Positions 1 through 64,000 of a DNA stretch of 64,000 bases are shown here, piece by piece (positions within the stretch are counted from its first letter, which is position 1; each line of letters starts with the position of its first letter). The notes below the pieces were generated by a model. That model searched no databases and was not told the origin of the DNA. It worked only from the letters and a program-made list of their open reading frames with translations. Made by a program: the position numbers and the translations under genes. Source of the stretch: Thermoplasmata archaeon (lineage in GTDB: Archaea; Thermoplasmatota; Thermoplasmata; Lutacidiplasmatales; UBA184); assembly GCA_021798195.1 (NCBI GenBank), contig JAJZYH010000003.1:1-64000 (forward strand). Reading direction: 5' to 3'.

Positions 1-1164
1 GCGTCCCTCGGGCCGGCCCATCATGGGAGGAAGGAGCTCGCGCCCCAGTCCCAGGACCGAGAGGAGGTCCACCTCCACCTGCTCCAGGATCTCCTGCGGG
101 GTGAGGCGGGGGAGGCGGAAGGCGTAGGTCACACCGGCGTTCAGGGAGAGGATCTGGGGCGGGCCCGCTCGCTCCCGGACGATGCGGGCAAGCTCCCGGG
201 TGGCTCCCACCGCCCTGAGGTCCATGGCGAGGGGGATGGCCTCCGCTCCCCGGTGGCGCACCTCCCCTGCGGTCTCCTGGAGCGCCTCCTCATCGCGCGC
301 CGTGAGCACCAGGAGGTCCCCGGGGCGGGCGAGATGAATGGCTTCGGCCCTTCCGATGCCCCGAGAAGCCCCGGTGATCACGAGGACCCGTCCCCGCGGA
401 GCGTCCTTCCCCATCGCTCCCCAACTGCCCGGGATCGATCCAGCGGGAGCGTGGTCCGGGGAGCCCTTGGACGCCGAACCCGGGACCCGCACCTTCCGGA
501 CCGTTCCGTGCCCTCCCACCGTCTCGAGGGCACGACGGATCTCCTCCCCCAGCCGGTCTTCCGGCGGCCCGAGAGATCCGTCCCCCGGGGCTTCCGGCAG
601 AACTTCCAGGAAGGTCACCTCGATGCCGCTCCGGCGGACCTCCCGGTCCAGTGCGATGGCGAACCCCCGCAGGGTTCCTGCGGCCGTGGCCCCGAGGACC
701 GCCCGGGGCGGGGGGTCCCGGTCCAGGCCGAGGCTCGCCAACATCACCCGGCCCCGCCCCGCCTGGATCTGGCCCGGGAGGACCGCCCATGCCGCGAGGG
801 CGGGCAGGCTGATGGTCCCGTGGGTGAACGCCGCCAATCCTTCCGGCGAGATGGAAAAGAGGTCGTCCGGGACGATGCGCGGCGGCATCCCCACAAGGGC
901 CGAGACGGGACCCACCTCGCGGATCCACTCCGTCAGGCCGGGGAGGAAGTCCAGGGGGCGCAACGGGTTCCAGGAGAGGGGAGTGGGATCGGCGCCCGCC
1001 CGGCGCACCAGCTCCACCGTGGCCTCCCCCTCCGGCCCGGGGCGGCTCGCCAGGGCGATGGGACGTCCCACGGCGCTCAAGGCGCGGGCGGCCGATGCCC
1101 CCCAGGGAGTGTCGGCATTGAGGATGAGGAGAGGGCCCCGGGAAGTGGAGGGTGGTGGAACCAT
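1..1164 (-). CDS. Tandem SDR protein: degenerate Rossmann/SDR-like N-terminal half fused in frame to a canonical short-chain dehydrogenase (C-terminus truncated by window edge)
   Basis: Manual reverse translation: ATG at 1164, MVPPPSTSRGPLLILNADTPWGASAARAL..., continuing in frame through MGKDAPRGRVLVITGASRGIGRAEAIHLARPGD (TGASRGIG) ...LSLNAGVTYAFRLPRLTPQEILEQVEVDLLSV. No stop before base 1. Not in ORF track because it runs off the edge. Confidence 0.75.
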   Translation of the reverse strand, partial: MVPPPSTSRGPLLILNADTPWGASAARALSAVGRPIALASRPGPEGEATVELVRRAGADPTPLSWNPLRPLDFLPGLTEWIREVGPVSALVGMPPRIVPDDLFSISPEGLAAFTHGTISLPALAAWAVLPGQIQAGRGRVMLASLGLDRDPPPRAVLGATAAGTLRGFAIALDREVRRSGIEVTFLEVLPEAPGDGSLGPPEDRLGEEIRRALETVGGHGTVRKVRVPGSASKGSPDHAPAGSIPGSWGAMGKDAPRGRVLVITGASRGIGRAEAIHLARPGDLLVLTARDEEALQETAGEVRHRGAEAIPLAMDLRAVGATRELARIVRERAGPPQILSLNAGVTYAFRLPRLTPQEILEQVEVDLLSVLGLGRELLPPMMGRPEGR

Positions 1165-1201
1165 GGTTGTGTCCGCCGGTGGGGGTGGGAATGCGCCCCT
1201 C

Positions 1202-1603
1202 CTACGGGACGCCGAAGCAGGTCTTGAGCATGGCCCGGAACTCCGTCTCCGCGAGGATCCCCACGAGCCGGCCCTTCTCGGTCCCCTTGTCCACGAAGAG
1301 GACGGTGGGGATGGCATGCACGGCGAAGCTCTCCGCGGCCTCCTCGCTCTCGTCGACGTTCACCTTGGCGAACCGCACCTTCCCGTTCAGGTCCGTGGAG
1401 AGCCGGGAGAGGATGGGATCCACCAGGCGGCAGGGGCGGCACCAGTCGGCATAGAAGTCCACGATCACCGGGACCGGGGACCGGATCACGAACCGCTCGA
1501 ACTCGTCGTCGGTCACCTGGGGAAGGTCCGTGTTGTCGTCCATCGGGGAAGCCTCGGGAACTTCCCCGCCCATCCCGTCGCACTTCTTGAGGGTGCTGTC
1601 CAT
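1202..1603 (-). CDS. Thioredoxin family protein
   Basis: VPVIVDFYADWCRPCRLVDPIL active site WCRPC; FAVHAIPTVLFVDKG cis-Pro motif. Start may be internal (MDDNTDLPQ). Confidence 0.9.
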   Translation of the reverse strand: MDSTLKKCDGMGGEVPEASPMDDNTDLPQVTDDEFERFVIRSPVPVIVDFYADWCRPCRLVDPILSRLSTDLNGKVRFAKVNVDESEEAAESFAVHAIPTVLFVDKGTEKGRLVGILAETEFRAMLKTCFGVP

Positions 1604-1620
1604 GGCGGTGGAAGGGGGAG

Positions 1621-2850
1621 GTGGGCTCCGTTAACTCGCTCCGCGCGCCGGCCCCGACTCCCAAGGGGCCCGCCCCGAAAATAGTGGCGCGGAGGATCGG
1701 GACCTGGTTCCGGAAGGAGGCGCTCCCGCTCCCGTGGCGGACCACCCGGGACCCGTACCGGATCTGGGTGGCCGAGGTGCTCCTCCAGCAGACGCGGGTC
1801 CCCGTGGCCCGGAGGTACTACCTCCGGTTCCTCCGGGCCTTCCCCACCCTTTCGGCGCTGGCACGGGCGCCCCGGGAGAAGGTGCTCAAGGCGTGGGAGG
1901 GGGCGGGATACTACGCCCGGGCCCGCAACCTCCACGAGTCGGCCCGGAAGATCCTCCGGGAGCGCCACGGACGGTTCCCCACCGCATCGGGGGAGCTCGC
2001 CCAGCTGCCCGGATTCGGGCCGTACATCTCCCGGAGCGTGGCCGCCCTGGCGTTCCAGGAGCCCACGCTGGCGCTCGACGCCAACGGGATCCGGGTCCTT
2101 TCCCGGGTCTATCGCATCGAGGAGCCCGCCGGGTCCCGCGCCTGGCACCGCCTCATGGAACCCGTCGTGGCCCGTCTCCCCACGTCCGGGGTCGCTCCCC
2201 GGGAGCTCAACGAGGGGCTCATGGAGCTGGGGGAGCGGGTCTGCCTCCCCCGGGAACCCCGCTGCCCCGCCTGCCCGCTCCGGGGGGTCTGCCGTGCTGG
2301 GCGGGAGCTCCCGGAGCCCGGGAGCCTTCCCCGGCGACGTGCTCCGGTGGCCCGGCCCCACGTGGTGGCGGCGGTGGGGGCGCTCCTGCGCCCTCCCGAC
2401 CGCGTCCTGGTGGGCCGACGGCCCGAGGGGGGGCTCCTGGGCGGGTTCTGGGAGCTCCCGGGAGGAAAGCTCGAGCCCGGAGAGTCACCGGCCCACGCCG
2501 TGCTCCGGGAGTTCCGGGAAGAGACGGGGAGGGCCCCGCGGATCGTCCGGAAGCTGGGCGTCGTGGAACATCAGTACAGCCACTTCCGGGTCACTCTCCA
2601 CGTCTACGAACTGCGGGATGCGCCCGGGACCGCGGGGGCCCACCCGACGGGTTCCCGCCTCCCGCCCCCCTTCCGGTGGGTCACGGGGAGGGAACTCCTC
2701 CGGCTCCCCCTTCCCGGTGCCACCCGGAAGATGCTCCCGTGGATCCTCCCGCGCCTCGCGGGCGCCCGGAGGGACCTCACGGGGGGCCTGCCACCGGCCC
2801 GTAGAGCTTCCCGGGGTTCAGGATCCCGTCGGGGTCGCAGTCCCGCTTGA
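1621..2850 (+). CDS. mutY: A/G-specific adenine glycosylase MutY with C-terminal NUDIX domain
   Basis: LPWRTTRDPYRIWVAEVLLQQTRV, LPGFGPYISRSVAALAF, Fe-S cluster C-x6-C-x2-C-x5-C (CLPREPRCPACPLRGVC), NUDIX box GGKLEPGESPAHAVLREFREETG. GTG start; an internal GTG at 1684 is an alternative. Confidence 0.9.
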   Translation: MGSVNSLRAPAPTPKGPAPKIVARRIGTWFRKEALPLPWRTTRDPYRIWVAEVLLQQTRVPVARRYYLRFLRAFPTLSALARAPREKVLKAWEGAGYYARARNLHESARKILRERHGRFPTASGELAQLPGFGPYISRSVAALAFQEPTLALDANGIRVLSRVYRIEEPAGSRAWHRLMEPVVARLPTSGVAPRELNEGLMELGERVCLPREPRCPACPLRGVCRAGRELPEPGSLPRRRAPVARPHVVAAVGALLRPPDRVLVGRRPEGGLLGGFWELPGGKLEPGESPAHAVLREFREETGRAPRIVRKLGVVEHQYSHFRVTLHVYELRDAPGTAGAHPTGSRLPPPFRWVTGRELLRLPLPGATRKMLPWILPRLAGARRDLTGGLPPARRASRGSGSRRGRSPA

Positions 2851-4165
2851 GGCTCCGGAGCATGGCGGCCACGGTCCTTCCGTGCTCCTCCTCGAAGTGG
2901 GCTCCCTTGAGCGCCCCCATCCCGTGCTCGGCGCTCACCGTCCCACCCAGATCCCGCGCCGCGGCCCACACCTCCCCGCGGACCGCTACTGCCTCCGGAG
3001 AGGCGGGGTCGATCCGGAAGTTGGGGTGGAGGTTCCCTTCCCCCAGGTGGGCGTACGCGATCCAGGGGATCCCATGGCGTCGGGCCACCTCCTCGAGGCG
3101 CTCCAGGAGTTGGTCCCACTGGCTCAGGGGGACCCCCACGTCCTCCCGGATCCGCGGCCCCATCTCGCGATCCAGAAGCTCCCCGGCGCGTCCCCGGGCC
3201 TTCCAGAAGTGGTCGGCGTCCTCGATGCGCCGGGGCGACCCCGGGATCCCCATTCCCGCGAGTTCCCGGCCCAGCGCATCCCAGAGGGGACCCTCGGTCT
3301 CCGGGGACGCCTCCACCTCCAGGAGGAGTGCCCCATGGGCCCCCTCGAGGGACCAGCCCGTCTCCGTGGCGAGGACCCGGGCCACCGACCGGTCCACCCA
3401 CTCCACGGCGGAGAGCCCCAGGTCGCCGCGCCCCTGGAAGGCGCGGGCCACCGTGCCGGGTGTAACGTTCCCCGGAAGGTCCACCAGGACTCCGAAGCGC
3501 CGGGGCGGGATGGGAGCGAGACGCACCGTGATCTCGGTGAAGAGGGCGAGGGTCCCCTCGCTCCCCACGAGGAGGGGGATGGGGTCGGGCCCCGCGGAGC
3601 GCTTCCGCGAGAGCGTACCCGTCTCGAACATCTCGCCGCTTCCGAGGACGCCCTCAAGCCCCGTCACCCACCGCCGGGTGGGGCCGTAGCGGAAGGAACG
3701 GAAGCCGGAGGCGTTGGTGCCCACGTTCCCTCCCACGGTGGAGGTCATCCAGCTTCCCGGGTTGGGAGGGAAGAAGAGCCCCAGCGGCCCCAGGATCGCC
3801 TGCAGGGATGCGTTCACCACCCCGGGCTCCACCCGGGCGATCTGGTCGGCGGGACGGATCTCGAGGACCCGGTCCATACCGGAAAAATCCACGGCCACGC
3901 CGCCTTTCCAGGCCACGCTCTCTCCGTCGAGGGACGTCCCCGCGCCGCGCGCCACCAGCGGGACCCGGTGGCGGCGGGCCCAGAGCACCAGTTCCCGGAC
4001 CTCCTCCCGGTTCCGGGGAGAGACCCATGCCTGGGGCTGACCCGGGACCGGGGAGGCGTCCCCCCGTACGCGGGCCAGGTGCGATTCCGCACGGGAGGCG
4101 CGGGTGCCGAAAGTGGCCGCGAGGCCCGCCCAGTCCGGAAGATCCTGAGGAAGCTCCTGGGTCAT
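2777..4165 (-). CDS. FAD-linked oxidase (GlcD / D-lactate dehydrogenase-like)
   Basis: PRNREEVRELVLWARRHRVPLVARGAGTSLDGESV (FAD-binding PCMH), GGNVGTNASGFRSFRYG, YAHLGEGNLHPNFR, C-terminal DPDGILNPGKLY. ATG at 4165 overlaps hutH stop (ATGA). Confidence 0.88.
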   Translation of the reverse strand: MTQELPQDLPDWAGLAATFGTRASRAESHLARVRGDASPVPGQPQAWVSPRNREEVRELVLWARRHRVPLVARGAGTSLDGESVAWKGGVAVDFSGMDRVLEIRPADQIARVEPGVVNASLQAILGPLGLFFPPNPGSWMTSTVGGNVGTNASGFRSFRYGPTRRWVTGLEGVLGSGEMFETGTLSRKRSAGPDPIPLLVGSEGTLALFTEITVRLAPIPPRRFGVLVDLPGNVTPGTVARAFQGRGDLGLSAVEWVDRSVARVLATETGWSLEGAHGALLLEVEASPETEGPLWDALGRELAGMGIPGSPRRIEDADHFWKARGRAGELLDREMGPRIREDVGVPLSQWDQLLERLEEVARRHGIPWIAYAHLGEGNLHPNFRIDPASPEAVAVRGEVWAAARDLGGTVSAEHGMGALKGAHFEEEHGRTVAAMLRSLKRDCDPDGILNPGKLYGPVAGPP

Positions 4166-5766
4166 GGGAACTTGGAGCGGCCCGAAGCGGGCCCCTTGCC
4201 GGAGCTTCCTTTGCGCCGCATCCCCTTCGAGGTACCGGAACCCTCCCGGGAAACCTCGCGGGCGACCTTCTCCAGGAGGGGGCCCTCCCGGAGCAACCGG
4301 GCGAGGGTCTCCAGGTCCGGCGCCGGAGGGCGGTCCGCCTCGAGGGGAGGGACCCGCCGGCGCACCTCCCGGTAGAGGGACTCGGTCCCCACGCCCCCGT
4401 GGGCCGGTCGCCGCTCCTCGAGGCCGGCGCATCCCAGGAGGAGCTCCACGGCGAGGATCCGCCAGAGGTTCTCCAGGATCCGCTGCCCCTTCGCCCCCGC
4501 CCCGGCCCCCATGCTGTTGAAGTCCTCCTGGTTCGCCGAGGTGGGGAGGGAGTACGCGCTCACGGGGTGGGCGAGCGCCGCATTCTCGGCCACCAGGGCG
4601 GCGGCGACGTACTGCGGGATCATGTACCCCGACGAGAGGCCGGGGGTCCGGGACAGGAACGGGGCGAGGCCCCGGGAGAGATCGGAATCCACCAGGCGGG
4701 CGCTCCGGCGCTCCGAGAAGCTCCCCACGTAGCTCAGCGCGAGAGCGAGGGTCTCCAGGGCGAGGGCGAGGGGCTGGCCGTGGAAGTTCCCCCCCGAGAC
4801 GAAATCGGACCCGAAGATGAGAGGGTTGTCCGAGGCCGCATTGAGCTCCCCCTCGAGGACCCTCCGGGCCCAGCCCAGGCCCACCCGGGAGGCTCCCAGG
4901 ACCTGGGGGATGCACCGGAGCACATAGGGGTCCTGACCCTGGTAGTCCCGCGCGGGTCGGACCAGGGCGCTCCCCCGCAGCCATCCGCGGAGGAAGGCGG
5001 CCACGTCCTCCTGCTCCGGGAGGTTCCGGGCCCCGTGGAGCCGGGGATCCAGAGCCCCCACGTTCCCCTGGAGCACGTCAAAGGAGAGGCCGGCGACCAT
5101 CTCCGCCGCCCGGAGGAGGCGTTCCCCGTCCTGCTCCAGGAGCGCCAGGTACGCCGTCATGAGGCAGGTCCCGTTGAGGAGCGCGATCCCTTCCTTCTCC
5201 TGGGGCACCAGGGGTGGGATCCCCGCGTCGCGCAGCGCCGCCGCCCCGGGCTTCGTCCGTCCCCCTTCCGCGAGCACCTCCCCTTCGCCCAGCATGGCGA
5301 GGGCGGCGTGAGCGAGCGGCGCAAGGTCCCCCGAGGCGCCCACCGACCCCTGGAGGGGGATGGCGGGAGTGACGTCGCGGTTCAGCATCCCCAGGAGCGT
5401 GATCACCACCTCGGGGCGGACGCCAGAGAAGCCGCGGCAGAGGCCATTGGCACGCACCAGGAGCAGGGCCCGGACGAGATCCGGAGGCAGGAGGGGGCCC
5501 ACCCCGCTGGCATGGGAGCGGATGAGGTTCCGCTGCAGGGTCTTGGCATCCTCCCGGGAGATCAACCGGTCCGAGAGGCGGCCGAACCCCGTGGTGACCC
5601 CGTAGACCGGGCGGCCCTCTTCCACCGCCCGGAGCACCTCCCGGCGGGAGCGCTCCATCCGCCGGCGCGCCGCGGTCCCGAGGCGTACCCGTCGATGCCC
5701 CCGGGCGACCTCCATGAGCATCTCCGGGGTGAGGTGCGCTCCATCCAGGGTGATGGGCTCCGCCAT
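4162..5766 (-). CDS. hutH: Histidine ammonia-lyase
   Basis: GVTTGFG..., MIO motif GSVGASGDLAPLAH, NGTCLMTAYLAL, SANQEDFNSMG. Confidence 0.9.
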   Translation of the reverse strand: MAEPITLDGAHLTPEMLMEVARGHRRVRLGTAARRRMERSRREVLRAVEEGRPVYGVTTGFGRLSDRLISREDAKTLQRNLIRSHASGVGPLLPPDLVRALLLVRANGLCRGFSGVRPEVVITLLGMLNRDVTPAIPLQGSVGASGDLAPLAHAALAMLGEGEVLAEGGRTKPGAAALRDAGIPPLVPQEKEGIALLNGTCLMTAYLALLEQDGERLLRAAEMVAGLSFDVLQGNVGALDPRLHGARNLPEQEDVAAFLRGWLRGSALVRPARDYQGQDPYVLRCIPQVLGASRVGLGWARRVLEGELNAASDNPLIFGSDFVSGGNFHGQPLALALETLALALSYVGSFSERRSARLVDSDLSRGLAPFLSRTPGLSSGYMIPQYVAAALVAENAALAHPVSAYSLPTSANQEDFNSMGAGAGAKGQRILENLWRILAVELLLGCAGLEERRPAHGGVGTESLYREVRRRVPPLEADRPPAPDLETLARLLREGPLLEKVAREVSREGSGTSKGMRRKGSSGKGPASGRSKFP

Positions 5767-5829
5767 GCCCCGGGAGGATGAGGGGAACCTCTTATGCCAT
5801 GCGGCCGGAGGCAGATGGCATCCGGCGCG

Positions 5830-8226
5830 CTATGCGTCGCGGATCCCTTCCGGGGTGACGGCGAAGACCGCCTCCCCCTCGGGGAGGTTCGGGGAATCCA
5901 CCAGGCGGGCGATCCTCTTGGGAGGCTTCGACCGCCGGAGGTACACCCGGTAGGTGGCGGTGTGGCCCACGATGTTCCCCCCGATGGGCCCCGTGGGATC
6001 TCCGAAGAGCACGTCCGGCCGGGCCGTCACCTGGTTGGTGCAGAGGATGGCGGCATTGAAGACGTCGCCGAAGCGCAGGAGGTCGTGCATGTGCCGGTTG
6101 AGATGTTGCTGCCGGTCGGCAAGGGTCCCCCGCCCCACGTACTCGGCCCGGAAATGCGCGGTGAGGGAATCCACCACGAGGAGGCGGACGGGCTTCTCCC
6201 GCGCGAGCTCGAAGGCCTTGGGCACCAGGAGCTCCTGATGGTTCGAATTGAACGCCCGGGCCACGTGGACCCTCTCAAGAGCCTTCGCGGGATCCATCCC
6301 CACTCCCTTCGCCACCTCGCTGAGCCGCTCCGCCCGGAAGGTGTTCTCCGTGTCGATGTAGATGCAATCCCCGTCGAGCCCTCCCTGGTCGGAGGGGAGC
6401 TGCACCGTCACCGCGCACTGGAGCGCCATCTGGGTGTTGTGGAGGAGGGTGGGCGTCTCCCCTCCGATGAACGAATGCCCCTCGGGGACCACCAGATCGT
6501 AGACCCATCCGTTCCGGTGCGGCCTCTCCCGGATCTCCTGGATGGGGTCCCACTGGAGTCCCCGGACCGTCTTCAGGGTGGCGAGCGCCCCCTCGAGCCT
6601 CTCCAGGCGCGACCGGAGGGCGTCGGCCCACGCCGCCCATGCCCCCGGGTCCTCGGGGGCATCCCCGCGCAACCTCTCGGGCAGTCGGGAGCGGAGTCCC
6701 GGATCCCGGCTCGCTCCCTCAGTATTGGCCGTCTCGAGGAGGGAGAGGGTCGCCCGAAGGTCCGTTCGTGCCGAGAGGAATTCCCGGAGGACCTCGTGGA
6801 GCGGGATCGCCTCCTTCACGGCGGCGTCCCCTTGGCCCAACACCTCGCTCCGGAGTTGATCCAGCCAGGGAACGAGAGGAAGCGGGACTGCGCCGCCGTC
6901 TTGCTGGGAACCGGGCCCTTCCGGCCAGCGCTGGAAGGGGAGAAGCACCTGTGCCTCCAGCTGGGCGCGGCCCTCCTCCGGGGTCTCCACACGCCAGACC
7001 ATCCGGCCGTGGACCCGTCCCCGGATCCTCCGGACCGGTATGCCCAGGGAAGCCCACACGTAGGCGAGTTCGCTGGAGAGCCGGGCGCCACGGACCCGAA
7101 CCCCCCCGCGCCGGGCGGCCCGGGGCCCCTGGGCCTCGATCCATCCGGCGACGAACGCCCGGACCCTCTCCGAAGACGCCATCCAGACGAAGGAAGGGAT
7201 TCGGGAGTTCCTCGTGGGGAGGCCCTCGCGCCATGGCGGGATCGCCCGTAACAGGCGCCCAAGCGTCCGCGCGACGTTCCGATGCCCGGGAGAGGGCGCG
7301 GGGAGACGGATGCCATCTTCCTTGGCTCGGCGACCCAGGTACTCAGTGGCCCATGACACCAGGCGGGGATCCGGCCGCGGCGAAGGATCCGCCGCGAGCC
7401 CCAGGAGAAGTCCCGCGGCGAAGGCATCCGCCTCCTCCAGTGGCGATGCGCCCGGAGTTCCGGAGGGTGTCCACGCCCGAGGCCCCGCGAGGGGCGCCCC
7501 CGGCGCGAGGAGGCCCGCCGGCACCCAGGTCACGCCCTGCGGGGTGAGGGTGAGGAGCTTGTGCGCCGGGGTGACCCGAAGGGTCCGCCCTCCCCGGGTG
7601 GTGATCTCGAGGACCTTCCCGGTCCGCTCCCGGTAGAGGTAGGACGCGGCGGTCCGTCCCAGGCCCCCGCGGGAGAGGCCCACCACCTTCACGCGTCCGT
7701 GGAGCGGTACCGCGAACCCGCCATCGTACGGGGTCTCCCCGAAGAGGGCGGAATACTTCGCGTAGGTTTCGGCGATGGGTTCGAAGTGGGGATGCTCGTC
7801 GTTGAAATAGAGGAGGGGGGTCCCGGCGCCGCAGCATTTGCCGCTCCCGTACTGACCATACATCTCGGTGATGGCCTGGGTCTCGATGCCGCCTCCCAGG
7901 AGTTCGTCCACCGCCTTGGACATGGTGGTGATGCGTCCCAGCTTCCGCCGTCGTTCCAGGATCTCGTTCCCCGTCTCGAACCCGCCCACCTTGACGTGCT
8001 TGCGGGCCTCCAGGATGATCTTCTGGGCCGCGCCCTCCCCGATCTCCGCCGCGGTGGCCACATCGTCGGGGGAGGCCACGGCGAGCTCCATGAGATCGCC
8101 GTAGCCCGCCTCCCGGAGCTTCTCCGCGGTGGCCTGCCCCACGCCGGGAAGGTCCTCGAAGGGGACCTGGGTCACGTCGTCTTCTTCCTCGGCGGGAGGG
8201 GATGGCTTCGACGGCTTGTTGGCCAT
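5830..8226 (-). CDS. radA: DNA repair and recombination protein RadA, with intein
   Basis: Exteins: [19 protein letters not shown] (HhH), [106 protein letters not shown] at 8226; ORF track extends to 8280. Confidence 0.95.
6436..7836 (-). other. Intein in RadA (467 aa) inserted between K and T of Walker A (GSGK|C...HN|T)
   Basis: Block [11 protein letters not shown], block [17 protein letters not shown] (TxxH), block [27 protein letters not shown] followed by +1 Thr. Exteins rejoin to GQYGSGKTQMAL. Confidence 0.95.
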
Positions 8227-8329
8227 GCCCCCGGCGACGGCGGCGGGAGATATATACGTGAACAGGAGGTCCTGAAACACCCTCCGGTGACCGCGCCCGG
8301 GCAGGGAAGGGCGAGGCCTCCTTTCTCCT

Positions 8330-9331
8330 TCAGGAACTTCCGGAAGGGGAGGCCTCCAGGGTCCGGAAGGGAGTGCCGGTGAGCCGCTCGTAGATGTGGG
8401 TGTAGAGCCGGCTCACCTCCTCCACCAGCTGGGGGGGGAGGGGGGGGATGGGGGGTTCCTCCTGATGGGCCTCCCGGGCCACCATGAGCTTCGCATGGTA
8501 GCCGGTCTGCCGGTAGTACTGGCGCACGAACTCCTTGGAGAACTCCTCGAACCTCCCGTCGGCCATGCCCACGGTCTCCCAGAACCGGTCCTCGTCCCCC
8601 GTTCCGAAGGTGTCCACCACCATGGGCTCCCCGTCGGGCCCGAACGCGAACTCCTTCTTGCCGTCCACATGGACGAGCCCCCGGGGCGAGATCTCCTTCT
8701 GGATGGCCTCATCGATGCGCAGGATGATCTCCCGGATCTCCTGGAAGGTCTCCTGGGAAAGACCCCCCACCCGGAGGGCCTCCTCCGGGGAGAGGACGCG
8801 GTCCACCTTCTCGAGCTTCGTGGTGACCTCGAACATGGGCTCGGGGAGCTTCTCCCCGTAGGTCACGGTCTTCCCCGTGGGAAACCCCAGCTCCGGCGGC
8901 TCCACCTTCCCCGCCTTCACCCGGTCCCAGAGGCTCCCCGCCACATAGTACCGCATGACGAACTCGAGGGGGATGAAGGCGTTCCGGGGACGGGGCCCGA
9001 AGGCCCGGACGTCGGGACGGACCTCGACGCGCCTCACCCGCATGCGGTTGGGGGCGGAGAGGGAGAGGAAGTGGTGCTTCACGCCCAGCCGCGAGCACAT
9101 CTCGAACCAGTGGGCGCTCGTCCGGGCCAGCGTCTCCCCCTTGTGGGGGATGAGGCTGGGGATCTTCTTGTCGAAGACGCTGATGTCGTCGGAGAAGCGG
9201 AACTCCACCTCGTCGGGGGCGGTCTGCCAGACCTCCTTCACCTTCCCCCGGCGCACGAAACGGGGGAAGGGGCCCTCCGAGGGAGGGACGGACGGGCTCT
9301 TGGGCTCCGAACGCGAGGATCTCTTGGACAT
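8330..9331 (-). CDS. purC: Phosphoribosylaminoimidazole-succinocarboxamide synthase
   Basis: [11 protein letters not shown]..., [76 protein letters not shown]. Start MSKRSS at 9331. Confidence 0.92.
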
Positions 9332-9412
9332 ACGGGGAAGAGGCAACGTCGGCGACCTAAAAGTCCACCCCACCCGTCCCCGCGCCACGGGAACCCGGTG
9401 CAGGGAAGGACG

Positions 9413-10084
9413 TCACCGATGGCGACGGGACGCTCCGCGGGACCGTCGCGGAGCGCTCCGCGCCGGCGGGGCCCGCCCTCCCGAGAGCCGCCGGACGATG
9501 CCGTCCATCTCCCGGCGGGCCCGGGCGACCTCCCGGCGCTCCCGCGCGATCCATTGCCGGGCCGGTGCCAGATTGGGCCAGGGGGCGAGATCGCTCTCGA
9601 CGGGGCCGGCTCCTTGCGCCTCCGGTTGCGGCTCGGGGGATGTCGTCTCCCCCGCGGAATCCTCCTCGGCGGGTCCTTCCGCCGCCGTTTCCTCCACCAC
9701 CGGGGAACCGCCATCTTCCTCCACCAGGGGCAGCTCCTCCGGCGAGGGTTCCCCGCTCTCTGGTGCGGGCGCATCCCCGGGGGGAGGGGGTGGTCCACCG
9801 GAGGGGCCATCCGTGGGCAAGGGGACGGGAAGGTCCGGCTCGGGAGGGGGGGGAGCCGTGGGGACGGGCTCGGGCGCCGGGGGCTCTCCCGGACCCTCCT
9901 CCGTGTCCCCGCGGTAGGCGGCCTCGGGAGGAGGGGGCCCATCGGGCCGGGGAGCGTCTTCGAAATGGAGCGGGTTCTCCGAAGGGTGCGCCCGGGCCCG
10001 GTGGGTGCTCAGGAGCTCGCGGGGCAGACGGACCGAACAGATGGGACAGGTCTCCAGGGGCACTGTATCTCGCCTCGGATGCAA
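9413..10084 (-). CDS. Zinc-finger protein (C2H2-like) with long Pro/Glu-rich low-complexity region and basic C-terminus
   Basis: MHPRRDTVPLETCPICSVRLPRELLSTHRARAHP (CxxC...HxxxxH) then PE/A-rich tract, ending RSAPRRSRGASRRHR. Confidence 0.65.
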   Translation of the reverse strand: MHPRRDTVPLETCPICSVRLPRELLSTHRARAHPSENPLHFEDAPRPDGPPPPEAAYRGDTEEGPGEPPAPEPVPTAPPPPEPDLPVPLPTDGPSGGPPPPPGDAPAPESGEPSPEELPLVEEDGGSPVVEETAAEGPAEEDSAGETTSPEPQPEAQGAGPVESDLAPWPNLAPARQWIARERREVARARREMDGIVRRLSGGRAPPARSAPRRSRGASRRHR

Positions 10085-10156
10085 AGAGGGGGGACCCCCT
10101 ATTTGGGTCCTCCCGGTACAGGGGAAGGAGGATCGCGAGGGTTCCGAGGGCTCCCC

Positions 10157-10720
10157 CTACACGGACCGGGCGTGGATCGAGGTGATGGGGCGGAAGCCCC
10201 TCTTGGCATAGAAGCGTGTGGCGATCTCGTTGAGCGAAGGGAATTCCACGGTGATGACGCCCGCGCCCCTCTCCTTCAGGATCCGGGTGGCCTCCTCCAC
10301 GAGGTACTCCCCGAGCCCCCCCCGGCGGTGGGCCGGGAGCAGGTAGATGTCCAGCACCACCCCCTCCTTCTCGGGGACATAGAACAGGCGCTCCCGGATG
10401 GTGGCCCGGAGCACCCCCACCACCTTCCCCTCGTCGGCCCCGGTCGCCTCGGCGGAGAGCAGGAGGGAATTGGGATTCGAGAGGTCCGCCGAAAGGACCC
10501 GGAGCGCCTGCTCCTCGGCATCCGGCCGGACCGCGAGGAGCGGATCGAACTCCCCGTTGAGCCTCTTGAGCCGGACGAGGAGCCCCACCAGCGCGGGGAG
10601 ATCGTCCTTCCGGGCGGGGCGGACCCGCACCCCCCGCACGACCTTCCCCTCGCCGGGGTCCGGTGCCTCGCGCTCGCTCCCTTTCCGGTCCTTTTGGGCC
10701 GTCCCCTTCCTCGGTTCCAT
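10157..10720 (-). CDS. GNAT family N-acetyltransferase
   Basis: VRVRPARKDDLPALVGLL..., VVLDIYLLPAHRRGGLGEYLVEEATRILKERGAGVITVEFPSLNEIATRFYAKRGF. ATG at 10720. Confidence 0.85.
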   Translation of the reverse strand: MEPRKGTAQKDRKGSEREAPDPGEGKVVRGVRVRPARKDDLPALVGLLVRLKRLNGEFDPLLAVRPDAEEQALRVLSADLSNPNSLLLSAEATGADEGKVVGVLRATIRERLFYVPEKEGVVLDIYLLPAHRRGGLGEYLVEEATRILKERGAGVITVEFPSLNEIATRFYAKRGFRPITSIHARSV

Positions 10721-10760
10721 GAATCCTTCCGCCTCCCGTCCGCCCGGTGATCCTCCCGCG

Positions 10761-12182
10761 TCAGCCCTCCGGGGGCATGGGGGGGAGGAGCCCATTCTGG
10801 GAAAGCCATTGTCCCAGTCGTCGGGACCTCGTCATCCGCTGGGTGGCCATCTCCAGGAACTCGGCCCGGCTCCTTCGCACCCGGGCGATCCCCAGCTCCA
10901 CGGCCTGGGTGGCCACCGCTGCGGCGATCTCGGGGAAGACGCTCTCCTCGTCCATGGTGGGGAGGATGTGCTCGGCGGTGACGCCCCGCACGCGGGCCGC
11001 CCGGGCAAGCTCCCGGGCGGCGGCGAGGACCACGGGATCCGGGATCCCGGTGGCCCGGGCGTCGAGGATCCCCCGGAACACGAACGGGAAGACCAGCGAA
11101 TTGTTCACCTGATTGGGGAAGTCGCTCCTCCCCGTCGCCACCACCGCCGCACCGGCCTCCCGCGCCACCTGGGGCCAGATCTCGGGGTCCGGGTTGGCCA
11201 GGGCGAACACGATGGGGTTCGGCGCCATCCGGCCGACCCACTCGGGCCGGACGGCGCGGGGATCCGGGCGGCTCGCCGCCAGGAGCACGTCGGCGCCGTC
11301 CAGGGCCTCCGCGAGGCCCCCCCGACGCCGGATCTCGTTGGTCTCCAGGGCGAGGTCGTACTTCCACCGGTTGTGCAGCATGAGTTCGTCCAGGTCCTCC
11401 CGCTCCGCCTGGAGGATCCCCTTCTGGTCCACCATGATCATGGCCCCCATGTCCGCCCCCAGCGCCCGGAGGAGGCGGGCGGTGGCCAGGTTCGCGGCAC
11501 CGGCGCCCAGGAGCACGATCCGCGCCGTGTCGATGCGGCGCCCCGTCACCTCGAGGGCGTTGAGGAGCCCCGCCACGGTGGCCGCCGCCGTTCCCAGCTG
11601 GTCGTCGTGCCAGACGGGGATGCGCAACGTGGCCTGCAGGCGGTCCAGGATCCAGAAGCACTTGGGGCTCGCGGTGTCCTCCATGTTGACGCCGCCCAGC
11701 GCCGGTTCCAGCCGCCGCACGGTCTCCACGAATTCCTCGGGGGAGGCCACCTGGATGGGCAAGGGGAACGCGTCCACCCCCCCGAGGTACTTGAACAGGA
11801 GCGCCTTCCCCTCCATCACGGGAAGTGCGGCGCGGGGCCCCACGTCCCCGAGCCCCAGCACCCGGGACCCGTCGGTGACGATCCCGATGGTGTTCCATCT
11901 CCCGGTGAGCTCGAACGAGAGGTCCGGGTCGCGCTGGATCTCCCGGGAGACCTGGGCGATGCCCGGTGTGTACCAGTAGGAGAAGTCCGCGAGGCTCCGG
12001 ATGGGCACCCGGGGGACCACCTCCATCTTTCCGCCGTAATGCCGCGCCAGCTCCACGGCGCGTTCCGAGAGCTCCGCGGTCTCCCGCTCCGCCCGGTGCG
12101 CCGAGTCTCCCGGGGCATCCGCCCCGGAGGGCGGTTCCCGCACGGTTTCCTTGGGCCGGACTGATGACACGGCATCCCCCAT
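10761..12182 (-). CDS. NAD(P)-dependent malic enzyme
   Basis: YWYTPGIAQVSREI, TDGSRVLGLGDVGPRAALPVMEGKALLFKYLGGVDAFP, VWHDDQLGTAAATVAGLLNAL, IVLLGAGAANLA, FALANPDPEI, GRSDFPNQVNNSLVFPFVFRG. ATG at 12182. Confidence 0.92.
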   Translation of the reverse strand: MGDAVSSVRPKETVREPPSGADAPGDSAHRAERETAELSERAVELARHYGGKMEVVPRVPIRSLADFSYWYTPGIAQVSREIQRDPDLSFELTGRWNTIGIVTDGSRVLGLGDVGPRAALPVMEGKALLFKYLGGVDAFPLPIQVASPEEFVETVRRLEPALGGVNMEDTASPKCFWILDRLQATLRIPVWHDDQLGTAAATVAGLLNALEVTGRRIDTARIVLLGAGAANLATARLLRALGADMGAMIMVDQKGILQAEREDLDELMLHNRWKYDLALETNEIRRRGGLAEALDGADVLLAASRPDPRAVRPEWVGRMAPNPIVFALANPDPEIWPQVAREAGAAVVATGRSDFPNQVNNSLVFPFVFRGILDARATGIPDPVVLAAARELARAARVRGVTAEHILPTMDEESVFPEIAAAVATQAVELGIARVRRSRAEFLEMATQRMTRSRRLGQWLSQNGLLPPMPPEG

Positions 12183-12344
12183 TGTGGACTTCGTCCCGTG
12201 ACGACGGGGGTCCCTGCGATTTAATCCTTCCTCGGGACGCGAAGCATCCGGCGCTTGACGATGTTCATGCGTGGGTGGATGGAAGACGTCACGCCCGCCC
12301 GTGCCCTTCCCGCCCCGCCTCACGCAAGCGGGTGGGCAAGGACC

Positions 12345-13241
12345 TCATCGACCCGGAGGTTTCATGGCTCCTTTGGCCGCGGCCCGCACCGCAAGGGGTT
12401 CGAGACCGAATAGCGCGACGGCGTTCTCATAGAAGATCTTCCGGAGTTCCCGCGGGGAAAACCCGAGGCGCGTCACCGCCCGGACCGCAGCCAAGGGGTC
12501 GTCCAGGGGGTAGTCGCTCCCGAACAGCAGCCGGTCCGCGCCCACCTTCCGGAGGACCCAGCCGAACCCATCGGCCAGGGGGCCCCCGGAAAGCAGGGAG
12601 GCCGTGGCGGACAGGTCCACCCATACGTTCCGCTTCCACCAGGGGTACCGTGCCAGGATGTCGTAGACGAGCAGTTCCGCGAACTTGGGGCCGTGGGCGT
12701 GGGCCAGGACCAGCCGGGCTTCGGGGACTTCCATGGCAAGTCGGACGAATTTCCCCGGCTGGTCCGCGTCGAACGGGGAGTACGCGTCAAAGAGGACGGG
12801 GAGCCCCAGGCCAGCCGCTTCCCGGACCACGGCACGGACCTGGGGGTCCGCCACGTCAAACGCCTGCGTGTTGGGGTGGAGCTTCAACCCCTTCGCTCCC
12901 TCGCGAGCCACGCGATGGATCTCCTTCCGGGCGGAGGGACCATCGCCCGGGTGGACGGAGCACAAAGGGAAGAATCGTCCACGGGTCTCCCGGGCGAGCG
13001 ACAGGATCCCGTCATTCAGGGATCGCGTCCTCGGGAGGGCTCCCCGGGGAGCCATCACGAGGGCCGCCACGAACCGAACGTCGAGGTTCCCCAGGGTCCC
13101 CAGATAGTCCCGTGGGGAGTGGGGCCTCGTCCCCATCGTTGGCTCCCCCTCGATCATCGGATGCGTATGGGCATCGACGATGGGACCCCGATAGACCGTA
13201 CGAGGTGGCCCCGGGTGGGATGGGGATGGGTCCATGGCCAA
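12345..13241 (-). CDS. Amidohydrolase-family metal-dependent hydrolase (TIM barrel)
   Basis: GPIVDAHTHPM, GAKGLKLHPN, LVLAHAHGPKF, NVWVDLSATA, DRLLFGSDYPLDDP. Confidence 0.82.
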   Translation of the reverse strand: MAMDPSPSHPGPPRTVYRGPIVDAHTHPMIEGEPTMGTRPHSPRDYLGTLGNLDVRFVAALVMAPRGALPRTRSLNDGILSLARETRGRFFPLCSVHPGDGPSARKEIHRVAREGAKGLKLHPNTQAFDVADPQVRAVVREAAGLGLPVLFDAYSPFDADQPGKFVRLAMEVPEARLVLAHAHGPKFAELLVYDILARYPWWKRNVWVDLSATASLLSGGPLADGFGWVLRKVGADRLLFGSDYPLDDPLAAVRAVTRLGFSPRELRKIFYENAVALFGLEPLAVRAAAKGAMKPPGR

Positions 13242-13598
13242 GGAGGGACCACCACGGGTCTCATCACCCTTGTGAGGGGTGCACCGGATCCCGCGAACGA
13301 ATCCCCATTCGAGCGTCGTCCCGTCCGCGACGGGCGGAGGGTATCCTCAGGGTTCCCTCCCTCGACGCCATCTCGGAGTTCCGCCTTGTCGTTCCTGGGC
13401 CTTCTGGTGCCGGTTCTCCTCACCCCCCCTCGCGGGAATCCAAACGGGCCACGGGGTGCCACTTCGCGGGACCTGGTGGTGTGGGATGCCGCCGCAGAGC
13501 CTTCGCCGTCCCCAGGACCTCTGGATCCGCCCACGAAGGGCCGGAGCGACATGCGGGGCGCAGGTTTATTGTGCTCCCGGATTCTGAGGGCCTGCTGG

Positions 13599-14192
13599 AT
13601 GGGAGCTCCCACGGCTACCGTGCCGCAGAGGAACGCGGGCCACCCCGGTGGGCCCACCGAACATCACGAACTCGTCCGCCAGTATCGGGAAGCGGTCGCC
13701 CGGTTGGAGAATTACCGGGGCACGCGCCTTCTGGTCATGGACCAGGTGAGACGGTGCCTGGCCATCCTGGGAGACGAAGCGGGCCAGGTGGTGGGACCGG
13801 AGAGGTTCCGTTCCCTGCGCAAGGAGACCGAAGCCCTTTCGCTGGAGACCCCCTCCGACGCCCCGGAGGCCGATCCGTCGGACAATGGCGACCCCGCCAC
13901 GGCCTGGATGGATGCCGAAAACCCTTCCGAGATGGCGGAGGCGATCTTGGAGACCACACCCACCCCCGCGAGCCCGGAGGAACGGAAACGGGCCCGGGAA
14001 GCGCTCCGGGACCTGGTGCGGGCGCTCGACGAAGCGGATGCCCGGACCCCCGATCTCCACCTCGCCATCGTCCGGGCCGAGCGGAAGCTGCGGGCGTTTG
14101 AGCAGGGACAACCCGGCCGCCCGGGAGGATCCCACGTGGCCCGAAGCAGTGTGGAGTCCGCGGAAAGCCATCCGCTCAAGGCGGATCCCTGA
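13599..14192 (+). CDS. Hypothetical protein, charged/helical
   Basis: Open frame with coding-like composition (HHELVRQYREAVARLENYRGTRLLVMDQVRRCLAILGDEAGQVV...). Putative TATA (TTTATT, 13565-13570) about 31 nt upstream of ATG 13599. Confidence 0.5.
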   Translation: MGAPTATVPQRNAGHPGGPTEHHELVRQYREAVARLENYRGTRLLVMDQVRRCLAILGDEAGQVVGPERFRSLRKETEALSLETPSDAPEADPSDNGDPATAWMDAENPSEMAEAILETTPTPASPEERKRAREALRDLVRALDEADARTPDLHLAIVRAERKLRAFEQGQPGRPGGSHVARSSVESAESHPLKADP

Positions 14193-14227
14193 GCCCGCCC
14201 TCTGGCAAGATGGGTGGCGGGCCCCCT
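14193..14227 (+). terminator. GC-rich hairpin immediately after the stop codon, followed by a pyrimidine tract
   Basis: GCCCGCC (14193-14199) ... GGCGGGC (14216-14222) then CCCCTTTCTC; begins right after TGA at 14190-14192. Confidence 0.4.
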
Positions 14228-14245
14228 TTCTCGCTGACTAGGGCG

Positions 14246-14824
14246 TCACTCGGATCGAGTGCGCGATGTGCCCGGCCGTGGGACGAGACGACGCCGCAAC
14301 TCTGGTACAAGATCCTCTGCCAGGTCTTGCCTTGCCACGCGGCTGACGTAGTCCCAGTCGATTTCGTCTCGATACTCGGCGGCGAGAGCGACGGCCTGGT
14401 CAAAGAGGTCCATGCCACCGCGGGGCCATACTTTCGTTTCAATCAACCGCTTCGCAATCAAGTCCTCCACCGAGGCGAGACGAACCGTGCCGTAGGGTGT
14501 CGACACCACCCGCAGTCTCCGGACGTCACCGGTGTAATGTTGACCGACAGGATCGACCCACAGCTCAAGGTCCGAGCGTGCCCACAACCGGCCCTCTCGT
14601 TGGAACCGCCATCGCTCCAAGATTCCGATGATCAGGAGACGCTCCCCAACGAGGTCGACGTCCCCCGAGACGTACTTTCCGCTCGTGTAGACCTCGATCG
14701 CGGATCCGCCTACGATGACGATGTCGGTCGCGGCTTCCTTCGCCAGAAGGGCCCCCAACCAGAGGTTTCTCTCGCCGCCACTCCTTGCTTTGGCGAGGAT
14801 TCCGCCGAGCTCGTCCGCGTTCAA
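14246..14824 (-). CDS. Nucleotidyltransferase-fold protein, candidate toxin (AbiEii/MNT-like)
   Basis: DIVIVGGSAIEVYTSGKYVSGDVDLV (GGSA...DVDL nucleotidyltransferase signature), RLASVEDLIAKRLIE. Start overlaps upstream HTH gene stop by 4 nt. Confidence 0.72.
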   Translation of the reverse strand: MNADELGGILAKARSGGERNLWLGALLAKEAATDIVIVGGSAIEVYTSGKYVSGDVDLVGERLLIIGILERWRFQREGRLWARSDLELWVDPVGQHYTGDVRRLRVVSTPYGTVRLASVEDLIAKRLIETKVWPRGGMDLFDQAVALAAEYRDEIDWDYVSRVARQDLAEDLVPELRRRLVPRPGTSRTRSE

Positions 14825-15306
14825 TTCGTGGCACGCTTCGAGCGGACGGAAGTCGGAGCTCCGGCCTTTGCGAGGACCTCGTCCTTCTCCCGCCGCCGGC
14901 GTACGGCAGTCGCTGTGAGCGGGCGACCGGGAGTGAACCTCGATAGGTCGAGAGGCATCCGAGAGCTCCTCTGAATGGAGAGGGTTGCCCGCCGACTTCG
15001 CTCCCGGGCTCCCCGAATCAGGTCTTGGCTCCAGACGACCCGGAGGCGCCGGCGCAAAAGCATCCGCACGTCGGAGTCGACTACCCTCCAGCCGTCGCGG
15101 CCTTCGGGAGTAGGGGCTCGTTCGACTTCGTTGACCCGGAGCAACCGCCTCAGTTCCCGGTAGACGTTGGGGGGCTCCATCTCCACCATGGATGCAACGC
15201 GGTACGCCGTGAGGGGCGCTTCGGCGTTGGCCAAGGCGGCTAAGATCCTAACGCGGTCCTCCGACCCGAACAGTGCCGCGAGCCCCGGGTCTACGGTCAG
15301 CGCCAT
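14821..15306 (-). CDS. Winged-HTH transcriptional regulator, candidate antitoxin/autoregulator
   Basis: RVRILAALANAEAPLTAYRVASMVEMEPPNVYRELRRLLRVNEVERAP resembles ArsR/MarR wHTH; 4-nt overlap with downstream nucleotidyltransferase. Confidence 0.7.
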   Translation of the reverse strand: MALTVDPGLAALFGSEDRVRILAALANAEAPLTAYRVASMVEMEPPNVYRELRRLLRVNEVERAPTPEGRDGWRVVDSDVRMLLRRRLRVVWSQDLIRGARERSRRATLSIQRSSRMPLDLSRFTPGRPLTATAVRRRREKDEVLAKAGAPTSVRSKRATN

Positions 15307-15313
15307 CGGATTG

Positions 15314-15336
15314 TATTAGTCAATATGACTAATAAA
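15314..15336 (-). promoter_or_regulatory. Palindromic operator overlapping TATA box of the HTH/nucleotidyltransferase operon
   Basis: TATTAGTCA-ATA-TGACTAATA: 9-bp perfect inverted repeat (15314-15322 / 15326-15334). Minus-strand TATA TTTATTA at 15336-15330, about 27 nt upstream of ATG at 15306. Confidence 0.8.
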
Positions 15337-15435
15337 GATGACTGGTCGGAGTCCGCCGAGGGCGGCCCGGCGCGGAGACGGCAGCGGTTTCTTCACTGGT
15401 CCCGCTCGTCCGGGTCACGAATCCTACAGCCCAAT

Positions 15436-15780
15436 TCATTGCGTGGGTCCCCTCGGACCCGGAGGCTGACCCTCCGACCCACTTCCACGGTGCCGGCCAC
15501 CGTGGCGGACCCATTCACCTCCAAGGCGCCCCTCCGCTTCGATGGCCCCACAGCGGAGCGGCCCTTCCACCCGGGTGTCGTCCCCGCACTGGAACCGGCC
15601 CCGGATCTCGATTCCCGCCGACCCCGTTCCCCGTACGGATCCCCCGTGGGGCAGGTCCACCTCGTCCGTCACGCCGTCCACCACCCGTTCCTCTCCCCGC
15701 ATGAATTGCCTCCCCGGGAGAGCGCTCCCCGCGCCTCCTCCGTCGTTCCACGGAGGGGACCCTTCAAAACCCTCGCTCAC
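15436..15780 (-). CDS. Small bactofilin-like (polymer-forming) protein, tentative
   Basis: GSVRGTGSAGIEIRGRFQCGDDTRVEGPLRCGAIEAEGRLGGEWVRHGGRHRG resembles the repeating beta pattern of bactofilins; 4-nt overlap with upstream DUF167 gene supports translation. Confidence 0.4.
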   Translation of the reverse strand: MSEGFEGSPPWNDGGGAGSALPGRQFMRGEERVVDGVTDEVDLPHGGSVRGTGSAGIEIRGRFQCGDDTRVEGPLRCGAIEAEGRLGGEWVRHGGRHRGSGSEGQPPGPRGPTQ

Positions 15781-16109
15781 CGGGGGTGAGCACCGGACCC
15801 CTTGGGCCGACCCCGCTCCACCGCAGCCCGAAGACGGTCCGTGGCATCCTCATCCGTGAGGCCATCCACGTGGAGACACTTGGAACGGGAGGTTCCCGCA
15901 GACACCCATCGTACGCCATTGGCTGGAACCCCTAACCACTCCGCAAGGAGACCAAGGATGTGCCGGTTCGCCTCGCCCCGCACAGGAGGCGCCCGGCAAT
16001 GGACGATCCACCGTTGACGCCAGGGATCCCAGCGTAGCTCGTCGTGGGGGCTTCCCGGCACGACCCAGAGAGATACCTTGCCCATCGCTCGCGGATCCTC
16101 CTCCGTCAC
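15777..16109 (-). CDS. DUF167 / YggU family protein
   Basis: VSLWVVPGSPHDELR...WIVHCRAPPVRGEANRHILGLLAEWLGVPANGVRWVSAGTSRSKCLHVDGL. Confidence 0.85.
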   Translation of the reverse strand: MTEEDPRAMGKVSLWVVPGSPHDELRWDPWRQRWIVHCRAPPVRGEANRHILGLLAEWLGVPANGVRWVSAGTSRSKCLHVDGLTDEDATDRLRAAVERGRPKGSGAHPR

Positions 16110-16224
16110 CCCGGTGTTCCGCGGTCACTTCTGGGATTCGCCGCATCCGGCCCGCACCGACGGATCGCAGAACTGGGCCGTGGATGGAGAGAGTGCGTTC
16201 CCAGGGAGGAGTGGATGGATGGTC

Positions 16225-17802
16225 TCATCCCTCGAGGGTCAGGGAGACCGTGATCACCCGCAAGCTGATCCCCACTGTGTACACGGGCGCCACCACGACA
16301 TACACATCCTGCCCCGCATGGGCGGCGCAGATGGCGGCCGCGCTGGTGGCGCAATCGTAGACCACGGTCCCCGATATCACCTGCGGGTACTGGGCGAAGA
16401 ACGACGTCCAGGCCTGGGGGTAGGGTGTGGTGATGTTCAGGAACTCCGGGGAGAGGACGGCCGTGTTGCCCTGCTGGCCGTTCACCAGTTGAAACGTGCT
16501 CTCCTTCACGAATTGGGTCTGGATGGCCACGGAACCAGCCCCGTTCACCTCGTCGAAGTGGCTCACCTCGAACTGGATCAGGGTGAGATTTGCCGTCCAA
16601 CCCTCGGGCGTTAACGAGGCGGAGAACGGGAAGGGGCTCACCATCGTCGAGTTGCTCCCGCTCAGCCCGCCCAGGATGATGGCCCCCTGCTCGAAGTCAA
16701 AGGTGGTGGACGGGTAAAAGCGGTTGGCCAGGTTCATGAAGAGGCCCCCCAGCGCCGACTGGTTGAAGTCCGTCGCCTGGACCTGGGTGAAGGCACAGGG
16801 GACGAAACCGGACTTGTTCTGCCAGATGATGGTGTTGTTGTTGGCCTCCCCGTTGGTGGGCATCCAGGTCCTCGTGGGCCCGGTGAACCGTCCCACGTTG
16901 TTCCAGAAGATGAGGCTCTGGTTCAGGTTCCGCCCGTTACTCGCCGACGTGGTGATGGGGCCGATGCTGTCGGTGGCCCCGGAGTCGGAGCTGGGGCAGA
17001 TGGTGGATTGGGTGCCGATGAACTGGGTGACCACGGAGAAGCCTTTGTTGGTCCCGGAAGCCCCGCTGAACAGGGCGCTGTAGGTATCCCCCGTCCCGCT
17101 GATGATGAAATTGATGGGTTTCAGGGTGCTGCTGGAACCCGCCGTGGAAAATTGTACCGAATCGTCGTTGCCCTGGAGGGCGATGAGGATCTCGGCTTGG
17201 TTGTTCCCGTTATAGCTGATGGAGATGACGTCGTTGCTCCCGGTGAGGTTCAGGATCAGGTTATCGTTTCCCCCCGTGACCGACACGGACAGGGTGGTGG
17301 AGTTTCCGCTCCAGTTGTAGTAGGTGGTGTGCCCCTGACCGGAACAATGGCCCGATCCCCCCGAGATGCACCCACCCAGCGGGTTCCAATCGATGTAGGG
17401 ATAGTGGATCGTCGCGATGGAGAACCCGAACTGGGAGCTCATGGAACCGGTGGGGTCCAGGCCCAGCACCGAATCCGCCGGGGCCCCATAGGGGGGGAGG
17501 GAGGGGCTCCCCAGCACCAGGGGTGCCGCGAGGCTCATGGGGGTCTGGGGGTGCGCCGCCTCGGCGAGGATGTCCGCCTGCAGCTGCTTGAGCTCGTTCT
17601 CCACCTGGAGGACGTGCTGGAACTCGGCCGCCCTCTCCTGGGTGGGGAGGGTGTTGGCCAGGTAGTTCGCGAGCCCGCCCACCAGGATGAGGATGATGAA
17701 GGTCACGGCGATGGCGCTCGCCGCCCCGCGCCGGGAGGTGCGCAGGCGCCGACGGCCGGCGATGAAGCGGTGGGGGGAACGGGGAGATGACAGAACGGAC
17801 AC
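16225..17802 (-). CDS. Secreted/pilin-like surface protein with N-terminal class III-type hydrophobic segment
   Basis: RTSRRGAASAIAVTFIILILVGGLANYLANTLPTQERAAEFQHVLQVENEL then Ser/Thr/Asn-rich extracellular-type sequence with many NxS/T sequons. Confidence 0.75.
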   Translation of the reverse strand: MSVLSSPRSPHRFIAGRRRLRTSRRGAASAIAVTFIILILVGGLANYLANTLPTQERAAEFQHVLQVENELKQLQADILAEAAHPQTPMSLAAPLVLGSPSLPPYGAPADSVLGLDPTGSMSSQFGFSIATIHYPYIDWNPLGGCISGGSGHCSGQGHTTYYNWSGNSTTLSVSVTGGNDNLILNLTGSNDVISISYNGNNQAEILIALQGNDDSVQFSTAGSSSTLKPINFIISGTGDTYSALFSGASGTNKGFSVVTQFIGTQSTICPSSDSGATDSIGPITTSASNGRNLNQSLIFWNNVGRFTGPTRTWMPTNGEANNNTIIWQNKSGFVPCAFTQVQATDFNQSALGGLFMNLANRFYPSTTFDFEQGAIILGGLSGSNSTMVSPFPFSASLTPEGWTANLTLIQFEVSHFDEVNGAGSVAIQTQFVKESTFQLVNGQQGNTAVLSPEFLNITTPYPQAWTSFFAQYPQVISGTVVYDCATSAAAICAAHAGQDVYVVVAPVYTVGISLRVITVSLTLEG

Positions 17803-17838
17803 AGTTCGGGGTCCCGTGATAATACTCCCGGGCCCCGT

Positions 17839-18282
17839 CTAAAAGGTATCGAATGGAGGGGGGCTCCCCCTCCGGGCCGGACCGGGACGCCCGGAGGGGC
17901 GTTCCGGAGCTCCCCTCCGGGGTCGGCGGACGCCCATCCAGCGCTTCGCCTTCCGGAGGGTCCCCCAGGTCCGCACGGTGCGCACCCGGCCATTGAGCCC
18001 GGGGAGCGGATCCCGGTTCCAGAGGGTCCGGGCCGGAGCGGAGGCCCAATGGGGAACCTCCACGATGGCGCGGGAACCCTCCATGCGGATCACCCGCAGC
18101 CGGGGGGCCTCGGGCCCTCCGGGGGAATCCCGGGCCGGAAGGAGTTGGGCGAGGAGGCGCGAGAGGTCCCGGGGACCCACGCGCTCCCCGCCCCCGATCT
18201 CCACCCCGATGTAGCGAGGGCGGTGCTTCGGCTCAGCGGACGAGCTCGATGCCTTCCTCGGACTCTCCGGTTGCGTAGCCAC
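17839..18282 (-). CDS. rnp2: Ribonuclease P protein component 2 (Pop5)-like
   Basis: HRPRYIGVEI..., RLRVIRMEGSRAIVEVPHWASAPARTLW...LNGRVRTVRTWGTLRKAKRWM aligns by eye with archaeal Pop5 (RYIAFEI ... TGIVR ... NGKRLIIRTLGVSGTIKRLKRKF). GTG start inside ftsZ 3' end; start uncertain. Confidence 0.6.
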   Translation of the reverse strand: MATQPESPRKASSSSAEPKHRPRYIGVEIGGGERVGPRDLSRLLAQLLPARDSPGGPEAPRLRVIRMEGSRAIVEVPHWASAPARTLWNRDPLPGLNGRVRTVRTWGTLRKAKRWMGVRRPRRGAPERPSGRPGPARRGSPPPFDTF

Positions 18283-19360
18283 CCCGGGAACCCAGGAGGT
18301 TCGCGGCCTTAACACCCGTGATGATGAGGAGCACCTTGATGGTGTTCTCCATCTCGGGGGAGGGATCCACCGTGCACCCCCAGATGATCCGGGCGCGCTT
18401 GGAGATCTTGGAGCCCACCAGGGCGGCGGCCTTCTCCGCCTCGCTCACGGTCATGCTGGGTCCGCCCACCACGCGGACCAGCGCCCCCGTGGCGTCCTTG
18501 AGGTCCACGTCCCCCAGGAGGGGGGAGGTGAGCGCCTCGTTCACGGCCTCGGTGACGCGGTCGGTGGCGGACTCGCTCTCGCCCAGCCCGATGAGGGCCA
18601 CCCCGCCGTCCTTCATGATGGTCATGAGGTCGGCGTAGTCGAGGTTCACGAGCCCCGGCTTCGTGACGATCTCCGTGATCCCCTTGATGGCGGTCATGAG
18701 GACCGCATCGGCGAGCTTGAACGCGGCGTCGAGGGGCATCCGCGGGACGAGCTCCAGGAGCTTGTCGTTCTGGATCACGATGGTGGTGTCGCAGACCCGG
18801 CGCAGGCGCTCCAGCCCGTCCTTGGCCTGCTCCATCCGGACGGCCCCCTCGGCGCTGAAGGGGATGGTGGTGACCCCCATGGTGAGGGCCCCCATCTCCT
18901 TGGCGATGCGGGCCACGAGGTGCGCGGAACCGGTCCCGGTGCCGCCCCCCATCCCCGCCGTGACGAACACGATGTTGGCGCCGTTGAGGAATCCCCGGAT
19001 GTCCTCCTCGTTCTCCCGGGCCGCCTCCTCGCCCACCTCGGGGCGCGCTCCCGCGCCCAGCCCCTTGGTGCACCGGCGTCCGATGAGGATCTTCCGGGGC
19101 GAGTGGACGGTGAGGAGGTGCTTCGCATCGGTGTTGATGGCGCACATCTCCGCACCCTGGATCCCCTCCTCGGTGCAGCGGTTGATGGTGTTGGAGCCGC
19201 CTCCGCCGCACCCGACGATCCGGATGTTGACCTTGAGCTGCTCGGCGAGCTTCGCCAGCTCGTCGTCGTCGGGGCTGACCCCACCCGGGGCGGGCCTTCG
19301 CTCTTCCAATGCCTTGTTCTCTTCGTGCTTCACAATCGCTTCCTGGATGATGGATTTCAT
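18233..19360 (-). CDS. ftsZ: Cell division protein FtsZ
   Basis: IRIVGCGGGGSNTINR, GMGGGTGTGSAHLVARIAKEMG, NDKLLELVPRMPLDAAFKLADAVL, tubulin signature. Confidence 0.96.
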   Translation of the reverse strand: MKSIIQEAIVKHEENKALEERRPAPGGVSPDDDELAKLAEQLKVNIRIVGCGGGGSNTINRCTEEGIQGAEMCAINTDAKHLLTVHSPRKILIGRRCTKGLGAGARPEVGEEAARENEEDIRGFLNGANIVFVTAGMGGGTGTGSAHLVARIAKEMGALTMGVTTIPFSAEGAVRMEQAKDGLERLRRVCDTTIVIQNDKLLELVPRMPLDAAFKLADAVLMTAIKGITEIVTKPGLVNLDYADLMTIMKDGGVALIGLGESESATDRVTEAVNEALTSPLLGDVDLKDATGALVRVVGGPSMTVSEAEKAAALVGSKISKRARIIWGCTVDPSPEMENTIKVLLIITGVKAANLLGSRGGYATGESEEGIELVR

Positions 19361-19437
19361 GGAGACCGCCCCGAGTTGTTCACCTGTTTGTCTGCCGAGC
19401 GTCAGACGCTCGGGAGAGTATTGCGGGGGGCCCCTAC

Positions 19438-20562
19438 TTAAATCTTGGCTTCCATCGGGGCGTTTCCTGTCGGAGAGGTGTCGGACGCCCCGGTGCCAAC
19501 CCGCGCGGGCGCATCTCCCCCGTCATCGCCCGTCCTTTCCCGGGCTCTCTTCCAGCGCTGGTAGGCGAGGGTCCCCGGAGGGGGTGGGGGAGGCGGAGGG
19601 CGCGTCCCGATCCACACCGCGAACGAGAACAGGAGCGCACCCCCTCCCGCGTATCCCGCCACGGTGACCGTCGCCCCCAGCGCCACATCCGGGGCGGGGA
19701 TCCGCACGAAGCTCCATCGGACCTCCGTCCCCTGGGAGGCCCCGCCGGAAGAGGGGGTCTCGATCATCCTGAGGCCGTACGCCCCGCCGGGCCCCTTGAC
19801 GCTCACCGTGAGCACGGCGGGTTCCGTGGGCGGGCCCGCCGTGGTCTCCTGGATCGTCACGTTCCCCGGACCCAGGAGCACCGCCTGGACCGTGGAGGCG
19901 TTGGGCGTCGCCGCCACCAGCGCGAAGAGAATGTCCCCCGGGCCCGCCGAAAGGTTCGCCTCCGCGGCCCCTCCCGGGGCGAGCGACAGGCCCTGGGTCA
20001 GGCGCGCCTGGGCCAGCACCTGGACCGGAGGGAGCGCCTCGTACCCGGCGAAGAGGATCAGGGCCACCAGGAGCACCGCCCCCCCGGCCATGATCCCGGT
20101 GCGGCCCCAGCGGTGCCGCCGGATCCGCCGCTGCCCCGGGGTCTCCCCGCCCGGATGCGCCAGGGAAAGGTAGCCCACGAAGGTGAGGAGGGCCGCGAGG
20201 ACGGTGGCCGGGGAGCTGGGCCCCACCGCACCTCCCACGAAGTAGCTGCCGCCCGCGAGGGAAAGGGAGGCGAAGAGGAGGGGGGCGGTGACCCCGTGCT
20301 CCCCCCGGCGCCCCGCGAGGAAGAGGCCCAACGGGAGCAAGAGCGCCACGGCCGCCGCCACAGCGAGGTATCCTGCGAGGTGGATCCCCCACGGGACCGC
20401 GAGGAGGGAATCGGCCGCACCGAGCTCCAGGGCGAGGGAAAGGGTGAGAAGGACCACCACCAGCCACCAGAGGGGGCGAGGGCGTCGCGGGCGCTCCGGC
20501 CCCTTTCCCGCATAGGGTTGGTTCGTCACGGGGGATTCCGGGCCCCGGGAAGCGTCCACCAC
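19438..20562 (-). CDS. Multi-pass membrane protein of unknown function
   Basis: Several hydrophobic segments (LWWLVVVLLTLSLALELG, LAGYLAVAAAVALLLPLGLFLAG, TGIMAGGAVLLVALILFAGY, GGGALLFSFAVWIG) and a Pro-rich stretch PPPPPPPPG. Confidence 0.65.
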   Translation of the reverse strand: MVDASRGPESPVTNQPYAGKGPERPRRPRPLWWLVVVLLTLSLALELGAADSLLAVPWGIHLAGYLAVAAAVALLLPLGLFLAGRRGEHGVTAPLLFASLSLAGGSYFVGGAVGPSSPATVLAALLTFVGYLSLAHPGGETPGQRRIRRHRWGRTGIMAGGAVLLVALILFAGYEALPPVQVLAQARLTQGLSLAPGGAAEANLSAGPGDILFALVAATPNASTVQAVLLGPGNVTIQETTAGPPTEPAVLTVSVKGPGGAYGLRMIETPSSGGASQGTEVRWSFVRIPAPDVALGATVTVAGYAGGGALLFSFAVWIGTRPPPPPPPPGTLAYQRWKRARERTGDDGGDAPARVGTGASDTSPTGNAPMEAKI

Positions 20563-20644
20563 ATAACCCCATCCCGTTCCCGCATGGCCCGGCGGGGTCC
20601 CGGTCCGGGCAAGCTTTTCTCCCGGGGCCGGATGCGAGGGGGTC

Positions 20645-23600
20645 GTGGAGGAGTATTTCGCCCTCCTGGCCCGGGAGGCCGAGTCGGCCTACCAGGTGGC
20701 CCAGAGGGCACGCGCGGTGGGGATCGACCCCGAACCCACGGTGGAGATCCCCCGCGCCGAGGACATGGCCTCCCGGGTGGAGAAGCTCCTGCGCCGCTGG
20801 AACGTGGAGGGGATCGCGCCCCGGATCCGGGAGCTGGCGCGGACCCTGCCCCGGGAGGAGGTGGCGCTCCGGCTCGCCGAGGAGATCGCCTCGGAGACGT
20901 CCCGGGGGAACCTCGAGACACGTCTCGACACCGCCCTGCGGGTGGGCCTTGCCATCCTCACCGAGGGGATCCTGGTGGCGCCCCTGGAGGGGCTCGCCGA
21001 GATCCACGTGCGGGACGACCCCCAGGGTCCCTACGTGGACCTCTTCTACGCCGGTCCCATCCGGGCGGCCGGGGGGACCGCGCAGGCCCTCTCGGTGCTC
21101 CTCGCGGACCGGGTCCGCCGGTCCCTGGGCCTCGCCGCGTTCCGGGCGACCCCCGAGGAGATCGGGCGGTACAAGGAGGAGATCCCCCTCTACAAGCATC
21201 TCCAGCACCTCCAGTACACGCCGTCCCCCGAGGAGATCGAGACGGTGGTCGCGAACCTCCCGGTGTGCGTGAACGGGGAGGCCACCGAGCGAAAGGAGGA
21301 GGTGAGCGCCTTCCGGGACCTGCCCCGGGTGGGGACCAACGGGATCCGGGGCGGGGCATGCCTCGTCCTCGCCGAGGGGATCTGCCTGAAGGCCCCCAAG
21401 CTCCGGAAGATCGTGGAGCGCCTGGGGATCCCGGGGTGGGAGTTCCTCGCCCACGTGGGGCAGAAGGGGACGCCGGAGAAGGAGGTGGAGGGGAACCTCC
21501 CCAAGTACCTCGCCGAGACGTTGGGAGGAAGGCCCATCCTCTCCTACCCCCGCCGTCCGGGCGGTTTCCGCCTGGTCTACGGCCGTAGCCGCACCACCGG
21601 CCTCGCGGCGGCGGGGGTGAACCCGGCCACCATGGTGGTCCTGCGCCACTTCGTGGCGGTGGGGACGCAGGTGAAGACGGAGTTCCCGGGGAAGGCGGCC
21701 GCGATGAGCCTCTGCGACACGGTGGAGGGTCCCCTCGTTCTCCTGGAGGACGGGTCCCTGGTGGAGGTGAACGATGTGGCGGAGGCGGAACGCCTCCTTC
21801 CGCGGATCCGGCAGATCGTGGACCTGGGGGAGATCCTGTTCTCCTACGGGGAGTTCCTGGAGAACAATCGACCCCTCATGCCGGGCGGCTACAGCCTCGC
21901 CTGGCATCTCGAGACGCTCCGCGCCCGGGGGCTCCCCATCGACCGGCGCGCCCTCGCCCCCACCTTCGACGAGGCCGTCTCCGACGCCCGGGACCACGGG
22001 GTCCCGCTCCATCCCCGCTACAACCTCTTCTGGCATGACCTCGCCCTGGAGGGCCTTGTCCCCCTCTCCCGGACCGTGGAGCGCACGGGCCGCTGGGAGA
22101 ACTCCACGCTCCTCCTTCCCGCCTCCCCCGAGCTCAAGGCGGACCTCATCACCCTGGGGGTTCCCCACCAGGAGGAGGGAGGCACGTTCCGCTTGAGCCC
22201 CCGCCTCGCGCCGTCATTCCTCCGGGGCCTGGGCCTCGAGGTCTCGGAGGGAGCGGTCCGGCGGCGCACCGAACTCCCGGAGATCCTCCCCGGGGCGTTC
22301 TCCTCCACCCTGGAGGTGGTGGAGCACCTCGCGGGGATCCGCATCCGTCCCCGGGGGCCCACCCGGGTGGGCCTTCGGGTGGGCCGCCCGGAGAAGGCCC
22401 GGCAGCGGACCATGGACCCCAACGTCCACGCGCTCTTCCCCGTGGGGGAGGCGGGGGGCCCCCAGAGGTCCCTCGTGAAGCTCCTGGGGTCCCGGGGCCG
22501 CTCGGGGGTCCCCCTCACCCTGGGGATCCGGAAATGCCCCAGCTGCGGCACCCACACCCCGTGGGGGCGCTGCCCGTGCGGGGCGCACACCGCCCCCACG
22601 GGGAAGACGGTGACCCAGGAGGTCCAGGTGGGCTCCCTCTTCGAGGCGTCGGTGAAGAGGCTGGGACTGCCCCACGTCCCCGGTGTGAAGGGGGTGAAAT
22701 CCCTCATGTCCGAGTCCCGCACCCCCGAACCCCTGGAGAAGGGGATCCTCCGCGCCTTCCACGGCGTGAGCGTCTACCAGGACGGCACCGCGCGGTTCGA
22801 TCTCTCCGACCTCCCCCTCACCCACGTGCGCCCGCGGGAGATCGGCCTCTCCGTGGCCACGGCACGCTCCCTGGGGTACCAGCTCGACTGGATGGGAGAC
22901 CCGCTGGAGAGCCCCGACCAGCTGGTGGAGCTCAGGCCCCACGACATCGTGGTCTCGCAGAGCTGCGGGGAATACCTGGTCCGCATCGCCCGCTTCGTGG
23001 ACGACGAGCTGCGTCTCCTCTACGACCTTCCGCCCTTCTACCGCGCCCGCACCCCACAGGAGCTCGTGGGGCAGCTGGTCATCGCGCTGGCCCCCCACAC
23101 CTCGGGAGGGGTCTTGGGCCGCATCCTCGGGTACACCTCGGTGGAAGGGTGCTTCGCCCATCCGGTCTTCCATGCCGCCAAGCGCCGGAACTGCGACGGG
23201 GACGAGGACTCCGTGACCCTCCTCCTCGACGGGCTCCTCAACTTCTCCTTCGCCTACCTTCCCACCACCCGGGGCGCCCTCATGGACAAGCCCCTCGTCC
23301 TCACCACCCGCCTCGACGCGCGGGAGGTGGACAAGGAGGCGCACAACGTGGACCTCTCCCTCCGCTATCCCCTCGCGCTCTACGAGGCGGCCGAGAGGGG
23401 AGCCTCCCCCAAGGAGGTGGAGGGGATCATGGACCTCCTGGGGAAGCGCCTGGGGACCCCCGGCCACGAATGGACGGGGTACGGCTTCACCCACGACACC
23501 ACGGACATCGCCGGAGGGCCCGTCCGTTCCGCCTACCGGGAGGCCCGGGGCATGGAGGCGACGGTGGGGGACTCCCTGGCCCTGGAATCACAGATCCGGG

Positions 23601-24025
23601 CCGTGGACCTCCCCCACGCCGTCGCCCTGGTCCTGAACCACCACTTCCTCCCGGACCTCATGGGGAACCTCAAGAGCTACGCCACCCAGCGGTTCCGGTG
23701 CAAGGCGTGCAACGCCTCCTACCGTCGACCTCCCCTGGACCCGCACTGCACCGCGGAGGTCCGGGGCCAGCGGTGCGGCGGGGACCTCCTGCCCACGGTC
23801 TACCCGGGAGCCGTGACCAAGTACCTGGGCCTTTCCCAGCGCCTGGCCAAGACCCATGACGTGTCGCATTACCTGCGCCAGCGCCTGGACCTCCTCGAGG
23901 GATCCCTCGCCACGCTCTTCCCGGTGGAGAAGGCCTCCACCGCGTCGCTGGAACGCTACGCGGACCCGGGGTCCCCGACGCCGGGGGAGGAGGAGCCACC
24001 TCCGGAAGCACCGGAAGACCAGTGA
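20645..24025 (+). CDS. polC: Archaeal DNA polymerase II (PolD) large subunit DP2, no intein
   Basis: DLFYAGPIRAAGGTAQALSVLLAD, HPVFHAAKRRNCDGDEDSVTLLLDGLLNFSFAYLP, Zn motifs CPSCGTHTPWGRCPCG and CKACNASYRRPPLD..C..RCGG; 1126 aa. Confidence 0.96.
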   Translation: MEEYFALLAREAESAYQVAQRARAVGIDPEPTVEIPRAEDMASRVEKLLRRWNVEGIAPRIRELARTLPREEVALRLAEEIASETSRGNLETRLDTALRVGLAILTEGILVAPLEGLAEIHVRDDPQGPYVDLFYAGPIRAAGGTAQALSVLLADRVRRSLGLAAFRATPEEIGRYKEEIPLYKHLQHLQYTPSPEEIETVVANLPVCVNGEATERKEEVSAFRDLPRVGTNGIRGGACLVLAEGICLKAPKLRKIVERLGIPGWEFLAHVGQKGTPEKEVEGNLPKYLAETLGGRPILSYPRRPGGFRLVYGRSRTTGLAAAGVNPATMVVLRHFVAVGTQVKTEFPGKAAAMSLCDTVEGPLVLLEDGSLVEVNDVAEAERLLPRIRQIVDLGEILFSYGEFLENNRPLMPGGYSLAWHLETLRARGLPIDRRALAPTFDEAVSDARDHGVPLHPRYNLFWHDLALEGLVPLSRTVERTGRWENSTLLLPASPELKADLITLGVPHQEEGGTFRLSPRLAPSFLRGLGLEVSEGAVRRRTELPEILPGAFSSTLEVVEHLAGIRIRPRGPTRVGLRVGRPEKARQRTMDPNVHALFPVGEAGGPQRSLVKLLGSRGRSGVPLTLGIRKCPSCGTHTPWGRCPCGAHTAPTGKTVTQEVQVGSLFEASVKRLGLPHVPGVKGVKSLMSESRTPEPLEKGILRAFHGVSVYQDGTARFDLSDLPLTHVRPREIGLSVATARSLGYQLDWMGDPLESPDQLVELRPHDIVVSQSCGEYLVRIARFVDDELRLLYDLPPFYRARTPQELVGQLVIALAPHTSGGVLGRILGYTSVEGCFAHPVFHAAKRRNCDGDEDSVTLLLDGLLNFSFAYLPTTRGALMDKPLVLTTRLDAREVDKEAHNVDLSLRYPLALYEAAERGASPKEVEGIMDLLGKRLGTPGHEWTGYGFTHDTTDIAGGPVRSAYREARGMEATVGDSLALESQIRAVDLPHAVALVLNHHFLPDLMGNLKSYATQRFRCKACNASYRRPPLDPHCTAEVRGQRCGGDLLPTVYPGAVTKYLGLSQRLAKTHDVSHYLRQRLDLLEGSLATLFPVEKASTASLERYADPGSPTPGEEEPPPEAPEDQ

Positions 24026-24057
24026 GCGGAACGCTGCGGCCTGGGACCTCCCCATCG

Positions 24058-24064
24058 CTTTAAT
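24058..24064 (+). promoter_or_regulatory. TATA box for tRNA-Arg
   Basis: CTTTAAT centred about 26 nt upstream of the tRNA 5' end in an otherwise GC-rich region. Confidence 0.6.
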
Positions 24065-24086
24065 CCCGCCCCGCGCTCCCCCGGCC

Positions 24087-24196
24087 GGGCTCGTGGGGTA
24101 GTTTGGACTATCCTGATGGCCTTCGGAGCCATCGACCCGGGTTCGAAGCTCAGCGCCCCCCGAGGGGACGTTGCGGCGAAACTCCCGGCGAGCCCG
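24087..24196 (+). tRNA. tRNA-Arg(TCG) interrupted by a 35-nt intron in the T-loop
   Basis: GGGCTCG acceptor (24087-24093); D-arm GGGT...ATCC; anticodon stem-loop ATGGC-CTTCGGA-GCCAT (anticodon TCG); T-stem CCGGG + TTCGAA; after the intron T+CCCGG, then CGAGCCC pairing fully with GGGCTCG; discriminator G. Confidence 0.88.
24148..24182 (+). other. Archaeal tRNA intron with bulge-helix-bulge at position 59/60
   Basis: TTCG-[AA|G] pairs with CGAA-[AC|T]: 4-bp helix flanked by two 3-nt bulges. Removal regenerates TTCGAAT T-loop, CCGGG/CCCGG T-stem and a fully paired acceptor stem. Confidence 0.88.
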
Positions 24197-24288
24197 TCCC
24201 TGTCCTCCGGGGAGATGGAGGACGAGGGGACGCCGGGGGGGATCCGGACGTCGGGCCTTCCCACGCCGTCCCGTTCCTTTCGGGTCCC

Positions 24289-25830
24289 TCAGCCCCCGGC
24301 CTCTTTCCGGAGGGTACAGATGGACTCCCGGAGCCGGAACGTCCGCCGCTGACCGGAGCGGCGGGAGCGCGCCGGCTCGAACCGCACCACCCGGAACCCC
24401 CGGAGACGGGCGAGTCGGGCCAACAGGAGGTCGCTGGGAATGTAGACCCCGGCCATGAGGGAGTCTCCGTTCACCACCACGAAATGGCCCCCGGGCCGGA
24501 GCGCCTCATGGACCCGCCCCAGCACCGCGTACATGTCGTCGAAGTACCGGCGGACCAGCTCCGCCATGTCCCTCCTCCGGTAGCCTTCCTTCCCCCGGAG
24601 GCTCTCCCGGAGCGCCGCGACCACGTCCCGGATCCATGGTTCCTCCGCCACGTCGGGGGCGGGACGGTGCTCCGCCACCGCCCGGCGGGAGACGTTGTCA
24701 CAGGTCACCATGGATTCCTTGAGGCGGGAGAGCTCCTCGTAGGAACGGGTCATGTCGAGCCAGGTGAGCTCCAGCTTGTAGTTCATCACGTAATCCATCC
24801 CGTTCACGTACGGGGGGCTCGTGATGGCGAGGTCCATGCTCCCCGCGGGGACCTTGACCTCCCGGGCATCCTCCGCCCAGAGGACGGGAGGCGGTCCCCA
24901 CCGCTCCCGGAAGGAGGCGAGCCATCGGAGGTCCTCCTGGATCCGACCCACGGCCCCCAGGAACTCCTGGAACGGCCGTCCCCCCGGCACCGGAGGCTTC
25001 CGGGCGTACCCCAGGCACGGGGCCCGCTTGAGCTGGCTCGAGGGGACGAGGATCGACGCGAAGGCCACGGTGAGCAGGTCCCGGAGGGGCCCCTCCGGGA
25101 CCTCCCAGAGCTGCGCCTTCAGCCGCCGGAGGGAGTCCAGCGCCTCCCGGGAGAACTGGTCATGGAGACGGGAGAGGAACGGGGCAGGGGCGAGGGGTCC
25201 CTCCCGGGCAAGCCGCACCACGTCGCGCGCCCAGCGCCCCAGGTCCTCCGGGGATGCCTCCCAGTGGCTCTTCGCCCGGACGGCGAGGGCGGCGATGGGC
25301 ATCCGCTCCACGCCAAATGCGGCACACCCGCGCAACCGGGCCTGGACAAGGACCGTGCCGCTCCCGCAGAACGGGTCCAGGACCCGCGTCCCGGGTCCGG
25401 CCCCGAACCGCTCCAGGACCCGGTCCACGAACCCGGCGGAGAACCCCTGCACGTAGGGCCACCATCGGTGGACGGGGCGTTCCTCGTTCCCCCGGAACTG
25501 GATGTCCCCCACATACGGTTCCGGGAGAAGGGAGCATTCCCGGGAGAAGCGAGAAACGTAGTCGTCCGGCCCGGGGATGCCGGTGCGGGCGGAGGGGTCC
25601 TCGGCGTACTTCCCCAGGACCCAGAGGCCCCGACCCATCCGGCGGAGCGGGGCCCGGAGGGAGAGCTGGGAGAGACCCTCCGGCACCGTCGCCGGCGGGA
25701 GGCCCGTCTTCGCGGCGAGCTGCCTCTCCGTGAGCCCCATCCATCCCGCCGCTTCCAGGGCGGCCTTGAGCCTCTCCACGGGGGCGGGATCCCCCCCCGC
25801 CGCCGCTTCCCCGGCGCCGAACCCGGTCAC
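24289..25830 (-). CDS. SPPY-type DNA (N4-cytosine/N6-adenine) methyltransferase with N-terminal wHTH-like segment
   Basis: TRVLDPFCGSGTVLVQARLRGC (motif I) precedes MDLAITSPPYVNGMDYVMNYKLELTWLD (motif IV); N-terminal GLTERQLAAKTGLPPATVPEGLSQL. Confidence 0.8.
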   Translation of the reverse strand: MTGFGAGEAAAGGDPAPVERLKAALEAAGWMGLTERQLAAKTGLPPATVPEGLSQLSLRAPLRRMGRGLWVLGKYAEDPSARTGIPGPDDYVSRFSRECSLLPEPYVGDIQFRGNEERPVHRWWPYVQGFSAGFVDRVLERFGAGPGTRVLDPFCGSGTVLVQARLRGCAAFGVERMPIAALAVRAKSHWEASPEDLGRWARDVVRLAREGPLAPAPFLSRLHDQFSREALDSLRRLKAQLWEVPEGPLRDLLTVAFASILVPSSQLKRAPCLGYARKPPVPGGRPFQEFLGAVGRIQEDLRWLASFRERWGPPPVLWAEDAREVKVPAGSMDLAITSPPYVNGMDYVMNYKLELTWLDMTRSYEELSRLKESMVTCDNVSRRAVAEHRPAPDVAEEPWIRDVVAALRESLRGKEGYRRRDMAELVRRYFDDMYAVLGRVHEALRPGGHFVVVNGDSLMAGVYIPSDLLLARLARLRGFRVVRFEPARSRRSGQRRTFRLRESICTLRKEAGG

Positions 25831-25857
25831 GTCCGTCCCCCGGGGGACCTCCCTCCG

Positions 25858-26154
25858 CTATCCGAAGTACACCTGGGCCGCCTCGGGGATGCGCTTCTCC
25901 TCCTCCGGCTTCGCGTGGTTCAGGATCTCCAGGGAGAGGACCACGGAGCAGGGGATGAGCCGGATCCGTCCGGCGCCGTCCTTCTCCTTCCCTTCGGTCA
26001 TCTCCACCGAGAGCGCCTGGTCCCCACCCAGGTTCACGTACCCCCGGAAGATCCCGGTGGTCACAAGGGGTTCCTCGGATCGGTCGGCGGATCGGATGGT
26101 CAGGGTGGAACCGGCGGTCAGGGTCACCAGGGGCCGCTTTTTGTCGTCGGGCAT
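25858..26154 (-). CDS. Small conserved-looking hypothetical protein (98 aa)
   Basis: MPDDKKRPLVTLTAGSTLTIRSADRSEEPLVTTGIFRGYVNLGGDQALSVEM...; beta-rich pattern, balanced composition. Confidence 0.55.
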   Translation of the reverse strand: MPDDKKRPLVTLTAGSTLTIRSADRSEEPLVTTGIFRGYVNLGGDQALSVEMTEGKEKDGAGRIRLIPCSVVLSLEILNHAKPEEEKRIPEAAQVYFG

Positions 26155-26239
26155 CGAAGGAGCATCCAGCGGTCCCGGGTCTTGAGAGTTCCGGGCCGTT
26201 CCCAGGTGGGAGGCCCGCGGCGTCCGGACCCCCCCACCC

Positions 26240-26731
26240 TCACGAGGACGGCTTCCCTTTCGAAGGGGAGGAGGGGACCGCGGGTTTCCTCTCGGCCTCG
26301 AGAAGCCTCCCCAGGTGGTCCACCGTCTCCCGGTAGTGCTTGAGAGCGTTCTGGGCGTTGGCCTCCACGAAGTCCCAGGCCCGTCCCAGGTTCCCGTAGC
26401 GCAGACGGAATCCCTTGCGGCCCTTGCCGCCTTCCTGCGCCTCCGCCACCTCCTCGAGGAGGTCCAGGGCCTTGAGGCGGTTCAGGTGGCGGTAGACCGT
26501 GGGCTTGCTGGTCTTGAGGACCGCCGTGAGCTCCTCGGGGTACCATAGCCGGTCGGGGTGCCGGAGCAGGCAGTCCCGCATCAGGCGGTACGCCACCGAG
26601 CCGTCGGTGGCCTCCGGGTCGGCCCCTTCGGAGAGGTACCCGATCTGGGAGAGGAACTCCCGGAGCACCTCGTCCACGTCGGTGAGGGGCGTGAGGGGGA
26701 TGCTGTAGCGAACGGTGAGCTCGAAGGGCAT
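26240..26731 (-). CDS. Winged-HTH transcriptional regulator
   Basis: [31 protein letters not shown]..., YPEELTAVLKTSKPTVYRHLNRLKALDLLEEV. ATG at 26731. Confidence 0.7.
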   Translation of the reverse strand: MPFELTVRYSIPLTPLTDVDEVLREFLSQIGYLSEGADPEATDGSVAYRLMRDCLLRHPDRLWYPEELTAVLKTSKPTVYRHLNRLKALDLLEEVAEAQEGGKGRKGFRLRYGNLGRAWDFVEANAQNALKHYRETVDHLGRLLEAERKPAVPSSPSKGKPSS

Positions 26732-27051
26732 GGACGCCGCCGCGAGCCGTCGGGGGGTCTTGAACCCTTTGCGACCTCGGAGAGGGAACGTTCGCCCTGC
26801 GGGACGGAGACCGTTCCTCCGGGCCATGGATCGCTCCGTCGGGTGCCCACCGATAGGTCCACTTCCACATCCGGTCCCCCCGGCCCATCTCCCCCCCCGT
26901 GTCCGTTCCACAGCCAGACCTCTCACCGTTTGGGGAGACACAAGGGATCCCGCCCGAAGGTGCGCGAAGGAGATCTCGGAACGGAGGTTCCCGGGACGAT
27001 CCGCCACTTCCGATTCATTTATCGCATAACGTTTCCCTAACCTTCCCGCGC

Positions 27052-30000
27052 ATGGACCCCCCCAGGAGCGTTCCCTTCCGGCATGTCCTCCGGTCCCGTC
27101 GGCGCCCACCGGTCCGAGCCGGTCTTGTCCTCGTCCTGGGGATCGCCATGGCGTTCACCGCCATCCCCCCGTGGGGCATCCCTTCCGGCCCATTCCCCGG
27201 TAGACTGACCCCGATCTCCATCCGGGATGGAGGAACGTCCCCCGCGGGGACCGCTTCCTTCAACCTCACCGGCTTCGTCCTGGGCCGGGCCGCCTCGGGC
27301 GAGGCCCCTCTGGGGAACGTCCCCGTCCGCCTGTGGGCCCAGGGGAACGGGCCCTTCAACGCCCCGCTGGTGGACGAGACCACGACCGCGTCCAACGGGA
27401 GCTACGGGTTCCCGTCGGTGCCGGCCGGCAACTACTGGGTCGCCGCGGTACCGGCGAACGGCTTCGGGGGCGAGGGACTCCCCGTCTCCGATTCCACGAA
27501 CGGCGTGACCCTCCACCTCAACGTGACCGTGTTCCCCCAGATCCCCTACGACAACCGGACCTTCGTGCTCCCCCACTGGGACAACTGGAGCCAGTACGAC
27601 GGCGGCTACCCGGACCAGGCGATGAAACCGGTGCTCTCCTGGACCCAGGATGGCGCCTTCTACGTCAATGCCTCGAGCCTCCTGGTCTTCTATTCCTTCG
27701 CCAACGGGACCGCCTATCCCATCGCCCCCTGGCTCCATCTCTACGAGAACATCATGGACTACGGAGGCTTCGACAACGAGCTCTTCACCACCCAGGACGG
27801 GTCCTACCTCTACGAGTTCGGATGCCTCACGAGCTGTGGGTCCTCGTCGACCATCACCTTCTACGCGGTGAACGTGACCACCGGGGCCCACGTGGAGTAC
27901 AACTTCTCCGGGGTGACCGACGCCAATCTCGTCACCAATGGCCAGATCGACATGATCGGGCAGGACGGTTCCCACTTCATCGCCACACTCATCGAGTCCG
28001 ACGGGACGGTCCTGGGCTACAACCTCCTCAACCGGACGCAGTGGACCCTGGGCCACCTGTCGTTCTTCGAGGCGAACAACATCTACTGGGAGGCGTACCT
28101 CAACGCCTACGTCGACGTGCAGGCGGAGGGGAGCAGCGCCGACGGCATCGTGGAGTACCAGCTCCAGGGACCGGCGCCGGGAACGCGGCTCGTCCCCGTG
28201 TACACCGGGACCTACGGGAGCGGCTACGTGTCCAACGGGGTGGACGGGACCCTCCTCAACGTCACCAGCCATACCCTCGTGGTGGCGGAGGCATCCAACA
28301 ACCCCAACATCGCCGCCATCCTCTGGGAGGAGTTTGGCTACAATGCCTCCACGGGGATCCTCACGGGGATGATCGCCTCCAACGACAACCCCTCGGGGAC
28401 GGTCTCGGGCTCGAACTATGACATCAACGGCGCCCCCTGCGGATGCGCCAGCGAGGTGGAGCGGCCCACCATCGTGAGCGATGGGCCAGGGTTCAACGTC
28501 GCCTGGAACCCCACCTTCAACAACAGCTCCTGGATCGCGAACCCGGGGGGGCAGGGCTGGATCGACACCAACGTCACCCCCATCAATCCCGTGAGCGCGC
28601 AGCACTTCGATGCGTTCTCCACGCGCAGCGCCCCCGGCTTCTTCCGGAACACGTCGTACCTCCTCTCCAACATGAACGCGTTCTGCGCAGGGAACTCGGG
28701 GAACGGGACCCGGTGCAACATCGACGGGGATTACGGATCCCCGGTGGGAACGGTCTGGTACCTCTGGAGGACCGGTGCTCCCGAGTTCCCCTTCCCCGCC
28801 ACTTCGGCTCTCGCCCAGGTAGGGGCGCCGGGAGCGCCCCTCCTCCGGAGCGTGACGCACCAGGCGACCAACGTGACCGTGGCGTGGATGCCTCCCAGCT
28901 CCGGGGCCCAGCCCATCGTGAACTGGACCCTCTTCTGGGGCCTTCACAACGGGTCCTGGACGCACGCCCGGGCCCTCTTCGGATCCAACCGGACCACCAC
29001 GGTGACGGACCTCCTCCCCCAGACCACCTATTTCTTCGCCCTCGAAGCGTGGAACCTCCACTGGCACGGACCGCTCGCGTACTTCCAGGAGACCACCGGA
29101 GCGGCGGCGGGAACGTACAACGTGACCCTCGCGGAGACCGGTCTTCCCCCGGGGACTCCCTGGACCGCCACGTTGGGAGGCTCTTCCAACTCCTCCTCCA
29201 CCCCCGAGATCGGGTTTGCGGTCCCCAACGGGACCTACCCGTTCCAGGTGGATTCCCCGGTCCCGGGCCCGTGGGGGACCCGGTACATCGCCATCCCTTC
29301 CTCGGGGAACGTGACGGTGGCCGGCGGACCCCGGACCGTGAACATCTCCTTTGCGCTCCAGTATCACCTCGGGACGTCCGTGTTCCCCTCCGGCGCCGGG
29401 AACGTCGCACCCGCACCCGGATGGTACGCCGCCGGGGCCCGGGTGAACCTCACGGCGTGGGGGGCCCGTGGCTCCGCGTTCTCCTTCTGGTCCGGCACGG
29501 GGACCGGCAACTATTCGGGCCCCGACGACCCGGCCTTCGTGACCATGGAGGCGCCCGTGAACGAGTCGGCCTATTTCACCCCGGAGACAAACTATCCCCT
29601 CTCGTTCGTCTGGACCAACCCTTCCCCGGGGATCACCTGGTCCGTGGACGTGGGGGGCATCTCCATCTCCTCCACCGCCTCCACGATCACGTTCAACGAG
29701 ACCAACGGGACCTATCCCTACCTTGTGGCGAGCCCCCTATCGGTGGCGCCCGGCGCCCGGGTGGTCCTCACCCCCGATTCGGGCACGGTCTCCATCTCGG
29801 CGAGCCCCGCCACGGTCTCCGTCGCCGGACAGACCCAGTACTCCGAGGGGATCTCCGGCACACCCGCCGCGGATGGGCTCGTCTATCCGGCGAGCGGGTG
29901 GTACGACGCGGGGGGCTCGCTCACCCTGCTGGCGTACCCGGATCCCGGGTTCCGGTTCCTGGGATGGACGGGATTGGGAACCGGATCCTACAGCGGGCCC

Positions 30001-30942
30001 GAGGATCCCCTTCCCCTTTCCACCAACAGCTCCTGGGAAGAGCTGGCACTCTTCGGCCCCCTGTCCACATATCCGGTGCGCTTCCGCGAGACCGGGCTTC
30101 CGTCCGGGACTCCCTGGTCCGTGGATCTCAACGGGATCGTCCTCGCCTCCTCCACCGACGAGGTGACCGTGGGGGAGCCCAACGGCTCCTGGGTCTATCT
30201 TGTGGGAGGCCCCCCCGGATACGACGCGTCGCCCGCCTCCGGCATCCTGTCCATCGGGGGGGAGGGGGTCCTCGTCAACGTGACGTTCACGCCCATCCCC
30301 GTCACGGTGTCGTTCTCGCTGGCCCCCGCGGGCTGCGGGGAACTCTTCCTCAACGGGTCCCCGATCTCCAACGGCTCCCGGCTCGCCCTCCTTCCGGGGA
30401 ACTATACCCTGCAGGCGGTCTCCTGTCCGGGTCACCTCGTCGTCGCCGGCGACATCCGGGCATCGGGGAACCTCTCCATCACCGTCGGAGGCACCTTGCC
30501 TCCGTCCTTCCAGTTGGATGTCCGGGGCAATGGGTCCGTCGCCGTCTTCTTCCCTTCCGCCCCGGACGTGGGCTGGATCTCCGGAACCATCACGCCCGCG
30601 GATGCCCATGTCCTCCTCAACGGGACCCCGGTCCCCCTCACCGCCTCCGGGGGATTCAACCAGTCGGTGGCCCCCGGGTGGCACGTCCTCACCGCCTCCG
30701 CCCCCGGATTCGCCTCCCAGGAGGGGGAGATGTTCGTGGCGCAGGGGGAGATCGTCCGGATAGAGTGGAACCTCACGCAAAACGTGTCGACGCCGTCCGG
30801 GGGTTTCCTCGGAACCCTGGGACCCCCGGAGACGGCGGGCCTCCTCGTCGTCCTCGCCGCCGCGGGGGTCGCCGCGGGGATCTGGATCGGGCGAAGGCAC
30901 AGAAGGCACCCGCCCGCGGGCGGGGATTGGCCGAGGGATTGA
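27052..30942 (+). CDS. Giant cell-surface protein: signal peptide, CarboxypepD-reg-like domain, FN3, alternating repeat modules, PEGA-like modules, C-terminal TM anchor
   Basis: RAGLVLVLGIAMAFTAIP signal; GNVPVRLWAQGNGPFNAPLVDETTTASNGSYGFPSVPAGNYWVAAVP; FN3 at VTVAWMPPSSGAQPIVNWTLFW; C-terminal GLLVVLAAAGVAAGIWIGRRHRRH; many NxS/T sequons. Likely start ATG 27052 below an AT-rich promoter (ATTCATTTATCGCATAACG). Confidence 0.85.
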   Translation: MDPPRSVPFRHVLRSRRRPPVRAGLVLVLGIAMAFTAIPPWGIPSGPFPGRLTPISIRDGGTSPAGTASFNLTGFVLGRAASGEAPLGNVPVRLWAQGNGPFNAPLVDETTTASNGSYGFPSVPAGNYWVAAVPANGFGGEGLPVSDSTNGVTLHLNVTVFPQIPYDNRTFVLPHWDNWSQYDGGYPDQAMKPVLSWTQDGAFYVNASSLLVFYSFANGTAYPIAPWLHLYENIMDYGGFDNELFTTQDGSYLYEFGCLTSCGSSSTITFYAVNVTTGAHVEYNFSGVTDANLVTNGQIDMIGQDGSHFIATLIESDGTVLGYNLLNRTQWTLGHLSFFEANNIYWEAYLNAYVDVQAEGSSADGIVEYQLQGPAPGTRLVPVYTGTYGSGYVSNGVDGTLLNVTSHTLVVAEASNNPNIAAILWEEFGYNASTGILTGMIASNDNPSGTVSGSNYDINGAPCGCASEVERPTIVSDGPGFNVAWNPTFNNSSWIANPGGQGWIDTNVTPINPVSAQHFDAFSTRSAPGFFRNTSYLLSNMNAFCAGNSGNGTRCNIDGDYGSPVGTVWYLWRTGAPEFPFPATSALAQVGAPGAPLLRSVTHQATNVTVAWMPPSSGAQPIVNWTLFWGLHNGSWTHARALFGSNRTTTVTDLLPQTTYFFALEAWNLHWHGPLAYFQETTGAAAGTYNVTLAETGLPPGTPWTATLGGSSNSSSTPEIGFAVPNGTYPFQVDSPVPGPWGTRYIAIPSSGNVTVAGGPRTVNISFALQYHLGTSVFPSGAGNVAPAPGWYAAGARVNLTAWGARGSAFSFWSGTGTGNYSGPDDPAFVTMEAPVNESAYFTPETNYPLSFVWTNPSPGITWSVDVGGISISSTASTITFNETNGTYPYLVASPLSVAPGARVVLTPDSGTVSISASPATVSVAGQTQYSEGISGTPAADGLVYPASGWYDAGGSLTLLAYPDPGFRFLGWTGLGTGSYSGPEDPLPLSTNSSWEELALFGPLSTYPVRFRETGLPSGTPWSVDLNGIVLASSTDEVTVGEPNGSWVYLVGGPPGYDASPASGILSIGGEGVLVNVTFTPIPVTVSFSLAPAGCGELFLNGSPISNGSRLALLPGNYTLQAVSCPGHLVVAGDIRASGNLSITVGGTLPPSFQLDVRGNGSVAVFFPSAPDVGWISGTITPADAHVLLNGTPVPLTASGGFNQSVAPGWHVLTASAPGFASQEGEMFVAQGEIVRIEWNLTQNVSTPSGGFLGTLGPPETAGLLVVLAAAGVAAGIWIGRRHRRHPPAGGDWPRD
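29116..30294 (+). repeat. Protein repeat array: three 'ETGLPxGTPW' modules interleaved with two InlB-B-like 'GxWYxAG...F..W.G.GTGxYSGPxDP' modules
   Basis: YNVTLAETGLPPGTPWTATLGG (29116), YPLSFVWTNPSPGITWSVDVGG (~29592), YPVRFRETGLPSGTPWSVDLNG (~30070); between them APGWYAAGARVNLTAW...FWSGTGTGNYSGPDDP and ASGWYDAGGSLTLLAY...GWTGLGTGSYSGPEDP. Confidence 0.85.
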
Positions 30943-31105
30943 GGCCCCGGCCCTTCCGGAGGGCCCGGCGGCCACTCCGCCTCCCCCGCCCCCGGGACAT
31001 CATCGCCGTGCCCCCTGCTCCGCGACCTGCGGCCTCTGCGCCCCGGAGGACCCCAGCGGAACATTTTTACCCAAGGACCGCCAGTCCGGGCGGAGCCTCC
31101 TCCTC

Positions 31106-32785
31106 GTGGACGGAATAACAAGGGCTGGGGGATCGGAAGCACCCACCGCCGCGCCACCGACGTCGGGCTCCAATTCTCATCCCTCCCTCCCTCACGGGGT
31201 GGAGTTCCGCGGAGCGCTCGCGGGGGCCGAGGACGTCCTCTCCCGCGACGCCGTGGAATTCGTGGCCCAGTGCGTGCGCAGGTTCCGGGGCCCGAGGGAG
31301 GAGCTCCTCGCCTACCGGGCCCGCTTCCAGGACGCGGTCCGGGCCGGACGCACCCCGGACTTCCTGCCGGAGACCCGGGAGATCCGGGAATCGGATTGGA
31401 CGGTGGCGCGCCCGCCCCCGGACCTCGAGGACCGCCGGGTGGAGATCACGGGGCCCGTGGACCGGAAGATGATCATCCACGCCCTGAACTCGGGGGCCCG
31501 CGTCTACATGGCGGACTTCGAGGATGCCCATTCCCCCACATGGCGGGGGACCCTCCAGGGCCAGGAGAACCTCATGGACGCGGTCCGCCGGCGGATCGAG
31601 TTCACGGACCCCGACGGGCGGCATCTCACGCTGGGTCCCCGGGTGGCGACCCTCATGGTGCGGCCCCGGGGCTGGCACATGGTGGAGCGGCACATGTGGG
31701 TGGACGGGGCGCCGGTGCCGGCGAGCCTCTTCGATTTCGGCCTGTTCTTCTTCCACAACGCCCGGGAGCTCCTCCGGCGCGGCACGGCCCCGTACTTCTA
31801 CCTCCCCAAGATGGAGCACCACGGCGAGGCCCGGCTCTGGGACGAGGTCTTCCGGTGGGCCCAGGAGACCCTGGGGATCCGCCCGGGCACCCTCCGGGCC
31901 ACGGCGCTCATCGAGACCCTCCCCGCCGTCTTCGAGATGGACGAGATCCTCTGGGAGCTCCGGGACCACTCGGCGGGCCTCAACTGCGGCCGGTGGGACT
32001 ACATCTTCAGCTTCGTGAAGACGTTCGCCCACGACCCCGCGAGGATCTTCCCCGACCGGGCCCTCCTCACCATGGACCGCCCGTTCCTCACCGCCTACTC
32101 GCGGCTCCTCATCGCCACCTGCCACCGCCGGGGGATCCACGCCATGGGAGGGATGGCCGCCCAGATCCCCATCAAGGACGACCCCGAGGCCAACGCCCGG
32201 GCCATGGAACTGGTCCGGAGGGACAAGGTTCGGGAGGTGCGGGCCGGCCACGACGGGACGTGGGTGGCCCACCCCGGCCTCGTCGCCCTCGCCACGGAAG
32301 TCTTCGACCGGGAGATGCCCACCCCGAACCAGATCGGCCGCCGCCCGGAGGGCCCTCCCCCCGGGGCGACGGAGCTCCTCGCCATCCCCGAGGGTCCCGT
32401 GACCCCCGAGGGGGCGCGGGGGAACGTCCGGGTGGCGCTGCGCTACCTCGAAGGATGGCTCCGGGGCCAGGGCGCGGTGGCCATCGACCACCGGATGGAG
32501 GATGCCGCCACGGTGGAGATCGCCCGGTCCCAGCTCTGGCAGTGGGTCCGCTGGGGCCAGACGCTCTCCGACGGACGGACCCTTTCGCCCGCCCTCTTCC
32601 GGGAATTCCTCGGATCCGAACTTTCCACCCTTCTCGGGGAGCGGGAGATCCGCGGGGGCCCGGACGGACCCGCCCGCCGGGCCGCGGAACTCCTGGACGA
32701 GGTGGTCCGGGACCCCCGCCTCCCCGAGTTCCTCACCCTCCGAGCTTACCAAGAGCTGGGAGACGAACCGGGAGGAGAAGGATGA
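31106..32785 (+). CDS. aceB: Malate synthase
   Basis: [103 protein letters not shown]. Confidence 0.95.
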
Positions 32786-34119
32786 AGAAGGGGGGAGAGG
32801 GGAGCGTCTGGAGACTGGAGGAACGATGGAAGGGCATCCTCCGCCCGTACCGGGCGGAGGACGTGGAGCGGCTCCGGGGATCGGTGCCCATCGAGCACAC
32901 CCTGGCGAAGATGGGAGCCCAGCGGTTGTGGCACCTCCTGCGCACCACGGACTACGTGGCCACCCTGGGGGCCATGACGGGGACCCAGGCGGTGCAGATG
33001 GTCCAGGCGGGGCTTCCGGCGATCTACGCGAGCGGCTGGCAGGTGGCCGCCGACGCCAACGACGCGGGGGAGACCTACCCGGACCAGAGCCTCTACCCCG
33101 CCGACAGCATGCCCAACCTGGTGCGGCGGATCAACCACGCGTTCCGGCGGATGGATGAGATCCAGCACGCCGGGGGCTCCGACGAGATCTACTGGTACGC
33201 CCCCATCGTGGCCGACGCGGAGGCGGGCTTCGGGGGGAACCTCAACGTCTTCGAGCTCACCAAGGGGCTCATCGAGGCCGGGGCGGGGGGGCTCCATCTC
33301 GAGGACCAGCTCGCCTCCGCCAAGAAGTGCGGCCACATGGGCGGGAAGGTCCTGGTCCCCATCCGGGAGTTCTCCCAGAAGCTCTGGGCGGCGCGGCTCG
33401 CAGCGGACATCCTCGACGTCCCCCTGGTGCTCATCGCCCGCACCGACGCGCTCTCCGCGAAGCTCCTCACCAGCGACATCGACCCCCGGGACCGTCCCTT
33501 CCTCACGGGGGAGCGGACCCCGGAAGGGTTCTACGGGTTCCGGGGAGGCCTCGAGGCGGCCATCACCCGGGGGCTCGCCTACGCCCCGTACGCCGACCTC
33601 CTCTGGTTCGAGACCGCGGGCCCCGACCTCGACGAGGCGCGCCGGTTCGCCCGTGAGATCCACGCCCAGTATCCCGGGAAGATGCTGGCGTACAACTGCT
33701 CCCCCTCCTTCAACTGGGGGAAGAAGCTCCCGGCTCCCGAGGTCGCCCGCTTCCAGGAGGAGCTGGGCGCCCTGGGATACAAGTTCCAGTTCGTGACCCT
33801 CGCCGGTTTCCATGCGCTGAACCTCGCCACCTTCCAGCTGGCGCAGGGCTACGCCAGCACGGGGATGCCCGCCTACACCGAGCTCCAGGCGGCGGAGTTC
33901 CGTGCCGAGGAGCACGGGTACCGGGCGGTGAAGCACCAGTCGTTCGTGGGAACGGGGTACTTCGACGACGTGGCCCAGGTCCTCTCGGGAGGGCTCACCG
34001 GCACCCTGGCCATGGACGGGTCCACGGAGAAGGAGCAGTTCGGCGCCGGGGAGGGGGCACGGCGCCGGGGGGCGCCCCACCCCTCCCGGACGGCGGGCGC
34101 CACCTCGAAGGCCGGCTGA
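32782..34119 (+). CDS. aceA: Isocitrate lyase
   Basis: [60 protein letters not shown] (KKCGH active site), [17 protein letters not shown] overlap with aceB. Confidence 0.96.
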
Positions 34120-34206
34120 AGGGGGGCTCCCCCCGGTGGGGAACCGGGGGCCCCACGGTGAATCCCTTTGTAGGCCCACGTGCTGAGGCCACCCTCCGGG
34201 CGGAAG

Positions 34207-35070
34207 ATGTCGTTCCAGTTCCTCACCCCCTCCACCCTCCCCGAGGTCCTTTCCTTCTTGGGGGAATCCCCGGAGGAGACCCTGGCGATGGCCGGCGGGA
34301 CCGACCTCCTCCTGGCGATGGATTTCGGCCGCTTCCGCCCCCGGCGGGTGGTCTCCCTCGCCCGGCTCCCCTGGCGCTGGGTCCGCTGGGAGGAGGGCGT
34401 CCTTTCCGTGGGAAGCCTCGCCCCCCTGCGGGACGTGGAACGGGCGCCGGGGCTCTCCGCGCGTCTACCGGCCCTGTGGGAGGCGCTGCGGGACGTGGGG
34501 AGTGTCCAGCTCCGGCACCGGGCCACCCTGGGGGGGAACATCGTAAGATCCTCGCCCGTCTCGGACCTCCTCCCTCCCCTCCTCGCCAGCGGGGCCACCT
34601 TGCGGCTCGTCTCCCAAGGAGGGGTCCGGGAGGTCCCCCTGGACGGTTTCCTCCGGGGTTCCTGGCGCACCGGGCTGGAACCGGGGGAGCTCATCCAGGA
34701 GATCCGGGTCCCGGCCCCCCAGGCCGGTGCCTATCTCTGGCAGAGGGTGCGACCCGTGAACGACATCTCCCAGGTGTCGGCCGCGGCATCGGTGCGCGGG
34801 GGAGACCCGACCGGGTCCCGGGGGGGTCTCTGGCACCTGGCTGCGGGGGGGGTCGATCCGGTACCGCAGCGGCTCCCCCGGGCCGAGCGGGCCCTCACCT
34901 CGGTGACCCCCGGAGCCGAGGAGGTGCGGGAGGCGGCGGAGACCGCGGCCGAGGAGGTCCGCTTCCGGACCGATCAGAGGGCCACCGAGGGATACCGAAG
35001 GCACCTTCTTTCCATCCTGGTCCGGCGCGCGGTGGAGAGGGCCCGGACCCGCTGGGAGGCCCGGGGATGA
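34207..35070 (+). CDS. Molybdenum hydroxylase (xanthine dehydrogenase/CoxM-like) FAD-binding subunit
   Basis: FLTPSTLPEVLSFLGE..LAMAGGTDLLLAM, LRDVGSVQLRHRATLGGNIVRSSPVSDLLPPLLASGATLRL. Confidence 0.9.
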   Translation: MSFQFLTPSTLPEVLSFLGESPEETLAMAGGTDLLLAMDFGRFRPRRVVSLARLPWRWVRWEEGVLSVGSLAPLRDVERAPGLSARLPALWEALRDVGSVQLRHRATLGGNIVRSSPVSDLLPPLLASGATLRLVSQGGVREVPLDGFLRGSWRTGLEPGELIQEIRVPAPQAGAYLWQRVRPVNDISQVSAAASVRGGDPTGSRGGLWHLAAGGVDPVPQRLPRAERALTSVTPGAEEVREAAETAAEEVRFRTDQRATEGYRRHLLSILVRRAVERARTRWEARG

Positions 35071-35594
35071 ACTCCGTCACGGTCTCCGTGAACGGGGAGG
35101 AACGGACGGTGGAGGAGGTCCCTCCCGACCTCCGCCTCCTGGACCTCCTCCGGTGGCGCCTGGGTCTCCGGGGGACGAAGGAGGGGTGCCGGACGGGGGA
35201 CTGTGGCGCGTGCACGGTGCTCCTCGACGGGCAGAGCGTCCTGAGTTGTCTCCTCCTCGCTCCCGAGGCGGACCGGCGGGGGATCGTGACGGTGGAGGGA
35301 CTCTCCGGCTCCGAGGCCGCCCGGAAGGTCCAGGAGGCCTTCGCCGAGGCGGGTGCCGTGCAGTGCGGCTACTGCACGCCGGGGTTCGTCCTCGCGGTCC
35401 ATTCCCTCTTGCGGGAGGGACCCCCGGAAGGAGGCCCGTGGACCGTGGAGGATCTCCGGGCGGACCTGGGCGGCAACCTCTGCCGATGCACGGGGTACTA
35501 CGGGATCCTGCGGGCGCTGGCACGGATCCTGGGCGAGGGGTCGGGGACCCCCCGCGAACCCTCCACCTTCCGCCGCGCCGGGAGGGAAGGATGA
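35067..35594 (+). CDS. Molybdenum hydroxylase 2Fe-2S subunit (CoxS-like)
   Basis: GTKEGCRTGDCGACTVLLDGQSVLSC and AGAVQCGYCTPGFVLA..NLCRCTGYYGI: both [2Fe-2S] motifs. Confidence 0.93.
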   Translation: MNSVTVSVNGEERTVEEVPPDLRLLDLLRWRLGLRGTKEGCRTGDCGACTVLLDGQSVLSCLLLAPEADRRGIVTVEGLSGSEAARKVQEAFAEAGAVQCGYCTPGFVLAVHSLLREGPPEGGPWTVEDLRADLGGNLCRCTGYYGILRALARILGEGSGTPREPSTFRRAGREG

Positions 35595-37849
35595 CGCGGT
35601 CCGATGCGCTGCCCAAGGCGATGGGCGCCGTCCCCTACGCCGGGGACCTGGAGCTCCCCGGGATGCTCTGGGCCGCCTACGTCACGAGTCCCCACGCCCA
35701 TGCGCGGATCCGGCTCCTGGACCCCTCCCCCGCACGGAAGGTCCCGGGCGTGGTGGATGTGCTCACCGCCGAGGACCTCCCCGCGCTCCTCCCCGACGGG
35801 TTCGTGGAGGATCCTCCCCTCCTCGCCGCGGAGGAGGTCCGGTTCGTGGGCCAGCCCGTCGCCGTGGTGGCGGCCGAGACCCTCCCGGCGGCGCGGCAGG
35901 GCGCCCGCGCCGTCCGGGTGGAGTACGAGCCCCTCCCGTCGTTCACCGACATCGAGAGCGAGTTCCCCCGGTGGCCGGATCGGGAAGAGATGAAGGGGAA
36001 CCCCCACGTCACCGGGCACGTCCTGGCCCGCCGGGGGGACTTCGAGGCCGTGGCGGCCCGCGGGGACCTGGTGCACGAGGAGACCTACCGCACCGGCATG
36101 GTGGCCCAGGTGGCGCTGGAGCCCCACGCCTGCCTCGCGGAGGTCCGGGGCTCGGACTGGCACGTGATCACCACCACCCAGACCCCCTTCGGGATCCGGG
36201 AGGACCTCGCGGACAAGTTGCACCTCCCGGCGGAACACCTCCGGGTGGAGGGGACCTGGGTGGGAGGGGGCTTCGGCGGGAAGAACGAGGCCATCCTGGA
36301 GCCCCACGCCCTCCTCCTCGCAAAGAAGACCGGACGGCCGGTGCGCATCGGGCTCAGCTTCCGGGAGGAGTTCCTCTGGGCGCGCAGCACGCAGCCCGCC
36401 GTCTTCCGCATGACCAGCGTGGTGATCGACGGACGGCTCGTGGCGCGCCGGACCCGTCTTCTCTTGGACACGGGGAACTCTCTCCCCGGCCGCGACTTTG
36501 CCCTGGGCTACAGCCTCGGGTTCACCCTGGGGCCGTACCGCCTGGAGGCGTGGGAGGTGGAAGGGTATGCCCTGCGGACCCACCGCCCTCCCTTCGGACC
36601 CCACCGGGCCCCCCTCGCCCCCCAATGCGCGTTCGCCGCGGAGGGGCACATCGACAGCCTCGCCCGGCGGATGGGCGTGGATCCGGTGGAGTTCCGACGG
36701 CGCCATGTCTGGCGCGAGGGGGACCTCACCCCCTTCGGCCAGAAGGTCCCCCCCTTTGCCGCGGAGGCGGCCCTCCGGGAGGCCCAGGAGCGGATCCGGT
36801 CCTGGCGGCCCCAGCTCCCTCCCCACCACGGCCTCGGGGTGGCCGTGGGATACTGGTCCACCGGCACCACGGCGGGCGGGGAAGCGGACCTCTTCCTGGG
36901 ACCGGGGGGGCTCACCGTCCGGCAGGGGGAGCGGGAGATCGGGAACGGGACCGTGGTGAGCGGCCTCGTCTCCGTGGCCTCCCAGGCCACGGGCCTCCCC
37001 GCCGAGCACATCACCGTGGACTACCACGACACGTCCCGCGCGCCGTACGATTCGGGGGTCTGGGGGAGCCGCACCCTCTCCACGCTGGGCTTCGCCGTGG
37101 ACAAGGCCGCCCGCGCGATCCTGGAGGAGCTCGCCCGGCGCTTCCACCCGCCCCTCCCTCCCCGCACCGAGGTCCGCCTGGCCTGGGAGGGTGGTGAGGT
37201 CCGGGTCGAGGGAGGCGGCCGGAGCCAGCCGCTCCTCGAGCTCCTCACCCCCGAAGAGCGGAAGGACGGAGGGATCCTGCGCCGGGGGAAGCACTACGGG
37301 AAGGGAGGGAGCCTGGACGAATCGGTCGTGGTGGAAGGGGCCCTGTACCCGTACTCCGACCTCACGGCCAGCGTGCACCTCGCCCACGTGGCGGTGGATC
37401 CCGAGACCGGTGCGGTCCAGGTGATCCGCTACGCGGCGTGGCAGGATGCCGGGAAGGTCTTTGACGTGGATGGATACCGGGGCCAGGTGGAGGGAGGAGT
37501 GGTGATGGGCTTGGGGACGGCGCTCACCGAGGAGGGCCTCCTGGGCCCCGATGGACGGTTGCGCAACCCCGGCCTCCTGGACTACCGCATCCCCACCCTC
37601 GCGGAGGTGCCGCCCCTGGAGATCGTGGCCCTCGAAGGGTTCCCGGGGTCCGGGGTGGGCGGGGCCAAGGGAGTGGGGGAACCCCCCATCATCCCGGTGC
37701 CCGCCGCCGTGGCCAACGCAGTGGCCGATGCCACGGGGCACCGGGTCCGGGAGCTCCCCCTCACCCCCGAGAGGGTGGCCCGCGCCCTGGGCCTCCTCGG
37801 TTCCCCGGAGGGTGCGGCGTCCGACCCCGGGAGGAGCCGAACCCCATGA
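35591..37849 (+). CDS. Molybdenum hydroxylase Mo-binding large subunit (xanthine dehydrogenase family)
   Basis: YAGDLELPGMLWAAYVTSPHAHARI, VRFVGQPVAVVAAET, TWVGGGFGGKNEAILEPHALLLAKKTGRPVRIGLSFREEF, GVGGAKGVGEPPIIPVPAAVANAV. Confidence 0.92.
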   Translation: MTRSDALPKAMGAVPYAGDLELPGMLWAAYVTSPHAHARIRLLDPSPARKVPGVVDVLTAEDLPALLPDGFVEDPPLLAAEEVRFVGQPVAVVAAETLPAARQGARAVRVEYEPLPSFTDIESEFPRWPDREEMKGNPHVTGHVLARRGDFEAVAARGDLVHEETYRTGMVAQVALEPHACLAEVRGSDWHVITTTQTPFGIREDLADKLHLPAEHLRVEGTWVGGGFGGKNEAILEPHALLLAKKTGRPVRIGLSFREEFLWARSTQPAVFRMTSVVIDGRLVARRTRLLLDTGNSLPGRDFALGYSLGFTLGPYRLEAWEVEGYALRTHRPPFGPHRAPLAPQCAFAAEGHIDSLARRMGVDPVEFRRRHVWREGDLTPFGQKVPPFAAEAALREAQERIRSWRPQLPPHHGLGVAVGYWSTGTTAGGEADLFLGPGGLTVRQGEREIGNGTVVSGLVSVASQATGLPAEHITVDYHDTSRAPYDSGVWGSRTLSTLGFAVDKAARAILEELARRFHPPLPPRTEVRLAWEGGEVRVEGGGRSQPLLELLTPEERKDGGILRRGKHYGKGGSLDESVVVEGALYPYSDLTASVHLAHVAVDPETGAVQVIRYAAWQDAGKVFDVDGYRGQVEGGVVMGLGTALTEEGLLGPDGRLRNPGLLDYRIPTLAEVPPLEIVALEGFPGSGVGGAKGVGEPPIIPVPAAVANAVADATGHRVRELPLTPERVARALGLLGSPEGAASDPGRSRTP

Positions 37850-39000
37850 TGGACCGGAACCTCGTCCGGGAACGGGCCCGGGCGTATGGGCCGGACCTCA
37901 CGGTGGGGACCATCGCCTCGCATTCCGCTCTGGACATCCTCGACGGCGCCCATGCCGAAGGGTTCCGCACCCTCGCCCTGTGCCAGCGGGGACGGGAGCT
38001 CACGTATTCCCGGTACTACCGGGTCCGCCCGGGTCCCCGCGGAGCCGGCCCGCGCGGGTGCGTGGACGATGTCCACATCCTGGACCGCTTCGCCGACGTG
38101 CTGCGTCCGGAGACGCAGCGAGCCCTCCGGGAGGCGCGGGTGATCCTGGTCCCCAACCGCGCGCTCTCCTCCTACGTCCCCCTGGATGCGCTGGAGGACC
38201 GCCTGGAGATCCCCCTCCTGGGGTCCCGGGCCCTCCTGCGGCTGGAGGAGCGGTCGGAGCGGGAGAACTACTACACGCTCCTCGCGCGGGCGGGCATCCC
38301 GTTCCCGGAGGAAGTGAAGGACCCTCGCTCCATCGACGGCCTCGTGATGGTGAAGCTCCCCCACGCGGTGAAGCGCCTGGAGCGCGGCTTCTTCACCTGT
38401 GCTTCGTACGAGGAGTACCGGGAGAAGTCCCAGAAGCTCCAGGACGCCGGCGTGATCCGTCCCGAGGACCTCGCCCGGGCGCGGATCGAGCGCTACATCC
38501 TGGGTCCGGTCTTCAACTTCAACTACTTCTTCAGCCCCCTCGTGCCCCGGGAGGAGGGCCTGGAGCTCCTGGGCGTCGACGAGCGCCGGGAGAGCTCCCT
38601 CGACGGGCTCGTCCGGCTCCCGGCGGAGCAGCAGCTCAGCCTGCCCCCCGCCGCCCGGATCCCCGTCTACACCGTGGTGGGCCACGGAACCCTCACCGTG
38701 CGCGAATCCCTCCTCGAGGAGGCCTTCCGCCTGGGGGAGCTCTTCGTCGACGCGGCCCGGGAGCGCTACCCCCCCGGGGTCCTGGGTCCCTTCTGCCTCC
38801 AGACGTGCGTGGATCCCGATGGTCATCTCCACGTCTTCGACGTGGCGGTGCGCATCGGCGGAGGGACCAACGTGCACATGGCCCTGGGGCACCCGTACGG
38901 CAACACCCTCTGGCGGGAGCCCATGTCCTCCGGGCGCCGATGGGCGCGGGAGCTCCGCCTCGCCCTGGAACTGGGCCGGGTGGGGGAGCTCGTCACGTGA
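37846..39000 (+). CDS. purP: FAICAR synthetase PurP (formate-phosphoribosylaminoimidazolecarboxamide ligase) or close paralogue
   Basis: VGTIASHSALDILDGAHAEGFRTL, RALLRLEERSERENYYTLLARAGIPFPEEV, GLVMVKLPHAVKRLERGFFTCASYEEY, VFNFNYFFSPL, VRIGGGTNVHMALGHPYGNTLW. Confidence 0.88.
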   Translation: MMDRNLVRERARAYGPDLTVGTIASHSALDILDGAHAEGFRTLALCQRGRELTYSRYYRVRPGPRGAGPRGCVDDVHILDRFADVLRPETQRALREARVILVPNRALSSYVPLDALEDRLEIPLLGSRALLRLEERSERENYYTLLARAGIPFPEEVKDPRSIDGLVMVKLPHAVKRLERGFFTCASYEEYREKSQKLQDAGVIRPEDLARARIERYILGPVFNFNYFFSPLVPREEGLELLGVDERRESSLDGLVRLPAEQQLSLPPAARIPVYTVVGHGTLTVRESLLEEAFRLGELFVDAARERYPPGVLGPFCLQTCVDPDGHLHVFDVAVRIGGGTNVHMALGHPYGNTLWREPMSSGRRWARELRLALELGRVGELVT

Positions 39001-40232
39001 CCGGACCCGGGAGCGCCGCCGCACCGGCACCGGACGCGGCGCCTTCCTCCGACCTCCGCCGGACGCCGCTCCATGCGGAGCACCGGGACGCGGGAGCCCA
39101 CATGGTCCCGTTCGGAGGATGGGAGATGCCCCTCTACTACACGGCCTCCGGCATCCTCGCGGAGCACCGGGCCGTCCGGGAGGGCGTGGGCATGTTCGAC
39201 GTCTCCCACATGGGGGTCCTCTCGGTCTCGGGCCCGGGAGCCGCATGGCTCCTCGCGCGGCGGACCGTGACCGACGCGCATCGCCTGCGCCCCGGGCAGT
39301 GCCGGTACTCGTTCCTCTTGAACGACGAGGGGAAGATCCATGACGACCTCCTGGTGAGCCGCCTGGACTCCCAGGAGACCCCCCGGGAGTTCCTGGTGGT
39401 CCCCAATGCCGCCACGGCGCCGCGGATCCGGGAGATCCTCCTCCAGCACCGCCCCCGGGAGACGCGGATCGAGATGCTCAACGGCGACACCGCCATGGTG
39501 GCGGTCCAGGGACCCCGCTCCCGGGCCGCGGTGGAATCCGCCCTGGGCCTCCCGCTCCCTCCTTTGCGGTTCTACACGGGAGCCTTCGTCCCCTCCCCGT
39601 TTCCCCTTCCGGTCCCCCCGGATCCCGATCCGCTCCGCGCGCGCCTCGCCCGGGAGGTCTGGGTGAGCCGGACGGGATACACCGGAGAGCTGGGGTTCGA
39701 GATCCTGGTCCCCGCCCCGGGGGCCCCGGAACTCTGGCGGCGGCTGGGCGCCGCCGGCGCGGTCCCCTGCGGCCTCGGGTCCCGGGACACGCTGCGCATG
39801 GAGAAGGGCTACCTCCTCTCCGGGGTGGACTTCCAGACGGACCGGACCCCCCTCGAGGCCGGCCAGGAACGCTTCGTGGACTTCGACCATCCCTTCGTGG
39901 GACGCCCCGCGCTGGAGGCGCAGCGGGCCCGGGGGGATTACGCCCGCTGGAGCGGGATCCTCTTCGAGGACTCCACGGCGATCCCCCGGCACGGGGCCCC
40001 GCTCTTCCACGGGGGCCGCGACGTGGGGTCCGTGAGCTCCGGGGGCCTTTCCCCCACCCTGGGACGGGGCATCGCCCTCGCGTACCTCCCCCCCGGGCTC
40101 ACCGCGCCGGGCACGGGCCTCACCGCCACCCTGCGGGGGCGAGAGGTGACGGGGACGGTGGTCCCCCTCCCGTTCGTCCCCGGCCGGCCCTCCCCCACGG
40201 GACCGACCCCCCCACGGAGCGGGTTGGGATAA
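38997..40232 (+). CDS. gcvT: Aminomethyltransferase (GcvT family)
   Basis: LHAEHRDAGAHMVPFGGWEMPLYYTASGILAEHRAVREGVGMFDVSHMG, VSRTGYTGELGFEI, CGLGSRDTLRMEKGYLLSG. GTG start overlaps purP stop (GTGA). Confidence 0.88.
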   Translation: MTGPGSAAAPAPDAAPSSDLRRTPLHAEHRDAGAHMVPFGGWEMPLYYTASGILAEHRAVREGVGMFDVSHMGVLSVSGPGAAWLLARRTVTDAHRLRPGQCRYSFLLNDEGKIHDDLLVSRLDSQETPREFLVVPNAATAPRIREILLQHRPRETRIEMLNGDTAMVAVQGPRSRAAVESALGLPLPPLRFYTGAFVPSPFPLPVPPDPDPLRARLAREVWVSRTGYTGELGFEILVPAPGAPELWRRLGAAGAVPCGLGSRDTLRMEKGYLLSGVDFQTDRTPLEAGQERFVDFDHPFVGRPALEAQRARGDYARWSGILFEDSTAIPRHGAPLFHGGRDVGSVSSGGLSPTLGRGIALAYLPPGLTAPGTGLTATLRGREVTGTVVPLPFVPGRPSPTGPTPPRSGLG

Positions 40233-40258
40233 TTTGTAAACTGTTTTCTTCATAAACT
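40230..40258 (+). promoter_or_regulatory. Promoter of SufR-like operon: AT-rich TATA region with a direct repeat
   Basis: ATAATTTGTAAACTGTTTTCTTCATAAACT; TAAACT repeated at 40237 and 40253 (16-nt period); ATG at 40267. Confidence 0.5.
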
Positions 40259-40266
40259 CCGCCCCC

Positions 40267-40944
40267 ATGGAAGTCGCGGAGGCGAGGAGCATGGCGCCGG
40301 AACCCCTACAGGAGGACTTCGGCCCCACCCGGCGGGAGATCCTCCTGCGCCTGAAGCGCGGCGGGCCCCGGTCGCTCCAGGACCTCGCCGACGATGTGGC
40401 CCTCACCCGGGTGGCGGTGCTCCGTCACCTCCGGATCCTGGAGTCCGAGGGCCTCGTCCAGAGGAGCTACCGGCGGGGGGGCCCCGGACGCCCCGCCGCC
40501 GTGTTCCAGCTCGCCCCCGACGCCGCGCGGCTCTTCCCCACCGCCTACGCCGATGTCTCCCTCTGCGCGCTCCGGTTCCTGGAAGAGCGGCTGGGCCGCG
40601 GCGCCGTGGTGGAGCTCCTCCAGGAACGGGCCCACGAGGTCGCGCGGCGGCACGCCCCTTCCTTCCGGGGCCGGGACCTCCCCCAGCGGGTGGACCGCCT
40701 CGTCCAGATCCGGGAGGCGGAGGGGTACATGGCGGAGCGGGGACCCCGACGTCGGGGGCTCTTCGAGGTCCGGGAGCACAACTGCCCCATCCTGGCCATC
40801 GCGGGGGAGTACGGGGAGGCCTGCGAGGTGGAGCGCCGTCTCTTCGAGGGTCTCCTGGGGGCCCGGGTGGAGACCTCCCACCGGGTGGTGGCGGGCGACC
40901 CCGTCTGCCGGTTCCTCATCCGTCCCCGGGCGGAGGGTCCATGA
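40267..40944 (+). CDS. SufR-like HTH regulator with C-terminal Cys cluster (putative Fe-S sensor)
   Basis: RREILLRLKRGGPRSLQDLADDVALTRVAVLRHLRILESEGLVQ (wHTH); EHNCPILAIAGEYGEACEVERRLFEGLLGARVETSHRVVAGDPVCRFLI. Confidence 0.8.
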   Translation: MEVAEARSMAPEPLQEDFGPTRREILLRLKRGGPRSLQDLADDVALTRVAVLRHLRILESEGLVQRSYRRGGPGRPAAVFQLAPDAARLFPTAYADVSLCALRFLEERLGRGAVVELLQERAHEVARRHAPSFRGRDLPQRVDRLVQIREAEGYMAERGPRRRGLFEVREHNCPILAIAGEYGEACEVERRLFEGLLGARVETSHRVVAGDPVCRFLIRPRAEGP

Positions 40945-41669
40945 CGCACTCCCCACCGGTGGCGCTCATCACGGGAGGGAGCCGGGGCCTCGGGGCCACC
41001 CTGGCGACGTTCCTGGGCGCCGAGGGGTTCCATCTCGTTCTCACCGCTCGCGACCCCGGCCCCCTCACGGCCACGGCCACCCGCCTCCGGGCCCGGGGGG
41101 TCCGGGTGGAGGCGCTCCCGGGAGACGTGGCCCGGGAGGAGGATCGCCGGCGCTGGATGGAGGCCGTAGGCTCCCTGGGCCGCCTGGACCTTTTGGTCAA
41201 CAATGCCTCGGCGCTGGGGCCCTCCCCCCGGGTCCCCCTCCGGGACCTTCCCGTGGAGTCGTTCCGGGAGATCCTCGAGGTGAACCTGGTGGGACCTCTC
41301 CGGCTGATCCAGCTGGCGCATCCCTTCCTCGCCGCATCCCATGGGCGCATCTGGAACATCTCCAGCGATGCCGCCCGGGAGGGCTACGCCGGATGGGGAG
41401 GCTACGGCGGCAGCAAGGCGGCCCTCGATCTCCTCTCCAAGACGCTCGCGGAAGAGCTCCGGGACGACGGGATCTCCGTGGTGAGCGTGGACCCCGGGGA
41501 CATGCGGACGGCGCTCCATCAGGCGGCGTATCCGGGGGAATCCATCGACGACCGGCCCCTCCCCGAGGTGACCCTCCCCTTCTGGGCCTGGCTCCTGGGG
41601 CAGCCGGGGGACCGGGTGAGCGGCGAGCGCTACCGGGCGCAGGGAGACCGGTGGGAGGTGCGCCCGTGA
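40941..41669 (+). CDS. SDR family oxidoreductase
   Basis: ALITGGSRGLGATLATFL, LLVNNASALGP, NISSDAAREGYAGWGGYGGSKAAL. Confidence 0.92.
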   Translation: MTHSPPVALITGGSRGLGATLATFLGAEGFHLVLTARDPGPLTATATRLRARGVRVEALPGDVAREEDRRRWMEAVGSLGRLDLLVNNASALGPSPRVPLRDLPVESFREILEVNLVGPLRLIQLAHPFLAASHGRIWNISSDAAREGYAGWGGYGGSKAALDLLSKTLAEELRDDGISVVSVDPGDMRTALHQAAYPGESIDDRPLPEVTLPFWAWLLGQPGDRVSGERYRAQGDRWEVRP

Positions 41670-42706
41670 ACCGCGGACACCTCCTCTTCCATCGTCCGGC
41701 GGAGCTCGAGGCCACGCGCCCCCCCGAGGCCCGGGGGGTCCCCCGGGACCGGGTCCGCCTCCTGGTCACCACGGCCCGGGGTACGGAGCACGACACCTTC
41801 CTCCACCTCTCCCGCCATCTCCGGCCCGGGGACCTTTTGGTGGTGAACGAGAGCCAGACGCTTCCCGCGAGCCTCCCCGCCCGGGGGCCGTTCGGGGAGT
41901 TCCTCCTGAACCTCTCCACACACTACGGCGGCGGGACCTGGCTCGCGGAACCCCGCCATTCCCCCTCCCGGCCGGGACCGGACCTCCTCTCCGAGGGCCT
42001 CCGGTTCCGGGTGGGAACCACCTCGCTCCGGGCCGTGGGCCCCCACCCCGGGCTCCCACGCTTCTGGTTCGTGCGGGTGGAGTCGGGGCCGGATCTCGGG
42101 GAAGCGATGGCCCGCTGGGGAGAGCCGGTGCGCTACGGGTACCTCTCCGGGAGCTACCCCCTCGCGAGCTACCAGACCTTCTGGGGACGATGGCCCGGGA
42201 GCGCGGAGATGCCCAGCGCCTCCCGGCCCTTCACCGAGACCGTGGGGGACGCCTGCCGGGGAGCCGGGGTGGGCGTCGCCTCCGTGGTGCTCCACTGCGG
42301 CCTCTCCAGCCAGGAGGTGGAGGCCCCCCGGGTGGAGGATCAGCCGTTCCCGCCGGAACCCTTCGAGGTCCCCGAGGCCACCGCCCGGGCCGTGAACCAG
42401 GCCCTGCGCCATGGGCGCCGCGTGGTGGCGGTGGGCACCACCGTGGCCCGCGCCCTGGAATCCGCGTGGCACGGGGGAGAGGTGCGCCCCCGCCGTGGGT
42501 TCACCCGACGCATGATCCTCCCCGACCGGCCCGTGCGGACCTTCCAGGGACTCATCACCGGCTTCCACGATCCTTCCACGAGCCATCTCGCGCTCCTCTA
42601 CGCGCTGGCCGGAGAGGACCGGGTCCGCGGGGCCTACCGGGAGGCCGTGGCGCGGGGCTACCTCTGGCACGAGTTCGGGGACAGCCACCTCCTCTGGGCC
42701 GCCTGA
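41666..42706 (+). CDS. QueA-like S-adenosylmethionine:tRNA ribosyltransferase-isomerase homologue, divergent
   Basis: LRPGDLLVVNESQTLPASL, MPSASRPFTETVGDACRGAGVGVASVVLHCGLSSQE, GRRVVAVGTTVARALESA, GLITGFHDPSTSHLALLYALAGEDRVRGAYREAVARGYLWHEFGDSHLL. Confidence 0.82.
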   Translation: MNRGHLLFHRPAELEATRPPEARGVPRDRVRLLVTTARGTEHDTFLHLSRHLRPGDLLVVNESQTLPASLPARGPFGEFLLNLSTHYGGGTWLAEPRHSPSRPGPDLLSEGLRFRVGTTSLRAVGPHPGLPRFWFVRVESGPDLGEAMARWGEPVRYGYLSGSYPLASYQTFWGRWPGSAEMPSASRPFTETVGDACRGAGVGVASVVLHCGLSSQEVEAPRVEDQPFPPEPFEVPEATARAVNQALRHGRRVVAVGTTVARALESAWHGGEVRPRRGFTRRMILPDRPVRTFQGLITGFHDPSTSHLALLYALAGEDRVRGAYREAVARGYLWHEFGDSHLLWAA

Positions 42707-42753
42707 AGGGCGCACAAGCCTCATCAAGGGCCTTCGGTGGGGGTCTGGTCCGC

Positions 42754-43734
42754 ATGTCCCTCCCGGTGATCCTCACGCGGGACCTCACCCGCGTCTACCA
42801 GAGCCGCAAGGGTTTCTTCTTCCAGGACGCGGTCCGGACCGAGGCCCTCCGGGGGGTCAACCTGGAGGTCTCCTCCGGGGAGGTCTACGGGCTCCTGGGC
42901 CCCAACGGGGCCGGCAAGACCACCCTCACGAAGATCCTCGCCACCCTGCTCCTCCCCACCTCGGGGACCGCCCGGGTGCTGGGGCTCGACGTGAGCACGG
43001 AGAGCCGGGCCATCCGCTCGCGCATCGGTCTCGTGCTGGGAGGGGAGCGGGGGCTCTACAACCGGGTGAGCGGGCGGGAGAACCTTCGCTACTTCGCCGA
43101 CCTCTACGGAGTCCCGGTGGCCCGGCGCGCCCGCCGGATCGACGAGGTCCTGGAACTGGTGGGGATGACCTCCGCGGCGGACCGGCGCGTGGAGGAGTAC
43201 TCCCGGGGGATGAAGCAGAGGATCCACCTCGCCCGGGGGCTCCTCCATGAGCCGGAGCTCCTGTTCCTCGACGAGCCCACCATCGGACTGGACCCCAAGA
43301 GCGCCCGGGAGATCCGCAAGCTCATCCGCACCCTCGCGTCGCAGGGAGTGACCATCTTCCTCACCACGCACTACATGTTCGAGGCGGAGGAGCTCTGCCA
43401 CCGCATCTCCGTGCTCACCCGGGGGCGCATCGTGGCCGAGGACACCGTGGATGGGCTCCGTCGCCTGGTGGGCGGCGACCGGACCATCGAGGTGGAGGGG
43501 TACGGCTTCGACGAGAAGGAGCTCTCCCTCCTGCGGGCGCTCCCGGGGGTCTCCCGCATCGTGGAGGAGGACTTCGGTCCCCGGGAACGCCTCACCCTGC
43601 GCGTCCGCACCCCGGAGACCACCGAGGGGGACATCCGGGCCTCCCTCCCCCTCCAGCGGGACCTCCGCATCCGGGAGCGCACCACCACCCTCGAGGACAT
43701 CTACCTGGACCTCGTGGAGGAGGAGGCCACATGA
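42754..43734 (+). CDS. ABC transporter ATP-binding protein
   Basis: LLGPNGAGKTTLTKILATLL (Walker A), YSRGMKQRIHLARGLLHEPELLFLDEPTIGLDP (signature/Walker B). Confidence 0.93.
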   Translation: MSLPVILTRDLTRVYQSRKGFFFQDAVRTEALRGVNLEVSSGEVYGLLGPNGAGKTTLTKILATLLLPTSGTARVLGLDVSTESRAIRSRIGLVLGGERGLYNRVSGRENLRYFADLYGVPVARRARRIDEVLELVGMTSAADRRVEEYSRGMKQRIHLARGLLHEPELLFLDEPTIGLDPKSAREIRKLIRTLASQGVTIFLTTHYMFEAEELCHRISVLTRGRIVAEDTVDGLRRLVGGDRTIEVEGYGFDEKELSLLRALPGVSRIVEEDFGPRERLTLRVRTPETTEGDIRASLPLQRDLRIRERTTTLEDIYLDLVEEEAT

Positions 43735-44534
43735 GGGGGACCCCCCCGCCCCCGGGTCCCCGGATCCTGGGGGCCAGCTTCCGGCTGGCGGCCCAGACCT
43801 TCGTGGCCGATCCCCAGTGGCTCATCCCCAGCATCGTCGCCCCGGTGATCTTCGCGCTGGCGGCCTACGAGATGTACCGCGGATCGGGTCCCGTCCTGGT
43901 CCTCTACGCGATCCTCGGCGCCGGCATGATGAGCATGTGGGGCCAGACCCTGTACGGGAGCGGCTGGGCCATCGGTCAGGACCGCTTCCTGGGGACCCTG
44001 GAACCCGTCCTGGGCGCCCCCGCCCGCTACCTGTGGGTGGTGGCGGGCCGCGTCCTCTGGAACACCCTCATCGGCCTCGCCGGCGGCGCCCTGGTCTTCC
44101 TGGTCATCGCCGCGACCTACCATGCCCCGCTGCCCCTCCGGGACCCCCTTCTGTTCGTGGGCCTCTTCGCGTTCGTCATCGCCACGCTCGCCACGGTGGG
44201 GCTCCTCTTCTCCGCCCTCTTCGTCCTCACGCGGTACGGGGGGTTCATCCAGAACATCGGGGAGTTCGCCTTCTACGTGGCCACGGGCTGCATGTTCCCG
44301 GTGGTCCTCCTCCCGTTCTGGACCACGCCCCTTTCCCTCCTCTTCCCCCCCACCTGGGCCCTGGACGCCCTCCGCTACGTGGGGGTCCCGGGATACCGGG
44401 GCCTGAGCTGGGGGCTCCTCCCGGACCTCGTGGGAGCACTCGTCCTGTCGGTGGCGTACGCGGCCGCCGCGGCTCTCCTCTTCGAACGCGTGGTGCGCCA
44501 CGTCCTGGCCCAGGGGACCGCCGATGAGTACTGA
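43731..44534 (+). CDS. ABC-2 type transporter permease
   Basis: Multi-TM; QDRFLGTLEPVLGAPARYLWVVAGRVLWNTLIGLAGGALVFLVI; 4-nt overlap with ATPase gene. Confidence 0.82.
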   Translation: MRGTPPPPGPRILGASFRLAAQTFVADPQWLIPSIVAPVIFALAAYEMYRGSGPVLVLYAILGAGMMSMWGQTLYGSGWAIGQDRFLGTLEPVLGAPARYLWVVAGRVLWNTLIGLAGGALVFLVIAATYHAPLPLRDPLLFVGLFAFVIATLATVGLLFSALFVLTRYGGFIQNIGEFAFYVATGCMFPVVLLPFWTTPLSLLFPPTWALDALRYVGVPGYRGLSWGLLPDLVGALVLSVAYAAAAALLFERVVRHVLAQGTADEY

Positions 44535-45360
44535 GACGCTCCCCCTGGGGAGCGCCCCCCGGTCCCACCCCTCCCTCTCGCGGACCTTCTGGGTCAACGC
44601 CCGCTTCGCCCCCCGGACGAGCCTCGGGTTCATGCGGCTCGACTTCGTCCTGGGGACCGTGTTCGTCCTCCCCTTCACCCAGATCGTCTTCTTCGCCTAC
44701 GTGGCGGGGCTCGCGGGGAACCCCGCCATCTCGGTGGCCTACGTGGCCGTGGGGAACGCGGTGGCCACCATGACCTACTCGAGCGTCTTCTCCGTCTGCC
44801 AGACCACCGACATGGAGAAGCAGCAGTACACCCTGGAGCATCTCCTGGTGAGCCCCGCCAACCGGGCGGCGCTCTACCTGGGCCGGGGACTGGTGCCGGT
44901 GCTCCTCTCGTTCCTCACGGTGGGGGTCTCCCTGGGATATGCCGTGGGGATCTTCGGGGCCGCCGTGGCCCCCGGGGCCCTCCTGCCCGTCACGATCTCG
45001 GTCCTCCTCACCTCGGTGGCCATGGTGGGCTTCGGCCTCCTCCTGGGAGGCGTGGCGCTCTACCTCCGGACCAGCATCATCCTGGGCAACATCTTCCTCT
45101 TCATCGGGCTCCTCCTCTCGGGGGCGAACTTCCCGCTGAGCTTCCTCCCCGTCCCCCTCCAGTGGGTGGGGGAGGCGCTCCCTCTCACCTGGGGGATCGT
45201 GGCCGTTCGGGATTCCCTGAGCGGCACGGGGTGGGGGCCCCTCCTCGTGGCGTGGGCCATCGTGCTGGGAGAGGGGGCCGCGAGCTACGCCCTCGCCCTG
45301 GGGCTCTGGGAGGTCTTCGAGCGGCGCGCCTACCGCACCGGTAGCCTCGGGCGCTTCTGA
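44524..45360 (+). CDS. ABC-2 type transporter permease
   Basis: EKQQYTLEHLLVSPANRAALYLGRGLVPVLLSFLTVGVSLGYAVG, multiple TM helices; overlaps preceding permease. Confidence 0.82.
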   Translation: MSTETLPLGSAPRSHPSLSRTFWVNARFAPRTSLGFMRLDFVLGTVFVLPFTQIVFFAYVAGLAGNPAISVAYVAVGNAVATMTYSSVFSVCQTTDMEKQQYTLEHLLVSPANRAALYLGRGLVPVLLSFLTVGVSLGYAVGIFGAAVAPGALLPVTISVLLTSVAMVGFGLLLGGVALYLRTSIILGNIFLFIGLLLSGANFPLSFLPVPLQWVGEALPLTWGIVAVRDSLSGTGWGPLLVAWAIVLGEGAASYALALGLWEVFERRAYRTGSLGRF

Positions 45361-45491
45361 CGCGGGGACCGGCGTCCCTCACCTCCCGGTGCCCGCCCGT
45401 CCTCCCCGTCGTCCCGTCTCCGGGGATGGTAACCCGCCGGTTCCCGGACCCCCAAATAGGTCTGCGGGCTCAGAGACCTGGGGCGATCACC

Positions 45492-47951
45492 ATGCCGGAC
45501 ATGCAGGACCATCGGCCCCAACGGTTCCTCGTGGGCCGCGCCGATGTCCTGGAGGACCTGCGACGATCCGTCCGGGATGATCGGCCCCAGGTCCCCCCGC
45601 TGGTGCTCCTGGAAGGGGACGAAGGGGTGGGGAAGACCGTGATGGTCCAGACGCTCCTCCCCGAGCTGGGCGAGGGGTCCTCGGTGGTCCTCACGGCCCG
45701 GGCCATCCCCTCGGAGATCCCGCAGCCGTTCTCCCTGGTGCAGGAGCTCCTCCGGTCCACCCCCCTCGCTCCCCCGGAGCGGCCCGTCGCGGAGGAGCTC
45801 AGCGCGGGTCTCGCGGGGGCCGGCCTCCCCACGGAGCCCACGGATCGCGAGATGCTCCCCCTGGGGCTCCTCGCCCTCGATTCCCAGGAGGAGGATCCCC
45901 GGGACCGGGCCGTGCGTCTCCTGGACGCCCTCACCGAGGGGGAGGAGAGCTGGGCCGAGGGACGCCGGTCCATGTTCGACCGGGTGGAGCGGCACCTGGA
46001 GGACCTCGCCCATGGCTCCCCCCTGCGCCTCGTGGTGGAGGACCTCCAGAACGTGGACATGCCCTCCTGGGAGTTCCTCGAGTTCTTCCTGCGCGGGGGG
46101 CGCGCCGCCTCCCGCAAGGTCCTCGCCACCATCCGGCCGGCCTCCCAGCAGCCCCGGGCCCTCCGGGCCCGCCTCGAGGAGCTCCAGAGGGCGGGCCAGC
46201 TCCGGAGAATCCTGGCCCGACCCCTGACGGAGGGGGAGACCCGGGAGTTCCTGGGGACCCTCGTCCCGGGGCATGCCCTCTCCGAGGAGACCCTCACCGA
46301 ATGGCACACCCGGTCCCGGGGGAATCCCCTCTTCCTGGAGCAGCTCTTCCGCATGGACCTCGTCGCGGGAGCCCGGGCCGCCGGGATCTCCTCCGGGGCC
46401 GACGGGCGGAGCCTTCCCACGCAGATGGCGATCCTCGATGCGGACGAGAGGAAGCTCCTCGCCTATGCCAGTGTCATCGGGTCCGAGTTCCCGTTCCCCC
46501 TCCTGGTGTCGGCCTCGGGCCTCGACGAGGAGTGGGTGGCGGAACGTCTCGAGGATTTCGTCCGCCGGGGATGGCTCCGGGACAAGGGGCGCGAAACGTA
46601 CGCCTTCAGCCCCGAGTCGGCCCGCGCCGCGGTCTATCGGTCCCTCACCGACACCCGGCGCCGCATCCTCCACCGGAAGGTGGCGGAGGCACTGGAGAAG
46701 CTCCCCGGGGCCCCGGAACCCCCCCTCTTCGATCTCGCGAACCACTTCTACCTCGCCCAGGTCCCCGAGAAGGCGTTCGAGTACAACCGGCGGGCGGCGG
46801 CCCGCGCCGAGGGGACGCACGCGCCCGAGGCACGGGTCCAGCACCTGGAACGGGCCCTGGAAGCCCTCCTGAGGTCCCACCCGGAGGATGGGACGGGTCT
46901 CCGGCGGCTCCGGACCGAGCTCGCCCTGGCCTACGAGACCGCGGGGGATTCCCTGAAGGCGGAGTCGCTCCTCCGCAGCCTTCTTCCCTCTGCCCCGGGG
47001 GCCCCCACCGACACTCCGGCCGAGGAGCTGGGGATGCTCTGGGTGACCCTGGCCCGCCTCCTGGGACGCATGAGCCGCTGGAACGAGGTCCCTCCCCTCC
47101 TCACCGAGGCCCGGCGGTGGGTGGATCCGGAGAAGGATCCCTTCCTGGCCGGGCAGATCGCCATCCTGGAGGCCGAGGTGGACGATGCCCGGAACCGGAT
47201 CCCCGCGGCGCGGGAGCATTACCTCGAGGCGGCCGGCTGGTTCCAGCGCGCCCGCGCCGCCGCGCACGCCGTCCGGGCCCGGCTCCACGTGGCGGACATG
47301 GATGCCCGGACCGCAGGGAGGCTCGGCCCCGACGCGGAGCGGATCTACCGGGAGGGGATCGCGGAGCTACGCCGGCTCGACGACCGGCGGGAACTCGCCT
47401 TCGCCCTCAACAACTACGCGTACTGGAAGCAGGTGGAGGGAGACCTGGAACGGACGGTGGAACTCCTCACCCAGGGGCTCCAGGTGGCCAAGGACTCGGG
47501 GGACCTCCGTCGGGTGGGCTGGCTCCATTTCAACCTCGCCGACGCCCTCCTCCACCTGGGCCGTCCCGAGGAGGCGAAGGGATACAACGCGGAGGCGCGC
47601 CGGGAGATGGAGAAGGTGGCGGACCAAGTGGGACGGATCCACGTGCGCCTCAACGAGGGCCGGATCGAGATGGCCTCGGGCGCATGGACCGCCGCGGAGA
47701 TCGCTCTCCTGGATGCCTACCGGATGGCCCGGGAGGGCGGGTACGAGATGGAGGAGCTCGAAGTGCTCTTCCACCTGGCCCGCTGGTCCCTCGCCCGGGG
47801 GGACGCCGCCACCGCACGGACCCGCCGGGATGAGCTCCGGCAGAGGGGCTTCGTCTCGCTCCATCCGGAGTTCCGTGTGGCCTTCGGCCAGCTGGACCGG
47901 GAACTGGGAAGCGGGAGCCCTCCGGGGACCCCGCCACCGGGAGGGGCCTGA
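45492..47951 (+). CDS. STAND-type AAA ATPase with C-terminal TPR-like repeats
   Basis: FLVGRADVLEDLRRSV..LLEGDEGVGKTVMVQTLLPEL (Walker A), LRLVVEDLQNVDMPSWEFLEFF (Walker B-like), then alpha-solenoid (ALNNYAYWKQVEGDLERTVELLTQGLQVAKDSGDLRRVGWLHFNLADALLHLGRPEEA). Confidence 0.82.
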   Translation: MPDMQDHRPQRFLVGRADVLEDLRRSVRDDRPQVPPLVLLEGDEGVGKTVMVQTLLPELGEGSSVVLTARAIPSEIPQPFSLVQELLRSTPLAPPERPVAEELSAGLAGAGLPTEPTDREMLPLGLLALDSQEEDPRDRAVRLLDALTEGEESWAEGRRSMFDRVERHLEDLAHGSPLRLVVEDLQNVDMPSWEFLEFFLRGGRAASRKVLATIRPASQQPRALRARLEELQRAGQLRRILARPLTEGETREFLGTLVPGHALSEETLTEWHTRSRGNPLFLEQLFRMDLVAGARAAGISSGADGRSLPTQMAILDADERKLLAYASVIGSEFPFPLLVSASGLDEEWVAERLEDFVRRGWLRDKGRETYAFSPESARAAVYRSLTDTRRRILHRKVAEALEKLPGAPEPPLFDLANHFYLAQVPEKAFEYNRRAAARAEGTHAPEARVQHLERALEALLRSHPEDGTGLRRLRTELALAYETAGDSLKAESLLRSLLPSAPGAPTDTPAEELGMLWVTLARLLGRMSRWNEVPPLLTEARRWVDPEKDPFLAGQIAILEAEVDDARNRIPAAREHYLEAAGWFQRARAAAHAVRARLHVADMDARTAGRLGPDAERIYREGIAELRRLDDRRELAFALNNYAYWKQVEGDLERTVELLTQGLQVAKDSGDLRRVGWLHFNLADALLHLGRPEEAKGYNAEARREMEKVADQVGRIHVRLNEGRIEMASGAWTAAEIALLDAYRMAREGGYEMEELEVLFHLARWSLARGDAATARTRRDELRQRGFVSLHPEFRVAFGQLDRELGSGSPPGTPPPGGA

Positions 47952-47952
47952 C

Positions 47953-48900
47953 GTGCCGTCCCCCCGTCCCACGGCGCCTCGGAGCCCCTCCGCACCGGCG
48001 GAGCTTCCCTCTCTCTCCCCGCCCCGGATGCGGCGCCTCCTGCGCAGCTACCTCGCGGAGGACCGGGCGGAGCAGGACATCACCACCGAGGCCGTGATCC
48101 CGCCCCGGACCCGCGCCCAGGGGATCCTGGAGGCCCAGGAGAGCGGGGTGGTGAGCGGCTTGGATGCCGCCCAGATGCTGGCGGAGGAGGTGGGCCTGGA
48201 GGTGATCCGGCACGTCTCCGATGGCTCCTCGGTGCGCCGGGGGACGCCCCTCCTCACCCTGCGGGGAGATGCCCGGCGGATCCTTTCCGTGGAACGGACC
48301 CTCGTGAACCTCGTCATGCACCTCTCGGGGGTGGCCACCGAGACCGCCCGGATGGTCCGGGCGGTGCGGGAGGTGGACCCGCGCTTCCAGGTCCTCGCCA
48401 CCCGCAAGACGCTCCCGGGGCTCCGGGACCTGGAGAAGCGCGCCGTGGTGCACGGCGGAGGGCACCCCCACCGTCGCGACCTCGCGAGCGCCATCCTGGT
48501 GAAGAACAATCACCTCGCCCTGGTGCCCCTCCGGGAGGCGGTGCGACGGGCGCGGCGCCGGGCGGGTCGCTCCCGGGAGCTCATGGTGGAGGTCCGTTCC
48601 CTCCCCGAGGCCCGGGAAGCCATCCGGGCGGGCGCGCACCGCATCCTCCTGGACAACCTCTCCCCGGCCGGGGCCCGGCAGCTCATCCGGGCGCTGGAGC
48701 GGGAGGGGCTCCGGGACCGCGTCCTCCTGGAGGTCACCGGCGGGGTCTCCCACGCCACCGTCCGGGAATACGCCCGGACGGGGGCCGACATGGCCTCCGC
48801 GGGGCGCCTCACCCATTCCGCCCGGGCCCTCTCGGTCCACCTGGTGGTCTCCCCCCTCCCCCCCACGCCACGTGCTGGCGCGGCGTCCGCGCGTCCTTAA
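47953..48900 (+). CDS. nadC: Nicotinate-nucleotide pyrophosphorylase (carboxylating)
   Basis: DRAEQDITTEAVIPP, ERTLVNLVMHLSGVATET, LATRKTLPGLRDLEKRAVVHGGGHPHRRDLASAILVKNNH, LEVTGGVSHATVREYARTGADMAS. Confidence 0.93.
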   Translation: MPSPRPTAPRSPSAPAELPSLSPPRMRRLLRSYLAEDRAEQDITTEAVIPPRTRAQGILEAQESGVVSGLDAAQMLAEEVGLEVIRHVSDGSSVRRGTPLLTLRGDARRILSVERTLVNLVMHLSGVATETARMVRAVREVDPRFQVLATRKTLPGLRDLEKRAVVHGGGHPHRRDLASAILVKNNHLALVPLREAVRRARRRAGRSRELMVEVRSLPEAREAIRAGAHRILLDNLSPAGARQLIRALEREGLRDRVLLEVTGGVSHATVREYARTGADMASAGRLTHSARALSVHLVVSPLPPTPRAGAASARP

Positions 48901-48946
48901 AGTCCCGCCGCGGCCTTTGGGGTCCCGAACGGGAGGGAGCCGGGAC

Positions 48947-49855
48947 ATGTCGCTGGTGGAGGAGGTCCGACGGCTCAAGGAGGAACGCGATGCGGTCCTC
49001 CTGGCCCACAACTACCAGCTGGGGGAGGTGCAGGACGTGGCGGATTTCGTGGGGGATTCCCTCTACCTCTCCCGCCAGGCGGCGCGCACCGATGCCCGGG
49101 TGATCGTGTTCGCCGGGGTCCGGTTCATGGCGGAGACGGCCAAGATCCTCTCGCCGGAGAAGGTGGTGCTCCTCCCGGACCTGGGGGCCGGCTGCTCCCT
49201 CGCCGACGCCATCACCGCCGAGCAGTTGCGGGCCTGGAAGGCCGCCCATCCCGGGGCCGTGGTGGTGAGCTACGTGAACACCTCGGCGGAGGTCAAGGCG
49301 GAGAGCGACTACTGCTGCACCTCCTCCAACGCCGTGAGCATCGTCGAGTCGCTCCCCCGGGACCAGGAGATCCTCTTCCTGCCGGATATGTTCCTGGGGG
49401 ATTACGTCCGCCGCAAGACGGGACGGACCAACATGCACCTGTGGGTGGGGGACTGCTTCGTCCACACCCGCATGCGCCCCGAGACGGTGGCCCGCCGCCG
49501 GGCGGAGCATCCGGGGGCGGAGCTGGTGGCGCACCCGGAGTGCGGGTGCTCCACGGAGGTCCTCCCCCAGGTGGACCGGGTCCTCTCCACCGACGGGATG
49601 CTCCGCTACGCCGAGACCACCCGCGCCCCCGAGGTGCTCATCGCCACGGAGGTGGGGATCCTCCACCGGATGCGCAAGCTCAACCAATCCACCCGGTTCA
49701 TCCCCCTCTCCGAGGCGGCCATCTGCCCCTTCATGAAGAAGATCGACCTCGGGAAGGTCCGGGATTCCCTCCGGGACATGCAGCACCGGATCGACCTCGC
49801 TCCGGACGTGATCCAGGGCGCCCGCCGCGCCCTGGAGCGGATGATCGCGGCCTGA
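48947..49855 (+). CDS. nadA: Quinolinate synthase
   Basis: LKEERDAVLLAHNYQLGEVQDVADFVGDSLYLSRQAA, YVNTSAEVKAESDYCCTSSNAV, HPECGCSTEVLPQVD, STRFIPLSEAAICPFMKKI. Confidence 0.95.
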   Translation: MSLVEEVRRLKEERDAVLLAHNYQLGEVQDVADFVGDSLYLSRQAARTDARVIVFAGVRFMAETAKILSPEKVVLLPDLGAGCSLADAITAEQLRAWKAAHPGAVVVSYVNTSAEVKAESDYCCTSSNAVSIVESLPRDQEILFLPDMFLGDYVRRKTGRTNMHLWVGDCFVHTRMRPETVARRRAEHPGAELVAHPECGCSTEVLPQVDRVLSTDGMLRYAETTRAPEVLIATEVGILHRMRKLNQSTRFIPLSEAAICPFMKKIDLGKVRDSLRDMQHRIDLAPDVIQGARRALERMIAA

Positions 49856-49916
49856 CGCCCGAACCCACCCCCCGGCGGGACCGTCGGGCCTCTCCCGTAG
49901 ATTATTATACGCATTG

Positions 49917-50642
49917 ATGCGCATTGTATGGACATGGCTCGGGGACGGAGCATCGGGGGAGGATGAGGTGGCGCGCTACCCCGACCGGGATGGGTTCCTG
50001 GTCCGGCACGCCGTGGAGGCGAAGACGGCGTACCGGGTGCTCCTGGGGATCCTCCTCTTCACCTTCGGGAGCCTCAAGTTCCTCCCCACGGCCCCCACCC
50101 GCTACCTCGCCGCGATGCAGGTGGGTGCCCATGCGCTCCCCTCGTTCCTCGGTGGTTGGAGCGGGCTCTGGGTGAGCCTCTTCGAGGGAGCCCCCACCCT
50201 CGCGGTCCAGGGGGTGGGGTCGGTGGAGATCCTCCTGGGAGTCCTCCTCATCCTGGGCCTCGCCCGGAAGGTGGTCTATGCGCTGGGGGTCGTCTTCGCC
50301 CTCTGGCTCTGGGTGGGGCCCGAGATGTTCGGCTTGAGCCTCGGGACCGACACGCTCGCGGTCTCCACCGGGCTCATCTACGCCACCTCGTTCTATGCGC
50401 TGGGGGTTCTCGACGCCACCTACGGCCCCACGTTCTGGGCCCTGGACGGGGTCCTGGAGCGCCGCTGGGCCGGCTGGTCCCGCGTGGCCGAGATGCGGGG
50501 CTTCCGTCGCCCCCTGGAGCCCATCGCCCTCTCCCTCTTCCAAAGCGAGGTCCCCGAGACGCCGGAACCTCGGGAACTCACCCCTCCCCGCTCCCCCGCG
50601 CGCCGGCCCCGCCGGGGAAGCCCTCCCTCCCCTCCGCCCTGA
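49917..50642 (+). CDS. DoxX-like membrane protein
   Basis: YRVLLGILLFTFGSLKFLPTAPTRYLAAMQVG..., VQGVGSVEILLGVLLILGLARKVVYALGVVFALWLWV. Start uncertain. Confidence 0.6.
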   Translation: MRIVWTWLGDGASGEDEVARYPDRDGFLVRHAVEAKTAYRVLLGILLFTFGSLKFLPTAPTRYLAAMQVGAHALPSFLGGWSGLWVSLFEGAPTLAVQGVGSVEILLGVLLILGLARKVVYALGVVFALWLWVGPEMFGLSLGTDTLAVSTGLIYATSFYALGVLDATYGPTFWALDGVLERRWAGWSRVAEMRGFRRPLEPIALSLFQSEVPETPEPRELTPPRSPARRPRRGSPPSPPP

Positions 50643-50702
50643 CGGCGTCATGGACCGCTCGGGGACGATTCCGGGCGGAGAGAGCCGGAAACGGAACGGG
50701 TC

Positions 50703-52403
50703 CTATCCCCCGCCCGGATCGTTCCGCTCCGTGCCCTGGACCCACGGGGGAAGAGGGTCCGCGTTCGCCACCGAATCCATGGGGACCCACCCCCGACGGG
50801 CCAATCCTTCGGCGAGCCGGATCCTCCCCGATTCCGCCGGTTGCCGGGGAAGTCCCGAGACGACCCAGCGAACACGACGCTGGGCGAGGGATCGGATCTC
50901 GTGGCTCTCAAGACCCACCTCATGGGGTCCCACCCCGATCTCCCACAGCGTCTCCACGTCCTCCAGCCTCTCCAGATCCTCCCAGCGGAGCCCCGCCCGT
51001 TCCCAGACGGCGCGACCCAAGTGTCCCAGGAGCGTGGGGCGGCGAGCCGTCCAGGCCGCGAGGTCACGCGAAAGCCAGCGGGTCCCCCGGGGGGGTGTTT
51101 CCGGGAGGGTGGCCACGAGATAATCGGGGGTCTCGCTTTCCGGGGGGAAGGGGACGTGGCCCTTTCCCAGGGTCCCTTCGAGCCCCCAGACCACGTGAAC
51201 CGACGGGCTCACCTCCCGGGCGGTGGCACGGAGAGCGGACCACGCGATCTCCCCGGAACGGAGTTCGTCCGCCCGGACCACGAACCCCACGGCCGTCAAG
51301 TGATGCTCCTGGGCCGCCCGGGTCCATTCCCGGATCTCCTGGGCTCCCACCGTGGACGGGACATGGATGTGGAGCTCCGCCCGGGACCCGTTCTCGGGGA
51401 GGAGCGGGGGAAGGGTCCCTGCCTCGGCCGCCTCCACCTCCCCCTGGTTCTCCCGGATCTCCGGGGGGATCCACGGAAGGTCCACCGCGCGGTACACGTC
51501 CTCCTCCCGGGGAGCGGGCACCAGGACCTCGTTCCGGGTGAGCCCGTACTCGTTGATCTTCACCCCGAGCTGGATCCCCCGGCTCCGGAGGCGGATGTTG
51601 TGGTCCTTGGAGCCGGTGAAGTAGACCAGGGCCGCGCCGAACGCCTCGGGGGGGACCACCCGGAGGTCCACCTGGAAGCCCGTGGTCAGGCGCACCGTGC
51701 TCCGGGTCTCCCCGTGGAGGAGAACCTCTCCCACCGCGGGTAGATGGGTGAACGCCTCCATGACCTCCCTGGGGCGCGCGGAGGTGGCCACGATGTCGAG
51801 GTCCCCGATGGTCTCCTTCCGCCGCCGGAGGCTCCCCGCCACCATGAGCTCCGCCACGGGGGCCCCGCTGGATCGCAGCGCGCGCACGGTCTCCCGGGCC
51901 AGGTCCTCGGCCTCCGGGAGGGATAGGCGGGAGGACCCGGGGGCCGAAGGGGCCCGGCGCGCCCGCTCCAGCGACTCCTTGAGCTTCTGGACCTTCCGTT
52001 CCCGGAACCCCTCGAGCTGGGAGAGCGTGCCCTCCTTCAGGGCCCGGTCCAGGTCCTCGAGCCCCTGGATGCCCAGCTCCCGGAAGAGGCGGCGCGCGGT
52101 CTTCGGCCCCACGCCATCGAGCCGCAGGAGGTCCCGCAAGCCGGGGGGCGTCTCGCTCCGCAGCTTCTCGAGGTGCGCCACCTTCCCCGTCCGCAGGTAC
52201 TCGTCGATCTTCTCGGCCAGGGCCTCCCCGATCCCCGGGATCTCCCGGAGCTTCCCTCGGGCGGCGAGGTCCCCCAGGTCCTCCGGGAGCCCCTCGAGCG
52301 TCCGGGCGGCCCGCCGGTACACCTCGGGGCGAAAGCGGTCTCCCGCGAGATCGAGGAGATCGGCGATCTCGTAGAAGATGCGTGCGATCTCCTCGTTCCC
52401 CAT
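50703..52403 (-). CDS. polX: DNA polymerase X family (PolX) with degenerate PHP domain
   Basis: NEEIARIFYEIADLLDLAGDRFRPEVYRRAARTLEGL, DGVGPKTARRLF, VAGSLRRRKETIGDLDIVA, VDLRVVPPEAFGAALVYFTGSKDHNIRLR; PHP region ELHIHVPSTVG.... Confidence 0.9.
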   Translation of the reverse strand: MGNEEIARIFYEIADLLDLAGDRFRPEVYRRAARTLEGLPEDLGDLAARGKLREIPGIGEALAEKIDEYLRTGKVAHLEKLRSETPPGLRDLLRLDGVGPKTARRLFRELGIQGLEDLDRALKEGTLSQLEGFRERKVQKLKESLERARRAPSAPGSSRLSLPEAEDLARETVRALRSSGAPVAELMVAGSLRRRKETIGDLDIVATSARPREVMEAFTHLPAVGEVLLHGETRSTVRLTTGFQVDLRVVPPEAFGAALVYFTGSKDHNIRLRSRGIQLGVKINEYGLTRNEVLVPAPREEDVYRAVDLPWIPPEIRENQGEVEAAEAGTLPPLLPENGSRAELHIHVPSTVGAQEIREWTRAAQEHHLTAVGFVVRADELRSGEIAWSALRATAREVSPSVHVVWGLEGTLGKGHVPFPPESETPDYLVATLPETPPRGTRWLSRDLAAWTARRPTLLGHLGRAVWERAGLRWEDLERLEDVETLWEIGVGPHEVGLESHEIRSLAQRRVRWVVSGLPRQPAESGRIRLAEGLARRGWVPMDSVANADPLPPWVQGTERNDPGGG

Positions 52404-52430
52404 GACCCACCCTCCCTCCGGGCCTCCCTC

Positions 52431-53246
52431 TTACGGCGCACTCCCGGTCCCCAGGTCCGCCCACACCCGGGGCTCGGCCGGGGTGAACCCCAGGGAGCGG
52501 TAGAGCTCCCGGGCCGGCTCGTTGTCGGCCCGTACGAAGAGCCCCAGGGAAGCGCCCGCACCGGAGGCCTCCTCGAGGAGCGCCGCCGTGATGGCCCGCC
52601 CCAATCCCTTCCTTCGATGGGCGGGATGAGTGAAGAGGCCCCCCAGGATCCAGCACTCGGCGGTCTCGGCCGAGGTGCGGCCCAAGGCCACGATCTCCCC
52701 GGAGGGTCGGGGTGCCAGCACCCCGAGGATCCGCTGCAGGGCGAGGTCCGGCCGGAGGTAGGCCGATAGGACCGTCTCGCCCGGGAACTGCCGCACCAGG
52801 GCCTCCACCCCGGGACGATCCCCGGGGGAGAGGCGACGCACCTCGAACCCCGGGGGAAGCTCCGGGCCCGGCTGCCTCCGGGAGAGGGTGGGAGGATGGA
52901 TGAGGCCCAAGAGCGGGTAGGTGCGGACAGTGGGGAACGCCGTCCGCAGGGGCGCCTCGAGTTCGGGGGGAACGATGGCGATCCAGGGGCCTGTGGGAAG
53001 CCATTCCCGGAGCTGCCCGGGCGGGGCGGGCGGCCCCACCCAGTGGAACACCGGATACCGGGGTTCCCCCTGCCATTCCAGCAGGTACCCCACCGCTTCC
53101 CCCTCTTCCGAGAGCGAGAAGAAGCGGGACCATTGCGGGGCATGCACCAGGTCGTACGCCGCGAAGGCGTGCCGGAAGGGGTCCCGCTGGGCCCAGCGGG
53201 CGAGGACCACAGGATCGATGCCCGGCCGGATCGTCAACGCTCCCAT
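52431..53246 (-). CDS. GNAT family N-acetyltransferase
   Basis: WILGGLFTHPAHRRKGLGRAITAALLEEASGAGASLGLFVRADNEPARELYRSLGF. Confidence 0.85.
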   Translation of the reverse strand: MGALTIRPGIDPVVLARWAQRDPFRHAFAAYDLVHAPQWSRFFSLSEEGEAVGYLLEWQGEPRYPVFHWVGPPAPPGQLREWLPTGPWIAIVPPELEAPLRTAFPTVRTYPLLGLIHPPTLSRRQPGPELPPGFEVRRLSPGDRPGVEALVRQFPGETVLSAYLRPDLALQRILGVLAPRPSGEIVALGRTSAETAECWILGGLFTHPAHRRKGLGRAITAALLEEASGAGASLGLFVRADNEPARELYRSLGFTPAEPRVWADLGTGSAP

Positions 53247-53598
53247 GGCCCTGCGGGGTCCCTCCGGGTGGAATCCCCCTCCCCCGAACCCGGATCCCCA
53301 GAGGGGTCCCCGAGGCCATGAGCTTTCACTCTGGCGGCGCCCTGGGGAGGGATCCGGCTCCCCGAACTCGTTCCCCCGTCAACGTCCTTCAGCCCGCCCC
53401 GAATGATCCTCGATACTCTCATCCCGGGGCCGGACCCCCTCCCCGGGCGGAAGACGAATGGATCGTTCCTTCCGTTCCACGCGGTGTTCCGGTGGTCTGT
53501 GGGGCATCCCGACTACAATCTTCCCGGGGGCTGCCCCTCCGTCGGAGGATCGCGCCACGGCCGGTGCGAGGCTCGATTTCCACCTGGTGAGGGAAGCC

Positions 53599-54219
53599 CT
53601 ATCTCCCCGGGACACGCGCTGACGCCTGGAACTCGGACGCGAGGAGCCCGTAGATCTGCGAATCGACCCATCGGACACCCTTGCGGGCCACCTGGCGTCG
53701 CGTCCCCTCGAGGCGGAACCCCACGTGGCCCAGCACCCGGGCCGAAGCGGGGTTGAAGGAGAACACCTCGGCTTCGATGCGATGGAGGTGGAGCTGGCGG
53801 AACCCGGCGCGGCAGACGGCCTCCACCGCCTCCGTGGCGAGCCCTTTCCCCCAGTGCCGTCTCGCGATCCAGTACCCCAGGGTCGCGCGGCGGTCCCTCC
53901 AGTCGAACTCCCGCAGCGCGATCCCACCCAGAAGTTCGCCCCCCTCCCGCGCGAATGCGAGGAGACTCAATGCCTCCCCGGAGGAGACCTGGACCGGATT
54001 CCGGGTGGCGAACCGGCGGGCATGCTCCAACGTGTACGGGTACGGCATCCGGAGGGTGGGACGACTCACCGACCGGTCGTTGAGCACCGTGGCGAGTGCC
54101 TGGGCGTCGACCGGCCGCGCGGTCCGCAGCAGCATCCGGGGCGTGACCAGCGGCAGGTGGACGGGCTCGAGGGGCCCCCCGGGCTGGAGCTCCTCCCGGA
54201 CCCTCTCCCGCCTCGGCAT
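53599..54219 (-). CDS. RimJ/RimL-like GNAT acetyltransferase
   Basis: LVTPRMLLRTARPVDAQALATVLND, LGYWIARRHWGKGLATEAVEAVCRAGFRQLHLHRIEAEVFSFNPASARVLGHVGFRLEGTRRQ. ATG at 54219. Confidence 0.88.
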   Translation of the reverse strand: MPRRERVREELQPGGPLEPVHLPLVTPRMLLRTARPVDAQALATVLNDRSVSRPTLRMPYPYTLEHARRFATRNPVQVSSGEALSLLAFAREGGELLGGIALREFDWRDRRATLGYWIARRHWGKGLATEAVEAVCRAGFRQLHLHRIEAEVFSFNPASARVLGHVGFRLEGTRRQVARKGVRWVDSQIYGLLASEFQASARVPGR

Positions 54220-54333
54220 GGCGGATGGGCTATCCGTGGTCCCTGCTTCATCGTTTCCGCCCCCTCCGCGTGGCCCCCTCCGATCCCCGCCGTTCTTCAT
54301 CGTTAAGGGGACCCCTGCCCTGGGGAGGTTCCC

Positions 54334-55281
54334 GTGCCGCATCGGAACTCCGCCCAGTTGGGGGACCACCTGGAGGCACTCCTCACCGGGTTCCCCATGG
54401 CCCGGTCCCTCTCCTGGGACCCTCTCGGGTTCGTCCGCCCGTTCCGGAACGACCCCCGGGCCGCGGAGATCGCCGGCGTCTTCGCCGCCACCGTGGCCGT
54501 GGGGAACGTGAAGACCATCCACGCGGACCTCCAGGACCTCTTCCAGCGGATGGGAGGGGATCCCCGGGGGTTCCTGGAGCGGTTCCCGTCCCGGACCTGG
54601 CGCTTCCGCCTCGCCCCCTGGCGCCACCGCTGGATCCGCGCCGACCAGATGGGGTTCCTCGCCCTCCGTCTCCGGGAGGTCTACGAGAACTTCCCGGGAG
54701 GCCTTCAGGAGGTTGTGGAGGAGGGGATGCGTACCCCGGGCGCGGGGAGCGACATGGCCCGCGGGCTCGACGCGCTCTCCCGCTCCCTGCGCCATGGAGG
54801 CCTCGAGGCTCCCCGCACCTTTTACGAACCGCCGCCGGGGTACGCCGCGCTCTTCCCGAGCCCTCTGGGCCCGGGTCACCCCGCCTGCAAGCGGGCGGCG
54901 CTCTTCGTCCGGTGGATGGTGCGCCGGACCGAACCGGACCTCGGGCTCTGGACCCGCATCCCGCCGGCCGCCCTCCGGATCCCCCTGGACACCCACATCT
55001 ACTGGATCGCCCGCCACCTGGGCCTCACGCGCCGGATGGCCCGGGACTGGACCACCGTGGAGGAGATCACGGAGGCGCTGCGCGCCCTGGACCCCTGGGA
55101 CCCGGTCCGCTTCGACTTCGCCCTCGCCCACACGGGGATCTCGGGCGACTGCCCCAAGCGGAGGGACATCTCCGTCTGCGGCCGGTGCGCCGTGCAGCCG
55201 GATTGCGATCTGTGGGCGGGACGGTGGCGGCGGACCCTGCCAGCCGTACCGGCCCCCCTCAGGATGCCGACGCCCCCGTAG
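54334..55281 (+). CDS. DUF2400 / TIGR02757 family protein
   Basis: DPLGFVRPFRNDPRAAEIAGVFAATVAVGNVKTIHADLQDLF, LFVRWMVRRTEPDLGLWTRIPPAALRIPLDTHIYWIARHLGLTRR, C-terminal C-x8-C-x2-C-x5-C cluster. Confidence 0.82.
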   Translation: MPHRNSAQLGDHLEALLTGFPMARSLSWDPLGFVRPFRNDPRAAEIAGVFAATVAVGNVKTIHADLQDLFQRMGGDPRGFLERFPSRTWRFRLAPWRHRWIRADQMGFLALRLREVYENFPGGLQEVVEEGMRTPGAGSDMARGLDALSRSLRHGGLEAPRTFYEPPPGYAALFPSPLGPGHPACKRAALFVRWMVRRTEPDLGLWTRIPPAALRIPLDTHIYWIARHLGLTRRMARDWTTVEEITEALRALDPWDPVRFDFALAHTGISGDCPKRRDISVCGRCAVQPDCDLWAGRWRRTLPAVPAPLRMPTPP

Positions 55282-57409
55282 CGGGCCGGGCGCCGGGTCC
55301 CCCCGGGGGGATCCTCCGGCCCGCTCCTCCCCCGTCCAGGCGGGTCCAGCGCAACGACAGGGAGTTCAGGACCACCGTGGTGGAGGAGAGCCCCATGGCG
55401 AGGGCCCCCACCATGGGGAGCACGTCATAGATGCCGAGGCCCAGGAGGGGCACGAGCACCCCCGCCGCCACGGGCAGGAGCACCGCGTTGTAGCCCAGGG
55501 CCCAGAAGAGGTTCTGGCGGACCTTCCGGACGGTCCGGCGTCCCAGGCGGAGGGCGAGGGCCACACCGCGGAAGTCGGACCGGATGAGGATCACGCCGCC
55601 CGACTCCCGGGCCACGTCGGTCCCGGCGCCGATGGCCACCCCCAGGTCCGCCGCGGTGAGGGCCGGGGCATCATTGATCCCGTCCCCCACGAAGGCCACG
55701 GTGTGCCCTTCGGCCTGGTACCGGCGGAGGATCTCGAGCTTCCCGGCAGGGGAGACCCCCGCGTGGACCCGCGAGATCCCCACGCTCTCCGCCAGCTTCC
55801 GGGCCGCCCTCTCGTGATCCCCGGTCACCATGACCACCTGGACCCCGTCCCGGGCCAGGGCCCGGAGCGCCTCGGGGACGCCGGGAGCCAGGGGGTCCGC
55901 GAAAGCGAGCGCTCCCGCAGCGCGCCCTCCTTCAACGAGGATGCTCACGGCCTTCCCCGAGCCCAGGAGGTCGGCGACCGCCTTCTCCAGGGGAGGGGGG
56001 AGCGGGATTCCCCGCTCCCCGACGGCCGCGTACGACCACATCGCCACGGGCCCCTGCGGCCCTTCCCCCCGCACCCCCTCTCCGGGCGCGCTCTCCACCG
56101 ACCGCACCGGGGCCGCGGCGATCCCGAGCCGGGCGGATTCCTCGCGGACCGCCCGTGCATAGGGGTGCTCCGAGTGGGTCTCGAGCCCCAGCGCCAGGGC
56201 GAGGACCTCCTCCCGGGAGAAGGTCCCCGCGGGGACCACGTCGGAAAGGAGGGGACGGCCCCGGGTGAGGGTCCCCGTCTTGTCCGTGAGGACGAGGTCC
56301 ACCCGGGCGGCCCGCTCCAGCGCCGTCTTCCCCTTGAACAGGATGCCCTCTTCCGCCGCCCGTCCGGTCCCCACCAGAAGGGCGGCGGGAGTGGCGATGC
56401 CGAAGGCGCACGGGCATGCCGTGATGGCCACCGTGACGAAGACGAGGAGGGCGATGGTGGGCGGGACGTGGCCCAGGAGGAGCCACGTCCCCGCCGCGAG
56501 GAGGGCCAGGACGAGGACCCCGGGGACGAAGCGCTCCGCGATGCGGTCCGCCAGGGACTGGAGAGGGACCCGGCTCATCTCGGCCTCGGTGACCAGGCGG
56601 CCGATCTGGGCGAGGAAGGTGTCTTCCCCCACCTGCGTGGCACGGACCAGGAGGACCCCTTCCCCGTTGAGGGTCCCCGCGAGGACCGGCGCCCCCGGCC
56701 CCTTGGGCACGGGGAGGCTCTCCCCGGTCACCACCGATTCCTCCACCGTGGTGCGCCCCTCGAGGATCGTTCCGTCCGACGGGAACCGTTCGCCGGGCCG
56801 GACCCGGAGCCGGTCCCCCACTTGGACCTCCGCCACCGGGATGACCCGTTCGCTCCCGTCGGGCTCCACCCGGAGGGCCTCCCGGGGGATCCGCTCCTGA
56901 AGGGCGCGCAACGAATGTCCGGCCCGGTCCCGGACCAGGTGCTCCAGGTAGTTCCCCGTGAGGATCAGGGTCACGATGAAGGCCGACGCGTCGAAGAAGT
57001 AGTCCGGCGGGAGCCGGCCCGGGAGCAGCACGGCGAGGAGGCTGTAGCCGAAGGCCACCGACGTGCCCACGGCGATGAGGATGTCCATGTTCCAGACCCG
57101 CCCCCGGAGGGCATCCCAGGTCCCCCGGTAGAACCCGAGCCCCGGGTAGAACTGGACGATGCCCGCGAGGCCCAGCGCGACCAGCGGCCAACCCGGGGGG
57201 TGAAAGAGATACGTGAGGAGGAGGACGGATACCGCGAGGGGCCAGGCCACCGCGAGGCGCCATCGGAGCCGGGCGATCTCCTTCCCCGGCTGGGCGAAGG
57301 CGAGGAGGCAGCCCTGGGCGCAGAAGTAGTACGTCCGGTTGTCCCGCACCAGCTTGAGGTCCGCCGTGGCCTCGTCCACGTACATCCCGCAGACCGGATC
57401 CGTCGCCAT
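55259..57409 (-). CDS. P1B-type heavy-metal (copper-type) ATPase with N-terminal YHS domain
   Basis: N-terminal DPVCGMYVDEATADLKLVRDNRTYYFCAQGC (YHS); VVTGESLPVPKG, TVAITACPCAFGIATPAALLVGTG (CPC), LTDKTGTLTRG, VAFVGDGINDAPAL. Confidence 0.93.
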   Translation of the reverse strand: MATDPVCGMYVDEATADLKLVRDNRTYYFCAQGCLLAFAQPGKEIARLRWRLAVAWPLAVSVLLLTYLFHPPGWPLVALGLAGIVQFYPGLGFYRGTWDALRGRVWNMDILIAVGTSVAFGYSLLAVLLPGRLPPDYFFDASAFIVTLILTGNYLEHLVRDRAGHSLRALQERIPREALRVEPDGSERVIPVAEVQVGDRLRVRPGERFPSDGTILEGRTTVEESVVTGESLPVPKGPGAPVLAGTLNGEGVLLVRATQVGEDTFLAQIGRLVTEAEMSRVPLQSLADRIAERFVPGVLVLALLAAGTWLLLGHVPPTIALLVFVTVAITACPCAFGIATPAALLVGTGRAAEEGILFKGKTALERAARVDLVLTDKTGTLTRGRPLLSDVVPAGTFSREEVLALALGLETHSEHPYARAVREESARLGIAAAPVRSVESAPGEGVRGEGPQGPVAMWSYAAVGERGIPLPPPLEKAVADLLGSGKAVSILVEGGRAAGALAFADPLAPGVPEALRALARDGVQVVMVTGDHERAARKLAESVGISRVHAGVSPAGKLEILRRYQAEGHTVAFVGDGINDAPALTAADLGVAIGAGTDVARESGGVILIRSDFRGVALALRLGRRTVRKVRQNLFWALGYNAVLLPVAAGVLVPLLGLGIYDVLPMVGALAMGLSSTTVVLNSLSLRWTRLDGGGAGRRIPPGGPGARPATGASAS

Positions 57410-57497
57410 GGGTGATCCCTCTCACGAAGCCCGCATCGGGTCCCGGTTCCCCGCGGGGGCGGTCCCTCCGCGGACCCCGGTGGCCACTGGCCCGCGC

Positions 57498-57641
57498 CTA
57501 CCGCCGGGCGCGTTGGGCCTCGTACTTCTTCTGGCAGGCCACGGCGCAGAAGTAGACCGTCTTCCCGTCGTAGGTCCCCTGCGCCGGGGCCTTCTCGGTC
57601 TCCACCGTCATCCCGCAGACCGGGTCCTTCACCTTCGTCAT
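57498..57641 (-). CDS. 47-aa stand-alone YHS-domain protein
   Basis: Manual reverse translation: MTKVKDPVCGMTVETEKAPAQGTYDGKTVYFCAVACQKKYEAQRARR*. Too short for the ORF track. Confidence 0.88.
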   Translation of the reverse strand: MTKVKDPVCGMTVETEKAPAQGTYDGKTVYFCAVACQKKYEAQRARR

Positions 57642-57708
57642 GGTCCCGCCATCCCTCCCTCCGTGGCACGGGGGGAGGGTTTAAACGGGTTTGCCCGGGA
57701 GCTCCCCC

Positions 57709-60492
57709 TCAGGAGCAGCCGCTGGTGGCGCCGCACTGGGTGCAGGCGTAGCAGGTCCCCGAGCGGATCATGATCCCCCCGCACAGGTGGCAGGAGGGGG
57801 CGTCCTCGGTCCGGTCCACCGCCGGCTCCGGGAGGGCCGCCTCCGGGGTGAAGCTCTCCAGGGGCTTCACCGCCATGGGAGGGAGGGGCGGGGGGGCCGG
57901 CGTCCCGTTCCCGGGATGCGCCTCCTCCGACGTCTCGAGGCCGATGGCCCGGCGCTCGGCCACCGTGAGGAAGGTGAGGGCCAGCCACCGGGCCACGTAG
58001 TCCGGGATGCTCTTCGCGATGCGGATCTGCGGGTTGTTGGTCATGCCCGACGGCTCGAACCGCATGTGCGCGAGCTTCCGCACCAGGTCCTTCAGGGGAA
58101 CCCCGTGCTGCAACGCCATGCTCATGGAGATCCCCAGGGAGTCCATGAGGCCGTTCACCGTGGACCCCTCCTTGGTGACCCGGAAGAAGATCTCGCCGGG
58201 GCGCCCGTCGGGGTAGAGCCCCACGGTGACGTATCCGTCATGCCCGCCCACGGAGAAGTGGTGGGTGATGGCGGTGCGCTGATCCGGGAGGCGCTCCCGG
58301 GTGGGGAGCGCGGTCTTGGGCCCCTCGGGGGCCCTCCCCTTCACCGTCTCGTACGGCTGGCTCGCCTTGCAGCCGTCGCGGTACACGCTCACGCACTTGA
58401 TGCCCATGCGCCAGGCCTCGAGGTAGATGGTCTCGATGTCCTCCACCGTGGCGTCGTTGGGGAGGTTGATGGTCTTGGAGGCGCTCCCGGAGAGGAACGG
58501 CTGGACGGCCGCCAGCATCTTGAGGTGCCCCATGGGAGGGATGGTCCGGCGGCCCCCCGGAGGGGGGAGCGCCGTGTCGAAGACGGAAAGATGCTCGGGG
58601 CGCAGGCCGGGAGCCCCCTCCATGGTGCCCTTCTCCCGGAGGTGGGCGAGGATGGCCTCGCGCGCCGGCCCCTCGTAGCCCAGGACGCCCAGGGCCGCCT
58701 CCACCGTCCCGTTGACCATCCGGATGGTCCCGCCGCCCACCAGGTTCTTGAGCTTCACCAGGGCGAGCTCCGGTTCGAGGCCCAGCGTGTCGCATCCCAT
58801 GAGGAGCCCGATGGTCCCCGTGGGCGCGATCACCGAGATCTGCGCATTGCGGTATCCCCAGAGGTCCCCCTCCTCCACGCAGGCGTCCCATCGTTCCTGG
58901 GCCGCCGCGACGAGCGGCGCCAGGCGGGGATCCTCGCTCCCGAGGCGCCGGGCAGCCTGACGGTGCTTGTCCATGACCCGGAGCATGTGGGGGCGGTTCT
59001 TCTCGAAGCCCGCGAACGGTCCCATCCGCCGCGCGATCTCGGCGCTGGTCCGGTACCCCTCCGCCGTGAGCAGCGCGGTGATGGCCCCCGCGAGGGCCCG
59101 GGCCGGTTCCGAATCGTAGGGGAGGCCCAGTCGCATGAGGAGGGACCCCAGGTTCGCGTACCCGAGGCCCAGGGGGCGGTAGTCGTGGGAGTTCTGCGCG
59201 ATGGTGGGCGTGGGGTAGGAGGAGGCGTCCACCAGGATCTCCATGGACAGGATGAAGGTCCGGACCGCCTGGAGGAAGAGGTCCACGTCGAACGTCCCCT
59301 CCTCGGTGAGGAACTTCATGAGGTTCAGGGAGGCGAGGTTGCAGGCCGAATCGTCGAGGAAGAGATACTCCGCGCAGGGGTTCGAGGCGTTGATGCGGCC
59401 GCTCTGGGGGCAGGTGTGCCAGTCGTTGATGGTGTCGTCGTACTGGAGCCCCGGGTCCCCGCAGCGCCAGGCCGCCTCCGCCATGGTCCGGAAGAGGTCC
59501 GCCGCCTGGTAGCGCCGGGCCACCTCCGTGGGTCGGGTGACGAAGTGGGTGGCCCAGGGGCCTTTCTCCACCACCGCCCGCATGAACGTGTCGGAGACGC
59601 GCACCGAGTGGTTCGCGTTCTGGTAGGCGATGGAGGCGTAGGCGCTGTCGGGGTCCGTCCCGTCGAAGTTGGCGCTGTATCCCTCCCGGATGAGGGCGTA
59701 GGCCTTCTCCTCCTCGCGCACCTTGGACAGGATGAAGTCGTCGATGTCCGGGTGGTCCACGTTGAGGATCACCATCTTGGCCGCCCGCCGGGTGGTCCCC
59801 CCGCTCTTGATGACCCCCGCGAAGGCGTCGAAGGCCCGCATGAAGGAGACCGGGCCGCTCGCCTTCCCCCCTCCGGCGAGCCGCTCCTGGGAGGAGCGCA
59901 GGGCGGAGAGGTTGGAACCGGTCCCGCTGCCTCCCTTGAAGAGCATGGCCTCGCTCTTCGCCAGGTTCAGGATGGATTCCATGGAGTCCGAGACCGACTG
60001 GATGAAGCAGGCGGAGCACTGGGGGGGCTCCCGGACCCCCACGTTGAACCAGACCGGTGAATTGTGGGATCCCATCTGGTGCACGATGAGCCAGTTGAGG
60101 TTCTCCTCCAGGATCCCCGCCTCCTCCGGGGTGTCGAAGTAGCCGCGCTTGAGACCCTCTTCGGCGATCCAGTGGGAGACCCGCCGGATCATCCCCTCCA
60201 CGCTGGATTCCTTCTGGCCCCGGATGTACCGGAAGTACTTCGACGCCGCGATGTTCACCGCGGTCTCTCCCCACTCCCCGGGGACCCGGATGCCGGTCTG
60301 CTCGAAGACCGTCTCCCCCGAGGGGCTCTTGATCCGGGCGTCGTGGGTCTTCCACTCCACTCCATCGAAGGCGCTCTTCCCCTTGGGGACCAGTCGGCCC
60401 AGGGGGATGGGGTCGCGACCCGGCCGGGGAGAGCCCGTGGCGGGAGATGCGGGGATGTGGGGCAGGTGGGCGCGGCGACGTGTGGTGGCCAT
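57709..60492 (-). CDS. nrdJ: Class II (adenosylcobalamin-dependent) ribonucleoside-diphosphate reductase with C-terminal zinc ribbon
   Basis: GSHNSPVWFNVGV, QCSACFIQSV, GGGKASGPVSFMRAFDAFAGVIKSGGTTRRAAKM, NPCAEYLFLDDSACNLASLNLMKF, KTINLPNDATVEDIE; C-terminal CHLCGGIMIRSGTCYACTQCG. Confidence 0.95.
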   Translation of the reverse strand: MATTRRRAHLPHIPASPATGSPRPGRDPIPLGRLVPKGKSAFDGVEWKTHDARIKSPSGETVFEQTGIRVPGEWGETAVNIAASKYFRYIRGQKESSVEGMIRRVSHWIAEEGLKRGYFDTPEEAGILEENLNWLIVHQMGSHNSPVWFNVGVREPPQCSACFIQSVSDSMESILNLAKSEAMLFKGGSGTGSNLSALRSSQERLAGGGKASGPVSFMRAFDAFAGVIKSGGTTRRAAKMVILNVDHPDIDDFILSKVREEEKAYALIREGYSANFDGTDPDSAYASIAYQNANHSVRVSDTFMRAVVEKGPWATHFVTRPTEVARRYQAADLFRTMAEAAWRCGDPGLQYDDTINDWHTCPQSGRINASNPCAEYLFLDDSACNLASLNLMKFLTEEGTFDVDLFLQAVRTFILSMEILVDASSYPTPTIAQNSHDYRPLGLGYANLGSLLMRLGLPYDSEPARALAGAITALLTAEGYRTSAEIARRMGPFAGFEKNRPHMLRVMDKHRQAARRLGSEDPRLAPLVAAAQERWDACVEEGDLWGYRNAQISVIAPTGTIGLLMGCDTLGLEPELALVKLKNLVGGGTIRMVNGTVEAALGVLGYEGPAREAILAHLREKGTMEGAPGLRPEHLSVFDTALPPPGGRRTIPPMGHLKMLAAVQPFLSGSASKTINLPNDATVEDIETIYLEAWRMGIKCVSVYRDGCKASQPYETVKGRAPEGPKTALPTRERLPDQRTAITHHFSVGGHDGYVTVGLYPDGRPGEIFFRVTKEGSTVNGLMDSLGISMSMALQHGVPLKDLVRKLAHMRFEPSGMTNNPQIRIAKSIPDYVARWLALTFLTVAERRAIGLETSEEAHPGNGTPAPPPLPPMAVKPLESFTPEAALPEPAVDRTEDAPSCHLCGGIMIRSGTCYACTQCGATSGCS

Positions 60493-60575
60493 GTGTGTTT
60501 CCTCCAAGGATGGGCGTTACCGGTACACCGGGGGTTCCGGAACGCGGTCGCGGAGAGCGCACGAGGCGCGGGAGC

Positions 60576-60586
60576 CTACATAAAGG
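60576..60586 (-). promoter_or_regulatory. Putative TATA box for nrdJ
   Basis: Minus strand CCTTTATGTAG in a GC-rich intergenic region about 85-95 nt upstream of the nrdJ ATG; implies a short 5' UTR. Confidence 0.45.
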
Positions 60587-60720
60587 CCGACGGGGCAGGG
60601 ACCCCCGGCCTCCACGGCCCCGCGGGGCAGGCTCCCGGGTCCCGTGCGATGCGCCTGCGGCTCTGGATGCGACACGAACTCCGGTTCCTCGTCCGGTGAG
60701 GTGGACAAACCGAGGGTCGT

Positions 60721-62058
60721 CTATTTGGGGATTCCCCGGCTAATTCCCATGGATCTCCCGGGGAGGCGTCCCTCGGCGCCCGCTCCCCATTCCACGCCCC
60801 CCACGAATACGGCGGAGGGGGGGGTGGTTCCCCACCGGTAGGGGATGTGCTCCGCCGACGGCAACGGGAACACCACGAGGTCCGCCCGCCGCCCCGGTGC
60901 GATCTGGCCCGCCCGGTCCCCCTCCCCGATGGCGTGGGCGGCGTTCACCGTGGCCGCGGTGAGGGCCTCGGCCGGGGTGAGACGGGCGGCGTGGACCGCG
61001 TGCGCGATCACCTGCGGCATGGCCTCCACCCAGGAGTTGGGGGAGAGGTCCGACCCCAGGGCCACCGCCACCCCCTCGTCCACGAGCTCCCGGCCGGGGG
61101 AGCGGCCCGGGGCCATCGACGAGAGGGGCGTCATGGGCAGGATCACGCCCACGATGCCCGCCCGGGCGAGCCCCTTCCGGTGCGATGGAGGGGTCATCAC
61201 CAGATGGTCGGCGCTCACGGCCCCCACCTCCGCCGCCACCCGGGCCCCTCCCGAGACGGTGAACTCGTCGGCGTGGATCTTGGCCCCGAGCCCCTCTTTC
61301 CGGGCGGCCCGAAGGATCCGCAAGGACTCCCGGGCGGTGAAGAACCCCTCGTCGCAGAACACGTCCACGAAGCGGGCCCGTCCCTCGCGGGCCACCGCGG
61401 GGATCTGGTGCCGAAGGAGGTCGCGGAGGTAGGCCTCCCGCGTGACCTCCCCGGGAGGTGGGAACGCATGGGCCCCGAGGAACGTGGCCACCAGCGTCAC
61501 CCCCGTGGTCCGCGCCAGCTGGGGGACGAGTGTGAGCAGTCGGCGCTCCGCCGTCCACGTGAGCCCGTAGCCACTCTTCACCTCCAGCGTGGTGGTCCCC
61601 CAGGCCACCATCCGCGCGAGGCGCTCTCCGGCCTCCCGGAGCAACCGGGCACGGGACGCGGCTCTGGTTTCCCGCACCGTCCGGTAGAGCCCGCCTCCTC
61701 CGGCGGCGATCTCCCGGTACGAGACCCCCCGCACCTTGGGGAGGAGCTCCCCTTCCCGGCTCCCCGCGAAGAGGAGATGGGTGTGGGCGTCGACGAACCC
61801 GGGGAGCGCCACCCCTCCGGGGAAGGTCCGGATCATCCCGCCCCGTCGCAGACGGACCACCCGGGGGAGTTCTCGCGCCGGCCCCACCCAGGCCACCTTT
61901 CCTTGAGAAAGGGCGATGGCTCCTTCCGGGATCCGGCCCATCTCCTCCATGGCCGGGCCTCTGCGGGGGACTGGCCCCCGGGCCATGGTGACCACCTCCG
62001 AGAAACCCGTGAGGATGCCGTCCGCCGCCACCCGGTGAGATCCTGATGGGTGGGCCAT
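60721..62058 (-). CDS. hutI: Imidazolonepropionase
   Basis: GGVALPGFVDAHTHLLFAGSREGE, GGGGLYRTVRETRAAS, TTTLEVKSGYGL, VATFLGAHAFPPP, VDVFCDEGFF, ALGSDLSPNSW. ATG at 62058. Confidence 0.94.
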   Translation of the reverse strand: MAHPSGSHRVAADGILTGFSEVVTMARGPVPRRGPAMEEMGRIPEGAIALSQGKVAWVGPARELPRVVRLRRGGMIRTFPGGVALPGFVDAHTHLLFAGSREGELLPKVRGVSYREIAAGGGGLYRTVRETRAASRARLLREAGERLARMVAWGTTTLEVKSGYGLTWTAERRLLTLVPQLARTTGVTLVATFLGAHAFPPPGEVTREAYLRDLLRHQIPAVAREGRARFVDVFCDEGFFTARESLRILRAARKEGLGAKIHADEFTVSGGARVAAEVGAVSADHLVMTPPSHRKGLARAGIVGVILPMTPLSSMAPGRSPGRELVDEGVAVALGSDLSPNSWVEAMPQVIAHAVHAARLTPAEALTAATVNAAHAIGEGDRAGQIAPGRRADLVVFPLPSAEHIPYRWGTTPPSAVFVGGVEWGAGAEGRLPGRSMGISRGIPK

Positions 62059-62066
62059 CCTTCCCT

Positions 62067-62969
62067 CTACCTCTGCCGGAGGAGGTGCTCCCGGAGGTCC
62101 TGTGCGGCGTGACTCTCCGGGAAGGTCCGCCGGGCCTCCGCTTCCAGGGGTTCCGCCTCCGGGTAGCGCGAAGAGAAGTGGGTGAGGAAGAGCAGACCCA
62201 CCCCGGCCTCCCGGGCGATCTCCGCCGCCTGATGCGCCGAGGAGTGCCCCCACTCATTGGCCTCCGCCTCCAGATCCTCCGCCGTGGTGGCCTCGTGGAT
62301 CAGCACGTCGGAGCCGCGGGCCAGCTGGATCACCTCCGGAGCGGGGGAGGAATCCCCCGAGTAGGTCACCGAGCGTCCGGGACGCGGAGGGCCCAGGACG
62401 AGATCCGGCGGGATCACGCGCCCGCCGATGGTGAGGGTCTCTCCCGCCTCCACCCGGGCGAAGTCCGCCCCCCGCATCCCCAGGGAACGCGCCTTCTCCG
62501 CATCGAACCGCCCCCTCTTCTCCTTCTCCTCCACCCGGTACGCGAGGGCGGGCACGGGATGCCGGGCGGCGGCCGCCCGGACCGCGTACGACCCCAGGTC
62601 CAGGACGTCCCCCGGAGCCATCTCATGCACCGCCACGGGGAACTTCTGCGTGAAGTACCCCAGGCGGAGGATCATCTCCACGAACTCCCGGGCCCCCCGG
62701 GGCCCGTAGACATCCAGGGGTTCGGTCCGGTTGTTGAGCCCCATGCTCTGGATGAGCCCTGGAAGGCCCAGGAAATGGTCCCCGTGGAAGTGCGTGATGA
62801 GGACCCGACGGACCCGCATGAACGAGACGGGGCTCCGGAAGAGCTGGCGCTGCGTCCCTTCCCCGCAGTCCAGGAGGATCACCTCCTTCTCCATATCCAG
62901 GGCGATGGCGCTGGCGCTGCGCTCCTTGGTGGGCCAGGACCCGGCCGTGCCCAGGAAGGTGATCTGCAC
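62067..62969 (-). CDS. rnz: Ribonuclease Z
   Basis: QITFLGTAGSWPTKERSASAIALDM, LLDCGEGTQRQL, ITHFHGDHFLGLPGLIQSMGLNNR, TYSGDSSP, HSSAHQAAEIAREAGVGLLFLTHFSSRY. GTG start at 62969 with TATA-like CTTTTTACC upstream. Confidence 0.93.
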   Translation of the reverse strand: MQITFLGTAGSWPTKERSASAIALDMEKEVILLDCGEGTQRQLFRSPVSFMRVRRVLITHFHGDHFLGLPGLIQSMGLNNRTEPLDVYGPRGAREFVEMILRLGYFTQKFPVAVHEMAPGDVLDLGSYAVRAAAARHPVPALAYRVEEKEKRGRFDAEKARSLGMRGADFARVEAGETLTIGGRVIPPDLVLGPPRPGRSVTYSGDSSPAPEVIQLARGSDVLIHEATTAEDLEAEANEWGHSSAHQAAEIAREAGVGLLFLTHFSSRYPEAEPLEAEARRTFPESHAAQDLREHLLRQR

Positions 62970-63090
62970 GGCGGGCCCCAAGGAGAGGAGGGTAAAAAGA
63001 CGGAACGCCCGGCTCGGGGCGCCCCAGGACCTTCCCGGTCGTGGCGTCCGGGTCGAGTTCATAGCCCCGGGACCCCTGGGCGGTCGGGCC

Positions 63091-64000
63091 ATGGGAACAT
63101 CCCCGAGCCCCGAGGGACCTCTCCCGTTCCTGGCGACCCACGAGGCAGAGGTCCGCCACTGGCTGGAAGGGATGGATCTCACCCCCCGGGTCTGGGCCCA
63201 CTCCGCCGAGGAGATGGTGGAGGTCCCCCCGGGTTCCGTGGACCTCATCGTCACGTCCCCTCCCTATCCCATGGTGGAACGCTGGGACGCTCTCTTTGCC
63301 CGGGTCCTGGGGCTTCCGTCCTTTCCCCGGGACCCCGGGGATTTCGACCGGGCCCACGGATACCTGGACCGGGTCTGGGAGGATTGCCGCCGGGTCCTCC
63401 GACCGGGGGGGATCCTCGCCGTCAACATCGGGGATGCCACCCGGACGGTGGGCGGGAGGTTCCTCTGCTACCCCAACCACGCCCGGGTGACGGAGGCGCT
63501 CCGCCGGGGGGGCCTGGAACCCCTCGTCCCCCTCCTCTGGAAGAAGCCCACCAACAAGCCCAACGCGTTCCTCGGCTCGGGGTTCCTCCCTCCCCACGCC
63601 TACGTCACGCTGGACTGCGAGCACATCCTCCTGTTCCGCAAACCCGGCCGTCCCCTTCCGCCCGATCCCCCCTTCCGACGCTATGTGAGCCAGTACTCCA
63701 AGGCGGAGAGGGACCTCTGGTTCAGCCAGGTCTGGGAGGTCCGGGGGGCCCCGCAGACCCGGGAGACCGCCCCCTTCCCCGAGGAGATCCCCCGCCGGCT
63801 GGTGCGCATGTTCTCCTGCCTGGGGGACACCGTCCTGGACCCCTTCGCCGGGAGCGGGACCACCCTCCGCGTGGCCCGGGAGTGGGGGCGCCGGGCCCTG
63901 GGGTACGAACTGGACCTCTCCCTGGCATCCCAGATGGATCTCCCCTCGGGTCCCCCCACGGTCCAGGAGATCCTCGACCGGATCCGGGCCGAGTACCGAT
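63091..64000 (+). CDS. SPPY-type DNA methyltransferase (N4-cytosine-like), truncated by window edge
   Basis: Manual translation from ATG 63091: GSVDLIVTSPPYPMVERWD (motif IV) ... GDTVLDPFAGSGTTLRVAREWGRRALGYELD (motif I). No stop before 64000. Confidence 0.88.
   Translation, partial: MGTSPSPEGPLPFLATHEAEVRHWLEGMDLTPRVWAHSAEEMVEVPPGSVDLIVTSPPYPMVERWDALFARVLGLPSFPRDPGDFDRAHGYLDRVWEDCRRVLRPGGILAVNIGDATRTVGGRFLCYPNHARVTEALRRGGLEPLVPLLWKKPTNKPNAFLGSGFLPPHAYVTLDCEHILLFRKPGRPLPPDPPFRRYVSQYSKAERDLWFSQVWEVRGAPQTRETAPFPEEIPRRLVRMFSCLGDTVLDPFAGSGTTLRVAREWGRRALGYELDLSLASQMDLPSGPPTVQEILDRIRAEYR

Follow-up and report, generated by a model that had tools for sequence, protein, structure and literature searches.

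T-loop introns at position 59/60 in tRNA-Arg(UCG) and other tRNA genes of a soil archaeon of the Thermoplasmatota

The tRNA-Arg(UCG) locus

The analysed window, a stretch of 64,000 nucleotides from a soil archaeon (Thermoplasmata archaeon, Thermoplasmatota, Ca. Lutacidiplasmatales), contains a tRNA-Arg(UCG) gene whose T-loop is interrupted by the sequence GCTCAGCGCCCCCCGAGGGGACGTTGCGGCGAAAC (24148-24182). Features of the gene are given in Table 1. The gene encoding the large subunit of DNA polymerase D (20645-24025) ends 61 bases before it. The adjoining gene on its other side (24289-25830, minus strand) has DNA/RNA methyltransferase-type Pfam matches (N6_N4_Mtase, UPF0020), and a 1347-aa open frame (26899-30942, plus strand) with repeated ETGLPPGTPW-type segments encodes, by appearance, a large secreted or surface protein.

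Table 1. Coordinates of the tRNA-Arg(UCG) gene and associated elements in the window
Feature	Position	Strand	Remarks
TATA-like box TTTAAT	24059..24064	+	-28 from tRNA 5' end
tRNA-Arg(UCG) gene, exons and intron	24087..24196	+	CCA not encoded; covariance model R1, 92.9 bits
Exon 1, tRNA positions 1-59	24087..24147	+	3' end reads ...CCGGG-TTCG-AA
Anticodon UCG	24123..24125	+	ARAGORN, anticodon at position 37
35-nt intron between positions 59 and 60	24148..24182	+	Seamless intronless orthologs; intron sequence at this site varies
Exon 2: T60, T-stem CCCGG, acceptor CGAGCCC, discriminator G	24183..24196	+	
5' bulge AA/G	24146..24148	+	Predicted 5' splice site 24147/24148
3' bulge AC/T	24181..24183	+	Predicted 3' splice site 24182/24183
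Central helix, exon strand TTCG (positions 54-57)	24142..24145	+	Pairs with 24177-24180; co-varies, 147 distinct introns
Central helix, intron strand CGAA	24177..24180	+	Pairs with TTCG 24142-24145
Intron-internal hairpin (h')	24149..24176	+	Fold -13.8 kcal/mol

The intron boundaries cannot be slid in either direction: the intron G stands against an exon T, and the exon A against an intron C. Removal of the intron in silico yields seven acceptor pairs, five T-stem pairs and the T-loop TTCGAAT, the same sequence as in intronless orthologs. The original prediction was exact to the base: it named the right tRNA, placed the intron correctly at 59/60, recognized the 3-4-3 bulge-helix-bulge (BHB) and anticipated the arms restored by excision. 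A pattern describing the whole architecture has one match in the window (the gene itself) and none in first-order Markov sequence totalling 9.6 Mb. Two other kinds of interrupted gene were ruled out: a split or permuted tRNA gene, as both exons are in order and 35 nt apart, and a self-splicing intron, by the length of 35 nt and the absence of an Rfam match.

The exon and intron strands TTCG and CGAA, together with the two bulges, form a strict 3-4-3 BHB at this gene and not one of the relaxed forms (hBH or HBh'). The motif had been called perfect, which holds for this pairing and not for the predicted fold, as the RNAfold minimum does not contain the motif and the inner helix of the intron has a bulge. 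Forcing the BHB costs 1.6 kcal/mol (-57.6 versus -59.2 kcal/mol), an open internal loop being slightly preferred.

Conservation of the intron site and of the central helix

The ortholog set comprises 78 loci: one from the window and 77 found by scanning named GTDB contigs with an exact pattern. Almost all of these contigs carry the label Thermoplasmata archaeon; Ca. Lutacidiplasma silvani and UBA184 are among them. An intron of variable sequence, 23-38 nt long, is present at exactly the same site in 71 of these loci; in the other seven (L107, L109, L126, L127, L147, L162 and L163) it is absent and the junction TTCGAA/TCCCGG is seamless, which proves the insertion. The TATA-like box is conserved as well, with an A+T fraction of 0.84 at -28 to -25 versus approximately 0.2 around it in the 78 loci. 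All four central BHB pairs are formed in 66 of the 71 intron-bearing loci. The exceptions are four relatives from genus g2 with G57 opposite A, and L160, where the first pair is missing; hence not every intron-bearing locus has the strict 4-bp helix. Mapped on the EndA tree, the presence of the intron changes twice in the family, both main clades having members with introns. The simplest reading is two intron losses (in genus g3 and in genome G018), on the assumptions that the root is correct and that EndA represents the species tree.

Pairing between the T-loop and the intron was also analysed over all introns collected at this site. C56 is opposite G in 149 of 149 introns. Of the 147 distinct introns, 102 have G57, which faces C in 96 of them, and 45 have A57, whose partner is U (19), G (23), A (2) or C (1). 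Covariation at position 57 has a Fisher p of about 1e-29 for all introns and about 1e-16 when those of Lutacidiplasmatales tRNA-Arg(UCG) are left out, the sequences being related and not independent. In an alignment of ten sequences, both sides had changed in 25 of 33 pairs, a result matched by no shuffle, and 93% of the 147 intron hairpins were more stable than shuffles at z < -1. In the host's family, T-loops reading TTCA (L093, L095, L100, L101 and others) mostly have an A57-G mismatch as the fourth BHB pair; outside it the partner of A57 is mostly U, A-U being the rule.

Splicing enzymes and other interrupted tRNA genes

The genome contains one EndA gene (C44:5504-6628), encoding two pairs of N- and C-terminal domains, with the Y/H/K region intact and the catalytic half C-terminal; relatives likewise have one full-length EndA gene per genome. 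From its sequence the enzyme is of the single alpha'-type (homodimer-type), with a layout closest to that of Archaeoglobus alpha', also known from Thermoplasma, and it would assemble as a homodimer. A single protein of this layout does not fit the (alpha-beta)2 or epsilon2 types. The usual association of non-canonical introns with a heteromeric EndA, to which the original prediction referred, does not hold in this genome. Reviews class alpha'2 EndA among narrow, strict-BHB enzymes (PMC6379350), so that this intron, unusual in position yet strict in its BHB, is a fitting substrate. The homodimeric EndA of Ferroplasma (Thermoplasmatota) cleaves minimal BHB substrates, and homodimeric forms have been reported to cleave BHL-like motifs (PMC8707768). 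The ligase RtcB is encoded by one gene (C53:42337-43641, 550 bits).

A set of 40 tRNA genes, possibly incomplete, was compiled for the genome with R1, a covariance model built in this analysis, together with the Rfam tRNA model and a blast match. In it, 15 genes bear introns, compared with the approximately 8% quoted for Euryarchaeota (PMC4090602). Of the 16 introns found, ten are at 59/60, in the genes for Arg(UCG), Arg(UCU), His, Asp, Gln(CUG), Ala(GGC), Gly(UCC), Lys(UUU), Ser(GCU) and Ser(GGA). Far from the oddity that it had seemed, the Arg(UCG) gene thus shares its intron position with at least nine others, several of which, His among them, have A57 opposite G and so a 3-bp helix with a mismatch. 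By inspection, apparent D-loop introns occur in Arg(GCG) (L098, G000:C18:58690-59050), Leu(UAG) (L099, G000:C38:30880-31250) and Lys(UUU) (L102, G000:C47:860-1250), the last gene having both D-loop and T-loop introns; relatives have comparable insertions in the D-loop (L223, L242, L245 and L248). Apparent introns in the anticodon loop, usual in archaea, were seen in tRNA-Met, tRNA-Tyr and tRNA-Leu(UAA) (L022, L025 and L029).

The tRNA-Arg(UCG) gene had been expected to escape a simple tRNA scan. ARAGORN does report it, but with a wrong 3' end (24161) and without the intron, and it makes no call at six of eight other 59/60 loci, given as short loci. The Rfam tRNA model scores the gene at 28.5 bits, slightly below the 29-bit cut-off. 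A second, intact tRNA-Arg(UCG) gene, one of the observations named beforehand as counting against the original prediction, was sought by family and covariance model searches and not found in the assembly, which is 95.7% complete, so that a further copy could be missing from it.

Covariance model R1 has matches in all 61 family genomes searched, although it also matches intronless tRNAs, so that a match alone does not indicate an intron. Outside the family, a 59/60 intron could be parsed at 19 of 20 places in the class and 20 of 20 in the wider phylum, in tRNAs for Arg, His, Pro, Glu, Gln, Asp and Lys; these places were picked as best matches of long extent, and the counts give no rate. The relative G003, whose genome is 100% complete, has eleven 59/60 introns, one of them in a tRNA that is Gly(UCC) by its loop. 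A short 59/60 intron of 20-24 nt was observed in tRNA-Arg(UCU) of three family f8 genomes from the same class (L265, L266 and L267), two of which are single-contig. Hairpins of different isotypes are 65-77% similar in the GC-rich family, which may reflect composition only. Outside it, one Pro and one Arg intron are 75% identical with exons 62% identical, and in genome G209 the 59/60 introns of Glu(CUC) (L254) and Asp(GUC) (L258) are 78% identical outside the BHB strand with exons 80% identical. Both pairs are suggestive, at most, of intron copying between tRNA genes.

Proposed splicing at position 59/60 and relation to other archaeal introns

Given the gene with its exact boundaries, the BHB, their conservation, the promoter and the presence of EndA and RtcB, we consider it about 95% probable that the locus is a functional tRNA-Arg(UCG) gene with an archaeal 59/60 intron of the proteinaceous type, spliced by EndA and RtcB. 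The gene would be transcribed from its own TATA-box promoter, and the 3' part of the intron, CGAA, would pair with TTCG of the T-loop into a strict BHB. A homodimeric alpha'2 EndA would then cleave at A59/G and C/U60, and RtcB would ligate the exons, joining GGGTTCGAA to TCCCGGCGAGCCC and restoring the T-loop, T-stem and acceptor stem. The sequence TTCR, which provides one BHB half, appears to be near-universal in T-loops; therefore, the same kind of intron could be accommodated at 59/60 in many tRNAs, and this is probably why the genome has ten of them. Tentatively, and at rather less than even odds, we propose that 59/60 is an intron site of long standing throughout the phylum Thermoplasmatota, served by a narrow alpha'2 EndA since the T-loop TTCR gives half of a strict BHB, with introns able to move between tRNA genes at this one site without change of the exons.

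Several alternatives were considered. First, a real intron could have a role of its own, either as excised RNA, possibly in circular form, or in timing, splicing being a control step that precedes T-loop folding, modification and reading by RNase P. The T-loop forms the tRNA elbow, which is where the site lies, and the intron is found in most of the orthologous loci (71 of 78) and in each of the two main clades, with two absences inferred on the EndA tree; however, neither its sequence nor its length is conserved beyond the pairing, and some relatives do without it, making such a role improbable. Second, the part of the tRNA gene containing 59/60 often serves as an attachment site, and T-loop introns might be retained because they break the 3' tRNA sequence recognized by the integrases of mobile elements. 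Randau and Soll suggested protection of this sort for split tRNA genes, according to the account in PMC4033280. One tyrosine recombinase (PF00589) is encoded in the genome; its size and kind are shared with a relative, and it does not adjoin a known interrupted tRNA gene. We regard this explanation, too, as unlikely. Finally, a decayed pseudogene or an assembly error, with an insertion that broke the T-arm, would account for the poor tRNA that is all ARAGORN and Rfam detect, yet it is extremely improbable given intact exons, a conserved promoter, no replacement gene found, and an insertion whose position is identical to the base across 71 orthologous loci and which keeps the BHB strand while the hairpin varies.

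Position 59/60 is a listed non-canonical tRNA intron site (PMC4090602), and BHB motifs in the T-arm are treated as known (PMC6379350, PMC8707768). Sets of tRNA genes rich in introns have been described for Thermoproteales and for Asgard archaea (PMC4033280, PMC11291895). Introns are not mentioned in the paper that named Lutacidiplasmatales. Within the literature consulted, the number and spread of 59/60 introns in Thermoplasmatota are new, an earlier mention in Thermoplasma or Picrophilus being possible. Known archaeal 59/60 introns, in particular those of Thermoproteales, are similar in the site, the BHB principle, the EndA substrate, a length of tens of nucleotides and occurrence in several tRNAs per genome. 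The introns described here differ in their host, a member of Thermoplasmatota whose single EndA is of the alpha' type, in the share that occupies one site (10 of the 16 found in this genome), and in the BHBs at tRNA-Arg(UCG), which are mostly strict 3-4-3 and not relaxed. Canonical 37/38 introns share the strict 3-4-3 BHB and an EndA of narrow specificity, whereas the introns described here lie in the T-loop, whose TTCR, and not the anticodon region, contributes the exon strand of the helix. The Asgard Atabeyarchaeia and Freyarchaeia are likewise soil archaea with many tRNA genes having introns at non-canonical positions, although 92-95% of their tRNA genes are interrupted, more than half of them by several introns (PMC11291895), compared with 15 of 40 found here.

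Many tRNA genes of Thermoplasmatota are hidden from simple scanners or misread by them, which bears on tRNA counts, on estimates of completeness and on claims that a tRNA is missing. The wider interest lies in the concentration of introns on one site across Thermoplasmatota with an alpha'-type EndA. Ten 59/60 introns in a genome with a single EndA of this type indicate that a non-canonical position and a relaxed BHB are separate matters. If the proposed phylum-wide use of the site is true, it would represent a route of intron expansion apart from the one through broad-specificity EndA proposed for Thermoproteales.
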